A stretch of DNA of 64,000 bases from Amyelois transitella (Eukaryota > Arthropoda > Insecta > Lepidoptera > Pyralidae). Location of the stretch: the NCBI RefSeq assembly GCF_032362555.1, contig NC_083517.1, forward strand, positions 516,001-580,000, in the 5' to 3' direction. The position numbers were made by a program, and so were the translations under genes. The notes under the pieces were generated by a model. It saw only the letters and a list, made by a program, of their open reading frames with translations. It ran no database searches and had not been told where the DNA came from. Positions 1-64,000 of this stretch are shown here, in pieces; position 1 is the stretch's first letter, and every line of letters begins with the position of its first letter.

Positions 1-471
1 ATCACGTCTTAATCCCTTACGAGGATGACAGAGCCAATAATACAAGGCCCAAAAACTTCAGAGTTACGTCAAGTTACTAGCCCATTGAGATTTCTAAGTT
101 TATTAGACAAATGACCACAGATAATTAAAATAATACTAGAATGTGAAAAGTAGACGCGAGAAATCAATAGATGTTTTCATTTGTGTAACATACAATACAA
201 TAACTCATTATTACGCCACAGTAAATTACAGCAAATTCACAATAATGTATTAAAACATAGCAGCAAAGGCGGCCTTATCACTAAAAGCGTTCCAAGCCAT
301 TAGAACATACCACTATCCACAAGACTGGTGTCTTGTCGGGGATCTCTTGAGGCAACTTAGTTATAATATAGTGAAATTGTCATGATCTAAGCTAGGTTCG
401 GTATCCTTATAACAGTACGCGGAGGCCAAACGGGTGTCGCTTCATGTGTAAATTCTAGTAATTAATTATAT

Positions 472-567
472 CTTAAAGCCAAACAGCTGAACGTGGCTTA
501 TCAGTCTTGGCTCTGTCTACCCCGCAAGGGATATAGACGTGATTTTATGTATGTAAGTATGTATGTA
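472..567 (+). mobile_element. 3' fragment of the abundant (TGTA)n-tailed element ('R1')
   Basis: The stretch reads as the 3' end of a repeat seen more than 15 times in this window: a segment on getting 'gctgaacgtgg', then 'ggctctgtctaccccgcaag', then 'ggatatagacgtga' and a tail of TGTA/TATG repeats. Complete copies (for example 53992-54247) are about 255 bp and start near 'gtgtggttcccggcacc'. The simple-sequence tail and lack of coding capacity suggest a SINE-like retroposon. I call it R1 below; the formal family name is not known to me. Confidence 0.75.
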
Positions 568-844
568 AATTCTAGCTTTTTCTTTGTAGCTTGTACCTTT
601 TTGACAAATAACAATATTAGATATGACTTAGATTTAATTTATTGAAATGTAAGTACTTACAATACATGCCAAAAATTCCTGCAAAGGCTTATTTTCTGAA
701 TATTTTTTTTTCTAATTCGCGTGCAGGCGCCGTTTTTCTTTTTGGAGAGAAAATACTCATTCTATTATATATATACTCACGTATTTCCGAGTAGGTATCG
801 GACCCTGGACGTGAAAAAGTTTATTAGACTCTAGTTTGTGCGCG

Positions 845-1000
845 GCGCTTCGCTCCCATGGGAGATTCTAAAAAAATGTCACTCCCTTAGGTCTATTCTA
901 TATTTGTGCCAAATATCGTCAAAATCTGTCCAGAAGTTTTTGTGTGTATAACAAATACAAAAATATCAATATTTTGTCTTTATTATTAGTGTGGATAAAT
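845..1000 (+). repeat. Helitron-like fragment
   Basis: This stretch contains the phrase 'gtgccaaatatcgtcaaaat' followed by 'ctgtccagaagtttttgtgt', a common internal sequence of short non-autonomous elements in Lepidoptera. A close relative of the same phrase occurs at 53238-53300. The ends are eroded, so the limits are approximate. Confidence 0.4.
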
Positions 1001-1828
1001 TTTATGCAATTTTGATCTTTGGAGTAAACGCCAAACTATTATTCGCATGGTACAAGATTATTTACATGTTCTCTTACGACTTTCTTAATTTTATCATTAT
1101 ACTAATTTAAATATAATAGTTAAATTTACATTCCACAAGTTTTTCTTTGTATATTCAAAACACAGTATGTCTCATGTTAGTCTATCGTGAAGCTTATCTT
1201 CTGCCGTTCATAAATTATGACGTACAAATACTGCGTGCGTATGCGCAACGACCGATTATTCGCATAATTTGATGATGATGACAAAATGACATAATCTAGC
1301 TGGGTGACGTACTTTCTAATAAAAATAATTCCGAATAAACTTACACTTGATCGTAAGTTAGATTTTAATCTATACTGATCGTCGTTCATGGAAATGCTAA
1401 AGTGTAGTTTGTGCCGTCTTCGACACTGCACTTTCAGGAAATTAATGTAAGGTTCATGTTGACGACATAAACGATACATTGTAGCCAATATTGAAAGATA
1501 AAGAAGCTGTGGTTGTCAACACAGATACAATAATACCACTCCGTTATACGATTATGTATAAGAATATACATTTTCTCGCCAGATTTACATGCTTTAAGCG
1601 GGAGCACCCCCACTCATTAGGGACCTAGTTTTATTTTAGTGATCGGACTCTGGGTCGGAAATCTTTATGGCTGTCTCTGCAATCGAGAACATGCAAAATG
1701 GGAGGGTATAGATACATACATTTTCACAGCACTGTACCGGTAGACGAACCGAAGACGTGACGCAAATATAGATGTGTATGCAAACGTTAATATTTTATGA
1801 CAAAACTGTTTAAAATAATTGCGAATCA

Positions 1829-2034
1829 TCCTACTAATATTATAAATGCGAAAGTTTGTATGTCCGTATGAATGTTTGTTACTCTTTCACGCAAAAACTA
1901 CTGAACCGATTACGATGAAATTTGGTATGTAGGTAACTGAAGGCCTAGAATAACATATAGGCTACTTTTTATCCCGGAGTTCCCGCGGGATTAATAGGGT
2001 TTCCATGCGGACGAAGTCGCGAGCGGCCTCTAGT
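1829..2034 (+). mobile_element. Lep1-like non-autonomous Helitron copy
   Basis: The copy starts near 'ctactaatattataaatgcg'. It continues with a tract about not-yet-matching query bases ('ctctttcacgcaaaaactac', 'tgaaccgattacgatgaaat'), a GC-rich palindromic 'tcccgcgggat', and ends 'acgaagtcgcg...cctctagta'. A second copy lies in reverse orientation at 23243-23457 in CPT2 intron 5. The CTAGT-type 3' end with a GC hairpin before it fits Helitron-like elements of the Lep1 type known from Lepidoptera. That assignment rests on recognition, not a search. Confidence 0.65.
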
Positions 2035-2940
2035 ATGGAATAATTAAGGGTGACTAGAATTTTGCTGTATTATTTAGGTTTTTATGGGTTCCACTTTAAA
2101 CGTTACTATGACAATCATTAATGACATAGGTAAGCCTGTGGTACCGGGGCTCACCCTACGGTCTCCCACGGGCATACCTATCCATGCTAACACGTGTTCG
2201 TATTAATTTAAATTTCGGCGGAATTATCCCTTTTTATGTAAAAATCTCAGGTCTTTTTAATTTGCTAGTTATTTACAAAAATGCATTAGAATTAGGAACT
2301 CTACGAGTATACCTATTAAACTTAAGGTAGGCAGTTTGGTACTATCAATCGATTTTACCAATACATGGTATGGTATGGTTACGGAGCACACGCAAAAAGT
2401 ATTCAAACATATTGACAAATTTAAATAAAACAGTTGATTCTTTACGTATTTTTACGTTGTGCTTTTAAAAGTAAATATTTTTTTATATTGAAAAAAAAAA
2501 TACTAAAGAAAAGGTATCCAAGGCAGTCAAAACTCTTAACAAGTCAAAAGTAATTTTAATTCAAAATAGAGCCATACAAAATTGATTTGTAATTTTTCAT
2601 AAGGTCCAATATTGCAGCTTGAAACTTTTCATTTTTATTGTGACCTACCCTACATTGTAATTGGGAACGAAGAACTACTTTTGAGCGGTACAAGTTATAC
2701 TTAATACAGATTCAAATTGAATTTATACAAGTAATTTACATAAATTCAATAAATTAAGCAGGTTTTATGCATTTTAAGTGTGTTCGTTGTGCATATACAT
2801 ATATCTTGAGCTGGAGAGAACCCATTGCGATTCATCACTATCATCCCTTATCTTTACTTCCGTTACGCCGAAGATAGAGAACATTGTTAACGTTATAACT
2901 TAGTACTCAAAACGATGTTAATTACATTCCTGAATTCTGT

Positions 2941-3250
2941 CAAAAGTTTGTGATGAGATGTCGAAAAGTGGAGGCAGCGACGACGGCCTTTAGGTATGTG
3001 AGGAGAGGACGCAAGATGCGGCCGCAGCAGGAGGAGGGGCGCTCGGCATCTGAAGGTCGTCCGCATTCCATGCGTCGCCGTCCGCTGCTACCGCGCTTAC
3101 GTAGCCCCCCCTCGCCGCGGCCCTGCGCTCGCGCCGCGTGGACCGGTCTCCCGTCGCCCCCCACCCCCCGCGCGGCCATCACAAACTATCGCGCATTACT
3201 AAAACAAAAAACATGTTCGTATGGCTATCAAGAGCTGGGGATCCGCGGAG
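2941..3250. other. GC-rich island with a good splice donor, possible non-coding first exon
   Basis: About 300 bp of strongly GC-rich sequence sits in an otherwise AT-rich region, rich in CpG and C runs between 3000 and 3180. A good splice donor, 'tttag|gtatgtgag', occurs at 2992/2993 on the + strand. The expanded coding sequence begins in an exon whose acceptor is at 6663, so that gene needs an upstream non-coding exon, and this island is the best candidate for its promoter and first exon. Open frames of 80-113 codons cross the patch on both strands, but they look compositional and resemble no family I know. The exon assignment is inference only. Confidence 0.3.
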
Positions 3251-4089
3251 GTACCGGATGGGATGAAATTTATTCGCGTCTAGTTTTTTAGACTTAACAC
3301 GATCTTGTGGTTCTACATTCCAATATACGTTTTATAATAGGTAACCCAACTTAAATTCGAGTTTAAGACGACGCGTGGGCTACACTCGAATTGTTTGAAA
3401 CGTCGAAGTAATGCAAATAACCTGACTACGAGTAACAATCAGCAAAATCAAAATACAAGATATTTTCTGAATAAATTTCCTGGCTTTAATGTTAATTTAA
3501 AAACACAAAGACAATATTTACTCGTACACACATAAAAAACAACTGTCCGTCCGAATGTTTGTCTTTTCTTATGAATACCATATCTAACATTTTAGGAAGT
3601 AACAGATTAAAATTGTTCCGGATATCCCACAGCAACACGAGAATAAAACAATTTTAGAAATATAACAGATGACAAAGCCACATTGTGTTTGGCTACGGCA
3701 GGTAGCAAAAAGGAGGTTGGATGAAAAAAAAAAGTTATTTGGAATGCACAGATGGCGCGATCCGACATTCCTTCGCCTCAATCGCTTGTGAATAGGAAGG
3801 CTCGTAATACGGATTCCGTTTGCGTTCAGTCTTCGTGGTATATATAGATATATAATTTATATTTAAATTTTTATTGTATAAGGGTAAGGCCGCCGAAATT
3901 GTCAATTTTTTTGTGTGACTTTTGGTCGCTTTTTGTCGAACTACCATTATGAAGATATACTCCATAAATTGTAAAGTATACCTTAAATATATGTTTACCA
4001 TCGAAGAATAATATGATAGCCCCTACTGTTACTGTAATACCGGTGCAAAAATTCCAGATATAACTTGTTTGATGACAGTTTAAAATAAA

Positions 4090-5010
4090 AAAAAGCGTTT
4101 TACTTTTGTGTTACATTTTTTTTGTGTGACGAATTTATACCCATTGTTTTGATTAAAACTACCAAATAGCAAAACAAAGTATTAATATGGCATCACTGTT
4201 ACCGACATATAAATGTAAAAAAGGCAGACAATGTTGTTTTGTCACAGGAGGCATTTTGAAAGTCCATTACATAACTTGCTCTGATTGAATAAAAAAATTA
4301 AAATTGTGATTTTGAAGGTAAGTAACAGAGATTTGTTTATTTTTGTACCGAATTTCTATGCAAAGTGTTTTAAAGTGTGCGTGGAATCGCTCATAAGCGT
4401 CTAATTGTAATAAATAACCAAGTTATAACCAAAAAATATTTTAAATATTTTACTTTTGTGTTGCTTTTGTATGACATATGTGTTACGCTTGTATTACTTC
4501 TGTGTTATTGTAACACAAATTTACGTGTTGCGTAACACAATAGATTTGTAAAGCCGCATTCACATTGTGTGAATTGAAAGTAGTTTAGTTTAAATGGTGC
4601 TACCTACAATCTCCCGTTGAAATAATAATTATTGATGTTTGATTCCTCTCCGTCGTGCTTCTTCCAACCAGATAAATAGGCAAACAGAAAAAATATAAGT
4701 CATTGTTTTGGTTGTAGGTATTGCTTTATTTGAGAGCCTTACTATCATTGAGAGAGTTAGTATCTCTTAACAAAAGTCTCGAACTTACTTCGAGGCTAAC
4801 TCAATCTGTGTAATTTGTCGCGTATCTATATATTTATTTATTTACTTTTTCATTACCTACTTTATTTTTACTACAGTTACTAACTTATATTCGTTAAGGT
4901 TATTTTAGTCACCAATCTGAAACGAACTTTACCCAAAATGTTCGTTGCTTTTGGGTTACATTTGTGTTATGGTAACTCAAAATGTCTTGTGTTACTTTTG
5001 TGATACAATT
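4090..5010. other. AT-rich stretch with a cluster of TTTGTGTTAC-like motifs
   Basis: The motif TTTGTGTTAC or a near match recurs around 4104, 4455, 4480, 4500, 4955 and 4990. It includes inverted pairs such as 'tgtgttattgtaacaca' and 'gtgttgcgtaacac'. No coding potential is visible. The stretch also holds a SINE tail at 4715-4845. It could be a degraded repeat or a cluster of protein-binding sites. Confidence 0.35.
4715..4845 (+). mobile_element. Tail fragment of a tRNA-headed SINE
   Basis: The segment 'aagtctcgaacttacttcga' followed by 'ggctaactcaatctgtgtaa' and a TATTTATT tail matches the 3' part of the full SINE at 23584-23850. The tRNA-like head is absent here, so this is a 5'-truncated or decayed copy. 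Confidence 0.65.
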
Positions 5011-6482
5011 GACAATTTTCGCGGCCTGACCCATAATAAAACCACAATAAATGATAACCACATACTTGATAAAAAAAAATATAAATCTAAATAAATAAAA
5101 AAAAAATATTGCTTTTACTGGGCTTTAGATAGGTAACCTAAGCTTCTTTTTCTTTGCTAAGGAAAAAAAATATTAAGGAATATTTATACTCACATCATGC
5201 CAAAACTGATGAATAAAAATATATGTTAAGTTTTTCATAATAATAATTAGGTACTACAAGCACCAAAATAATAAACAATAGGCACTTATATGGTTTTAAT
5301 TCATTTTCCTTGCATAGTACTTCTATCTAAATGCTTAAATACGGTTTCTCTCTCCCTCAATAATCTGGGAACGTGTCATGCATACGAAGTCGCGGGAAGA
5401 AGGTAGCTTAAACCCGAATGGGTGAAGTAATTGTAAAAATCGTTAGGAACTTGACGTACGTAAGTCATTACAGTAACGTAAATCTAATGAATATGAAACT
5501 ATGCGTTCATTACTTTATGATAAAATATAACTTCAAATATGTATACCTCTGCATTCTGACGATAAGCAGGTGCCCAAGACGTTATAATTTCGTTAATTCT
5601 CAATAATTAGTAACTAAATATTATTGCTGAAAAATTAATAAGTTAGCACGTGGCTAGCCCCCCTTTCTTTCACTACACTAGACAACTCTAGATACGCCCA
5701 CGGTGACATATTGAGAATATCTATCCTTTTTCGAGGTCTTTTCAAAAACATCAACAGTCTGCAAAAAATATACGGATATATCAACCATATTATAATTATA
5801 TTTTTGATAACAGTATTAGAAATTTTACCTTAAAAAGTTAACTTAAAATAATCACGCTATTTAAGTAGGTATTATATTAAAATATTTAAAATGCTGCGGA
5901 GAGACAAGGGCGTAACCTCAGAAAACAAATAAACAAGCATAAACAAAAATATACATCACTTATCAAAACACTATATAGGTACCTACATAGTACAATACAT
6001 GACAAAAGACAAACCATAGCGCGTTATAATAAAGCATACCGCCATCTATTAGAGCAAAAACAAAAATAAATTTACATAAGATTTAACACAGTGATACATT
6101 TGCACAGTGTGTACCAAAAATTAATTTTAGATTACTATTTCCAATCAATTAATTGAGAATTGATGATCAGTATAAACTATTATAGCCCAAACGGCTAAGT
6201 CTAGAAATCACGCTACGAAGAAAAGATTTTTCGAAATTCCCTCGAGACCGAAAAGGTATAAGCGGGATTTTCCGTTCCACGCTGGCTCTGGTAAAGAAAC
6301 TTTTAATTCTAATCTAGCTGCGTCTTGTTTGTGGTTTGCATAATGCGATAACGCCTTTTCACCTAAGCATAAGATAGTTATAATTTATGTGCAACTAAGG
6401 ATATTCTATGTATTCAAATTTAAATTTTTTATTTATTACCATGGAACATTTGAATATCCCTCAAAATTGTTACTAAAACTAA

Positions 6483-6645
6483 GTTAACTGCTGCTTCCAA
6501 AACGTCAGTGTAGAGGAAGCGGTAACAAACTGTACTGCAGCATTTTCGTCAATAAAGCCAACTTCACAATTATCCAAACTTGGAATATAAATGTGGACGA
6601 GATAATGCATTGTTATGATTAATTGATTTATACGGAATTTAAAAA
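6483..6645 (+). repeat. Dispersed repeat 'R4' upstream of expanded
   Basis: This copy has 'gctgcttccaaaacgtcagt', then 'aagcggtaacaaactgtact' and a region with 'ttatccaaacttggaata'. Related copies lie at 13849-14050, 19695-19860, 21508-21650, 45427-45550 and (short) 52341-52385. It ends just before the acceptor of the first expanded coding exon. The family looks like a short non-autonomous retroelement; its name is unknown to me. Confidence 0.55.
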
Positions 6646-6692
6646 TTATTTATCTTGTTTCAGGGCGAGTAACAGTGGTCTCGAGATGCGAC

Positions 6693-9600
6693 ATGCGCGC
6701 TCTGTGTTCGGTGCGAGGCCCGCTGGGCGGCGAGGCGCGCGCGCTCGGCGCGGGCGCACGCCTGCTCTCACTGCGCATGCCCGGCCAGCCTCAGCCGGTC
6801 CACTTCGTAGTCGAAGCCAAGGCGAGGGTCAAGGAGCTCAAATCATTAGCCAGTGCGCATGCTCAACTACAGGGCATGACCGATACAGATCTGTTTGGAT
6901 TAGCAGTTTTGCAAAGTAAGATTACAAGTCATAATTATTTTATTATTAAGGTTAAGATTACAACATATGAAAAGAAAAGCGAAAAAGTCTGACTTGATTT
7001 CTATGAGAAATTATTATTAATTCGAACTCATGAACAGGTATGGAGAAAAATGTTTAACAGTGGGTGAAATATTCTGAAAAACATTGACAATAACAATACG
7101 CAAAGATGGTAGATAATTTCGCAGATAAAGCATAGAAACAATACATTGTAGCCTACTTGAGAGAAAAAGTATGGCCGTCGATAGTGGACATTCAATCAAT
7201 GCTAAAACCACAAGACGATTACAATGTCCTACACATAACTACACGAGTACATTCCAGCTGTAGCATCATGTGGCTACGCAAACAAAAGGCTGTTGTGCAA
7301 TCATTGTGCCAAGCTCATTGTATGTACCACACACCACATCACTCTGTGACAGCGTACAGTGATACTATTACCAATAACTTACGTAATCAAAACATTATTT
7401 TCAGATGGAGAATACTTGTTTGTTGACTTGGAAAGCAAACTGTCCAAGTATGCTCCGAAAAGTTGGAGATCTTCCCATACTCATGTGAGTAAATTTGTAC
7501 AATACAAACTTTTAACGCTATTTGTTTTGAATATAGGGATAAATATTGAATGGAAAATATATAATTAATAAGTATATTTTGTTTTTCTTTCAGGGTTTGG
7601 ATGCAAATGGGAAACCGCTCCTCGAATTGCACTTAGTGGTACAATTTCACGTGGAGAGTCCCCTCCTTTTGCATGATGAGGTCGGACGGCATTTGTACTT
7701 CTTGCAACTTCGACACAACATTCGCACAAGGGACGCCCTTCCAGCTGAGGTCCTCTTACTACTCACTGGATTGGCTTTACAAGCAGAATATGGCGACGCC
7801 GAGTCCTATGAGGAAAGGGACTACTTCAAAGTCGAGGAGTATGCGCCGGCGTCGCTCACCGGAGACTGGGTGTCGGCCGCCATGAGAGCCTGCCACCGGG
7901 AACATAGAGGCCTCTCTAAAGAAGACGCAAAAATTAGATTTATCCGTGAAGTGTGCCTGCTCCCAGACACGGTCAACTCACACAGGTACCGGTTAAAGCA
8001 AACAAAAGCGGAGCCCGACCCTGGAACAGTTTGGCTGCTCGTCACAGCAAAAGGCATTAAAATTCTACCCGATAATGGACCCCTATCTAATTTCATATGG
8101 AGTGCAATCGGAAAGTTAAGCTTTGATAGAAAAAAGTTTGAAATAAGATCTGAAGAAGGAAAAATCACATTGTACTCTTCAAGCGAAGAAAAATGCAAGT
8201 ATTTGTTTGCATTATGTAAAGAAACGCATCAGTTTTCTATGAAAATTGGTCCTAAATTTAATGAAATACAAAGGCGCGAAGAAGAAGAAAGAAAGATCTG
8301 TTATGGATACTCAAAATCTTTAAGTTTACAATATAACAATCACAACAAAAGTGAACAGAGAATATCTGTTATATCAACCACCAGTTCTACCACTACTTCA
8401 GGCATTGTAAGCGACAGGGTACAATCTGAGGACGAACTAGAAATAATGATAGACTCTCCTCCGGCACCATCAACCGAGAGTCTAGCATTCGCACACTTAT
8501 TAGATTGTTCGAATTCTTACTTCATACGCCATGTACAAGATGAGCCGTTGAATAAAACATCATCTCTGAAACTTCAGAAAACAAAAGGTCGAATGAAAAC
8601 AACGAAAACTGAAAGTGACAACATCTCCACTAATGAAACATGCTCTCTCAAAACGACTCAGAACTCTGAAATTCCCCCAGAGGAAACAAATTCTTCTGAA
8701 CAACAAAATACCGATTCGGGTAGCCCTGTATCAAATAAATTAAAATGTACTGGATCTCAATGTTCGTCGTCTTGTAGTACTGTGATCATGGCAAGAGCAG
8801 GTCTCAGCATCAGCAGAGCTTCAAATGCAAGCAGTTTGGAGCTAGGCTTCAGTCATACAGCACAAAATTCTATGCTAAGTGACAACAGTACAGTTGGTAT
8901 CGATGCTGAATATTCCCAAGATACGGCTTCGGCATTATATGACGGATTAGGGCAGCCAGTGACAGTAGCGGCTTCCAGCGAAACTAGTGGTGTGTATACA
9001 ATGGCTAGCTCCGAATTGACAACACGCTCAAAAATTGACACCCTGTCAGAAGGAAGCAGAACTGATTATGGTGGTTCCCACTACGATAGTTACAAACCAT
9101 CTAAAGACAACGATCTTGCAGACTTTGACAGCGTCTCATCTATATTGAAAAATAAATCATCAAGGTCTTGTCGCTCCACTGCTGCATCTAGATTACGAGC
9201 CCTGACAGATACGGATTGTGTGGACGGAGCTTCTAAATTCTTGAAACAAGATCATAACGATGCTGGAAATGGATTTAGAGAGCGAACCAATTCAAATTTA
9301 AGCACGGTTTCCTTTCACGGGGACGGAAGTGATCCGACTGATAATAAGCACAATTTGCTCACGGCGAGTGAGCTTAGCGACTTAATTGTAGGAAGGGGTG
9401 TTTATCCAAAAAGTCAATCGGTTAGTGATACTTTAGACTCTGTGTCGGACTATGTGAGATTACCTATACCTTTTACGGGAGACAGTTATATTCAGGGTCA
9501 CGAGGACACCGCTCCGTCAGACGATAACTACCCTAACACGTCGTTTTTTGATCATCCACCGACGCCTCCAGCAAGAAAAGATAGTCGAAAAATGCTTAAT

Positions 9601-11067
9601 TTATCTCTTCCCAATATTTGTGACGTGGACGATAATATGCCTTCTGGGTCGAAAGTACGCGATAAGCCCCCACCTCCATATGAATTTAATCATAAAACTC
9701 TCTCAACACCCCATACTTCCGCACCCATGAAGGCTCCTCCTGCTTATCCCGGAACCTCAGCATCGATGTCATCCATAAAGCAAGCCGTTGAGAACGAAGA
9801 GGTAGCAGCGAGAATTGTGACAACTAAGCCAATGATTACAATACTGAAAGCGGAAGCCGGCGATGTCAATACTTCGTGTAGCAGAACATTTGCCAGCCCC
9901 ATGGTTGTCGAGCACCGTTTTCAGAAGACTAAAAGGCATCAGGCATCGAGCCGCAGAGCTGAAAGATCTAAGTTAGAGCAAGGAATCAGTAATCTGTCGC
10001 CGTCGAGAGAATTGCCTCCGCGCGTGATTGACTCTAACGTGCTGGTGGCCATGATGAAGCTGCCGCCGCCTCCCCCGCCGCCGCGGCGCCCGCGCCTGCC
10101 GCCCCCGCCGCCGGACGCCAGGCTACCTCCCCCACCGCCACCCCACAACCCAATGTTCCATCAGCAGCTGTATAGTGACGTTGATTACGTCTATTATCCC
10201 TTACAAGATCCCCTTATATCGCAGCAAAACTATCTCGACCACAAGCTCACTGAATCAAGATCGAACATGCACAATAAAAATGGGCTTCAGTATAGAAGCA
10301 CGCCCTTTTTGTCTACGTCGTTATCCTCGCCTTCCTCGATGTACGGTTCCATACAGAATCTCTCAGATTCGTATGTGCAATTACCAGGGACACGGAGTAG
10401 CCTGTACTCACTGGCGAGCAGAACATCCCTGGGCAGTCGCTCGATCAATTTTGAACCTATGCTTCCTGCGCGGACGCATATACCAGAGACCAGTTTCATA
10501 CGCTCCCCAACGGAAGAAATATCGTTTGCCAAGATCCCACCTCCCGTTAAAATGAGACGCGTGCCACCCCCGCCGCCACCGCCGTACGAACACAAAAAGA
10601 AACTTCCTACACATCTTCGTGAAATAAAAGTTCCGAACCCAACTACAAGTGTCGCGAGTGTCAGTAAAGTTAAGGACAGCGTTAAAGAAAGTGATCTAGA
10701 CATTAAATCTCTCAGAGAAAAAAGTAAGCACTTGGACTTGCCTCTTATTGCGGCGCTGTGCAATGACCGTTCATTGCTCAAACAGACTAAAGCGTTTGGT
10801 GCTCCAAAGTTGAGTAAAACAGGTAGTGACTGTGAAAGTGAACGTAGATACGGTAAGCCCGTACAAAGTACCACCGACAATGAAACGACTAAGGAGGGCA
10901 ACATGAAGAAGCCAGCAATAGTGCCTCAGAAAAAGACACTTATAAGGAACCCTACTGATAAGCTACCAGCACTTCCTGGCGCCGCTCACACTCCTAGAGC
11001 GTTGTCTAACACGTACGTTATGCATCCTAGTATAGTTAAAGTTAAAAAAACACAACCTAGCTCATGA
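6693..11067 (+). CDS. ex: Expanded, FERM-domain Hippo-pathway scaffold
   Basis: Expanded is an apical membrane scaffold that works with Merlin and Kibra upstream of the Hippo/Warts kinases and also binds Yorkie directly. Coding exons are 6693-6915, 7405-7484 and 7594-11067, with matching phases (1, 0), giving about 1258 residues. The start ATG at 6693 opens with MRALCSV, like fly Expanded, and the junction residues (SKLSKYAPKSWRSSHTH / GLDANG) also match my memory of the fly protein. The FERM domain covers about residues 1-325. The long tail is Ser/Thr-rich, has polyproline runs around 923-952, and three PPxY motifs (794-797, 816-819, 1096-1099), which in this family bind WW domains of Yorkie. 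A TSGIVS motif at 369-374 resembles the Slmb/beta-TrCP degron described for fly Expanded. The acceptor at 6663 implies an upstream non-coding exon. Confidence 0.93.
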
Positions 11068-11330
11068 CATTGACACAATCTTTCCTCTTCTTGTGAATCC
11101 TTCCAGTGCTATGAGCTTACATCCACCGATTTATGCCATATAAAGACTGACTTAATCATTCCGGAATGCATTTGTAAAAAAAGTTGATATAATAAGAACT
11201 GGCGCAGGGCTAAACCAAACAAAACAGAGTGTAAACAATTTAAAGAGGTTCCGTTTAATAAATAAATTAAAGTAATATCACATTAATATGTAGATTAATA
11301 CCATATTCATCTTCAGAATCACTACATAGT

Positions 11331-11502
11331 ATAAAACAAAGTTGCTATTTTAGTCTGTTTGTCTGTATGCTTAAATCTTTAAAATTACGCAACAGATTTT
11401 GATGCGGTTTTTTGTAACAGGTAGAGTGATTCAAGAGGAAGGTTTTTATGTATAATTTTTTTCCAAATTTTGCACCCGTGCCGGGGCGGGTCGCTAGTAT
11501 CT
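11331..11502 (+). mobile_element. Helitron-like fragment ending in 'cgggtcgctagtat'
   Basis: The copy has 'ttaaatctttaaaattacgc', 'agtgattcaagaggaaggtt' and the end 'gccggggcgggtcgctagta'. A reverse copy lies at 42225-42382. The CTAGT end preceded by a GC-rich stretch is the mark of Lep1-like Helitrons; this subfamily differs internally from the 1829-2034 copy. Confidence 0.6.
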
Positions 11503-13848
11503 TAAAATGCATAATAATATCCTAAATATAAGCAGCGTAATATAATAAAACACATAATATTTAAATTCTTAATAAAAATAAATTGGGCGCAGGACCAGGA
11601 TATCGGTCTCTTTTGTAAAATATACAAATTTGAATATTATTTTGAGAATTCAAAGCATGCACAAAAACTGCAAAAAAGTTACAAGTTAGAAATTTTAACG
11701 AATAGGTGAAACATAGAAGGCGAAATGGTAATAATATATACAATATTGCTAAATACTACAAAATTGTTTATACTCTGTATATGTATTTAGGATAAAAAAC
11801 TTTTTTTACAGATGTAAATTAATAAATCAAATAGTTTAAGTTACTAATAAAATTTAACTTTAATTATGTAAATAAATGCGGATAAATCACATTGCATTTT
11901 TATTTGTAAGATTTTGACACAAATAATAAAGTATTTTTTTATATTCTACGTATCTATTTTTTTTTCTTGGCAAATTTTTTGTTAAACATCACAACATAAT
12001 TTAGATTGTAATTTAGACAATTTATATATAAGTATTACCTAACCAAAAATTATTGGTTTTTTTTAAACGGCACTTTTGTATCCTAGTCTAAAAGACTTGA
12101 TCTTTGTGAATTATTTTAAACATTGGTAGGTACAAACAATACTTTGGATACCAATGAATTGGTATTTTACTATACTATTTATTATCACGAAGAAAACTTT
12201 ATATTGGAGGACACAACTATCTCTGTCCATGTGATTTATCCTAATATATTTATTTATTTGTATTTTACAAAAGATCGCCATTCGCGAAATTGGCAATCCG
12301 CGCCAAAATAATAAAAAAAATAATAATTTAAAAAAAATAAGATTAATATTTTTTTCGCACATAAAGTTAACAATAATAACAGCTTAAATTAAGTGAAACA
12401 TGTTCATTTGTTATTGAAAAAGTTTTAACATTCCTCATGACATGTACTTATATTTCGTTCTACCAAAAGTTCTTTTAAACGGATTTTTTTATTTATTTCG
12501 ATTTTTTAAAATCACACTGATTGTTTTATCCGATCGCGACGAAGTTTAGATTTAATAAGAAATAATAATAATTCACACTGATGTATAAGAAAAGAGTGTA
12601 ACTGAATAAGATTTAGATAAATTGTAAATTATTTTTTTAATATGGCGTATGTATGGTAATGCTGATGTAAGATTCTCTTGTACGCTTAAGTTTGAAGAAA
12701 CCAATTTTTTAACTATTAAATAATGAGTTTTATCTTTTTTCATGATATTTAATCGATATCAAAAAATTTGGGAGTTCAAGCAAACATACGATTTAATAAA
12801 AACTTGAGCATACAGAGGTATCCTTAAGGCTAGCGTTAGATTGGCTTCTTCGTGCTTTCGGCCAGTAACTGACAAAAACAATATTCGGGTACGATTATTA
12901 ACCATTTAATAAAAAATATACATGTTTTTTTATATAAACAGTACCTTTATGAATATGTTACCAAATATTTTTTTTCAATCTCTAATAAAAGTATTTTTGT
13001 GTGTGTGTTTAGGCATGTTCAAAATAAATCAGTGTAAATAATTAAAAAATATTTCACATTTTTTTTATTTTATACCCAAAAGAAAAAAATTGTATTTCCA
13101 ATTTCCAAGCAGAAGCCAATATGACGCTAGCACTTATAAAAATCTATGGACGTATACATACTTAATTCAAATTTACTATGTAATAGTATAGTGAACCATT
13201 TTGCAACCATTACTTGAAAAATAAAAAGAAATACTCTCCTTAAATATTACCTGATGTAGAAATAACATTAAATGGTGTACATACTTATAAACCGAAGTCG
13301 TTACAAGGTCAGGAAGAAATGGTAATGGCGACTAGTTATTTATATTTTTTTCCATTCACGCGGTGTACATAAACATCTGATATACTAAGTACATAATTAT
13401 TTGTTTGCAATGTGTACAAATGTATATTAAAGTTTCGCAAATGTGTCTTTTTGTTTTTTTTTTAATTATTTTTATTTAAAACCGACCCAATTTATTTATT
13501 TTTTCCAGCAAATGTATATTAATATATATATATATAATAATAATTGAAGGATATAAAAATATTTCATATCTTTCAATGAAGTAGAATTTATTTCTTCAGT
13601 AAAAATGCTCAAGCACATGTTTTTAATTTTTTGACTGTAAGAACCAAGACTACATACTTAATATATGTAATTATCTCATCTCTCAACTTTCATGTATCCT
13701 TTTCAAATTATAGCGAAAACTACATCGTATGAACCTTTACAGGAGACTATTAACGCAATTTAAAAAGTTATTGTGTGCCTCGAAATGAATTTTACACTGA
13801 ACGAGTTTTCTGACAGTCAGTCTTTTGAAAATAGCATACCGAATAAAG

Positions 13849-14050
13849 GAATAGAATAGATTTATTTTCAAAATTGGATACAAGATATCACTTATTGACG
13901 TCAACATAACATAAAATCTTATTATATCTACAACCGCTTCCATAGCGCATGTGTAGAAGAAGCGGCGGAACAAACTGCACTGCAGCAATTTCACCGGACG
14001 TCCATTTATAAATATAAATAGATCTCTTAAAATCGGACGAATGCACATTG
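13849..14050 (+). repeat. Dispersed repeat 'R4', well-preserved copy
   Basis: It begins 'aatagaatagatttattttc', continues 'aaggtatcact'-like sequence with 'attgacgtca', and contains 'gtgtagaagaagcggcggaa' followed by 'caaactgcactgcag'. It shares all these blocks in the same order with 21508-21650 and 45427-45550, so it is one dispersed family. Confidence 0.65.
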
Positions 14051-15246
14051 TCTACATTAAAAAAAACCGTGAATAAGAAATATTAGATATAAAATATGAA
14101 ATGGCAATAATCACGCCGTTATATGGAAGAAAGTAAAAACAACTTAATTTTTTTTTAACAACCATTTATTAAAAACACAACTCGTATACTAAATAACATA
14201 AACTGGATACAAATTAAAAACACAACGTTAAGAAATACTGTATAAGTTACTATTTCATTCACATAGTAGTCATGGTAAGTACCTAACTTTAACTTTTGGA
14301 GTAAACTACTTCACGCGCAAGTCGCGGACGACGTGACGCGTGCAGTGTGTCATCGTACATACAAATACAAGGAACTAAACTACACTACTGCTTATACAAA
14401 TATCTAGAGCGTATTTATTTGAACCAATAACAGAGATTCATTATATATCCTTAAATTTTCAATAGATCTTTTATACACTTAATTACTGTATATAAATGTT
14501 TTATTTTATATTACATTATTTTTAAATAATGCTGATGATTTTTCTATAAAATAAAATCATAAAAAATATAGAAAAAAATTAAGATAAAATTAGTTAACAT
14601 ATAAAATAATACATGGGATTCGTAGATATGATTATTGGATCCCTACGAAATTTTATCAAAGCTAAATATTTAAGTGTTTTTCAAAGTAAATATTATAAAA
14701 AAACTATATGTATCTAGGTAAAAACATTTTTTTTAAAGTAATAAAAAAAATGAAAGTTTAAAAAAAATTAAGTAGACTTACATTTTTTAAAGACTTTATT
14801 TTATAAAGTCTATAAGTATAAAATACTGTCATTATACAGAATCTTTGGTAAGACAGCAAAATATTAATTTAAATAAAAGTGACCAATTTCAATAAATTTA
14901 CGTCACAATAGTACATACTGACAGTTTGTAATATTTTCGAGAGTATTAGCGTCTTGCGCGTACCTAATACTTATATGTATATTTTATACAGCTAATAGTT
15001 TAAAAGAAAAACATTTAGTCAAATAACTTATGACTACCTTGATATAATAAGTATCAAATACTAACACTCAATTTTTGGTAGAAAAATACTGTATATAAGT
15101 TTAAAAAAAAATAATTATGATAAAAAAATCCTATAATAAATTTTATGAAATTCCAAAATGAGATTACGCTAAAAACTAAAAACGTAAGTATACAACTTAA
15201 ACAGATTTAATATGGCGTCGTAAACAAAAAAATACGTGACATTATT

Positions 15247-18013
15247 TTATTTCTCCAACTTGAACAAAATGGCGGAATTCGGTGGGAAAGTAACTTTATC
15301 AAAATACAACACCTGTCCGACCAGCGAGGAATTCGTTGCGGCGACCACCGTGCCTCCGTAGAACATGATAGAGAGATCGGTGGTCACAGGCTTACTGCCA
15401 AGGTTCCCTACGAACACGCACGAGTTCCTGCGAGGGTACCACCTCTCAATCAGAACCAGGGAATCCCCTATCACCTCAATCTCCATATTCTTCTGAATAC
15501 TCGCGTCTTTGTAAATCGCCCTCAAATAAATAGTGGGAGTGCTTAACCTTATACCGGTAAAAGTTTTGATAACCTCCAAAAAGTTGTAGTTCGGCTCCAA
15601 AACCGACTTGGAATTCCACGGCAATATGCCAATTTCCATCTTCTTTCCATCGTTACCAGAAAACGCCATTGGAACTAAATTGTGGATGTACTGATGGTCG
15701 TGGAAATCTTTCTCCACATCTTCCTCAGGCAGACCTCCCAGACCAATCTCGTCACCGTAAAATATGCTGACCGTACCAGGCAACATGAATTCCAAAGCGG
15801 TCAAAGCTAAGGTATTGTTTATATGTTTGGTGGATATCCTCTCGCTGTAGATGTTCCCTATGTTCCAATGCACCCAAGGATAGTGTGGTTTAGACCAGAG
15901 ATCACCGGCTACAATATCAGTAATTTTAGCAACTAGACCAGCTACATCGTCGCGTAAATCTATATGAACATCGATCAGATCAATTCTCGACAGCAAGACG
16001 TTAAGAGCATCACCAGTCGCACTGTGTAAAGTCTTCTCGCTGGCCATCAGAATCTTATTGAACCCAACGATCTGTTTCCAAACCTGGAGACTCCTACCAA
16101 AGTTGACATCCTCCACGAAATGTTCTAAATTCTTCAAATAAAATCCATCCACATTCAACGCTTTCGCCCAGTAGACTATAGCAGCTGTTGTCATATCAGA
16201 ACTACCAATTATACTGTCATTCGCATACAGAAAAGCTTGTGTTGCATTACTTGGTGCTTGGGAGTTGACCATGGAAGACACGGGCAAATCGAGTATCAGA
16301 GACATGTTCCTTTTGTGCACTTCTGTTATCAAAAGCTTAAAATCATCAACATTGCCCAAGCTTCTAGCAATTTTCATCAAAGTCGTAACATTATAATACT
16401 GTTCAGGATAATTATGAGCCTCAAAAATAGAATTCAACCTGACTGCCGAAGCACCCATACCTTCAATATAGTCTAACTTTTTAATGATCCCTTTGAAATC
16501 ACCGATGCCATCATTATTGGAGTCTTTGAAACTGGCTGGAAATATTTCGTAGAAGACTTTGCCCTGGTACCATGGTATGTCGGGGTTGCATTCGCGGGGC
16601 ATGGTGACGACCATGGCGATGATGGAGGCGAGGCAGGCCACGAGGCCGGACAGCACGATCCAGAGCAAAACCTTCCTGATCACCCCCCAGTTCCAGTTGA
16701 CAAAGTTTGGTAACTTCCGGTTACTTACGCTCAGGTTTCCATTCAGCTTGCAATCCTCGATCTGGAAAGAAGGATATATGCATGTTATCATGAACCAATA
16801 TAGGTTATTTTGCAGGAATACATAAATGGAAATTGGAGAATAGTAATTATGGTGTACCTTGGGTTCCTCTTCTGTAAGAGGTGAGGAAGCAATCAGGCAC
16901 AAAGTCAGGAAGATGTTGATATATTATATATGTCTGTCCTTAGATTTTTTTAAAATAGGCTTATAATCTTGGGACTCCTCTTGAAGCAATGAGCTAGCAG
17001 CCTGTCACTACATGAATCTCAATTTCATTTCATTTTCATTCCATCATGAAGTTATACAGCTGTACATGGCCTTTCAGTCCTTTCTACACTGTTGGCTCTG
17101 TCTACCCCGCAAGAGTTATATGTAGATGTCTTTGTGACTGTGTGTATGTATGTTCATTTTAAACTTACAGGCCCCATGATGAGGTCTCCATTCTTGCTTA
17201 AAGTCTGATAATCCAGCATGCTGATATTGTTGATGAGCTGAGCGCTGACAGGATCTTGCACTACGGAGTTGGAGTCCGCTGATGAGCTAGAATCACCAAC
17301 TGAAAGATAAAATGCAAATATTTTTATTTAGCTTTTTTAATAATTTATGGCTGCAACTTCGTCATAATAATACAGACATTAATGGTACAGACTTCTGTAT
17401 ATACATCCATACATACATATAATCACATCTGTATCTACTGCAGGGTAGAAAATTTATGGCTTGGTGATTGAATGTAAATTTCAATAGTCATAGTTTGCTA
17501 GCCCATCATCACCAACATAAATAATCCCAAGTATATTATCCAATCCCTTAGTCGCCTTTTACGACATCCACAAGTAAGAGATGTAGTGGACTTAAATGGG
17601 CTATTAACAATTTTATGCATGGGTTGACCATTATAAGCTACACTCATACATATAAAACAATCTGGACATGAACTTGATTTAATCAGGTTCCAATGTAAGG
17701 CTAGATCAAGAATAACCCAGACCCATGAGCCTGATGGAGACTGATTTGACAGGTTAAGAGAAGAGGGGTGACTTCTATATGTAAATGTTTTACCTGAATT
17801 CTGCAAATTCCCAATGTTGTTGTCATCATCGTTTATGGTCAAAAATGGTTGTTCACTCATTTCTTCAGATAGAGGGTGTTTGAACTCTAGAGGAGTAGGA
17901 CTAGGTGTCGTCGGCAGCAGAAGGCAAGTGGAGGATTTAACGCCGCGCAAATAGTCCAAGGTCTCGATGTCCGAGTTTACATTACTGGTGCAATTTTCTG
18001 ACGATTCGTCCAT
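15247..18013 (-). CDS. CD98hc: SLC3A2/CD98hc-like amino-acid transporter heavy chain
   Basis: This is a type II glycoprotein of the SLC3 family, which pairs through a disulfide with SLC7 light chains and carries them to the plasma membrane. Coding exons (minus strand) are 18013-17794, 17299-17169 and 16761-15247, with phases 1 and 0, giving 621 residues. The start ATG has a good context (caaaATGG). Residues 1-147 are a cytoplasmic tail, about 148-171 a single membrane helix, and Cys175 just outside it is in the right place for the intersubunit disulfide. The ectodomain is a GH13 alpha-amylase fold (FYEIFPASFKDSNNDGIGDF, later FYGDEIGLGG). The GH13 nucleophile region reads VDGFYLKNLEHF instead of GFR-D, so it should be catalytically dead, which fits SLC3A2 rather than a maltase. 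Several NxS/T sites are present. It is head to head with CPT2. Confidence 0.9.
16953..17155 (+). mobile_element. R1 copy in CD98hc intron 2
   Basis: A diverged R1 copy, antisense to the host gene: 'atgagctagcagcctgtcac', later 'gttggctctgtctaccccgc' and a 'tgtgtatgtatg' tail. The tail ends about 10 bp from the 5' splice site of CD98hc coding exon 2 (donor at 17168/17169). Confidence 0.65.
17403..17625 (-). mobile_element. Diverged R1 copy in CD98hc intron 1
   Basis: Recognised by 'acatacatataatcacatct' at the left, then 'gctagcccatcatc' and 'cccttagtcgccttttacga' in R1 order on the minus strand. It is more diverged than the other copies. Confidence 0.55.
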
Positions 18014-18875
18014 TTTGTCACGTACTTACGGCACTTGGATATAAAATCTGCAATTTATGAATAATTTAAGCGTATGACCAATAGCAGTAAGTTTTATTTC
18101 ATGGGTTTAGCAGTGAGAGGTTATTATAAGGCGTAATAATTGTTGCGGTTAATTTGATAATTATGATATTGTAATCAGGTACCGATTTAAAACTGATTTT
18201 TCATTGCATTGTTTACTTGCGTGTGTTTGCTTTTTTTGTAAAATTTTCAAGAAAGTTTCTTTATTTTCATTTTCTTTCTTCAAAATAAAATATTTAAAAA
18301 ATATCAATTGAATCAAAAAATCAAATATAGGTACTGTCAACTTGAAATTAACAACAATGATAGACATTGACTTTGACAAATAAGTTTTTTGGCCGGCACT
18401 TGGACAGGGCCAAAATGATTCATGTCGGAGATTAGAAATATAAAAAAGGTAAAAGAGAGCAATATTCTTTATATACTGCAGGACCGCTGTGTGCCGCTCG
18501 TCGTCTTCTTTAAATAAAAAAAAAGTGTTATTGGTGGTGGTTTGGATCGCAAAGTTAAGATGTGTGAGTCTTAACTGGACATACTAGACTAAGACCCGCG
18601 ATTTTGAGAAACTTTATTTTAATTATTTAGCAGCATAGTATGTTAGCCTCATAAAATGTGTGGGCTAAAAATTCTGATGTCAACTTTACGTTACTGTCTA
18701 AGTATAGCTGTCAATGTCAAGTTAGTTTGTTTAGGTTAGGTACCAAAGTTCACCTTTTTTAATTTTATATTATTTTTATATTCCTAAAACCTTAAATTAA
18801 TTTACATTCAATAAAGTATTTTAAACATACTTTTAATTTCTGTCTAAAGACACAAAATAAATCATTTACTTGAAA
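18014..18875. promoter_or_regulatory. Shared upstream region of CD98hc and CPT2
   Basis: The start codons of the two divergent genes are 862 bp apart, with no gene or clear repeat between them, so this stretch must hold both promoters and 5' leaders unless distant non-coding exons exist. Sequence just above CD98hc (18030-18170) and just above CPT2 (18660-18875) is AT-rich. I do not see a clear TATA box or initiator that I would defend. Whether the two genes are co-regulated cannot be told from sequence. Confidence 0.5.
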
Positions 18876-21800
18876 ATGATTAGGGCCCATAGAATTCTCA
18901 CCAACCAAAACATTACTCTTAGAAATTACATTCCACGGAAAAACTTTTCAAAACGGAAAAATATCCGTGATGTTGACTACCAGTACTTACAGAGAAGTAA
19001 AGTACCAACAATGCATTTTCAGAAGTCCCTGCCACGCTTACCTATACCTGAATTGTCGAAAACTGGCGAACGCTACCTAAATGCATTACGTCCTCTTTTG
19101 TCCAGTGAACAATATTCTACAGCAGAGCGTAGAACGAACGATTTTATAGCAAAGGAAGGTAAACTCTTACAGGAGCAGCTCATCGCTAAAGACAAAAGGA
19201 ACAAGCATACAAGTTACATATCGGAATACTGGTTTGATCTTTATTTACGTGATCGGATTCCGCTCCCGATCAATTACAACCCTTTGATTGTGTTTCAAAA
19301 TGACAGTAGACCCGCTTATAATAACCAGTTGGTGAGGGCTACAAACTTGTTGATAAGTGCAGTTCGCTTCAGGGAGTCACTGAAAGAACAGATTCTAGAG
19401 CCAGAGGTGTATCATTTGAATCCTAAGAAGAGTAACACTGAATTCTTCAGAACCTTTACAGGATTTTTGCCTGAAGCTATTTCATGGTATGTAAAATGAT
19501 ATCAGTCAATTTTATATATATTGAAAAACTTTTTGCACATGTTTATTTTAACTTTCATCCAAAACAATATAATTTTGAACTAATCTCATATAATTCAAAA
19601 TTTTATTCACTAATATAGGACATTTTAAACATCAGTTAATAATTGTTATATCTGTTGGTTTCACTGCATTGGTTGAAGTTGAATAAATTTCTTTAAACTA
19701 AGTTTAATGCTGCTTACAAAATATCAGTGCAGAAGAAGCCGTAACAAACCGCACCACATCATTTTCTTTGATAACATCAACTTTACAATTGTCCAAACTT
19801 GGAATAGAAATGTAGACATAAGAATAACATTGTTATGATCATTTGACTTGATTCAGATTAAAATAATAATATGATTTTTAAATAATAAATTTTACTAAAT
19901 AAATAAATGCAATTAAAAAAATAACAAGATCTATTTTCAGGTATGGTGCCTACCTCATGAAGGCCTTTCCTTTGGATATGAGTCAGTTTGTGGGATTATT
20001 CGGAGCGACAAGAATCCCTCAGTTAACCAAAGACAAGATCTTCAGGGATCCCAGCAGCAGACATGTGGTTGTACAGAAAAATGGGAATTTTTATATCTTT
20101 GATGTGTATGATTCTGATGGTGAGTAATTATTTCCGGCTATGATTTTACGTGCCGTGTGATTCCCGGCACCAATACAAAAAAGAATAGGATACCTCCATC
20201 TCTTTCCCATGGATGTCGTAAAAGGCGACTAAGGGATAGGCTTACAAACTTGGGATTCTTTTTTTAGGCGATGGGCTAGCAACCTGTCACTATTTGGATC
20301 TCAATTCTATCATTAAGCCAAATAGCTGAACATGTCCGATCAGTCTTTTCAAGACTGTTGGCTCTGTCTACCCCAAAAGGGATATAGACGTGACTGTATG
20401 TATGTATCTATAATAAGACAGCCTTACGGTTAGGGAAAACATCATGAGAACACCTGCACATTCAATCACATATACATATAGTCACGTCTATATCCCTTGC
20501 GCATTTAAGCAAGATTAGTTTCAAATCCAAATGTTGGAATTGAGATTCAAATAGTGTCTTTTCAAGGGATAAAGAAGTGACTATACTACAACATATGTAT
20601 GTACATAGTTTTCAATGTGGCTTACATCATATTAGATATTTCGTTTTAAATTCAGCTGCCCGTCTCCTAATATCAACCTATGTAAAGAATATTGGGTTTA
20701 CTCGTATTAGATAAGCACATTATTCTTTTGGCCATTAATAACTTCAAATGGCATTTAAAGAAAGAGATTAGTTAATCTATTTCCTGGTTCAGCCTCCGTA
20801 GTATGGCACGCGCGTCGCCGTTTTTTCCGCGTGAAAAACTATTGCTGTTACGCGACGCCATAGTGCAGAGGCAGCTCCAGTTATAGGATAGACGGGACAA
20901 ATTACACTGATTCAATTAGCCTCGAAGTAAGTTCGAGACTTGTGTTACGAGATACTAACTCAACGATACTATATTTTATAATAAATACTTATACATATAG
21001 ATAAACATCCTAGGCCAATCAGAAAAAGTTCTTTTTCTCATCAGGCTCTGGGCGGGATTAGGGAGTTCTGAAGAACTAAAGACAAAAATAAGAAATATTT
21101 CAGAATTTCTTATAGACGGCCTCTGTGGCGCAGCGGTAGTACGCTTGTCTGTGACACCGGAGGTCCCGGGTTGCTGAAGCAAATTACTTTAGCTTTATCA
21201 TATTTCCAGGTAATATATTATCGCCTTCGGAGTTACTCGGCAACCTGTCACGTATCGTCAATGACCCAACTCCTAAAGCTGAACACCCATTGGGTATACT
21301 CACCACTCAGAATCGTGACGAGTGGGCCGAACAACGGAGACACCTGGTGGAAACTGGTAACGGAGAGATGTTGCAGAAGATAGATTCAGCCATCTTCAAC
21401 TTGGTGTTGGACGATGTTGTCATTGATGATGATAAACACATGATTTTGAGACATTTCCTTCAGGGCGACTCGAATAAGTGAGTAATTTTATTTATGTTGA
21501 CCCACTAGAATAGAATAGAATAGATTTATTTTCAATATTGGATGCAAGGTATCACGTATTGACGTCACATCACTTAAATCTAATTATAACTACTGCAGTT
21601 TCCAAAGCGCACGTGAAGAAGAAGCGGCGGAACAAACTACACCAGATTGAATTTTTATTTTTTTTCATATACACCCTATGTAATTATATTTTACTATGTT
21701 GTTGTGTGGGTCAAACTTATTTTTTTTTAAAGAAATGAGCGTTATCAATTAGGCAAATAAACAGAACTGTAACATATAACCAAAGGAGTTGACTCAAAGT

Positions 21801-24800
21801 TATAATCTACTTTAGCATTAGGAAATACTACCAACAACTTATATCTGCATTAAAAAAGTACGAAACACTAAAGAACCTCACAAATTCACTTGCAATATGT
21901 CTATAAATATAATCTCCTGATGTAACTCTGGGTTGCGTCCTACAGTTAAGTCTTAGGCCTGCGTATGACCACAATCCAGTTCTTGGTAAGTACATATATT
22001 CACATCTATTTCTCTTGCGGGGTAGACAGAACCAACGGTCTTGAAAAGACTGTTAGGCCACGTTCAGCTGTATGGCTCAATGATAGAATTGAGATTCAAA
22101 TAGTGACAGGTTGCTAGCCCATCGCCTAAAAGAAGAATCCCAAGTAGGCCTATATAAGCCTATCCCTTAGTCGCCTTTTACGACATCCATGGGAAAGATG
22201 TGGAGTGGTCCAATTCTTTTTTCTATTGGTGCCGGGAACCACACGGCACATTGTTAAGGTGAGTTTGGTAATAATCCAAAGCAACAACCAACTTCTCTAC
22301 TTTACTTTATTCAACTTACTCAAGCCAGTTGTCACATGGCCCATTGACAAGTTACATTCGAGCTAAGGCAACCTCCCACCTCGGCTAATTGCAGATGGTT
22401 TGACAAGTCGTTCAGCCTCATAGTGACCGGGGACGGGGTCGCCGGTGTCAACTTCGAGCACTCGTGGGGGGACGGAGTAGCGGTGCTTAGATTCTTCCAG
22501 GATATATACAATGAGACCACAGGAAAACCTTACATACATCCAGATTCGAAACCTTCCGAAACTAATGTCACTGTCAGTAAATTAGGTAATCGAAATTCTA
22601 AATTTGAAGTTTGCTTTTTTTTTTTTCTTTTCGGCTTTGCTTATTCGGTATGAAAAGCACAGACTAAACATACATATTTTCATAGCTTTTTAAAAAAAAA
22701 AAATATTTCTGTTATAAATATATGTACACGCGACATATTCGCTATTATCTCTATCGATATTATTATTATTTTTATTATATACTCTGTTTAATACCAAGGC
22801 GGCATGTGACAGAGGAATGTAAAAAAGCAATTAACACAGACATAAACCCCACAAACATAACACTCCATTTTGTTTACCTATATAGAGAAACATCATTTCA
22901 ATTTCATTAAAATTCTTATCATTTCATACATCTGAAAGCTTTTTGCTTAATCACTTCGGTACAGCTTTGCACAAAAGTGTTTAAGACTTATAGTATAAAC
23001 TTATAAAAAAAATATCGTTTTAATTAATAACAAATTTAATAATTCCTTACCATTGCAGAGTTCAATTTGGATGATAAGTCGAAAGGTTTCATCGCAAAAG
23101 CGTTGAAGGAGTATAAGGATTGGTGCGACACTCTGAGTATAGATTACATTCTCTATGAAGGCCTGACCAAGGAGGCCTGTAAGAAGTTCAAGGTCAGCCC
23201 AGACTGCATCATGCAGCTGGGATTCCAGGTATTTATAATATAACTAGAGGCCGCCCCCGACTTCGTCCGCAACCCTATCAATCCCGCGGGAATTCCGGGA
23301 TAAAAAGTAGCTTATATGTTATTCTGAATCTTCAGCTACCTACATACCAAATTTCATCGTAATCGGTTCAGAAGTTTTTGCGTGAAAGAGTAACAAACAT
23401 CCATACTGACATCCTGACATACTCACAAACTTTCGCATTTATAATATTAGTAGGATATTATTCTACGTACACTTTACAAAAGCACACCCCGGGCTCCTCT
23501 CCAGAGTGGTGAGGATGCAACCGGGACTAAAGCCAGGAGGGAGAAGAAATCTTAAGAAACTCATTATTATTTGCATTTCATTTGACGGCCTCTGTGGCGC
23601 AGCGGTAGTACGCTTGTCTGCGACACCGGAGGTCCCGGGTTCGAATCCCGGCCAGGGCATGATGAGTAAAGAACTTTTTCTGATTGGCCTGGGTCATGGA
23701 TGTTTATCTTACTATTATATATAAGTATTTATTATACAATAAAGTATCGTTGAGTTAGTATCTCGTAACACAAGTCTCGAACTTACTTCGAGGCTAACTC
23801 AATCTGTGTAATTTGTGCCGTATATATTTATTTATTATTATTATTTCATTTAATTTCCAGGCTGCATATCATTTGTTGTATGGAAAGTATGTTGGGACTT
23901 ACGAATCATGCAGCACGTCCGCTTTCAAGCACGGCCGGACGGAGACTATGAGGCCATGCACTGATCACACTAAGGTAATAACCCATTAAGAAAGTATACA
24001 GGTTGATCTTTAAGGCACCTGTCAAATAATATTATGAATTACATACATACATATGGTCACGTCTATATCCCTTGCGGGGTAGACAGAGCCAACAGTCTTG
24101 AAAAGACTGAATGGCCACGTTCAGCTATTTGGCTTAATGATATAATTGAGATTCAAATAGTGAAAGGTTGCTAGCACAACGCCTAAAAAGGAATCCCAAG
24201 TTTGAAAGCTTATCCCTTAGTCGCCTTTTACGACATCCATGGGAAAGAGATGGATTGGTCCTATTCTTTTTTTTGTATTGGTGCCGGGAACCACACGACA
24301 CTATTATAATTACATATATATATATATTTATTAAGTTTCAATTTTTTTTTCCAGCTATTCTGCGACAAACTCCACTCGAACAACTCGTCCAAGGACGAGC
24401 TCCGAGCGATCATGGCGGAATGTTCCACGTACCACAGCCAGCTGGTCAAGGAGGCCGCCATGGGGGAGGGATTTGACCGTCATCTCTTCGCTCTCATGAA
24501 GACAGCTGAAGAGAATCAGACGAGGAAACCGGATATCTTTGAGTCGTACGAGTACAAATATTTGAATAGATCAATATTGAGCACGAGTACTCTGTCAGCG
24601 CCGAGTGTTCTAGCCGGTGGGTTTGGGCCGGTCGTTAAAGATGGATTTGGAATTGGGTAAGGATTTCTTCTTCTATACATGGTGACATTTAAAACAACTG
24701 CATCCTTTTAAACATAGACTATACCCATGCTTCTGAGCCGTTTGAGCCTATTTTTATTTAAATTAAACGTCATAATTTTTTAAATATCCTTTAGATGAGT

Positions 24801-26051
24801 GCACTTAACAGTTAAATTTATGCAGTTGAATTAAAAGTCACCCTGTATACGTACATACATACATATAATCACGTCTAAATCCTTTGCGGGGTAGACAGAG
24901 CCAACGGTCTTGAAAAGACTGATAGTAGCTTATCAGTCGTACGTACATACATATAATCACGTTTATATCCTTTGCGGGGTATACAGAGCCAACAGTCTTG
25001 AAAAGACTGATAGTGGCTTATCGGTCGTACATACATATATATAATCAGGTTTATAACCTTTGCAGGGTAGACTGAGCCAATAGTCTTGAAAAGATTTATA
25101 GTGGCCTATCTGTCATACATACATATGTATATATAATCACGTTTATATCCTTTGCGGGGTAGACAGAGCCAACGGTCTCGAAAAGACTGAAAGGCCACGT
25201 TCAGCTGTAGGTATAGACTTTATGATGGAATTATAGATCAAAAAGTGGCAGGTTGCTAGCCCATCGCTTACAAGATGAATCACAAGTTTACAAAACTATC
25301 CCTCAGTCGCCGTTTACGACATCCATGGGAACGTCATGAAGTCCTATCATTTTTTTTTATAGGTACCGTGTTGTCAAAAAAATATATACATACATACAGG
25401 GTGACATTTAAAACAACTGCATCCTTTTAAACATAGACTATACGCATTCTTCTGAGCTGTTTGAGGCTATTTTTATTTAAATTAAACGTCATCATTTTCA
25501 CATTTAAAAAACCCTCAAAAACTACGTCACACGCTTTATTAAAGACCAATACTACAAAAAGAAATTAAAACTAAACATGTAAATAAATGTCTGAAAAATA
25601 AATTATTTTTCTAGTATCAAGATCAAGTAAAGTACAGAGTTGTCGAGATCGCTCAGCTGAATGAATTGTGTCGTTGACCTCTGAATCTTACGCGTCGCTT
25701 TTCCGCCGGCCGCCGGCGGATATGACGTAGGATCGTGGATTTTGCTACTTTTATTTTTTTTCGTACTTTCTAAAATATGGACCGATATTTTTCTTTTAAT
25801 GTTTTTAAATATCCTTTAGATGAGTACACTTAACAGTTAAATTTATGCAGTTGAATTAAAAGTCACCCTGTATAATCACGCCCATAAGATATTTTTTTTA
25901 TTACACGCATTTTTCTTGGGACAGGTACTCAGCATTCCCCGACAAGCTGGGAGCGGCCGTCACCAGTTACAAGCCACACAACGACAGCTCCAAATTCGTA
26001 GAAGCTTTGCACAAATCCTTTTTAGACATCACGAAGATATTGTCAGGATAA
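18876..26051 (+). CDS. CPT2: Carnitine O-palmitoyltransferase 2, mitochondrial
   Basis: CPT2 sits on the matrix face of the inner mitochondrial membrane and reforms acyl-CoA from acylcarnitine for beta-oxidation. Coding exons are 18876-19486, 19941-20119, 21210-21477, 22395-22585, 23059-23228, 23861-23974, 24355-24656 and 25925-26051. All junctions are GT/AG with matching phase, giving 653 residues (human CPT2 is 658). The ATG at 18876 opens an Arg/Lys-rich, acid-poor stretch expected of a mitochondrial presequence. The choline/carnitine acyltransferase core is clear: [17 protein letters not shown] at the exon 1/2 junction, the catalytic His375 in [14 protein letters not shown], and [16 protein letters not shown] in exon 6. 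Several introns carry transposons close to splice sites. The last exon ends in DITKILSG and the stop at 26049. Confidence 0.94.
19695..19860 (+). repeat. R4 copy in CPT2 intron 1
   Basis: It matches the 6483-6645 copy block by block ('agaagaagccgtaacaaacc', 'ttgtccaaacttggaataga', 'aacattgttatgatcatttg'), in the same orientation. It ends about 80 bp before the acceptor of CPT2 exon 2. Confidence 0.55.
20143..20408 (+). mobile_element. Full-length R1 copy in CPT2 intron 2
   Basis: It runs from 'cgtgtgattcccggcaccaa' through 'gatgtcgtaaaaggcgacta', 'gatgggctagcaacctgtca' and 'ttggctctgtctacccc' to 'gacgtgactgtatgtatgta'. It is complete, in the same orientation as the gene. A second, degenerate reverse piece follows at about 20468-20612. 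Confidence 0.8.
20893..21176. mobile_element. Two truncated tRNA-headed SINEs facing each other
   Basis: 20893-21070 is a minus-strand SINE tail and part of the body ('cgaagtaagttcgagacttg' is the reverse complement of the tail at 23770). 21115-21176 is a plus-strand tRNA-like head ('cggcctctgtggcgcagcgg' ... 'ggaggtcccgggtt') that stops in the middle of the B-box-like region. Neither is complete. The plus head ends 33 bp before the acceptor of CPT2 exon 3. Confidence 0.65.
21508..21650 (+). repeat. R4 copy in CPT2 intron 3
   Basis: It carries the same ordered blocks as 13849-14050: 'gaatagaatagatttatttt', 'attgacgtcacatcac', 'gaagaagaagcggcggaaca'. It starts about 30 bp after the donor of CPT2 exon 3. 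Confidence 0.65.
21992..22252 (-). mobile_element. R1 copy in CPT2 intron 3
   Basis: A complete reverse copy, from 'acatatattcacatctattt' through 'tgacaggttgctagcccatc' to 'ggtgccgggaaccacacggc'. It lies about 140 bp upstream of exon 4. Confidence 0.78.
23243..23457 (-). mobile_element. Lep1-like Helitron copy in CPT2 intron 5
   Basis: The reverse complement matches the 1829-2034 copy over nearly its whole length: 'ctagaggccgcccccgactt' at one end, 'aatcccgcgggaattccggg' inside, and 'cgcatttataatattagtag' at the other. It starts only 14 bp after the donor of exon 5. Confidence 0.68.
23584..23850 (+). mobile_element. tRNA-derived SINE, intact head, CPT2 intron 5
   Basis: The head has an A-box-like 'tggcgcagcggtagtacgc' and a B-box 'gggttcgaatcccgg', as expected of an RNA polymerase III SINE derived from a tRNA. 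The body contains 'gagtaaagaactttttctga' and 'gtctcgaacttacttcgagg', ending in a TATTTATT-rich tail next to the acceptor of exon 6 (23861). It is not a functional tRNA: the head does not fold into a complete cloverleaf by eye and it runs into the SINE body. Confidence 0.8.
24042..24303 (-). mobile_element. R1 copy in CPT2 intron 6
   Basis: A full reverse copy ('acatatggtcacgtctatat' ... 'ggtgccgggaaccacacgac'). It ends about 52 bp before the acceptor of exon 7, so the branch point of that intron must lie in the short gap or in the element. Confidence 0.8.
24678..24847 (+). mobile_element. Internally deleted MITE ('M1' short form)
   Basis: The first ~100 bases match the left part of the 474-bp element at 25397-25870 and the last ~70 match its right part, with the middle ~300 bp missing. 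It ends in 'aaaagtcaccctgta'. It begins 'atggtgacatttaaa', so the first terminal bases are mutated. Confidence 0.7.
24849..25378 (-). repeat. Tandem array of R1 3' ends leading into a full R1 copy
   Basis: The sequence 'acatacatataatcacgt' plus about 70 bases of the R1 3' end is repeated four times, starting near 24853, 24941, 25027 and 25116 (period about 87-91 bp). The last copy continues into the whole element up to 'ttataggtaccgtgttg'. The repeats are diverged from each other by several substitutions, so the amplification is not very recent. It lies between the two MITE copies in CPT2 intron 7. Confidence 0.75.
25397..25870 (+). mobile_element. MITE 'M1', 474 bp, TA target-site duplication
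   Basis: It starts 'cagggtgacatttaaaac' and ends 'attaaaagtcaccctg', giving an inverted terminal pair cagggtgac/gtcaccctg flanked by TA on both sides. It has no coding capacity. TA duplications suggest mobilisation by a Tc1/mariner-type transposase. A near-complete inverted copy is at 51481-51957 and a deletion derivative at 24678-24847. It contains a perfect GC palindrome (gccggccgccggc) near 25707. Its right end is 54 bp from CPT2 exon 8. Confidence 0.8.
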
Positions 26052-29000
26052 ATATGAAAACTAGTAAATTATTTGAGACAGGGACAAACAGATATAAATT
26101 AGTTGTTACTCGAGGATGCGCGGCAGAGTTTATATGTATAAATAGTTGGACATGGTAAATTAATAATGGAATTGATAACATTTCATTTTCTTCAAGACCT
26201 TTAAAAAAATTATAAACCTTTTGACATTTGCCAAAAAAAATTTTTTTTTTTTAAATACATAGTTACAAAAAAATTTTTTTTTGTTCTATTTTTGAGGAAA
26301 TTAAAAGATACCCATAGCAGAGATGTAACGTCATCTCTATGACGAAGTGAAGTTTGTTAATTTATCATTGTTCCGTGGTACATAGGTACATGCACATTCA
26401 CATTGTTTTTACTGTTAATTATGTATTTGTCCAACAAATGTATTGTGATAATGAAGAAAGCTTTTATCGATCTATCTAACCGAGAGATAAATTTCAATCT
26501 CGGCTTCAAATAAAAAAATGTGGGTGTCTTAATTATTGTTAAAGTTTCATATTAGCTTGTAAAAATAATATGTAACAAATTTGAAATGCTGTCAATTGTG
26601 ATTCTAATAGTGACAGGTTACTTAACCATAGACTAAATAATTAATCCACTTATGTGTGCTGTTCTATATTTATATTGTTCTAATTTCTATGCAGACAGCC
26701 GTGTCTTTTGTCTTTGCACGTCAATTTTAATAAATAGTTAATATCTTTTAGTTAAAAAATATTTACAAGTGAAATGTTAATATATATTTATTTTTAAGAC
26801 AAAGATATTTGGGATGGGTTTATAGTAAATAATAAATTATATGTCTTAAATATTTGTATATACGAACAAAACTATTTTTATACAAAAAATTAAATTCCAT
26901 ATGATATTTTTCTTATCGCAAAAGAAAGTTTCTGTAACTTAAATGTGCCTTTATTAATGCCTTTTCAATGCAATTACTATATCAAGTAAGGTAATGTTTA
27001 ACTTTTACACCTAAATACTAACCTACGCAAAAGTCTATTTTCTATGGCGCGAAAATATTTGAGCCTATCAGACCGCACCATTTGAACCCGGAACTGACCT
27101 GCCCGCTATTATGAGCGAGAGAGCAGGAGACATTTTGTTTTTGGATTTTGAGTTTAATGCGCTTGTAATAAGGTCGTTATTTTATTGAGTTTCCATTCGG
27201 TTTGAATCGGCGTTAGGTTGCGCTATTCTGCGCCGTCGAGTATTTACGAGACGAATAAAAGTGTATTTGTTTTGTAGTTAGGTAGATATAGTGGGATCAT
27301 GTTTTATCTATCTTTTTAGAGAATTCTAAACGTCGAAGAAGAAGCCTCAATTTTTTTTAAACACAAATATGGAATGTATGAGCGTGTGCATTTTATTATT
27401 TTCATAGTTAAATTAAACTTATTTTAAGACTTGTTTTCTTATTTATGTAAGTTGGTAAGAAGTGTTTTTATATGTACATCAAAGCATTTATATTGTAATA
27501 AACATGTTTAATACAAAGAATAAATTCTTTTTTAATTTTTATTTTTATTTCCTAACGCAAAGAGGTAAAACGCTTTAATGATGATGATAAACATATATTC
27601 AAGACGTCTTCTGTCTTTCTAGTCAGTTACGCATTATATCGGTCATGTTTTAATAAAAAGCCTGAGTAATAAGTTTCATCTAATGGAACAAAGAAAGTAA
27701 GTAAATAAGAAAAATCTTTATTTGGCACAGAACGTAGTATTACATTGTTCACAATACTTAATAAAGAAAAAGAAATGCATAATGCGACGAAAAGTTTTTC
27801 CAGTTAGCAAATGCATGTACCTATATGATGAGGTTACACAATACGCTGATTTTCAATGAAACAAGTTGGTATGAAGGAGTTTAAGAGTACCCTATGTTTA
27901 AATAAACTGGTATGAAATTTCAAAAGAAGAAGGTTTACTTCTCTCTAGGTATCTCTGCCTACCCCTCCGAGGAATAGGTGCGATTAATATTTACTAAATA
28001 GGTAAGTACCTATCAGATTATTAAAGTCAGTTCATTTAGATAAAAGTCGCCTATATTTAGAAGTATACAATTTATAAATGCACTGTTGAATATCGACAAG
28101 CTATGAAGGGATTATTTTACGTAGGTGTCAAAGGTCAGCTTCGTTATATAAAATAGTAACTATTTCATATGTTATCAATGTGAGCGCTTGCGACCTACAA
28201 AGTAAAACGGAATGCTTTGATGTAGGTACTGAGTTAGCCGACTACCACACTGATATCGATTTTCTTGTGTCCATCGGCAAAAAGGGTCGTATTTATAGTC
28301 AGGTTCAGTTTTTTTTACAAACCGATATTTTTTTATTAAAATTAAAAGAACTAGTCTGAATAAGATTTGATCATAAAAGGCGACCTGCCCGGCGCAGTGG
28401 TAATAGATCCCACTCATACATAGAATATTACACACTTTAGTCCTTATGTTTTGTTTGTCATATCGTAAAAGGCCTATTAAGGAATAAGCATTTTCACTTT
28501 GTGACTAGAAAAAACCTGGTGAAGGAAGTTGTTTGCAGTCAATTAGTAGGTAGGCGTTTTGGCTAACTTTGTCTTGACTTGACCGTAATCTTGACCAGAC
28601 CCACACAGACATGTTGGACGAACCTAAAAAAACAATGTGATAATAAGTTGCTTTTGGGACCTATCCAGATGGACACAGCATACATTGCCGTATTTTATAA
28701 AGTGTAGCGAGAATGAGTAAAGATAGTAAAGTGAAGACTATTGATTAGACTTCGGTGTATAAACTTACAAAATGCCATCCACGGACTCCTATTCCCTTAA
28801 CATAAGGATGAAATTGCTTTGATTTAACTGTATCTAATTAAATACAGCATTACGCAGAATCAACAGCGTTCCAATCTACGATGGCGTATATAGGTGCAAG
28901 CTATTATGCTTGCTTGTGTACAATGTTTACTATAATCGCTCGGTTGTGTAGTGTGTATTGTAGAAGAGATGAAGTGATTAAAATCATTGAGATGTAAAAC

Positions 29001-30251
29001 TGTGACCAGTAAATATGAACAAAGTGAACTACGAATTATACTGCCAATAGTTACTGTTTTTAATTCAATTTCTTGCATCCTTTTGTGCCTGTAACACCAT
29101 GAAAAGGAATGACAGTTGGCAGATACGACATTTTTGGTACGCGAACACATTTGAAATGTCAAAGTTCAACCTTCTGGGGCTGGTCTGTTGTGTTGTGATA
29201 TTTGATGAAAATATGTTTTTGTGAAATAAATAGAAACGTTATTTAGTGTAAATGTGGAGTGCCGGAATTTCTAGCTCGCAAGGTAATTTCCTTACATAAG
29301 TTTAGTATGTTTATACAACATGAATATTGTTTTGATCAAATTATTATTGATTACCTACTGTCTAATGTAATTAAAATATTTCTTGCGTTATAAATTATTG
29401 TTCACAATACAAAAATATATAACCCTTTTAATGTGATACTTAACTCGTGAATTACCTTCTTAATAATAAAAAAAGCTATCTTCTCAAAACTTATTACATA
29501 CATACAAATGCTTTCAATTCCATGAAATGGATAAGTTGTGGAACAATTCTTAAATAGATTGTCACTTATTTACCAATTTTGAAACTAGTCTGCTAATGAA
29601 TGCTCATAAATTACATCAGACATTAAGCCCTTACAGATAAAATATTTTATTCATTTTATCAATGACATTCTAGTTCCCATTTAAAATCTGATCTTTAATT
29701 TAATTAGATGTATGTAGAACACCTGTTTGACCCCAATGATTGACTTGTAGATAAAATACATTTCGTTTTATGTCTGCAAATGTGCTATGGAATTAGTATT
29801 TTATGCAATAAGAATGAATTCAATAAACAAGAAAATACTTAAATGATGATTAGTTTTTACAATTTTAAAAATTTCATATTATATCTAATATATTAGCTAA
29901 GTTGAATGAAAGAGGAATGTGAGGTGTTAATCCACCTTTCATTTTATGAAAAGAAGTTTAGAGTAATGGTGATGAAGTTGATTCAATAATTATGTGATAA
30001 ACTAATTCCATATTAATAAGTGAAATCAAGGAACCTCGTTTTACCATTTCAAATCTTTTCTGTCACCTTGGCGGAGTTGCACCCTCTGCTATTAAGTTTC
30101 TGGCCGGGGTCCATTTTGTCCTGGTTTGTCATATAAAATGTTTAATATTTTTTTTTATGATTGCTTTGCTAAAACAGTTTTGTTATACACTGAATAAAAT
30201 TTACATTCCAATATTATACTTCTTTAATATTTGCTTTCTGATATGTGGTGA
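26052..30251. other. CPT2 3' UTR and intergenic DNA before rdgB
   Basis: I see no supported protein gene here. The CPT2 3' UTR probably reaches at least the AATAAA at 26509-26514; further AATAAA sites occur near 27495 and 27520. A patch at 27030-27260 is less AT-rich than its surroundings but has no long frame. Short frames (for example near 28175-28435 and 28860-29162 on the minus strand) have no family resemblance and unremarkable composition. Confidence 0.5.
29160..29282 (+). promoter_or_regulatory. Candidate non-coding first exon / promoter of rdgB
   Basis: The rdgB coding exon has a clear acceptor at 30870 just 43 bp before its ATG, so a non-coding exon must lie upstream. The sequence ending 'ctagctcgcaag|gtaattt' (donor at 29282/29283) is a plausible donor, preceded by a moderately GC-balanced stretch. 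There is no transcript evidence; the choice is a guess from donor quality and distance (intron of about 1.6 kb). Confidence 0.3.
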
Positions 30252-30492
30252 TGTGTAGTTCCCGGAAGCAATAGAAAACATAATAGGAACAGCTCCGTAT
30301 CCTTCGCCACTAAGGGATAATACTCATAAACTAGGGATATTTTTTAGGCGATGGGCTAGCAACCTATCAGTCACTATTTGAATCTCAATTATATCGTTGA
30401 GCCAAAAAGTTGAACATGGCCTATAAGTCTTTTCAAGACTGTTGGCCATGTCTACCCGCAAGGGATATAGACGTGATTGTATGTATGTATAA
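30252..30492 (+). mobile_element. R1 copy upstream of rdgB
   Basis: It runs from 'tgtgtagttcccggaagcaa' to 'gacgtgattgtatgtatgta' with the usual internal blocks, and has lost a few bases around 'ccttcgccactaagggataa'. It would lie in the 5' UTR intron of rdgB. Confidence 0.75.
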
Positions 30493-30873
30493 TTTAAGTA
30501 TATTTTATCATTGTTTTTAAGAACTGTACAAATCTCAGCATTATATAAATAAAACTAATTAACATATATAGAAAACTAATTGAATTAAACTAAAACTACT
30601 TACAATTTAAACCTAATGTAAAAAAAAATACAATTCTGGCAAAATATGGTGGTGTGGTGGTTAATCCCAGTTACCCTCACACAGAAATATTATTTTTACA
30701 AAAATGACAAAAATTATTAGCTTGATATATTTTTTTTTGTTACTGTATGTAATTTACAATTTTTTGTTAACAATTTAAATGTCTATAGATATGGACAAAA
30801 AAATTTTATTATTAAAAAATATTTTCTGTTGATACTATTTTATATTTAGCACATTTTTATTTTGTTTCAGGCG

Positions 30874-30897
30874 ATGAATTTGGATATTGAAGCTTAA
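30874..30897 (+). CDS. Seven-codon upstream ORF before rdgB
   Basis: Right after the predicted splice acceptor (exon starts at 30871) there is ATG, six more codons and TAA, ending 16 bp before the main ATG at 30914. Its context (ggcgATGA) is moderate. If the leader is spliced as inferred, ribosomes must pass or terminate at this uORF before reaching rdgB, which would tend to lower translation. Function is inferred from position only. Confidence 0.35.
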   Translation: MNLDIEA

Positions 30898-30913
30898 TCG
30901 TTGCTATCTCAAG

Positions 30914-33900
30914 ATGCTTATAAAAGAGTATAGAATACCTCTGCCGCTCACTGTAGAAGAGTACAGGATCGCCCAGCTCTACATGATTGCAAAGAAGAGT
31001 AGGGAAGAGAGCTCGGGCGAAGGCAGTGGTGTGGAAATCTTAGTCAATGAGCCTTATGAAGATGGGCCCGGAGGCAAAGGTCAGTATACTCAAAAGATTT
31101 ACCACGTCGGGAGTCATCTACCTGGCTGGTTCAAAAGCCTCCTTCCAAAGTCTGCCTTAACTGTATCTGAAGAAGCCTGGAATGCTTACCCTTATACTAA
31201 AACCAGATACACATGCCCATTTGTGGAAAAATTCTCCTTAGAAATAGAAACTTATTATTATGCTGACAACGGCCACCAGGAAAATGTCTTCAAATTATCA
31301 GGCAGTGACTTGAAAAATAGAATAGTCGATGTTATTGATGTTGTTAAAGATCAACTTTATGGTGCAGATTACGTTAAAGAAGAAGATCCTAAATTGTTTG
31401 TGTCACAAAAGTGTAACAGAGGTCCCCTGACTGAAACATGGCTTGAAGATTACTGGAGAGAAGTCCAAGGGAAGCCACAGCCACTTCCTAATGGTAAATC
31501 GCTCATGTGTGCTTACAAACTGTGTAGAGTAGAATTTCGTTATTGGGGGATGCAAACCAAATTAGAGAGATTTATCCACGATGTCGCTCTGAGGAAGACT
31601 ATGTTGAGGGCCCATCGGCAGGCGTGGGCCTGGCAAGACGAATGGCATGGCCTGACTATGGATGATATTCGGGAGATAGAAAGACAAACGCAGCTAGCCT
31701 TACAGAAGAAAATGGCTGGTGAAACAAGTGATGATCAAGATGTTTCTGAAGAAAATTCTAAATCACTTGCAGCTACTATGAGCAGTTTAGAGAAAAATGA
31801 AGAAATGCCAACACCTCTAGTCACAAAAAAGAATCCTGAGAAAAGAATACAAAAACATTTGACTCCTGAAGGTACACCACCATCTGAACATAAAACTTCT
31901 AAATCTAATTTGAGATCTTCATCTTCTGGATCTATTAAGAGCTTGCAAGCGCAAGTCTCCAACTGGCGAATGGAGACACTAGTACGAGAATCAGAAACTG
32001 AAACAGGTTCCGAAGACGAATTTTATGACTGTGAGTCATCTTTCAACAAATGGTCTTCAATGTGTTCTCTTGACGAAGCTGACATTGATATATCGCCCAC
32101 ACAAGGCGATCAAGGTCAGGAAGACAGTATATTCAATCCATCGTTTTTGAAGAGAGTGACCTCAGAAAGGGGATCTCGAAGAATAGCTACTCTACAAAGC
32201 CATCAAAGTGTAGATGGTTGCCCCGATACGCCTGTTCACAGCTCGTGTCCTACTACAGTATTAATTCTTGTATTCCATGCGGGAAGTGTTTTAGACGCCA
32301 ATGTCGACATGACAGCTAAGAAATCTGATGTGACTACATTTAAAGGCGCATTTGAATCCGTTATGCGCCAACATTACCCAACTCTAGTCGGACACATAGC
32401 AATGAAACTAGTGTCATGTCCCTCAATTTGTACAGAAGCACTTGGAATTTTGTCGACATTAAGCCCATATAGTTTTGATTGTTCTCCATCCACAATTGAG
32501 ACTCCATCTTTAACTAACGATCTTATACCTATAGGTGCCATACCACTAATTGCTACATCATCGCCAGACTATTCAGAATCTGTTACCAAAACAATTAATT
32601 GTGCTAATGCAGTTTATAATGAATTTATTAAATCAGATGATGGAAAAGGTTTTAATGGTCAAGTGTGTTTCGTTGGGGATAGTATGGGATCAGTATTAGC
32701 TTACGACGCTCTTTGTAGGACATTGCAGTATCAATCGCGACATGATAGTGAAAACAGTATTTTAGACACTGAAATAACTATTCCTAATGAACCAACAGAT
32801 CATTACCTAAACAAATCTCATTTGCAAGCGCCGACACCTAGGAGACGATCTTCATCCACAAGTGATAATCAGGTTAAATTTGAATTCGAAGTAAGTGATT
32901 TCTTTACCTTTGGTAGCCCATTGTCCCTAATTTTAGCGTCTAGAAAAATGTCCGATGATAAAACACGTGATATAGTCAAACCACCGGTTCAACAAGTATT
33001 CAATTTGTTTCATCCTACAGACCCTGTTGCTGCCAGACTAGAGCCCTTACTTTCTGCCAGGTTTTCAAACCTACCACCGATCAATGTTGCACGTTACGCC
33101 AAATATCCTCTGGGCAATGGCCAGCCATACCATTTAATGGAGTTAATACAAAGCCACCCTCAATTGTTTGGCGATCATTTGCAAATGCCTCCTACACCGG
33201 TACTGAGAAGGCTTTCAGAAGCGTCTGTTCAGAGTACTGTAAGTGGTTTAGTAGATAACATTCCACTAATCACCATGAATGCTTTGCAGCAAAAATGGTG
33301 GGGTTCTAAACGCTTAGATTATGCTCTCTATTGTCCAGAAGGTTTGACCAACTTTCCCACCAATGCTTTGCCACATTTATTCCACGCAAGTTACTGGGAA
33401 AGCTCCGACGTTATTGCTTTTATATTACGTCAAATAGGTCACTTTGATTTAGCTCTATATGGTCATTCTGAAGACAAAGAATGTCCAATGTTCAAACCGG
33501 GACAAGAAAGAGAAAAATGGATGAGGAAGAGGACATCGGTGAAATTAAAAAACGTGGCTGCTAACCACAGAGCCAACGATGTGATCGTGAAGGAAAATTC
33601 ACCGCAAACTTTTATTGCGAGATTCATGTATGGTCCTCTTGATATGATCACTCTTACTGGTGAGAAAGTTGATATTTACATGATGAAGGATCCCCCAGCC
33701 GGGGAATGGACGCTTCTGTCCACTGTTGTAACCGACAAAACGGGAAGAATTTCATATACGTTGACTGATAAACAAAGCGTAGGGTGCGGCATTTATCCTG
33801 TTAGGGTCGTGGTCCGGGGAGACCACACCAGTTGTAGCTTCCATCTCGCCGTTGTTCCCCCGCAGACTGAATGTGTAGTGTTTAGCATCGATGGCTCCTT

Positions 33901-34426
33901 CACTGCCAGCGTGTCGGTGACAGGGCGCGATCCCAAAGTTCGGGCCGGTGCTGTCGACGTTGTCCGATTTTGGCAAGATTTAGGCTACCTCATTCTTTAC
34001 ATAACTGGTAGACCTGATATGCAACAACGGAAGGTCGTGTCTTGGCTAGCGGAACATAACTTTCCGCACGGCTTAGTATTCTTCTCTGATGGTATTTCGA
34101 CAGATCCTTTAGGGCACAAAGCTGCGCACTTGAACAGCCTGATAAATGATCATGGTATCATCATTCACGCAGCTTACGGCTCGGGTAAAGATATCACTGT
34201 GTACCATAACTGTGGTCTCAGCCCGAAACAAATTTACGCGATCGGGCGTATCAGTAAAAAGTATGGTAGCTTGGCTACTACGTTGAACGACGGCTATGCA
34301 TCTCATTTGGCCGATCTTAAGCAGCCTGGTGCGGTGAGGGGCGCCAGGGGTAATGCTAGGCTTCTTGTGCCACGTAGACTCTTGGCTCCTGTAAACAACA
34401 CGTCGGCGACTCGAAGCCGGCGTTAG
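30914..34426 (+). CDS. rdgB: Retinal degeneration B (PITPNM) phosphatidylinositol transfer protein
   Basis: RdgB/PITPNM proteins move phosphatidylinositol and phosphatidic acid at ER-plasma membrane contacts and sustain phospholipase C signalling, classically in photoreceptors. The single open frame encodes 1170 residues from MLIKEYRIPLP, the near-invariant PITP start. The PITP domain covers about 1-255. An FFAT-like EFYDCE at 369-374 after acidic residues should bind the ER protein VAP. GDSMGS at 588-593 lies in the lipase-like part before the DDHD domain (about 656-840). The C-terminal LNS2 domain (about 985-1115) has SIDGS where lipins have DIDGT, so it is expected to be a binding, not a phosphatase, domain. 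The whole coding region is one exon, which is unusual for this gene; the reading frame is intact. I chose ATG 30914 over upstream frame extension because that part is the acceptor region. Confidence 0.94.
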   Translation: MLIKEYRIPLPLTVEEYRIAQLYMIAKKSREESSGEGSGVEILVNEPYEDGPGGKGQYTQKIYHVGSHLPGWFKSLLPKSALTVSEEAWNAYPYTKTRYTCPFVEKFSLEIETYYYADNGHQENVFKLSGSDLKNRIVDVIDVVKDQLYGADYVKEEDPKLFVSQKCNRGPLTETWLEDYWREVQGKPQPLPNGKSLMCAYKLCRVEFRYWGMQTKLERFIHDVALRKTMLRAHRQAWAWQDEWHGLTMDDIREIERQTQLALQKKMAGETSDDQDVSEENSKSLAATMSSLEKNEEMPTPLVTKKNPEKRIQKHLTPEGTPPSEHKTSKSNLRSSSSGSIKSLQAQVSNWRMETLVRESETETGSEDEFYDCESSFNKWSSMCSLDEADIDISPTQGDQGQEDSIFNPSFLKRVTSERGSRRIATLQSHQSVDGCPDTPVHSSCPTTVLILVFHAGSVLDANVDMTAKKSDVTTFKGAFESVMRQHYPTLVGHIAMKLVSCPSICTEALGILSTLSPYSFDCSPSTIETPSLTNDLIPIGAIPLIATSSPDYSESVTKTINCANAVYNEFIKSDDGKGFNGQVCFVGDSMGSVLAYDALCRTLQYQSRHDSENSILDTEITIPNEPTDHYLNKSHLQAPTPRRRSSSTSDNQVKFEFEVSDFFTFGSPLSLILASRKMSDDKTRDIVKPPVQQVFNLFHPTDPVAARLEPLLSARFSNLPPINVARYAKYPLGNGQPYHLMELIQSHPQLFGDHLQMPPTPVLRRLSEASVQSTVSGLVDNIPLITMNALQQKWWGSKRLDYALYCPEGLTNFPTNALPHLFHASYWESSDVIAFILRQIGHFDLALYGHSEDKECPMFKPGQEREKWMRKRTSVKLKNVAANHRANDVIVKENSPQTFIARFMYGPLDMITLTGEKVDIYMMKDPPAGEWTLLSTVVTDKTGRISYTLTDKQSVGCGIYPVRVVVRGDHTSCSFHLAVVPPQTECVVFSIDGSFTASVSVTGRDPKVRAGAVDVVRFWQDLGYLILYITGRPDMQQRKVVSWLAEHNFPHGLVFFSDGISTDPLGHKAAHLNSLINDHGIIIHAAYGSGKDITVYHNCGLSPKQIYAIGRISKKYGSLATTLNDGYASHLADLKQPGAVRGARGNARLLVPRRLLAPVNNTSATRSRR

Positions 34427-37400
34427 ATTAGAAGAGCGATGCTTTAAGAAATATTTTCCTTCAAAACGCTTATTGAATTAGATTGTATTTTTATGAAACT
34501 AGAGTTTTATCGCGTTTCTTGGTCGTGGTGGTGAATGTGACTTTTTCAGGTATCTTTTATTGTTGATAAGGAATATTATTAATTATAATATCGTAGATAA
34601 TATAATAGTTCTTATAAAAGATTATACGTATTACCTGACAGATAAACGGCAATGATTATTTAAATTAAAAAAAAATATCAATGGTTAAACTATAAATAAA
34701 TAGTAACTATTTATCGTCCGCTTTTTTTTTATTTCCGGACGTTTCATCGAAGATCTCACGAGCTTCCCGCAAAAACTCATGATTTCTGGGAAACGTAGCG
34801 TACAAGCAAGTAGCTATCTCAACACTGTCACATCATACGGCCGACCTTTCTTTGATATTTTGGGCAGGAAGAAATATTATCACTAACTTGATAGTTAATT
34901 ATTTTTTGAGATATTTTTTGTTACTTTTAGGTAACCTTTACGGTGTACTTTTATTGATGTGACGATAATTACAGTGTTTCTACTTAAGAATATATTCATA
35001 CTTGCATACGTTATGTGTGAAAATAAGTAGTGGCATTTTGGGGCGCGTTCTTACTTCAAAAAAATTAAAAATATTACTAACTCAATCTTTTGTCTTTAAA
35101 TTTTCATGTTCATTGACAAAATATATGAGAACAAATATTTTACTTGTATATTGTAGTAATAGGATTGTTGAATTTTATGATATGGGAGTGCGTGATAATA
35201 ACGCATCTGATTAGTCACCGTGTACCTACATATTTATAATCTGAATTCGTCGGTAAAATATGTGTAAACTTTATTCGTCTAGGTATTGGTAAGATCTTGT
35301 TAAGTATTTGTCTACTCGATTAAATAACATTTTTAGATATTAATATTGTTATTAAGAATCTAAAGGGAATGTAATCTGTATTGTCACAATATTTATAATG
35401 ATTTAGTATTTTGGTTAAAAAGTCAACACCACATATTTAAAAGAAAAGAAATATTTTATACCTACTAAATTTTAAAAAAAGAAACTTTTTTTTAAGTGCC
35501 AACGTTGACAGTTATTTGAATACCAACGTTAAAAAAACCTCCGCTCCTTCGTTTACTAAAGACGTTTTTGGTCGTTCGTAATTTAAAAAAAATTCCTCAT
35601 GGGTGTGACAACCCGAGGTTAGTTGACCGGTCGCGTGACAGTATAATATTCGTAGAAAGATAACAAAATAACATGCGGAAATTGAGATATAATAATACCA
35701 ATGTATTTGACAAAGCATACTAGGGAAATATATTTGCGATGACGATTTTGGCTTTGTCTGGTAATGTTTTGTTCATTATTTTTTTTTACAAAGATATTTG
35801 TAGAAAAGATTATATAAATGAGCATGCGACTTTTAAGTACGTCATTTATGTATACGTATTGTAATTTCATTATAACGACGAATCTCATAAATACATCCCT
35901 TAATTGCGTCTAAAATAAATTATTTTATGATTGCTATAAATCGAAATGAAATATTTTGAATTATAGTTAATAACTTTGTACTTCTTGACGTAGCATGTTG
36001 GAAGAATAGCTATTTTCAATAACAAACAAATCCTTACGTGTATGAATTATACGTTTAACAGTATTATTTATTTACACTTTGTCACATTAAAATAGTACAC
36101 AAAAACTTCTGATTCATAAAGTATTATAATATCCGCGTACTTGCTTATTTTATATTATACCGCAAAATAAATTTTCATATCGATTATTTTTATCGTTACA
36201 TATAATTTGTTTAACATGGTATTTTTCAGTATTAATATAAATGACAAAACTTTCATTTTGATGAAACCATCCCTTCTTTTCATGTCTCACTAGAATGAGA
36301 ATAAAGTAATGCATAAAGATTTTGAGTATTACCGCGTTGTTGATTTTTTATTTCAAATTTGCAATAAAAAAAATCGTAATCATATCACTTTTAAAAAGAT
36401 CATCAGGTATTTAATTGGCTTTGTCAATTGATTTAATTAGGTGATTAAAAACTTAGTACAAATATTTTATCAAAATCTACAAATTTAATTTAAAACTGTT
36501 CTTAATCTTTCCCTTATTTTATTTTTTTCATTTCTTTATTAAGCAATATCCCGTGTTTAAAATTACCGATCTTACTGAAAATATTTGTACTTAAGCTGTC
36601 GAGAAAATATTTAAATTTTAAATATATATTGTAGTTACTTGAACTTTATAGATTTAATACAATCATAGTTATCTTTTTTATAAAACAAAACTGTTTATTC
36701 TAAACTAGTTAATTAAGCTGTGTCCGGATTATGTATGGCATAAAATTAATAATTAAAAATTATGGTCGGGGATGTATTTCCTAGGCAATCTATTTTGTGA
36801 TCATAAGCATGTAGATGGTGTATATCTGTAAACTGTCTGTACGGCACAGATGGCTTGCATATCTATCGTATTACATACAAGAGCACGACAAAAGATTTTC
36901 GCTTATCTACATTCAGATAGTGAAGGAGAATAAGGCATTCGAATTACACTGACAAATTCTCACGGAAGAAAAAATTTTATTACATAGTTACATTTTACAT
37001 AATCTGAATAAATCTATTGGACTATTTAAATTCAGTGGCGGTTTTCATTGGTTGCTTACTGGTATTTTTGGCTACCTATTTATCGAAATGTTATCTAAAT
37101 AATGTTATTTTATCATAATAACAACATCTTCGTAAAATGCTGAAGTCATGCTAATTTTAAAACGCCATGGGTCTTTATATATTTTTAAGTAATTTAGAAT
37201 TATGTGATCTCGTATTAGTAGAATGTCGTTGTGTAGTCTTGTGATATTATATAACAATATTTAAAATTATTAATATCAGTTTAATTTTGACTTTGAAAAA
37301 TATAAATGTCACAAAAAACGTTCAAGATAGAAATAGGATAGAGGATGCCAAGGCACCCAAAATGTAAGCGTATTTGCGCGATTTATTGATGTGTACACAA

Positions 37401-38439
37401 AAGAAGCAATAAAGTCAAAATATTAAAAAAAAGATGGTCAAAGACATCAACATTATTATTATTAAATAAATATAGTTGTACGATTGCTGTTGTTGATGTT
37501 AAAAAAAAAACTTATTTTTCTAATTCAACAAATAAATTCTTGATGAACCTATTAAAAATAGTATAATATTAATTATAAATTATTGTTGTTGCGTACTCAT
37601 TAAAATGTTATTTTTTCACACTTAGTTATTCGTCGTTAGAGTACTTACATTCCTGTTTCAGATATATTTCTATTTAATATATAAATTTTTCATATTATTT
37701 ATTGTGGTTATGATTAAAGTAAGAAATTATTATTGTATAGATAAACTTTAGACGTGACATTGTATTTTGCTTTTAAATTAGAATTATGAAATTGTATGTT
37801 GGAATGTTTAAAATTATGCATGTAAGGTGTCCTTACCTAGGTTTCATAAAATATTAACTAAGTACTCAAAAAAAAAAAGATCAATTCGACTTCTACGTTT
37901 GAACTTGATTATATTTTTTAATCACCATTTTTGATCTATCAGATAATTTTATCAGTATAAATCCTTATCCTGATCCATAATGGCTTTTTGTGATAAAGTG
38001 GTTGGTTATATTTTTATGTAAGTCATTGTAATTAGACACAACTTGAAAGTCAGTGCCAATTATATAGAAAAAAAAATATGAGGTTCAATTATTATAACCA
38101 AATGTATAACATTTACTAGTTCACAATAATTTTTATTATAATTTCACTATAATAGTGAGAAAGTATTTACTGTAAAACAGTAATCGTTACCGTTTATATG
38201 TACAAAGAAAAAGCATGATAAGTGCAGTCTTACGATTTTTTTAATATTTGTATATATTCTTCATCTTATATATATTGTTTATCATTACAGTGAACCTAAT
38301 ATGCAAACAGTACCTAAAGTTCATTACATAATTTATTTTCTTTGGCTTATAGTTTTGACGATAAATTGAAACACTATGAAGTAAAGCGAAGTAAACTCTG
38401 ACATCTTGACCTATTAATAGGCTTTATTACATACATATA

Positions 38440-38530
38440 TAACACGTCACCCTTACGAGGTGGACAGAGCCAACAGTCTTAAAGGCTGCAAGGCCTCGTT
38501 CAGCTGTGGAAATGGCTTGATAATGGAACT
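38440..38530 (-). mobile_element. R1 fragment
   Basis: 'cacgtcacccttacgaggtg' then 'gacagagccaacagtcttaa' and 'cgttcagctgtggaaatggc' are the reverse complement of the R1 3' part. The 5' part is missing. Confidence 0.55.
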
Positions 38531-41058
38531 GATCCTATTTTGTAATATCCGCACCAATAAGCCGGTATGTAGGGTGCTTCGACCGTTGCGAGGCTTCTTC
38601 AAGGCCGGCCTGTCATCTAAATTTAGCGGGAATCGGGCGCGCGCCAGACGCCCATAAATTGTTTATAGCCGATATCATAACATCCCATATTTTATACATT
38701 TGGCCGCTTCGCTAGTTCTCTTATTTGTTTTCATTTCAGCGATAAATCATTTTTTTTAATAAAGAATCAATTAGTCTTTTTACATAAAGAAGTAGGTAAA
38801 CAGCCTCGAATAAAGATTTTTTAGTCGTAAACATGTATAAATTAAGATTTTCGAGTAAAAAAATTTATGATATAAAAGACAAGCCAATTTATTAAAGTTT
38901 TGACTTTGATAAAGCACATGTCTCAGTAGTTCACCAAAGTAAAAAGCACCACTGGTATAACATACATACCTACCTAGGTAACTCGGCAGATTTCAATTTA
39001 TTTTCATTATTCCATTAGCATTTACAGTGAATTAGTATTTAGTTACGATATAGTTATTTTCATTATTAATAAGTATGTCTTATTATATGGTATTTATTTT
39101 GTTAACATTTTGGTATGAACCCCTTCCTACCTACTTAAAATTTGCAGGCTCAAATCCTGCTTTCGAAGGATCTTTGTAAGGAAATCCGCACACTAAAATT
39201 TGAATTTATTAACCTAAAATACTCTTTGGAAACAGGTAATTTGAAAATGGAGCTAATTTATATAAAACCACTCCCATTTTTCGCCAAAATAAATGTGCGC
39301 GTTTCTTTCAACATGTATGAATGTTTAAAAAAGAGCTTAGCTCTTTAAATGTTAAAAGGAATGAAATTATTATAGTTGGTGATTGGTGGATCGCAAGCAA
39401 GATATGCTGCAGCTCTAGCTTAATTTATTTTTATTTTCTGTGTAATACGTGTCTGGGTAAATTTAATAAATTATTGTTGTTGAAACGCATTTTTTTCTCT
39501 TTTGCCCTTGTATTTATTATATTAGTTTATATTTTTTTCTTATTTATCATATTAGTTCTTACAAACAGTGATCCAAACTGTTTTCTGAGGTTGTTTATAA
39601 ATAAAACAATATTCAAATATTTAATTTATTTACAAATTTCACAGCTACATGAATTAATAAGACATAATAATAGATACAGATTTGACTAAACATGATTTAA
39701 TATAATTAACAATAGTTCAACAAAATTTGAAGTTGGGATTTGAAATAAATAACAAATCACAACTGAGAGAGTCCAAAAGTCTACCACAATAGTCAATCAC
39801 TATATTTTGTAGAGTGCGTATAAGGCGTATTGTTAAAAGCGAGTTAAGAACCAATAGGAATACGCTGAAATTTATAATTTTCTTTATAAATCTCGTTTTT
39901 TTTATATTTTCCGATACCAGCGGACAACTCATAGAAACTTATAAGTAAGGCTATGTCGATAGCTTCGTAGCTTGTGACTATATAGTAAAAATATATTCTC
40001 ATTAAGTCATATAGCATCTAAACAATAAATTCTCTATTGTAGCTAGCAAATACGGTAAGTTATATTCATGTTACCATACTGACTTTAATACGCACTCTAA
40101 TTAACATATTAAATTCTGAACACATACAATCAATCAACTATCTTTGTAAATTTTATATTCGAATAGTTTTCACAGAACAGATAAATTAACATCTAATTGA
40201 TAAGACTACAAAGTTCTAGCTAATAAGTATCTAGCTTTCATAATAATACTAATCTACTGGAATTGAAGAAAGAAAGAAAGGAAAATAAAGCTTAATAACA
40301 CACTAGCTCCTAAAGAAAATTTTTTTACGTTTAGTTTACAACGCAAAAGAAAATCGCTTTATAAACTTTGTAAAAGAAATTTTCAAAATTCTTTTACGTT
40401 ATCAAAATACCCAATGTAAAAATAATGAAAATATAACAAGGTGCAAGGAGCGAGGCTTTAAAAAAACCGTATCAAAATTATAAAATCCGATTTGAGATCT
40501 ACATGTACTTACTGCAAGATTACGAACTACTTAAAAATACACAGGATGCCAAAGTACCGTATGATAATAATAATATAATCTGTTTATTTCAATGATATTG
40601 ACAAATATAACTAAGAAAACACCTGAATCACAGTCGCAACAAAAACATTTCCCTCCAAAATTTTGAACAAAAGTAAATATTCGTAATTGAAAGACAATTT
40701 TTGTCTGTCGTACAGGACAGGGTAGTCATATGTAGCTTGTGGCGCCATCTATAAATGCCATTAAAACTTAACTGTCATCAACCATGAATTTAAATTATTC
40801 AATATAAGATGGCGCCCTCTTTGAACAATAGAGAGTATATTGCATTATTTCAGCTTAAATAAATTGTATTATTCCACTTTGGGTGATTACCAATAAGATT
40901 TGATTCCGCATTTTTTGTTTCTGTGTTTCAAAGGTACTTTTACATCCTGCCTGTTGAGCACAGTTGAAACTGATGAAATGCCATCACACATTTAATTGTA
41001 GACCCAACCAGAAAAAGTAAATTTTTCATGTCTCTAAGATCGAACCCGGAACATCGAG

Positions 41059-41205
41059 ACATAGAGGTAAGCACTGTCCACAAATATTCAAAAGTAGAAT
41101 AAATGGGTATCTCTTGAATAGATGTGTAACATCCTCATCATCGCTTACCGACAGGTGAGATGGTAGACAAATGCCTAATCCGATATTGTATAAAAAAAAC
41201 CACGA
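41059..41205. repeat. Dispersed repeat shared with PI3K adaptor intron 3
   Basis: The blocks 'ctgtccacaaatattcaaaa', 'tagaataaatgggtatctct' and 'caaatgcctaatccgatatt' recur in the same order and orientation at 58480-58620. It is a short, non-coding dispersed element of unknown family. Confidence 0.5.
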
Positions 41206-42224
41206 ACAAGGGCCTTATATCAACGTCAATTTCAAATGTACTCTATTTACTATAATAAAACGTCCGTTTTTGTATACAAAATGTATATAAGTATTTAAAT
41301 AGTATTTATTTCATAAGACATGTGATCAATTTGACGAACAGGCTTTTCGTTGGTTTTCACTTAAATTTTACAACAACTTTTGTACCACGCTTTCTATTCT
41401 TTACAGTACAGTAAGAGCTATAATGCCACGCCAACTTGCCGATATTTTAATCGCACATAAAAATCAATAGATGCGCTTCCTTTATCTTCTGTTTAAAATG
41501 ATAGCTCCTTAATTTGACAACATAATATTGTTGTATACAGCTTTGAATATTTGCCATCAAATCTTATAGTATGTGTAATCTTTGTCGCTACCTATCCTTT
41601 TCTTTTTATTACGGCATGGTACTAATGCCTACCACTTCTATTAGCCTTCTCACTAGATATTTTAATCTATCTACCTATTAATTTTAGGAAACCTTATAAA
41701 ATATTACGTAATAACTATAAATTTAGCCAAAAGTTGGTATTTTACATTTTAAAATGCTTAACGCAAACATGTTTCCATTTAATATATAAACTTATAAGCG
41801 TTCAATAACACCAATAATGTGAATCAAAGTCCAAAATAATCTTTAAGAATTTTCACACACGACCACAACTGACTAAAATAAATGTGTAATATCTAAATTA
41901 TCGTGACTAAATTTTATGTCAAATATACTAAAAAGGCGCTACATACACAACACTATAAAAGCGAATAGGCAATGAAAAATTTGGCATAAAATACATTGGC
42001 TTTATCTCTGCCGCTCCGAGGTTTGTTTTTACCCGACTCCTTTAGAAGGGTTATGGCTTACAGTTCAGAACAAGTAAGAACATTGACATGAACTATTTTG
42101 CAGTTGCTTTTTTAAATTATTTTTCAGTTATAATTATGCTCAGTCATGTTTTTTTTTTTTAATTTTTCATTATGTTGAAAATAAATGTTCAAAATGTTGA
42201 ATGAGGCTTTTTTAATTTCATAGG

Positions 42225-42382
42225 ATACTAGCGACCCGCCCTGGCTACGCATAGAAGCATTATACCTTAATATAAATCTTCCTCTTGAATCACTCTATTA
42301 AAAAACGTTGTAGTTTTAAAGATCTAAGCATACATACAGACATAGGGACATACACTTTGCTTTATACGAACGACGTAGTGAT
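42225..42382 (-). mobile_element. Helitron-like fragment, reverse copy
   Basis: It begins 'actagcgacccgccctggct', the reverse complement of the 3' end of 11331-11502, and contains 'cttcctcttgaatcactcta'. Both copies belong to one subfamily. Confidence 0.6.
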
Positions 42383-44979
42383 ATTGATGTGCATAAAAAA
42401 TGTTGAATATGTTTTATTCAATCTTAGATTTTTGTAAATGTATTTAAATAACTTACATTTGTTTTAACTTGCATCGACTTTAAAACAGTCAAATCCTTAT
42501 GTCAAAAATTAAATTTTTATATTAAATATCGCGTTGCATTTAATAAAGTTGCAAGTTACATATCTTTTTTTACACATACGCCTACGTCATTTTTGATCAT
42601 TTTTATTGACTCGTGACTGAAAGCCGTTGAAACAACGACAGTAAGACTATATGTATGTGCGCGTTAAAACATGTGTTAAATAATAATAATGTACATACAT
42701 ACATACCTACATACTTCTTCATCGATACACTCTTGCCATAGTGGTCGTGGTCGTCATGTAGTGACGGAAGTGGAGGGGGTAGATAGAACACTCCGCACGA
42801 TGCTCCGCCATTTTTCTCTGCTCGAAGTCATCCTACTGGTTAATGGACTAGCCCACAGAAGACTTCATTTGGTCGGTTGGTGGCGCGTAGGCAATCTACC
42901 ACACGGCCTAGTGCCTTCCAATTTTCTACTCAAATACAATCCATTTGAATAAAGAAACAAATACAAAATGGCGTCAAATAGGAACTTACACTGACAGATC
43001 GTAGGGTTAGCAAAAAAATTTTTGTTTGGTTAAAATATTTTTACTTAAAAATTAATTTCTGTACATTGAATATATAACATTAAAACAATACAAGGCGATG
43101 AAGAAACAGTAGTAGAGTAATATTTAAAAAAAAAGTGAGAACATAATCACAATTCAAAACTAAACAAAATAAACAACAGCTGTATTTTTTGTGCAGTACC
43201 GCAGTGTACCTATGAGTGAAGACGGCAATAGTATGCAAGTGAGAGGTCATGAATTTGGCCGCCATTTTGGATTCGTTTCTTTATGGAAACGGGTTATACA
43301 TACTTAGACCACATGAAAAATATACCAACATTAATAGGCAGGAATCGCGAAGTGTCGGGTCGGTTGTGTAATTATTATGTATGGCTAAAGAGATACGTGT
43401 GCCATTTCGCCTTGTGCTGTATAGTATGTGACCCAAGCATCTCCTGAGCCGTGGTACCTATAAAAAATAACATACCTACACATTTATGTAGCACTGTACA
43501 TCGAAATTAACATGAGAGCCCTACAATGCTTTAATTATAGGCAGATATTCAATATTTTCATTATATTTTTAACTCTGTATCGTATAATTTTCCAATTTGA
43601 TATTACATGTGTATAGAGCGGTCTTATACGGCAAACGCATTTTTTGACGTGACAACGTCTTATAATTCGATTGAGCCGGCTGCACGCGCGAAAAAACATG
43701 ACTCATGCGGCGTTACCTCGCTCTGAGGCGTTCCATGTAAGGCTTGAAGTGCAAGCGAGAGCGCGGAACGAGCGACAAAGAGGCACAATCGCCCTTCGCG
43801 TTCGGCAGCGTATACCTCCTTCTCTATATACATACAAATCTATTAAACAAATTAATTTAAAATTTTCTTTTGAACAATGCTACCATTCCATCAGTATTTT
43901 CTTAAGACGTTGTCTCGTTCAACTCTCGTCAGTAAACCGACTTTACAGACAACCGATTTTTTATTTTAGATTCAATACTACATACATACATTTAAGCTTG
44001 TCGAAATTTAACATACACATTGATTTCACACACAAAACAATGTGGTCAAAATACGGCAACGCATTCAACCGAATGCCTATCTTATCTTAATTCTTAATAA
44101 ATTCATTACTTTTGTAGTAAATGTAGTGGAAATTAATTCTATCTAGCTGTTACTTTACTCATTGTTCGTTTCACATTGGCACTTTTTTGTATTTCAATTT
44201 TCGCGGCTTATAGGTACAGCTTTTTTGCATATTCTATCAAACGTAAACACAAAAATCATCAATTTTGTCGATAAATGGTCAAAAACCTTATTGTTGTTCA
44301 ATTTTATTAACTCTTGATAAACATTGAAAACAATTTAAGTTTTCATTTATATCATCACGCTAAAGTTAGGTTATAATTTCACACAAGAGGATTTGTGTTC
44401 AATAAACCAATCACGGAGCTCCATTTTCACGAGCGTGAAATGATTGGTTGTTACGCTGCTTCGAACGACTCTTTTTCCATTTGAACTCGTCAAAATAGAG
44501 AAGAAATATGCCGGTGACTTCTCCGATTTTTCTTAAATAACTATAATCTTGGCAAAACTTATGTTCCGCTTACATTTTCACCACAATAACATCAATTAAG
44601 TATAGAAATTGTGCAATTACCTAAATTCGAACAAACAGATCATATATAGAATACGATACGATTATTCAATTCGTCACTCCATCTGCCGCTTTTTGGGCTA
44701 ATACGGGGAGGTAGTTTGTTTTCTAGCGCTTTCCATATCGCAGCAAAATGCATTTTAATAAAAATCGAATAATTTTTTTTTTTTATTTTTGAACTTCGCC
44801 CAAAAGCACCGGTAAAAAACTAGCAAACAAAAAAACTATTTGTCGAGTTTAAAAAACGAACTCTGCTTCGTTCCGTTTCGTATAAAATTTCAACTCATTC
44901 GGTTTTTGAACGAAGTGCGCGCGAAATCTGCTACCACGTTCCGTTTCACACAAAATCGCAACCGACAAATTTACGTTTG
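42383..44979. other. Intergenic DNA and probable 3' UTR of the GPR180-like gene
   Basis: The stop of the GPR180-like gene is at 44980-44982 on the minus strand, so its 3' UTR lies at the right edge of this stretch. 42720-42940 is a more GC-balanced patch with a + strand frame of 87 codons that I cannot assign to any family. 43655-43815 is a GC-rich patch ('agcgagagcgcggaacgagc') of a kind I associate with dispersed lepidopteran repeats. No gene is supported. Confidence 0.4.
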
Positions 44980-45335
44980 CTATGAGTACGCGGCATTCTT
45001 TAGCGGCGCCCGTGTGAATATGATCTCTTCCTCGTCGGCGTTCACGTTTTCCGATGTGGTGAGGGCGACAGTGTCGCTGTGGACCACGTGAGGGGATTCG
45101 CTGAACTCGTCCAGCTCGTCGATGCCCGCTGGAATAAACATTATTAATTTGACATTCCATTTTGTTTTTTTTTTTGTATGGAGTAAGAATACATGGCGAG
45201 GAAATCATCAGATCCAGCCAACTGGTCGTGAAATCCATAATCAAAGCTGGGTTTAGTTCGAAAGTTGCAAAGGTCATAAGGAAGTTGCTTCAGGTTAAAA
45301 CTTACTTAATTCAGGATCTGGGTCAAAGGCGCACC

Positions 45336-45423
<88 letters not shown>

Positions 45424-48400
45424 AGTAAAATAGAATAAATTTATGTTCCAAATTGGATAAAAGGTATCACTAATTGACGTCACACAACTTAAACGCTTCC
45501 AAAACGCATGTGTAGAAGAAGCGGCGGAACAAACTACACTGCAGTATGTAACCGAGTTTTACTTTTGGAGGAGGAAGAAGATACTGTAAGAAGAAGAAAG
45601 AGGATGTCTCACCAGTATAGTCCGGTGGGGAGAGCAGGAGGTACTGCTCGGATCGCGTCGGCCACAGAAGATGAGACATCACGCAGAACGACAAGCAGTC
45701 GGCAGAGTTTGTTATACCTGAAATATACATATAGGTTTAAAGAATTTATTCTCAAAAACGATTACAAAAATCCACTTACATGAGAACAAAAGAGATAAAA
45801 GTTTTTAAAACTAAACAGCAGTCCCGTATTTAATAAAGGGTCTTAATTAAGGGTTTATCCAGGGTATATTATACATTTTTTTTTTTTGGTTGAACGATAA
45901 CAAGCACAAAGAATAAAGCAAAGAACAAACAAATACTAAAAACTAATTCTCATAGAGTGAGCAGTTTTTAATAATATAGTCACGTAACTCGGATTTGAAA
46001 GATTGTAAATATGGTCACGTCTATATCCCTTGCGGGGTAGATAGAGCCAATAGTCTTGAAAAGACTGAATGGCTACATTCAGCTATTTGGCTTAATGATA
46101 GAATTGAGATTCAAATAGTGACAGGTCGCTAGCCCATCGCCTAACTAAGAATTCCAAGTTAGAACGCCTATCCCTTAGTCGCCTTTTACTACATCCATGG
46201 GAAAGAGATGGAGTGGTCCTATACTTTTTTTTGTATTAGCTCCGGGAACCACACGGCACATTGTCAATTTTCCATCAAACTGTTGTCTTATGAGAGAGAG
46301 CTCTATATATATTGTCTGTCTGACTGTCGCTCACCCAGCAGGAACTTGGAGCGCCACAGCGGGCTGACCTGCAGCGCCTCGACTAGCCAATGAGAGAGAG
46401 AGCTGTATATATGTCGTCCCTGTCGCTCACCCAGCAGGAACTTGGAGCGCCACAGCGGGCTGACCTGCAGCGCCTCGACTAGCCAATGAGAGAGAGAGCT
46501 GTATATATGTCGTCCCTGTCGCTCACCCAGCAGGAACTTGGAGCGCCACAGCGGGCTGACCTGCAGCGCCTCGACTAGCCAATGAGAGAGAGAGCTGTAT
46601 ATATGTCGTCCCTGTCGCTCACCCAGCAGGAACTTGGAGCGCCACAGCGGGCTGACCTGCAGCGCCTCGACTGACCAATGAGAGAGAGAGAGCTGTATAT
46701 ATGTCGTCCCTGTCGCTCACCCAGCAGGACCTTGGAGCGCCACAGCGGGCTGACCTGCAGCGCCACGAGCGCGCTGAGCGGCAGGTACACGAGAGAGAGA
46801 GAGCTGTATACATGTCGTCCCTGTCGCTCACCCAGCAGGAACTTGGAGCGCCACAGCGGGCTGACCTGCAGCGCCTCGACTGACCAATGAGAGAGAGAGA
46901 GCTGTATATATGTCGTCCCTGTCGCTCACCCAGCAGGACCTTGGAGCGCCACAGCGGGCTGACCTGCAGCGCCACGAGCGCGCTGAGCGGCAGGTACACG
47001 AGAGAGAGAGAGCTGTATACATGTCGTCCCTGTCGCTCACCCAGCAGGAACTTGGAGCGCCACAGCGGGCTGACCTGCAGCGCCACGAGCGCGCTGAGCG
47101 GCAGGTACACGAGAGAGAGAGAGCTGTATACATGTCGTCCCTGTCGCTCACCCAGCAGGAACTTGGAGCGCCACAGCGGGCTGACCTGCAGCGCCACGAG
47201 CGCGCTGAGCGGCAGGTACACGAGAGAGAGAGAGCTGTATACATGTCGTCCCTGTCGCTCACCCAGCAGGAACTTGGAGCGCCACAGCGGGCTGACCTGC
47301 AGCGCCACGAGCGCGCTGAGCGGCAGGTACACGAGAGAGAGAGAGCTGTATACATGTCGTCCCTGTCGCTCACCCAGCAGGAACTTGGAGCGCCACAGCG
47401 GGCTGACCTGCAGCGCCACGAGCGCGCTGAGCGGCAGGTACACGAGAGAGAGAGAGCTGTATACATGTCGTCCCTGTCGCTCACCCAGCAGGAACTTGGA
47501 GCGCCACAGCGGGCTGACCTGCAGCGCCACGAGCGCGCTGAGCGGCAGGTACACGAGAGAGAGAGAGCTGTATACATGTCGTCCCTGTCGCTCACCCAGC
47601 AGGAACTTGGAGCGCCACAGCGGGCTGACCTGCAGCGCCACGAGCGCGCTGAGCGGCAGGTACACGAGAGAGAGAGAGCTGTATACATGTCGTCCCTGTC
47701 GCTCACCCAGCAGGAACTTGGAGCGCCACAGCGGGCTGACCTGCAGCGCCACGAGCGCGCTGAGCGGCAGGTACACGAGAGAGAGAGAGCTGTATACATG
47801 TCGTCCCTGTCGCTCACCCAGCAGGAACTTGGAGCGCCACAGCGGGCTGACCTGCAGCGCCACGAGCGCGCTGAGCGGCAGGTACACGAGAGAGAGAGAG
47901 CTGTATACATGTCGTCCCTGTCGCTCACCCAGCAGGAACTTGGAGCGCCACAGCGGGCTGACCTGCAGCGCCACGAGCGCGCTGAGCGGCAGGTACACGA
48001 GAGAGAGAGAGCTGTATACATGTCGTCCCTGTCGCTCACCCAGCAGGAACTTGGAGCGCCACAGCGGGCTGACCTGCAGCGCCACGAGCGCGCTGAGCGG
48101 CAGGTACACGAGAGAGAGAGAGCTGTATACATGTCGTCCCTGTCGCTCACCCAGCAGGAACTTGGAGCGCCACAGCGGGCTGACCTGCAGCGCCACGAGC
48201 GCGCTGAGCGGCAGGTACACGAGAGAGAGAGAGCTGTATACATGTCGTCCCTGTCGCTCACCCAGCAGGAACTTGGAGCGCCACAGCGGGCTGACCTGCA
48301 GCGCCACGAGCGCGCTGAGCGGCAGGTACACGAGAGAGAGAGAGCTGTATACATGTCGTCCCTGTCGCTCACCCAGCAGGAACTTGGAGCGCCACAGCGG

Positions 48401-51400
48401 GCTGACCTGCAGCGCCACGAGCGCGCTGAGCGGCAGGTACACGAGAGAGAGAGAGCTGTATACATGTCGTCCCTGTCGCTCACCCAGCAGGAACTTGGAG
48501 CGCCACAGCGGGCTGACCTGCAGCGCCACGAGCGCGCTGAGCGGCAGGTACACGAGAGAGAGAGAGCTGTATACATGTCGTCCCTGTCGCTCACCCAGCA
48601 GGAACTTGGAGCGCCACAGCGGGCTGACCTGCAGCGCCACGAGCGCGCTGAGCGGCAGGTACACGAGAGAGAGAGAGCTGTATACATGTCGTCCCTGTCG
48701 CTCACCCAGCAGGAACTTGGAGCGCCACAGCGGGCTGACCTGCAGCGCCACGAGCGCGCTGAGCGGCAGGTACACGAGAGAGAGAGAGCTGTATACATGT
48801 CGTCCCTGTCGCTCACCCAGCAGGAACTTGGAGCGCCACAGCGGGCTGACCTGCAGCGCCACGAGCGCGCTGAGCGGCAGGTACACGAGAGAGAGAGAGC
48901 TGTATACATGTCGTCCCTGTCGCTCACCCAGCAGGAACTTGGAGCGCCACAGCGGGCTGACCTGCAGCGCCACGAGCGCGCTGAGCGGCAGGTACACGAG
49001 AGAGAGAGAGCTGTATACATGTCGTCCCTGTCGCTCACCCAGCAGGAACTTGGAGCGCCACAGCGGGCTGACCTGCAGCGCCACGAGCGCGCTGAGCGGC
49101 AGGTACACGAGAGAGAGAGAGCTGTATACATGTCGTCCCTGTCGCTCACCCAGCAGGAACTTGGAGCGCCACAGCGGGCTGACCTGCAGCGCCTCGACTG
49201 ACCAATGAGAGAGAGAGAGCTGTATATATGTCGTCCCTGTCGCTCACCCAGCAGGAACTTGGAGCGCCACAGCGGGCTGACCTGCAGCGCCTCGACTGAC
49301 CAATGAGAGAGAGAGAGCTGTATATATGTCGTCCCTGTCGCTCACCCAGCAGGACCTTGGAGCGCCACAGCGGGCTGACCTGCAGCGCCACGAGCGCGCT
49401 GAGCGGCAGGTACACGAGAGAGAGAGAGCTGTATACATGTCGTCCCTGTCGCTCACCCAGCAGGAACTTGGAGCGCCACAGCGGGCTGACCTGCAGCGCC
49501 TCGACTGACCAATGAGAGAGAGAGAGCTGTATACATGTCGTCCCTGTCGCTCACCCAGCAGGAACTTGGAGCGCCACAGCGGGCTGACCTGCAGCGCCAC
49601 GAGCGCGCTGAGCGGCAGGTACACGAGAGAGAGAGAGCTGTATACATGTCGTCCCTGTCGCTCACCCAGCAGGAACTTGGAGCGCCACAGCGGGCTGACC
49701 TGCAGCGCCACGAGCGCGCTGAGCGGCAGGTACACGAGAGAGAGAGAGCTGTATACATGTCGTCCCTGTCGCTCACCCAGCAGGAACTTGGAGCGCCACA
49801 GCGGGCTGACCTGCAGCGCCACGAGCGCGCTGAGCGGCAGGTACACGAGAGAGAGAGAGCTGTATACATGTCGTCCCTGTCGCTCACCCAGCAGGAACTT
49901 GGAGCGCCACAGCGGGCTGACCTGCAGCGCCACGAGCGCGCTGAGCGGCAGGTACACGAGAGAGAGAGAGCTGTATACATGTCGTCCCTGTCGCTCACCC
50001 AGCAGGAACTTGGAGCGCCACAGCGGGCTGACCTGCAGCGCCACGAGCGCGCTGAGCGGCAGGTACACGAGAGAGAGAGAGCTGTATACATGTCGTCCCT
50101 GTCGCTCACCCAGCAGGAACTTGGAGCGCCACAGCGGGCTGACCTGCAGCGCCACGAGCGCGCTGAGCGGCAGGTACACGAGAGAGAGAGAGCTGTATAC
50201 ATGTCGTCCCTGTCGCTCACCCAGCAGGAACTTGGAGCGCCACAGCGGGCTGACCTGCAGCGCCACGAGCGCGCTGAGCGGCAGGTACACGAGAGAGAGA
50301 GAGCTGTATACATGTCGTCCCTGTCGCTCACCCAGCAGGAACTTGGAGCGCCACAGCGGGCTGACCTGCAGCGCCACGAGCGCGCTGAGCGGCAGGTACA
50401 CGAGAGAGAGAGAGCTGTATACATGTCGTCCCTGTCGCTCACCCAGCAGGAACTTGGAGCGCCACAGCGGGCTGACCTGCAGCGCCACGAGCGCGCTGAG
50501 CGGCAGGTACACGAGAGAGAGAGAGCTGTATACATGTCGTCCCTGTCGCTCACCCAGCAGGAACTTGGAGCGCCACAGCGGGCTGACCTGCAGCGCCACG
50601 AGCGCGCTGAGCGGCAGGTACACGAGCCACACGAGGCTGGAGGCGCCGAAGTGCAGCAGGAAGTGCAGGCGCGGCGCGTGGTGCTCGTGGCGCAGCGTGA
50701 GGCGCAGCTCCAGCACGAACCACGCCATGATGCCCACGCGCAGCGCCAGCGCCAGCCAGCCCGGCCACGTCTGGTACTCGTCGATCTCCTCGATTATGTC
50801 CACCTCCGTCTGCCCCAACAGGTTCATGGCAACGTGAAAGGAAGAAAGAGGATCAGACAGTCTTGGAGAGGCTTTTATAAGCGTATCCCTTAGTCACCTC
50901 TTACGTTAAAGGAATAAAGAGAATCAGACAGTCTTCAAGAGACTTTTATAAGCCTATACCTTAGTCACCTCTTACGTTAAAGGAATAAAGAGAATCAGAC
51001 AGTCTTCAAGAGACTTTTATAAGCCTATACCTTAGTCACCTCTTACGTTAAAGGAATAAAGAGAATCAGACAGTCTTCAAGAGACTTTTATAAGCCTATA
51101 CCTTAGTCACCTCTTACGTTAAAGGAATAAAGAGAATTATTCCTTGCGGAGTAAACAAAGCCAACAGTCTTGAATTTTATAAGCCTGTCCCTTAGTCACT
51201 TACGACATACATGGGAAATTAGTATGAGAGTGGAGTGGTCCTATTCGTTTTTATATTGGTGCCGGGAATCACACTATACACTATAAGATATAAGGAGTAT
51301 TTTTCTTGAAAAAAATATAGTCCTTTTAATCAATTTAATGTAATATAATCTTACAACGATAATACGCCTTTAATAAAGTTTCAATTTACTAAACTTAAAG

Positions 51401-54400
51401 AACCATAGCTTATTATTTAATAAAGAAATCTCTACTGACGGTGATAGGTACCATCCGAAACACATTAAGTGTTACATATACAGGGTGACTTTTAATTCAA
51501 CTGTATAAATTTAACTGTTAAGTGTACTCATCTAACGGATATTTAGAAACGTTAAAAGAAAAATATCGGATCATATTTCAGAAAGTACGAAAGAAAATTT
51601 AAGTTTCAAAATCCACGATCCTAAATACGTCATATCACCCCGGCCGGCGGAAAAGCGACGCGTAAGATTCAGAGGTCAACGACACAATTCATTCAGCTGA
51701 ACGATCTCGACAACTCTGTACTTTACTTGGATCTTGATACTAGAAAAATAATTTATTTTTCAGACATTTATTTACATGTTTAGTTTTAATTGCTTTTTGT
51801 ACTATTGGACTTTAATAAAGCGTGTGACGTAGTTTTTGAGGGTTTTTTTAATGTGAAAATGATGACGTTTAATTTAAATAAAAATAGGCTCAAACAGCTC
51901 AGAAGCATGGGTATAGTCTATGTTTAAAAGGATGCAGTTGTTTTAAATGTCACCCTGTATATCATACATACATATTGTCACATCTTTATACCTCACGGGG
52001 TAGACAGAGCCAACAAACTTAAAAATCAGTATTTTCAAGTTAGTTATAGGCCACGATCAGCCGTTTGGCTTACTGATAGATTTGAGATTCAAATAGTGAC
52101 AGGTTGTTAGCCTATCGCTTTAGAAGAATGCCAAGTTTAAAATTCCATCTCTTAGTCGCCTTCGTCGAATTTTGATAACGACTATTTTTTAAAAAAAAGT
52201 TAATAAAATAATTAAAAATTACAAATTCAAAAATTTTTATTCATTATCATAGGATACTTCATATCTAATAATGCTTAATCAAATCTTTCGATACCTATCA
52301 CAACATTGGTTTTAACATCAAATATGTAAATTACTTAAAACCTAAGTTTACTGCCGCTTCCAAAGCTTCAACGAAGCGGTAACATACATAAAATCACGCC
52401 TCTTTCCCGGAGGGGTAGGCAGAGACTACATCTTTCCACTTGCCATGATCTTTGCATACTTCCTTCGCTTCATCCACATTCATAACTCTCTTCATGCAAT
52501 CTCGGCGGATTCGGGTACTTAGCGGTAACAACATATGGTCACGTCTATATCCCTTGCGGGGCAGACAGAGCCAAAAGTCTTGAAAAGACTGAATGGCCAC
52601 GTTCAGCTATTTGGCTTAACGATAGAATTGAGATTCAAATAATGACAGGTTGCTAGCCCATCGCCTAAAAAAGAATCCCAAGTTTATAAGCCTATCCCTT
52701 AGTCGCCTTTTACGACATAAAGAGATGGAGTGGTCCTATTCTTTTTTTTGTATTGGTGCCGGGAACCACACGGCACCTAGCTCTAGCTACTTAGCGGTAA
52801 CAAAACTGTTATACTATACTCACAGTGTTCCACACGTACAGCAATATGTGAACTATCCCGAACGCCAACCAAACGCCGAACACGAGCGGTTTGTGAGTCA
52901 GCTCTATGCGAGTCACCGCCCAGCCTTTAGCCAGCAACAGCAGCAGTAACATGAACAGGGTCTGAAACACATACATACATACATACGGTCACGTCTATAT
53001 CCGTTGCGGGGTATACAAAGCTAACAGTCTTGAAAATACTGATAGGTCACGTTCAGCCGTTTGGCTTAATGATAGAATTGAGATTCAAATAGTGACAGGT
53101 TGCTAGCCCATCGCCTAAAAAAGAATCCCAAGTTTGTAAGCCTATCCCTTAGTAGCCTTTTACGGTACATCCATTGGAAAGAGATGGAGTGGTCCTATTA
53201 TTTTTTGTATTGGTGCCGGGAACCACACGGCACGTCTTTTCTAATTTTGTGCCAAATTTCGTCAAAATCGGTCCAGTAGTTTTTGAATTTACAATATTAG
53301 TATAGTATGGATATAAGAAGCAATAGTCCTGAGATTTTGGATAGGCTGACTATGAACAAATAAACTACACTATAATTTGATGCAGCAATTTCAGAGTTGC
53401 TTCTTTTACAAATAAACACATGCATACATATAGCCACGTCTATATCCCTTGCGGGGTAGACAAAGCCAATAGTCTTGAAGCTTCAAAGGTAGATGATCAG
53501 CTGTAAAATTTTAGGATGGAATTGAGATAAATCTTATTACTAAATTAGGAAATTCCATCATAAAGCCATACAGCTGAACATTGTCTGTTCAAGACTGTTA
53601 GCTCTGTCTACCCCGCAAGGTATATAGACGTGACCATATGTTTGTACGTATGTATCATTATAATATGAATGTATTGTATCTCAATTCTATCTTAAAAAAC
53701 AAATAGCTGAACGTGGACTATCAGTCTTTACAAGACTGTTGGCTCTGTCTACCCTGCAAGAGATATAGTAAAATTTTCTCACCCTGCTCATAATATCCAG
53801 GATATCACCAGCGACTGCCAAATTAGGAAAACCGACACCATCAGCTGCAAACTTCACAGTGTGTAGTACGTTGAAACAGAACGATATGAATTCCAGCACG
53901 AGGCTGAACGTAAACAGTTTCGTTACTGGGTGCTTCTGGGTCCTGGAATAGAGAGAGACAGTTTATAAATATTACCATGGAAACATACACCGTGTGGTTC
54001 CCGGCACCAGTACCAAAAAAGAATAGGACCACTCCATCTCTTTCCCATGGATATCGTGAAAGGCAAATAAGGGGTAGGCTTACAAACTTGGGATTCTTTA
54101 GGCGATGGGCTAGCAACCTGCCACTATTTCAATCTCAATTCTATCATTAAGCAAAATAGCTGAGCGTGGCCTATCAGTCTTTTCAAGACTGTTGGCTCTG
54201 TCTACCCCACAAGGGCTATAGACGTGACCATATGTTTGTATGTATGTGTAACATACAAAAAAGACATACTTTCTATCTCACCTGACCGCATAAATCTGCA
54301 CCGGCAATAGTATAATATAAAACAGCCAGAACACCAAATACAGCTCAAGCGTATTCTGTCTATCAAATGAGAACTGATACAGTAGTGTATTGGTCAATGA

Positions 54401-55391
54401 CAGGTTAGGACTCCCGTTCACAAGCCAGAAGTCATAGTTTATCGTCTGAGGTACGTTGGTTAGCGTTTTGTTGCCTTTTGACGGTGCTCCAGTGTAGTGG
54501 TGCCAGGTACAATCCGTCTCGTCCAGATAACAGGACACCATTGAGACGTACCAAAATCTGTGAACATGGAATTTTTAGGTATTTAGATGCTGTTCAGAAA
54601 TATAAATAGAATATTGTAGAAGTAATAATAACGATAGAGAATAGAATAAAAAAACATGAGATAGATATTTGATATTTAAAATAAAAAGGGTTTTATTTCC
54701 ATGTTTTTTAAAATTATTGAAACAAGATCCACAGCATTATGGCAATAGTTTTGTTACAGAGTGTTAAAGAGATTAATTAATAAATCTATCAAAAAAGACT
54801 ATGTATTAACAGCAGGGGTGCATGTGGGCTTTACAAGGCGCTCAGCAAACAGCTGAGACAGGATTTTATAAGTATATATATAACATAATATGAGTTATAA
54901 AACTAAATTAATCCCACCACTTACCTAGGCTGTCCAGTATTCATAATCAGATACGTAAACTGATTATTTTTCACGACATTCCAGGGCATATCCTCATCGA
55001 TGCAAAGCTCGCCTTTAGGGCACGGTATTCTCCTGAATAAATCCTGTCCTTTCCCATTACATATAGGATGGAATGCTGAACTATTCAGATGTTGAAACAT
55101 AACCTGACATGCCGATTCTTTATTTGGTATATTCCTATTTTTATAATAATGTAAAAAATGATATCTATCCAAAACAGCGAAGGTAATGGGATACTTGAAC
55201 TGTTCATTTGATGTTATATTACCAAAAATATATCCATATGTTTGCTTTTGGTAGTGAATATCTGTCTTTTGGAAGCCAAATTTGACAAGGAATTTAAAGA
55301 ACTCTCCTGTAGAAAATTCCCCTTGTATATGTGTCGTTGAAACAGTATAAACTAATGATAATATAATTAGAAGTATCCTCTGGGTAAACAT
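44980..55391 (-). CDS. GPR180/TMEM145-type seven-helix membrane protein
   Basis: Members of this family (rhodopsin-like GPCR transmembrane domain, Pfam GpcrRhopsn4) have a lumenal/extracellular N-domain and seven helices; their ligands are not firmly established. Coding exons (minus strand) are 55391-54925, 54557-54282, 53942-53783, 52961-52824, 50809-50554, 45717-45613 and 45128-44980, with phases 2, 2, 0, 0, 1, 1, giving 516 residues. ATG 55391 begins a signal peptide (MFTQRILLIILSLVYTVS). The N-domain carries NxS/T sites and cysteines. Helix 1 is in ELYLVFWLFYIILLPVQIYAV, helices 2-4 in exons 3-4, helices 5-6 in exon 5 (through SSLVWLVYLPLSALVAL), and helix 7 in exon 6. The tail is acidic and ends KNAAYS. 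I cannot decide between GPR180 and TMEM145 orthology. Exon 5's 3' end has been amplified about 40-fold in intron 5. Confidence 0.85.
45338..45420. repeat. (GA)n microsatellite in intron 6 of the GPR180-like gene
   Basis: An uninterrupted GA/CT dinucleotide tract of about 83 bp. On the transcribed (minus) strand it reads as a long CU tract about 210 bases upstream of the last coding exon, and could bind polypyrimidine-tract proteins. Open frames that cross it are artefacts of its regularity. Confidence 0.9.
45427..45550 (+). repeat. R4 copy in intron 6 of the GPR180-like gene
   Basis: It has the usual blocks ('aatagaataaatttatgttc', 'attgacgtcacacaac', 'gtagaagaagcggcggaaca', 'actacactgcag'). 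It starts directly after the (GA)n tract. Confidence 0.6.
46010..46263 (-). mobile_element. R1 copy bordering the exon-derived tandem array
   Basis: A full reverse-strand copy (same strand as the host gene) running 'tggtcacgtctatatccctt' to 'gctccgggaaccacacggca'. The tandem array begins about 30 bp to its right. Confidence 0.8.
46290..50630 (-). repeat. ~40-copy tandem array made from the 3' end of exon 5 plus its splice donor
   Basis: Counting by the position of 'gctgtata', the array has 40 units. 31 intervals are 111 bp, five are 98 bp, two are 96 bp and the leftmost is about 102 bp and degenerate. On the minus strand a 111-bp unit is the last ~70 bases of exon 5 (codons VYLPLSALVALQVSPLWRSK then FLL), an intact donor g|gtgagc, about 30 bases of intron and a (CT)5-6 run. 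The rightmost unit is the genuine exon end (donor at 50554). By eye the 111-bp units are nearly identical. The 98-bp units replace 27 bases of exon sequence with a 14-base 'attggtcagtcgag'. The period is 37 codons and open in several frames, so frames of 360-830 codons appear on both strands; they are consequences of the repeat. Confidence 0.95.
50829..51135 (-). repeat. 71-bp tandem repeat, about four copies, in intron 4
   Basis: The unit contains 'gacttttataagcctatacc' and 'ttagtcacctcttacgttaa', with starts near 50870, 50941, 51012 and 51083 (exact 71-bp steps). The core resembles the R1 segment 'agcctatcccttagtcgcct', so the array was probably built from part of an R1 copy. A further R1 remnant follows to about 51280. 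It lies about 20 bp from the acceptor of exon 5. Confidence 0.85.
51481..51957 (-). mobile_element. MITE 'M1', inverted near-complete copy in intron 4
   Basis: It starts 'cagggtgacttttaattcaa' and ends 'ttttaaatgtcaccctg', flanked by TA on both sides. It matches the reverse complement of 25397-25870 over its whole length at 477 bp, including the 'acgcgtaagattcagaggtc' segment. Differences are scattered, and the GC palindrome of the other copy is partly lost. Confidence 0.8.
51962..52175 (-). mobile_element. R1 copy, 5' end lost
   Basis: 'catacatattgtcacatctt' then 'cggggtagacagagccaaca' and 'tgacaggttgttagcctatc', ending within 'cttagtcgccttcgtcga'. It directly follows the MITE. Confidence 0.65.
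52388..52515. repeat. Dispersed repeat 'gggtaggcagagactac'
   Basis: 'aaaatcacgcctctttcccg', 'gaggggtaggcagagactac' and 'catacttccttcgcttcatc' form a block also seen in part at 58751-58840. I recognise the phrase as widespread in moth genomes but cannot name the family. Confidence 0.5.
52533..52787 (-). mobile_element. R1 copy after exon 4 of the GPR180-like gene
   Basis: A complete copy ('acatatggtcacgtctatat' to 'gtgccgggaaccacacggca'), same strand as the gene, 36 bp downstream of the exon 4 donor (52824/52823). Confidence 0.82.
52970..53236 (-). mobile_element. R1 copy whose tail abuts the exon 4 acceptor
   Basis: A complete copy on the gene's strand. Its TGTA tail (minus strand 'gtatgtatgtatgtatgtgt') runs right up to 'ttcag|acc', the acceptor of exon 4 at 52962-52964. 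Only about seven bases of original intron end are left between tail and exon. Confidence 0.82.
53422..53765. mobile_element. R1 fragments, both orientations, intron 3
   Basis: A reverse 3' piece (53422-53510, 'tagccacgtctatatccctt') is followed by a plus-strand 3' piece (53555-53655, 'gttagctctgtctaccccgc' with 'tatgtttgtacgtatgtat' tail) and another plus piece (53675-53765) ending at the donor side of exon 3. The three look like successive insertions. Confidence 0.6.
53992..54247 (+). mobile_element. R1 copy, complete reference copy, intron 2
   Basis: The clearest plus-strand copy: start 'gtgtggttcccggcaccagt', then 'ccatctctttcccatggata', 'gatgggctagcaacctgcca', 'aagactgttggctctgtcta' and the tail 'gaccatatgtttgtatgtat'. 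It is antisense to the host gene. Confidence 0.85.
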
Positions 55392-56654
55392 TTTGAGAAT
55401 GATTGTTTTTATCACCAACTTTTTATTCTACCTCCACCCAAGTATTTGGCTCATCCCATCATTCAGTCCATAAGGTGACTCTTTATTTATAAGGATAGTA
55501 TACACTGTAAAAAGTCAAATGTGTTCTATATTCAACACTTAGGAGAATAAAAACTTTGAACGCCTAATCTGTAAAATTCGGTTTTTACTCTACAACGAAA
55601 CACGAAATGAAATGATCAAAAATATCAAAATGACATATCTAGTGATGTGACCGAGCCGAAATCTACTGCTTCCTGAAACATATCGATTGTATTTCTTCCT
55701 CACATGATGTAACAGAAATATTCATTTATTTTTTATTATCTATGATGATATACCGATTTGAAGTTTGCTCTTGTAGCACCTGTTTTACGCTATTATTAGA
55801 TATATGTTAACTCAAAGATGTCCTGATAAAAATTCAAATAAAGATTAGTCTAAACCGGCTAGCTAGCTAGCGGCTAGCAGAAGGAATCTTTGATTAAGAA
55901 TACGAATTACGCGTAAGATGAACCTAAGCGGGGATTGTTTCTAGATAATAGTAGTAGTCTCTGCCTTCTCCTGTAAAAAATCGTTCATAATTTCTTATAC
56001 TGGTTATAGTCGAAGTCAATAAGTGCTGTTCATTAACCAGTAAGATCGTGATAGGAATATCGACTATCGAACGAAGCAGATAATGGAAATGAAAGCCAAA
56101 GCCACTTCACTCACATCACTACAACATCTATGGCGGATGACGGATGGAGTTCGGAGATATGGTCATGTTAAGCGAAGTGTAATTCGATTGATTTGTGTTT
56201 GATTGTATTATTTGGGAAAATTATTATTTCATATCTTGAGTATTCTTTTAGATCCTATTCTCGTGTATTGTATGTGTCCTAGTGATAGAGAAATCGGGGT
56301 GAAAATGTTTGTGCCATATAGCGGATCATAATCTTCGAACTCGCCCATTTCCTTTGTGATCTAGATGTCGGTTCATGAACATTTGATAACATTATACAAT
56401 ACGGTGATGCGCTGTTAATGTATAAATCAAACATACAATTATGAACCGAGGACTATATTGTATCTTCTAAGTGCTCATTTGTGTAACCTCAAACGCGGAA
56501 GACACTATGTTAAACCAATCGAAGCCGCTTTGATTTTGTTCGATTCCCATTTTCAAGTTAAAAGTTGAATCAGTTTATTGTTCTATAATCACCCTAATGC
56601 CAGTGATAATCATATGTGTTAAATTATTGTGCAAAGTTATTCTATAATGTAACA
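55392..56654. promoter_or_regulatory. Shared upstream region of the GPR180-like and PI3K adaptor genes
   Basis: The two start codons diverge and are 1263 bp apart with no repeat or gene that I recognise in between. Both 5' leaders and promoters probably lie here. The right half (about 56060-56650) is less AT-rich, contains 'ctatggcggatgacggatgg', and probably includes the PI3K adaptor 5' UTR. Confidence 0.45.
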
Positions 56655-59014
56655 ATGGTCGAAATCGGCGTCCCACAGCAATCAGCTGACGAGAACTTAG
56701 AAAATGCAGAGTGGTATTGGGGCGACATCACTCGGTATGTATATTTATTAATATTCTTCGTATTTTACACAAAAACTACATACCTATGAAATAAAACTTG
56801 ATCTTGAGTCATCTATAAATTAATGTTTTGCATCAGATTTATTACATGTTACGCTTTTACTTTCTTTTAAAGTCCCACTTAACCTTTACTTAGCTTGGTA
56901 ATGAAAACTACGCTGACTTTGTTAGCTGGTTGAGTCAAGACGTAAGATCCTATAGGATGCTAGCAATGACTTGTGAAATAGAGAAAGCAAACATATTTTA
57001 AATACAAACCTTAAAGCTGAAGTCATTAAGGTTTAATTTAACACTGATTCTCTTGTCTCATTTGTCTTGACGTTGTCCCCATTAAAAAAATACATCTATT
57101 GGTCAAAGCATTATAACAAAATTCTTTGGTTCCAGTGATGAAGCTGCTGAAAAGCTCCTAGACACCTGTGATGGCACATATCTAGTCCGAAACTCATCAA
57201 ACAAAGATGGAGGTTACACACTCACTGTAAGGAAAGGTGGCTCCAACAAGCTCATCAAAATATATAACCAAAATGGCCGGTACGGGTTTTGTGAACCGTT
57301 CGAGTTCAACTCCGTTGTGGAGTTGGTTAGGTTCTACACAGAATATTCTCTCGGCCACTGCAATCACAATCTGGACATCAAGCTTATGTACCCGTTGTCT
57401 AGACTCCCAGAATACGATGGCGGAGAAAACATTAGTGATGAAACACTAGAATTGCAATATAAAGAGAAACACGAAGAATACACTACAAAATTTAGGGATT
57501 TCTCGGAACGTTCACAAAAATTTATGAGACTCAGGGACGAGGTGAAATATAAAAGACAAGCATTAGATGCTTTCAAGGAAACTTTGAGGAAATGCGAGGA
57601 ACATCTTAAATTGCAAGAGAAAATGCAAAGTGAGGCCCAACCTCACGAAAAGAATGATCTTTTGGAGAATAACAGGCAACTGTTGAGCAGAGTTCAGAGT
57701 TTGAGGAAGGCGAAGAAGGAGCTGCATGAGAAACTGAGGGAGACGGTGAATTCCAGTTTAGTTCTTGAAAGAGAGATTTATAAGCTAAAGTCTGATATTC
57801 TTATGATTTATAAAATGAAGGACCGATACAAACTGTAAGTATGATTCATTGATTCATTTTTCCTTTGTCCTTAAGTTTTGACCTAGATTACAATAAAATT
57901 ATATTTGTATCCAGTAATTTAACCAAAGTTCTTGGCTATACGGTGTTTTGCCGACCGCTGCTTCCATTAATGATAACCTTTTTATGGTTTTCATATCTGG
58001 CAATGTTGGGACTTACAGTTAACATGTAAATCACTAAATAAAAAAAATCCCATGTGTATGGGTGTCATTATACCTAAAATCTGAATCATTTCAAACGAAA
58101 CTAGCTCAATCCATCCATTTTGTATTCCAGATGGTTACAACGGCGTGGTAAGACTGAAGAATACCTCCAAGCTCTTGAGAACGATAATACAGACGAACTG
58201 GAAGAACTGTACGCGCACCGGGAGCCAATCAGCTGGAAGGTGGACTGCACCCGAGACACGGCAGAGAAGCTATTGGCTGGAAAGCCGCAGGGGACGTTCC
58301 TGATTCGCCCAAACTCAACAGGCCAATTAGCTTTATCAATTTCCTGTAATAACACTATTTATCATTGTATCATCTTTAGAACGGAAAGAGGCTATGGGTT
58401 CGCGGAGCCTTATAATATTTATAGGTAAGTAAATGAATGGTTTTATCATTATTGTCATCCATAATAAGAATTACTGTCTGTCTGTCTTACTGTCCACAAA
58501 AATTCAAAACTAGAATAAATGGATGTCTCTGTAACATTTTTGTCTTCATCGTCACTTACCATAGTGAGATTGAAGAGAAATGCCTAATCCAATATTGAAT
58601 AAAAATAAAAAATAACAACCAGGCAAAGGATTTCAAATCATAAAAAAAATTATATCATGCTGTACCTAAGATTAAAACGCGTCAAAGATGTGACCTACTC
58701 AATAATGGTCTTACTGCAGACCAAAAAAACTCACACAGAAGCTTCCTTATCATCATTGCCATGCCTCTCGTGGAAGGGTAGGCAGAGGCTTCATGTTTTT
58801 ATTTGCAATGACTTATGCATACTTCTATCCTTAAGTTGATAAAAACTTGATACAGAATAATTTATTCTTTAATTATTTCAGGACCTTAAACGAGCTTGTA
58901 CTACACTACGCAGTTAATTCGTTAGAAGAACACAATGATCATTTGAAGACCAAATTAAAATATCCAATCAACGGCAACCTGGTGAAGAAGCCCGAGAGGA
59001 ACCAGGTGAAATGA
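56655..59014 (+). CDS. Pi3K21B: PI3-kinase regulatory subunit, short nSH2-iSH2-cSH2 form
   Basis: This adaptor binds the p110 catalytic subunit of class IA PI3-kinase and recruits it to phosphotyrosines on insulin receptor/IRS proteins. Coding exons are 56655-56734, 57136-57834, 58131-58424 and 58882-59014, all with phase 2 junctions, giving 401 residues. The start gives a short leader, then the nSH2 domain (from NAEWYWGDITR, with FLVR-like Arg45 in GTYLVRNSS). A long heptad-rich iSH2 coiled coil (about 125-260) holds p110. The cSH2 domain follows (ISWKVDCTRDTAEKLLAGKP; Arg319 in GTFLIRPNS). There is no SH3 or BH domain, as in fly p60 and mammalian p50/p55. It is shorter than fly p60 as I remember it (about 500 residues). 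Intron 3 carries two dispersed repeats. Confidence 0.93.
58480..58840. repeat. Two dispersed repeats in PI3K adaptor intron 3
   Basis: 58480-58620 matches 41059-41205 ('actgtccacaaaaattcaaa', 'ctagaataaatggatgtctc', 'gaaatgcctaatccaatatt'). 58751-58840 ('gccatgcctctcgtggaagg', 'gtaggcagaggcttcatgtt') is a diverged relative of 52388-52515. Confidence 0.5.
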
Positions 59015-62000
59015 AGACGCAGCATTACGAGGATGGTAATAAAAAAAAAGATAAACTTGTCTATCCTATGAATGGAATGATCGCTGAAATGGTCAACTAA
59101 CACATGCAGTTTGATACCAGTTAAACTACTGGCCTTAAAAGACTGCTGATTTGAATAATAATAAAAAAAGTAACTTTAATAATTTATATATATTTGTATG
59201 TTTATTTTATATGGATTGGAATGAGATTAAATTTAGGCTTTAGAATTGAGGGACACGTTCGCAATAAGCAATTGTCCTTACGACAACGAAAGTTTCACCG
59301 AATGCCTCCGATGTGCTTTTTATGGTCGTAAAATCCTCCTGGTAAATGGGATAAGAGTTAACAATGTGGGTAACTATACCATGGTAATATTACCAACTTG
59401 GAATCAATATTAATGCAAGTTTTGAATTGCAAAATGACTTATTTTTTGTTTATCCCACTCTCTCGTCTCTTCCTGATTGGTGTAATTGGAAGGAGACTGA
59501 AACATCTATCTCTGTCTTATTGTCCTAATTTAAAAGAGATGGAAAGGAAATAAAATGCCATTCAAGGTAATTTTTCCATTCTGTCATTTTTCTTTTAAAT
59601 TGATTATCCACTTTGGTTATATTTCCATAGTTTTTGCTATATAATTTCTACCTCCAGTTTTGGGCTGATTTTGAGGCCTTGCCATTTTTAATGGCACATT
59701 GTCATACTGATTTGAATTTATCGGGAGCTATCAAATTTTTGACCAATGGCAACACTATATTGAACCAAATGCTTAGTGCTGACATCTGGTGCGATGTTAA
59801 AAAAAAACCCTAAATTTTGAAAAGAACACATTTTTTTAACTGTGGTTCAATATACGGCAGGCGGATATCAGCTTTTATATGTTTACATGTGCATGATCCA
59901 TTTAAAGTACTTTATTTGTAAACATGACATTATGTTTAACTTGTCTGAATTACTAACTGAATAATTTAGGGCATCTGAATTAAATCGATGTAATACGCGC
60001 TTAATTACTCCATTTTCCTACGCGGTGTCTTGACTTGGTAATGGACCGTTCAAAAATATAGAATTTTTCCGCCTGTTCCGAATTGAACCTATTTGGTTGA
60101 AAGTTCATTAATATAGGGCCTTATGAGCTATGTAAGCCGTATAATGTACGTGATACGTGATGCGATTCACATCAAACTAGATTTAAGGTGTGCAAATTGA
60201 TAATGGTATTACTAATTAATGAAGTGATTAAATATATTATAATGAATGAATGAATGAATGGGCCATGTTGTTTCACGTTTTTATGTTCTTAATATTGTGA
60301 TAGTAATGTGATAGATCGTTCGTTCATTTTGTCTATTTTCTTATTAGAAACATCAAAGATTTGTTATTGATGTTTAGAAAGCATAAATATATCAGTTAGT
60401 AGATTTCCCGTTAAGGAAAGTTTTTATTTTGTGTGTTGAATATTATGAGAACAATTTTCGTGTGATACATACATAATAAACATTGAATGTTAGACGTAAA
60501 AGGGGCCTTTGTGGATCAGATGTGTAATGTAAGAAATACCTTGTAGGGCGAGTGAGGCAAATATAACGAGTCGAAAGCAAAATAGAAGCTCTCTCCAATA
60601 ACTTTTTACCATTGAATTAGTCTTCTCACATTAAAATATATATAGCAGTTACGCTTAAATACTGAAAAATGATCGCTTCCTAACCACTAAACCACACATC
60701 CGAAATTAAAATTACAGAATTCTAATTCCTACAAGAAAATCAATATAATACTTATGTGCACACAGCGAAGAAATATCGAAAATGTATTCGTCCATTGTTT
60801 TTGTCCATAATGTATACTTCGATCGTAATATATGATAATAAATATCGGTATCCTGTATTAAAATTGCACATGTTTACAGAATTTCACTATAAGACAAAAG
60901 TCGAATGTTTTACTGAAGTGTACTTTATCAATGCAAGTCTTATTGTGGTTACAGTAAATAGTAAGATTCAATTGCATTTTTGTATTTGAATATACAAATA
61001 AACCCTGTTTTATTATGTGTATAATATTTATCTTTAATGAAAAATGAACCCAATGATATAATTAAATAAGGTACACATTTTTTGTGAATCTGGTTAAAGA
61101 ACTGTCACAGTTTTGAAAAATTTGTGATAGAATGCACTTGATTATATTTTGTATATAATGAAATGTCTTGGTTTTCATAAAACTCAACATATTTAATACA
61201 ATAAATATCTTGAACTTAATTAACAAATATTTACCGCAACTTCGTACGCACAAAATTTGATAAATGTAGATCGTAGAAATCATGGCTACTTACAAAATTT
61301 AGAATTGAAGAAAATGGAAAAACTCCTCTGTTTTTTGGAGAACATTTCTTAAGACGGACAAAAATTTGGATAATATAAAATGCACATAAGAGTGGCCTAA
61401 AATCGTCTTCTTTTTATAATTACATCGAAAAAGATAAGCCTGATGTTTGGCCAATTAAAAAGTTTTTACTAAGGTGCAATGTTCAGTTTTTAAGTCATTT
61501 AACATTTACACTTGAAGGCGTATAGATAAAGATATTTGGAAACATTATGGCGGCCGTTTCATGATAAGGACACTGGCATCGCTATCTATTTGAAACAGGT
61601 ATAATTCTATGATGAACGGCTAGAGTGTGTCTTCCAAAACACAATGTTCTAAACTAAACCCTGTTGATTGATCAAAGATGGCTCTTATTTCAATCGACTT
61701 TATTCTTAAATTATTCATAAACGAATTTAATAACAGGAAAATGCTTGTTATGTAAAATAGCATTTAACAACTTCCTTAATACTATTTGATTTCTCTGAAT
61801 TGCTTTCTGAATTTTTTAGGAATCTGAATTCAGTGAAGTCTAATACGCGCTTAAAGCCCAATGGTGCCAAAATGACCCAAAAAAATAAGATATTTCCCAA
61901 CAAATGAACATACCACTTATTTGCCAGTTTATTATTATACATAATTATTTCAGTAAACTCATGGAAATTCGATTTTTCCAGTGTTTTAATTATTCGTCAA

Positions 62001-63967
62001 TTAGCTGAGTTATAAGGCGTGCGTTGTTTATACATGTGATTGAGGCTAGGTAGGATACACTGAAAAATTATTAACTTGTCTGTCTCATGCAGATATACAT
62101 TTATATAGTATGTACTCAAATAAAAAACAACTTACAAAATCATCGGATATTTCATAAAGCTTAACAAACAATAATCTCAATAGTTTCTATTAAAAGTATT
62201 TGATAAATTAATACAAATACAATTTGTAGTAGTTAGGTGTCTCTTAATTGAGTCAGAATTTATATACAACATACACCATATCTACCAGATCAATTGATTT
62301 ATAAAAACTTGCGTCAAATGGAGGACCTCTTAATAGTCCAAGTATATTGGATGCGGCTAATTTAGGGCCTAATTTTAATATGGTAAGAATATCATGTTTA
62401 AACAACTTCTAAAATTCAGGGCTTTACAAAATTCTTTTGTATATTCAATTAAAGTAGCCTAAGGTTTGAATTGAAACTTTTTCAATTTCATGAATGAATA
62501 TGTATATTTTGAAACTTTCCAGTAAAGTGCAATAGCGATATTAAGGCACAGATTTTTGTAAATATATATCATTTTTGATGATGACTTATGTTTTTGAAAC
62601 ACATCATTAAAATAAGAGTATCTTTATATATTTAAAAGATTTTTTATTGCATATAAATTGATAAATATTCTTTAGTTGTATACGTATAAATTGTGCATCA
62701 TGTAGTATATTTCTAAGATTTTTAAGATATCGAGAGAGCGTAAGATTAAGTGAGATGTCGAATTGGAATTTATTTTTGTATTCGTATGGATAAGTGTGTA
62801 TGTAATTAGGATGCATATGTAAGGCCGGTAAAGTCGTAGGGGGAAGGCAGTGTTATGGAATTATGATCTCAAGACAAAGAGTGGTTTTACGTAGGTATTG
62901 TCAGTCAAAATTACCGCACGTAATATTCCCATCGATAACATTGCGCAAAAACATTTATTAAATAACTTTTTTGTAAAGAAAAATTGAATACTTTTATTCC
63001 GACATTCTGCCGATTTAAAATTCTGTATCCATGAATATCGCCATTTTTACAATACTACGCTACTTATTTATATGCGGTACTTTTGACTGCCTGTATAACC
63101 AATTAAAGATAAGAATGCAATTTTATATAATTTAATTAAACAATTTTCAATATGTACAGCCAAATGCATAAAATAGAGCTAAGACATCCTGTCTCCATTC
63201 GATATAAACATTGTAATAGTAGTGTTTTTAATAAGTGTTTAATAAAAATTGTCAACAACTTTATGACTATTTGTTTTAATGGCGTTTATCGAATTGTTAC
63301 ACCTCGGAAACTCCACAATGCAGCAATTTCCATTATCTTAATAAACAATTGCATTTGTACCTCAATGATAATTAGGTACCGAAGTATATGTGTCCCAGAG
63401 CTGATTTGGTGCTCATGCAGATTGTTTGCAAAAGTCTCAAGGTAAAAGTTAAAAGGAAAAGCTTAAACTAAATATTCTTTCTGTTCTTACTATCTCAATT
63501 CCATCACAGTTTACACCAAGATTTACAGCTAAAGTAGGTCTTGGTGGGCGCGTCGCGTCTCGGTGTAAGCTGAAAGACCCTAAGACAGATGTGATAAAGC
63601 CTGATCCATACATCATTCTGAATCAAGTTGAACACACGATCGACAAACAGAAATTTTCGATCTATCCCACTTTATAGACCCATAATAGTCATCACTTTTG
63701 GGACTAAAATATTCCTTGTATCCCATCAGTCATATCGTGGGACAACTGAGACGCTTTCGTTAGTGTTACTAGTCCCATGGACCAACTCGGACAAATCGTC
63801 TCAATTGTCCCACTCAATGAGACCAGTGGGACAGATCGGAAATTTTACAGACCTTGGATTTTCATCACTCGGTGGGTTTTATTAGTAGAAAAATGTATAA
63901 ACTACTCCACTCTGTTTATTAGCGCAAACTGGAGCCAATGAACGGGTTTGTTGATTTGGCACACATT
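59015..63967. other. PI3K adaptor 3' UTR and AT-rich intergenic DNA
   Basis: No gene is supported. The adaptor 3' UTR starts here; AATAAA sites are frequent (for example near 60995). A pair of related ~60-bp segments lies at 59943-60004 and 61793-61854, both ending 'taatacgcgctta'. A stretch at 63660-63850 is rich in GGGAC and GTCCC on the two strands. The remaining short frames are noise. Confidence 0.5.
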
Positions 63968-64000
63968 CATTCATATAATCACGTCTTATTCCTTGCGGGG
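63968..64000 (-). mobile_element. R1 copy cut by the window edge
   Basis: 'tcattcatataatcacgtct' followed by 'tattccttgcgggg' is the start (on the + strand) of another reverse R1 copy that continues beyond the window. Confidence 0.65.

Follow-up and report, generated by a model that had tools for sequence, protein, structure and literature searches.

The end of exon 5 of a GPR180/TMEM145-family gene of Amyelois transitella, together with its splice donor and the start of intron 5, is present in 40 tandem copies that run from the true exon end into the intron, as found in the 64,000-nt stretch of DNA analysed here (the window). Most likely the array arose when a segment straddling the border of exon and donor was duplicated in tandem, expanded through unequal exchange, and is tolerated since the first donor is the one used.

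The gene lies on the minus strand and consists of eight exons with an intact frame of 526 aa (Table 1). A profile search matched its product to PF10192 over positions 2-224 of 224 (E 1.8e-54), identifying it as a member of the GPR180/TMEM145 family by the transmembrane domain. The exon 5/exon 6 join, 50554 to 45717 in phase 1, is compatible with the 526-aa frame. No PDB chain matched the product by sequence at E 0.001, and the exon 5-6 protein found no relative in one scan of IMG/VR. The genome holds at least one further PF10192 gene, a paralogue on C29, around which no tandem cluster was found within the 9.9 kb examined. For the 71-bp array in intron 4, a full-length match was found at its own locus only, with five short matches (31-42 bases) elsewhere.

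Table 1. Exons of the GPR180/TMEM145-family gene and blocks of its tandem arrays, in window positions
Feature	Position	Strand	Remarks
Exon 1	54925..55391	-	start codon at 55391; splice motifs and phase
Exon 2	54282..54557	-	
Exon 3 (PF10192)	53783..53942	-	
Exon 4	52824..52961	-	
71-bp x 4.3 tandem array, intron 4	50832..51137	-	stops 22 bases short of exon 5
Exon 5, 256 nt	50554..50809	-	true donor TGG/GTGAGC after 50554; PF10192 match and phases
Intron head, 41 nt, intronic part of unit	50513..50553	-	terminates in (CT)n run
First block, nine identical 111-bp A units	49514..50512	-	donors 50443 to 49555
Mixed block B C E B (98/111/98/98 bp)	49109..49513	-	unit types
Second block, 19 identical 111-bp A units	47000..49108	-	
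Mixed distal block C B C F D D G	46293..46999	-	last donor 46335
Exon 6	45613..45717	-	
Exon 7, 30 nt	45306..45335	-	acceptor tract is the (CT)n run at 45338-45420
Exon 8 with stop codon	44980..45128	-	

The initial annotation had described a 111-bp unit made of the last ~70 bases of exon 5, the donor and an intron start with a (CT)n run, in about 40 copies. Both composition and copy number were borne out: the main (A) unit joins 70 bases of exon 5 (50623-50554) to 41 bases of intron (50553-50513), and GGTGAGCGACAG occurs 40 times between positions 50554 and 46335 of the minus strand, once at the true donor and 39 times further on in intron 5. The period and the exonic share apply less uniformly, since 31 of the 39 donor intervals measure 111 bp (28 identical, three with a single T>G change), five measure 98 bp and three 96 bp, and in the eight units with the shortest front the 70 exonic bases are incomplete. 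With the true exon end counted as a unit, 29 of the 40 physical units are identical. The first and last donors have the same U1 score (-9.3 kcal/mol), and beyond the last lies a diverged version of the intron head, probably the ancestral intron start. The A unit also contains a CAG 58 nt past the donor, preceded by a fairly pyrimidine-rich tract (11/16); this candidate acceptor could leave a 53-nt piece with the frame shifted. When 251 bases of the region were searched against the own genome, 40 of the 40 matches listed fell in this array, a search that scores the best candidates only, so that array copies elsewhere may still exist.

The same build recurs at other genes of this genome. Among 24 further 10-kb stretches, two hold another gene with an exon-end donor array, and the initial annotation's view that such a conserved gene is in an unusual state therefore needs qualification. 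An ADH-family gene (C15, about 1.3055 Mb) carries six donors with a 148-bp unit, and use of any of its five later donors would bring a stop at exon codon 65; a spectrin-repeat gene (C3, about 1.5028 Mb) carries two donors 139 bp apart, the second of which leads to a stop. In each of these two genes, as in the GPR180/TMEM145-family gene, the series begins with the true donor. Because the later donors of the ADH and spectrin-repeat genes run into stops, tolerance rather than isoform coding would explain the class. Genome-wide pattern searches listed more regular donor arrays, several of them GC-rich and exon-like.

As to origin, the tandem duplication would have fused the intron head, at its (CT)n run, to exonic sequence starting 70 bases before exon 5 ends. 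CTC is common to this junction and the exon, which makes slippage or microhomology repair likely, and the array would subsequently have expanded through unequal exchange or slippage. That unit types have exchanged sequence is visible in the array itself, where all four combinations of front and tail variants are found (29/4/3/3 among the 39 units whose tail could be classified). DNA hairpins were considered as a driver of expansion and discarded, the folds of the units being unremarkable against shuffles (z of -1.2 and -0.3 for the two strands of the GPR180 unit, +1.4 for the ADH unit and 0.0 for the spectrin unit). A paralogue as the source of the short unit front was likewise dropped, since this front aligns, with gaps, to exon 5 itself; deletion in an older copy is the simpler origin.

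On the preferred reading, the original donor (50554) emerges in the transcript before the others and closes a normal 256-nt exon, so that the array would be removed within intron 5, and the identical later donors would rarely displace it. The recurrence at other genes, with later donors that lead to premature stops, is in keeping with such a decoy. Where identical donors are duplicated, the intron-proximal copy can win, which argues against dominance of the first donor. Two human cases also count against it: in CBS 844ins68 the splicing machinery prefers, of two duplicated sites, the more distal one (PMC2630376), and repeat donors of IFI6 are in actual use (PMC4526556).

The initial annotation had left the choice between a decoy and a length series of isoforms, and of these the decoy fits best. 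Its claim that the first nine extra donors (50443 to 49555) stay in frame was confirmed: donors 0-9 are in frame, and donors 1-9 meet no stop and keep the full C-terminus. Some transcripts might then use these donors and gain 37 residues per unit (LSLVYLPLSALVALQVSPL), which include, as had been noted, half of a hydrophobic helix (19 residues, mean hydropathy 1.71). With ten in-frame donors and this stretch in every unit, a coding role of the added units is possible; each unit would be a potential extra membrane helix, so that the downstream part of the protein would switch sides with every odd number of units, and IFI6 offers a precedent for repeat units taken as donors (PMC4526556). The openness of the nine units is nevertheless weak evidence for coding, because the A-type array is open in four of six frames and the 41-nt intron head, randomly shuffled, stays open in 58% of trials, and one unit length in three would be divisible by 3 by chance. 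Helices added behind helix 6 would probably disrupt the conserved fold, and the later donors of the two sister arrays run into stops. We consider such an isoform series unlikely.

Donors 10-39, 30 of the 40 choices, all lead to a premature stop, with the full-length product lost from donor 49457 onward, and for 29 of these 30 the stop lies >100 nt upstream of the last junction. Leaky use of downstream donors could in this way yield premature-stop transcripts, with copy number tuning the output of the gene. The CBS repeat (c.1444_1467+7) likewise spans an exon end and donor (PMC2630376), and the title of Lievers 2001 suggests such tuning for this 31-bp VNTR, the effect on CBS activity being taken from that cited title. 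The nine donors nearest the exon, the likeliest to be used, are however in frame, and we judge control of dose to be quite unlikely. An assembly error in the array or its copy number is most improbable: the 28 identical 111-bp intervals are known here from the assembly, yet the seven unit types are interleaved and include recombinants, the flanks are unique sequence, similar arrays occur at two other genes, and an assembly of 327 Mb in 33 contigs points to long reads able to span 4.3 kb.

Whether donor arrays are enriched was examined in the own genome by a search for three motif copies in a row, with a built-in reversed control and permuted motifs. The donor motif AGGTRAG gave 158 raw matches versus 326 for the reversed control at period 81-111, and 344 versus 325 at period 112-142; the acceptor motif TTTCAGR gave 37 versus 26 (52 versus 36 in the period 112-142 run), GGATRAG 61 versus 109 (53 versus 103), GTGARAG 157 versus 152 and GATGRAG 141 versus 166. 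These raw counts, whose totals are dominated by single large arrays, do not support donor-array enrichment. Among the matches listed, up to C22:4.57 Mb, clusters with at least two rows numbered 13 for the donor, 2 for GGATRAG, 4 for the acceptor and 13 for GTGARAG, and clusters stepping 81-111 bp numbered 10, 2, 3 and 7, respectively. Over C1-C18 the matches listed gave, for donor, GATGRAG, GGATRAG, GTGARAG and acceptor, 6, 2, 2, 5 and 3 clusters at step 81-111 and 9, 5, 2, 9 and 4 with at least two rows; the donor against the two clean controls pooled gave 0.08. At period 112-142, counted by eye among the matches listed up to C5:2.634 Mb, clusters with at least two rows numbered 6 for the donor (one of them, on C2, with non-adjacent rows), 2 for the acceptor and 1 for GGATRAG. 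The permuted GTGARAG equals or nearly equals the donor motif in clusters and counts against donor-specific enrichment; GTGAGAG is itself donor-like and hence a poor control, and was still counted against it. With motif controls so mixed, genome-wide enrichment is suggestive, not proven. It is tentatively possible that the genome has many exon-end minisatellites and fewer mirror-image arrays at acceptors, copies after a donor being harmless and copies before an acceptor not.

Forty identical donors behind one exon constitute an extreme natural test of choice between equivalent splice sites; were RNA to show use of the first donor alone, position by itself would decide. Should exon-end minisatellites be many, the arrays would be a natural experiment for the first-transcribed donor winning, and, if many genes carry them, a mutational process across the border and the selection that filters it would become directly countable. 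Such arrays may also mislead gene predictors into calling false exons, a warning for annotation.

In its build the array is of the kind found in IFI6 and CBS, a tandem unit with an exon end and a donor. The repeat unit of IFI6 is short, about 12 bp. The human IFI6 (6-16) minisatellite has multiple splice donor sites (Turri, Cuin and Porter 1995, NAR 23:1854), and two of its units serve as donors, yielding three mRNA species (PMC4526556); the likeness lies in an exon-end repeat whose units supply donors, whereas the present unit is 111 bp long and 40 donors are predicted. The CBS VNTR, with 16-21 copies (PMC2630376), takes in, by its coordinates, 24 bases from the exon end and 7 from the intron start and so has a donor in every unit. 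In that conserved gene, too, the copies stand in tandem where exon meets intron, with a smaller unit and fewer copies than the 70 exonic plus 41 intronic bases and 40 copies seen here, where moreover three genes of one genome have such arrays. Intron gain by tandem duplication, described in Drosophila (PMC2891723) and potato RdRp (PMC4974935), similarly copies splice signals beside the original but creates a new intron, whereas here the copies would remain in the old intron and no new one need arise. The ABCA7 VNTR is also a tandem array within an intron, its length being associated with splicing (exon 19 skipping); its abstract does not describe exon-derived units, in contrast to those found here (PMC5954066). 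A literature search, with subscription journals mostly outside its scope, turned up no account of minisatellites at exon ends, whether in Lepidoptera or as a class across a genome. Against these precedents, which are single human genes and intron-gain papers, the large unit, the 40 donors and the recurrence in one genome set this array apart.

Splice sites and phases placed the eight exons of the GPR180/TMEM145-family gene between 55391 and 44980, encoding without interruption a 526-aa protein that matches the whole PF10192 profile (GPR180/TMEM145 transmembrane domain; 1.8e-54). GGTGAGCGACAG is present in 40 copies on the minus strand, from 50554 to 46335, and the first copy is the donor of the true exon in this gene model. 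The donor-to-donor intervals are 111 bp in 31 of 39 cases, 98 bp in five and 96 bp in three, and the main unit joins 70 bases from the end of exon 5 to 41 bases from the start of intron 5. The array's coordinates and description in the initial annotation hold. Comparison of 251 bases of the region with its own genome (327 Mb, 33 contigs) placed all 40 of the matches listed, which are the best-scoring candidates only, within the array.

When every one of the 40 donors was joined in silico to exon 6, donors 0 (the true donor) to 9 gave the full protein and the remaining 30 of 40 (donors 10 to 39) ran into a premature stop, bearing out the earlier claim that nine extra donors stay in frame without a stop. 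The openness of these nine is not strong evidence of coding, because the 41-nt intron head stays open in 58% of 20000 shuffling trials, one unit length in three is divisible by three by chance, and four of six frames of an array of main units are open, two of them antisense. One unit, if translated, would read LSLVYLPLSALVALQVSPL, whose hydropathy (1.71) is near the 1.68 of the fifth hydrophobic segment, counted after the signal-like one, so that an isoform series is physically conceivable and would place membrane segments behind helix 6. A hydropathy scan of the protein at a cut-off of 1.5 found the signal-like segment and six helices, and at this cut-off no seventh helix.

With A as the main unit and B to G as the other types, the order starting at the exon is ten A units, of which the first is the true exon end, then B C E B, nineteen A units, and finally C B C F D D G. 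All four pairings of two fronts with two tails are present (29, 4, 3 and 3 of the 39 units whose tail could be classified), which requires exchange between units. Behind the last donor (46335), probably the original intron start, lie a diverged intron-head copy and then unique intron; CTC at the junction is common to exon and intron head. The mutation rate in Heliconius is 2.9e-9 per site and generation, and with this value assumed, the last homogenisation dates back at most about 320000 generations, given 29 identical copies. In a fold comparison, hairpin formation by the repeat unit showed no excess over shuffles. With the 71-bp array just before it (Table), exon 5 is flanked by two tandem arrays, and its acceptor is pyrimidine-poor (8/16, the lowest among seven).

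Recurrence was examined in 24 other 10-kb stretches of the same genome, 19 at hand-picked round coordinates and five from a seeded random list. Self-comparison of 264 kb (the 19 hand-picked stretches, the stretch on C29 with the one other PF10192 gene found, and the window) yielded 19 tandem clusters, of which the hand-picked stretches held 14, the window five and the C29 stretch none; the five random-list stretches gave one, AT-rich. Sequence was read for six of the 14; the other eight and the AT-rich one were characterised by their location, base composition and opening letters. The same build, an exon end repeated with its donor, was found in two of the 24 stretches. In L030 (C15), an exon matches ADH_N (7.8e-10), and its end repeats together with the donor AA|GTGAGT at exactly 148 bp, with six donors in all and about 119 exonic and 29 intronic bases per unit by eye. 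L019 (C3) contains an exon that matches the spectrin repeat (1.8e-14) and belongs to what we take to be alpha-spectrin; the end of this exon, with the donor AG|GTCAGT, recurs a single time at a distance of 139 bp (about 113 exonic and 26 intronic bases by eye), and there is an additional partial copy. Use of a later donor leads to a stop in both genes. The next two exons of the ADH-family gene may also be followed by exon-derived copies, a less clear case (Table). Among the clusters whose sequence was read, none was an acceptor-side array.

Table. Further features in the window, in the sampled stretches and among genome-wide motif clusters
Location	Position	Feature	Remarks
Window	24850-25190	88-bp x 3.8 tandem array	similar to part of the gtgtggttcccggcaccaatacaaaa...ggcgactaagggataggc interspersed repeat
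Window	45338-45420	pure (CT)41 run	pyrimidine tract of the acceptor of 30-nt exon 7 (45306-45335)
Window	about 46000-46270, 51180-51270, 52560-52790, 52980-53240, 54000-54260	interspersed repeat copies, introns of GPR180-family gene	both orientations; core resembles gtgtggttcccggcaccaatacaaaa...ggcgactaagggataggc (by eye)
Window	50832-51137	71-bp x 4.3 array	stops 22 bases before exon 5
Window, plus strand	57086-58428	SH2 and inter-SH2 matches, adjoining gene	probably a PI3-kinase regulatory subunit gene
L030, ADH-family gene	4304-4492	41-bp exon-internal copy at offset 148	behind another following exon
L030, ADH-family gene	4833-4999	83-bp x 2 unit with TTATTACAG|GTGAGG	past donor of a following exon; could be an element plus its target-site duplication
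L019	6368-6556	tandem cluster	likeness to an element repeated in the window
L022, sampled stretch	4239-5345	368-codon open frame, glycine-leucine repeats, recurring TTVCESAPN blocks	possible structural protein
L022, sampled stretch	4516-4774	tandem cluster	coding glycine-rich repeat
Genome	C4:12848306, four on C11, C12:10383789, C20:2197102	seven GC-rich AGGTRAG clusters	look exon-like

Genome-wide, three AGGTRAG in a row at a spacing of 81-111 bp gave 158 matches, and 13 of the 16 clusters among the 100 matches listed had at least two rows. Inspection of up to 80 letters in each of 13 of the 16 clusters found GC-rich tails in seven (0.60-0.82 after base 30, versus 0.36 in 190 kb of sampled genome), which look exon-like; C4:1575538 is GC-rich but ambiguous, and the other five are not GC-rich. 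The frame is open over 80 letters in each of the seven but also in some AT-rich clusters, so that GC content is their real difference. Up to C22:4.57 Mb, clusters stepping 81-111 bp numbered ten for the donor motif, three for the acceptor motif TTTCAGR, two for a first permuted motif (GGATRAG) and seven for a second (GTGARAG), itself half donor-like; over C1-C18 a third (GATGRAG) gave two versus six for the donor. When clusters were counted more loosely, as any with two or more rows, the second permuted motif equalled the donor (13 each). Without correction, the one-sided chance for donors was 0.02 relative to the first control and 0.05 relative to acceptors; pooling the two clean controls over C1-C18 gave 0.08. 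The acceptor motif is as sensitive as the donor motif on the GPR180-family gene, each fitting two of seven sites. Overall, the controls are mixed: the counts are compatible with a genome-wide class of donor arrays and no proof of one, and the donor/acceptor asymmetry is only suggestive.

All three gene-verified arrays (GPR180-family, ADH-family and spectrin-repeat) have the true donor at their head and its copies behind it in the intron, and later donors lead to stops in two of the three. The simplest account is that duplications spanning a donor occur occasionally, that copies behind a working first donor would escape selection, and that such copies would then expand like any minisatellite. 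The GPR180-family gene is the only one of the three in which a leak into donor copies would keep the frame. Repeat units act as donors in human IFI6 (excerpt of PMC4526556), and the human CBS repeat has, from its coordinates, 24 exonic and 7 intronic bases per unit (excerpt of PMC2630376). Since both are examples that exon-border arrays can matter, some leak into use of the donor copies is possible, by analogy, at the GPR180-family gene.
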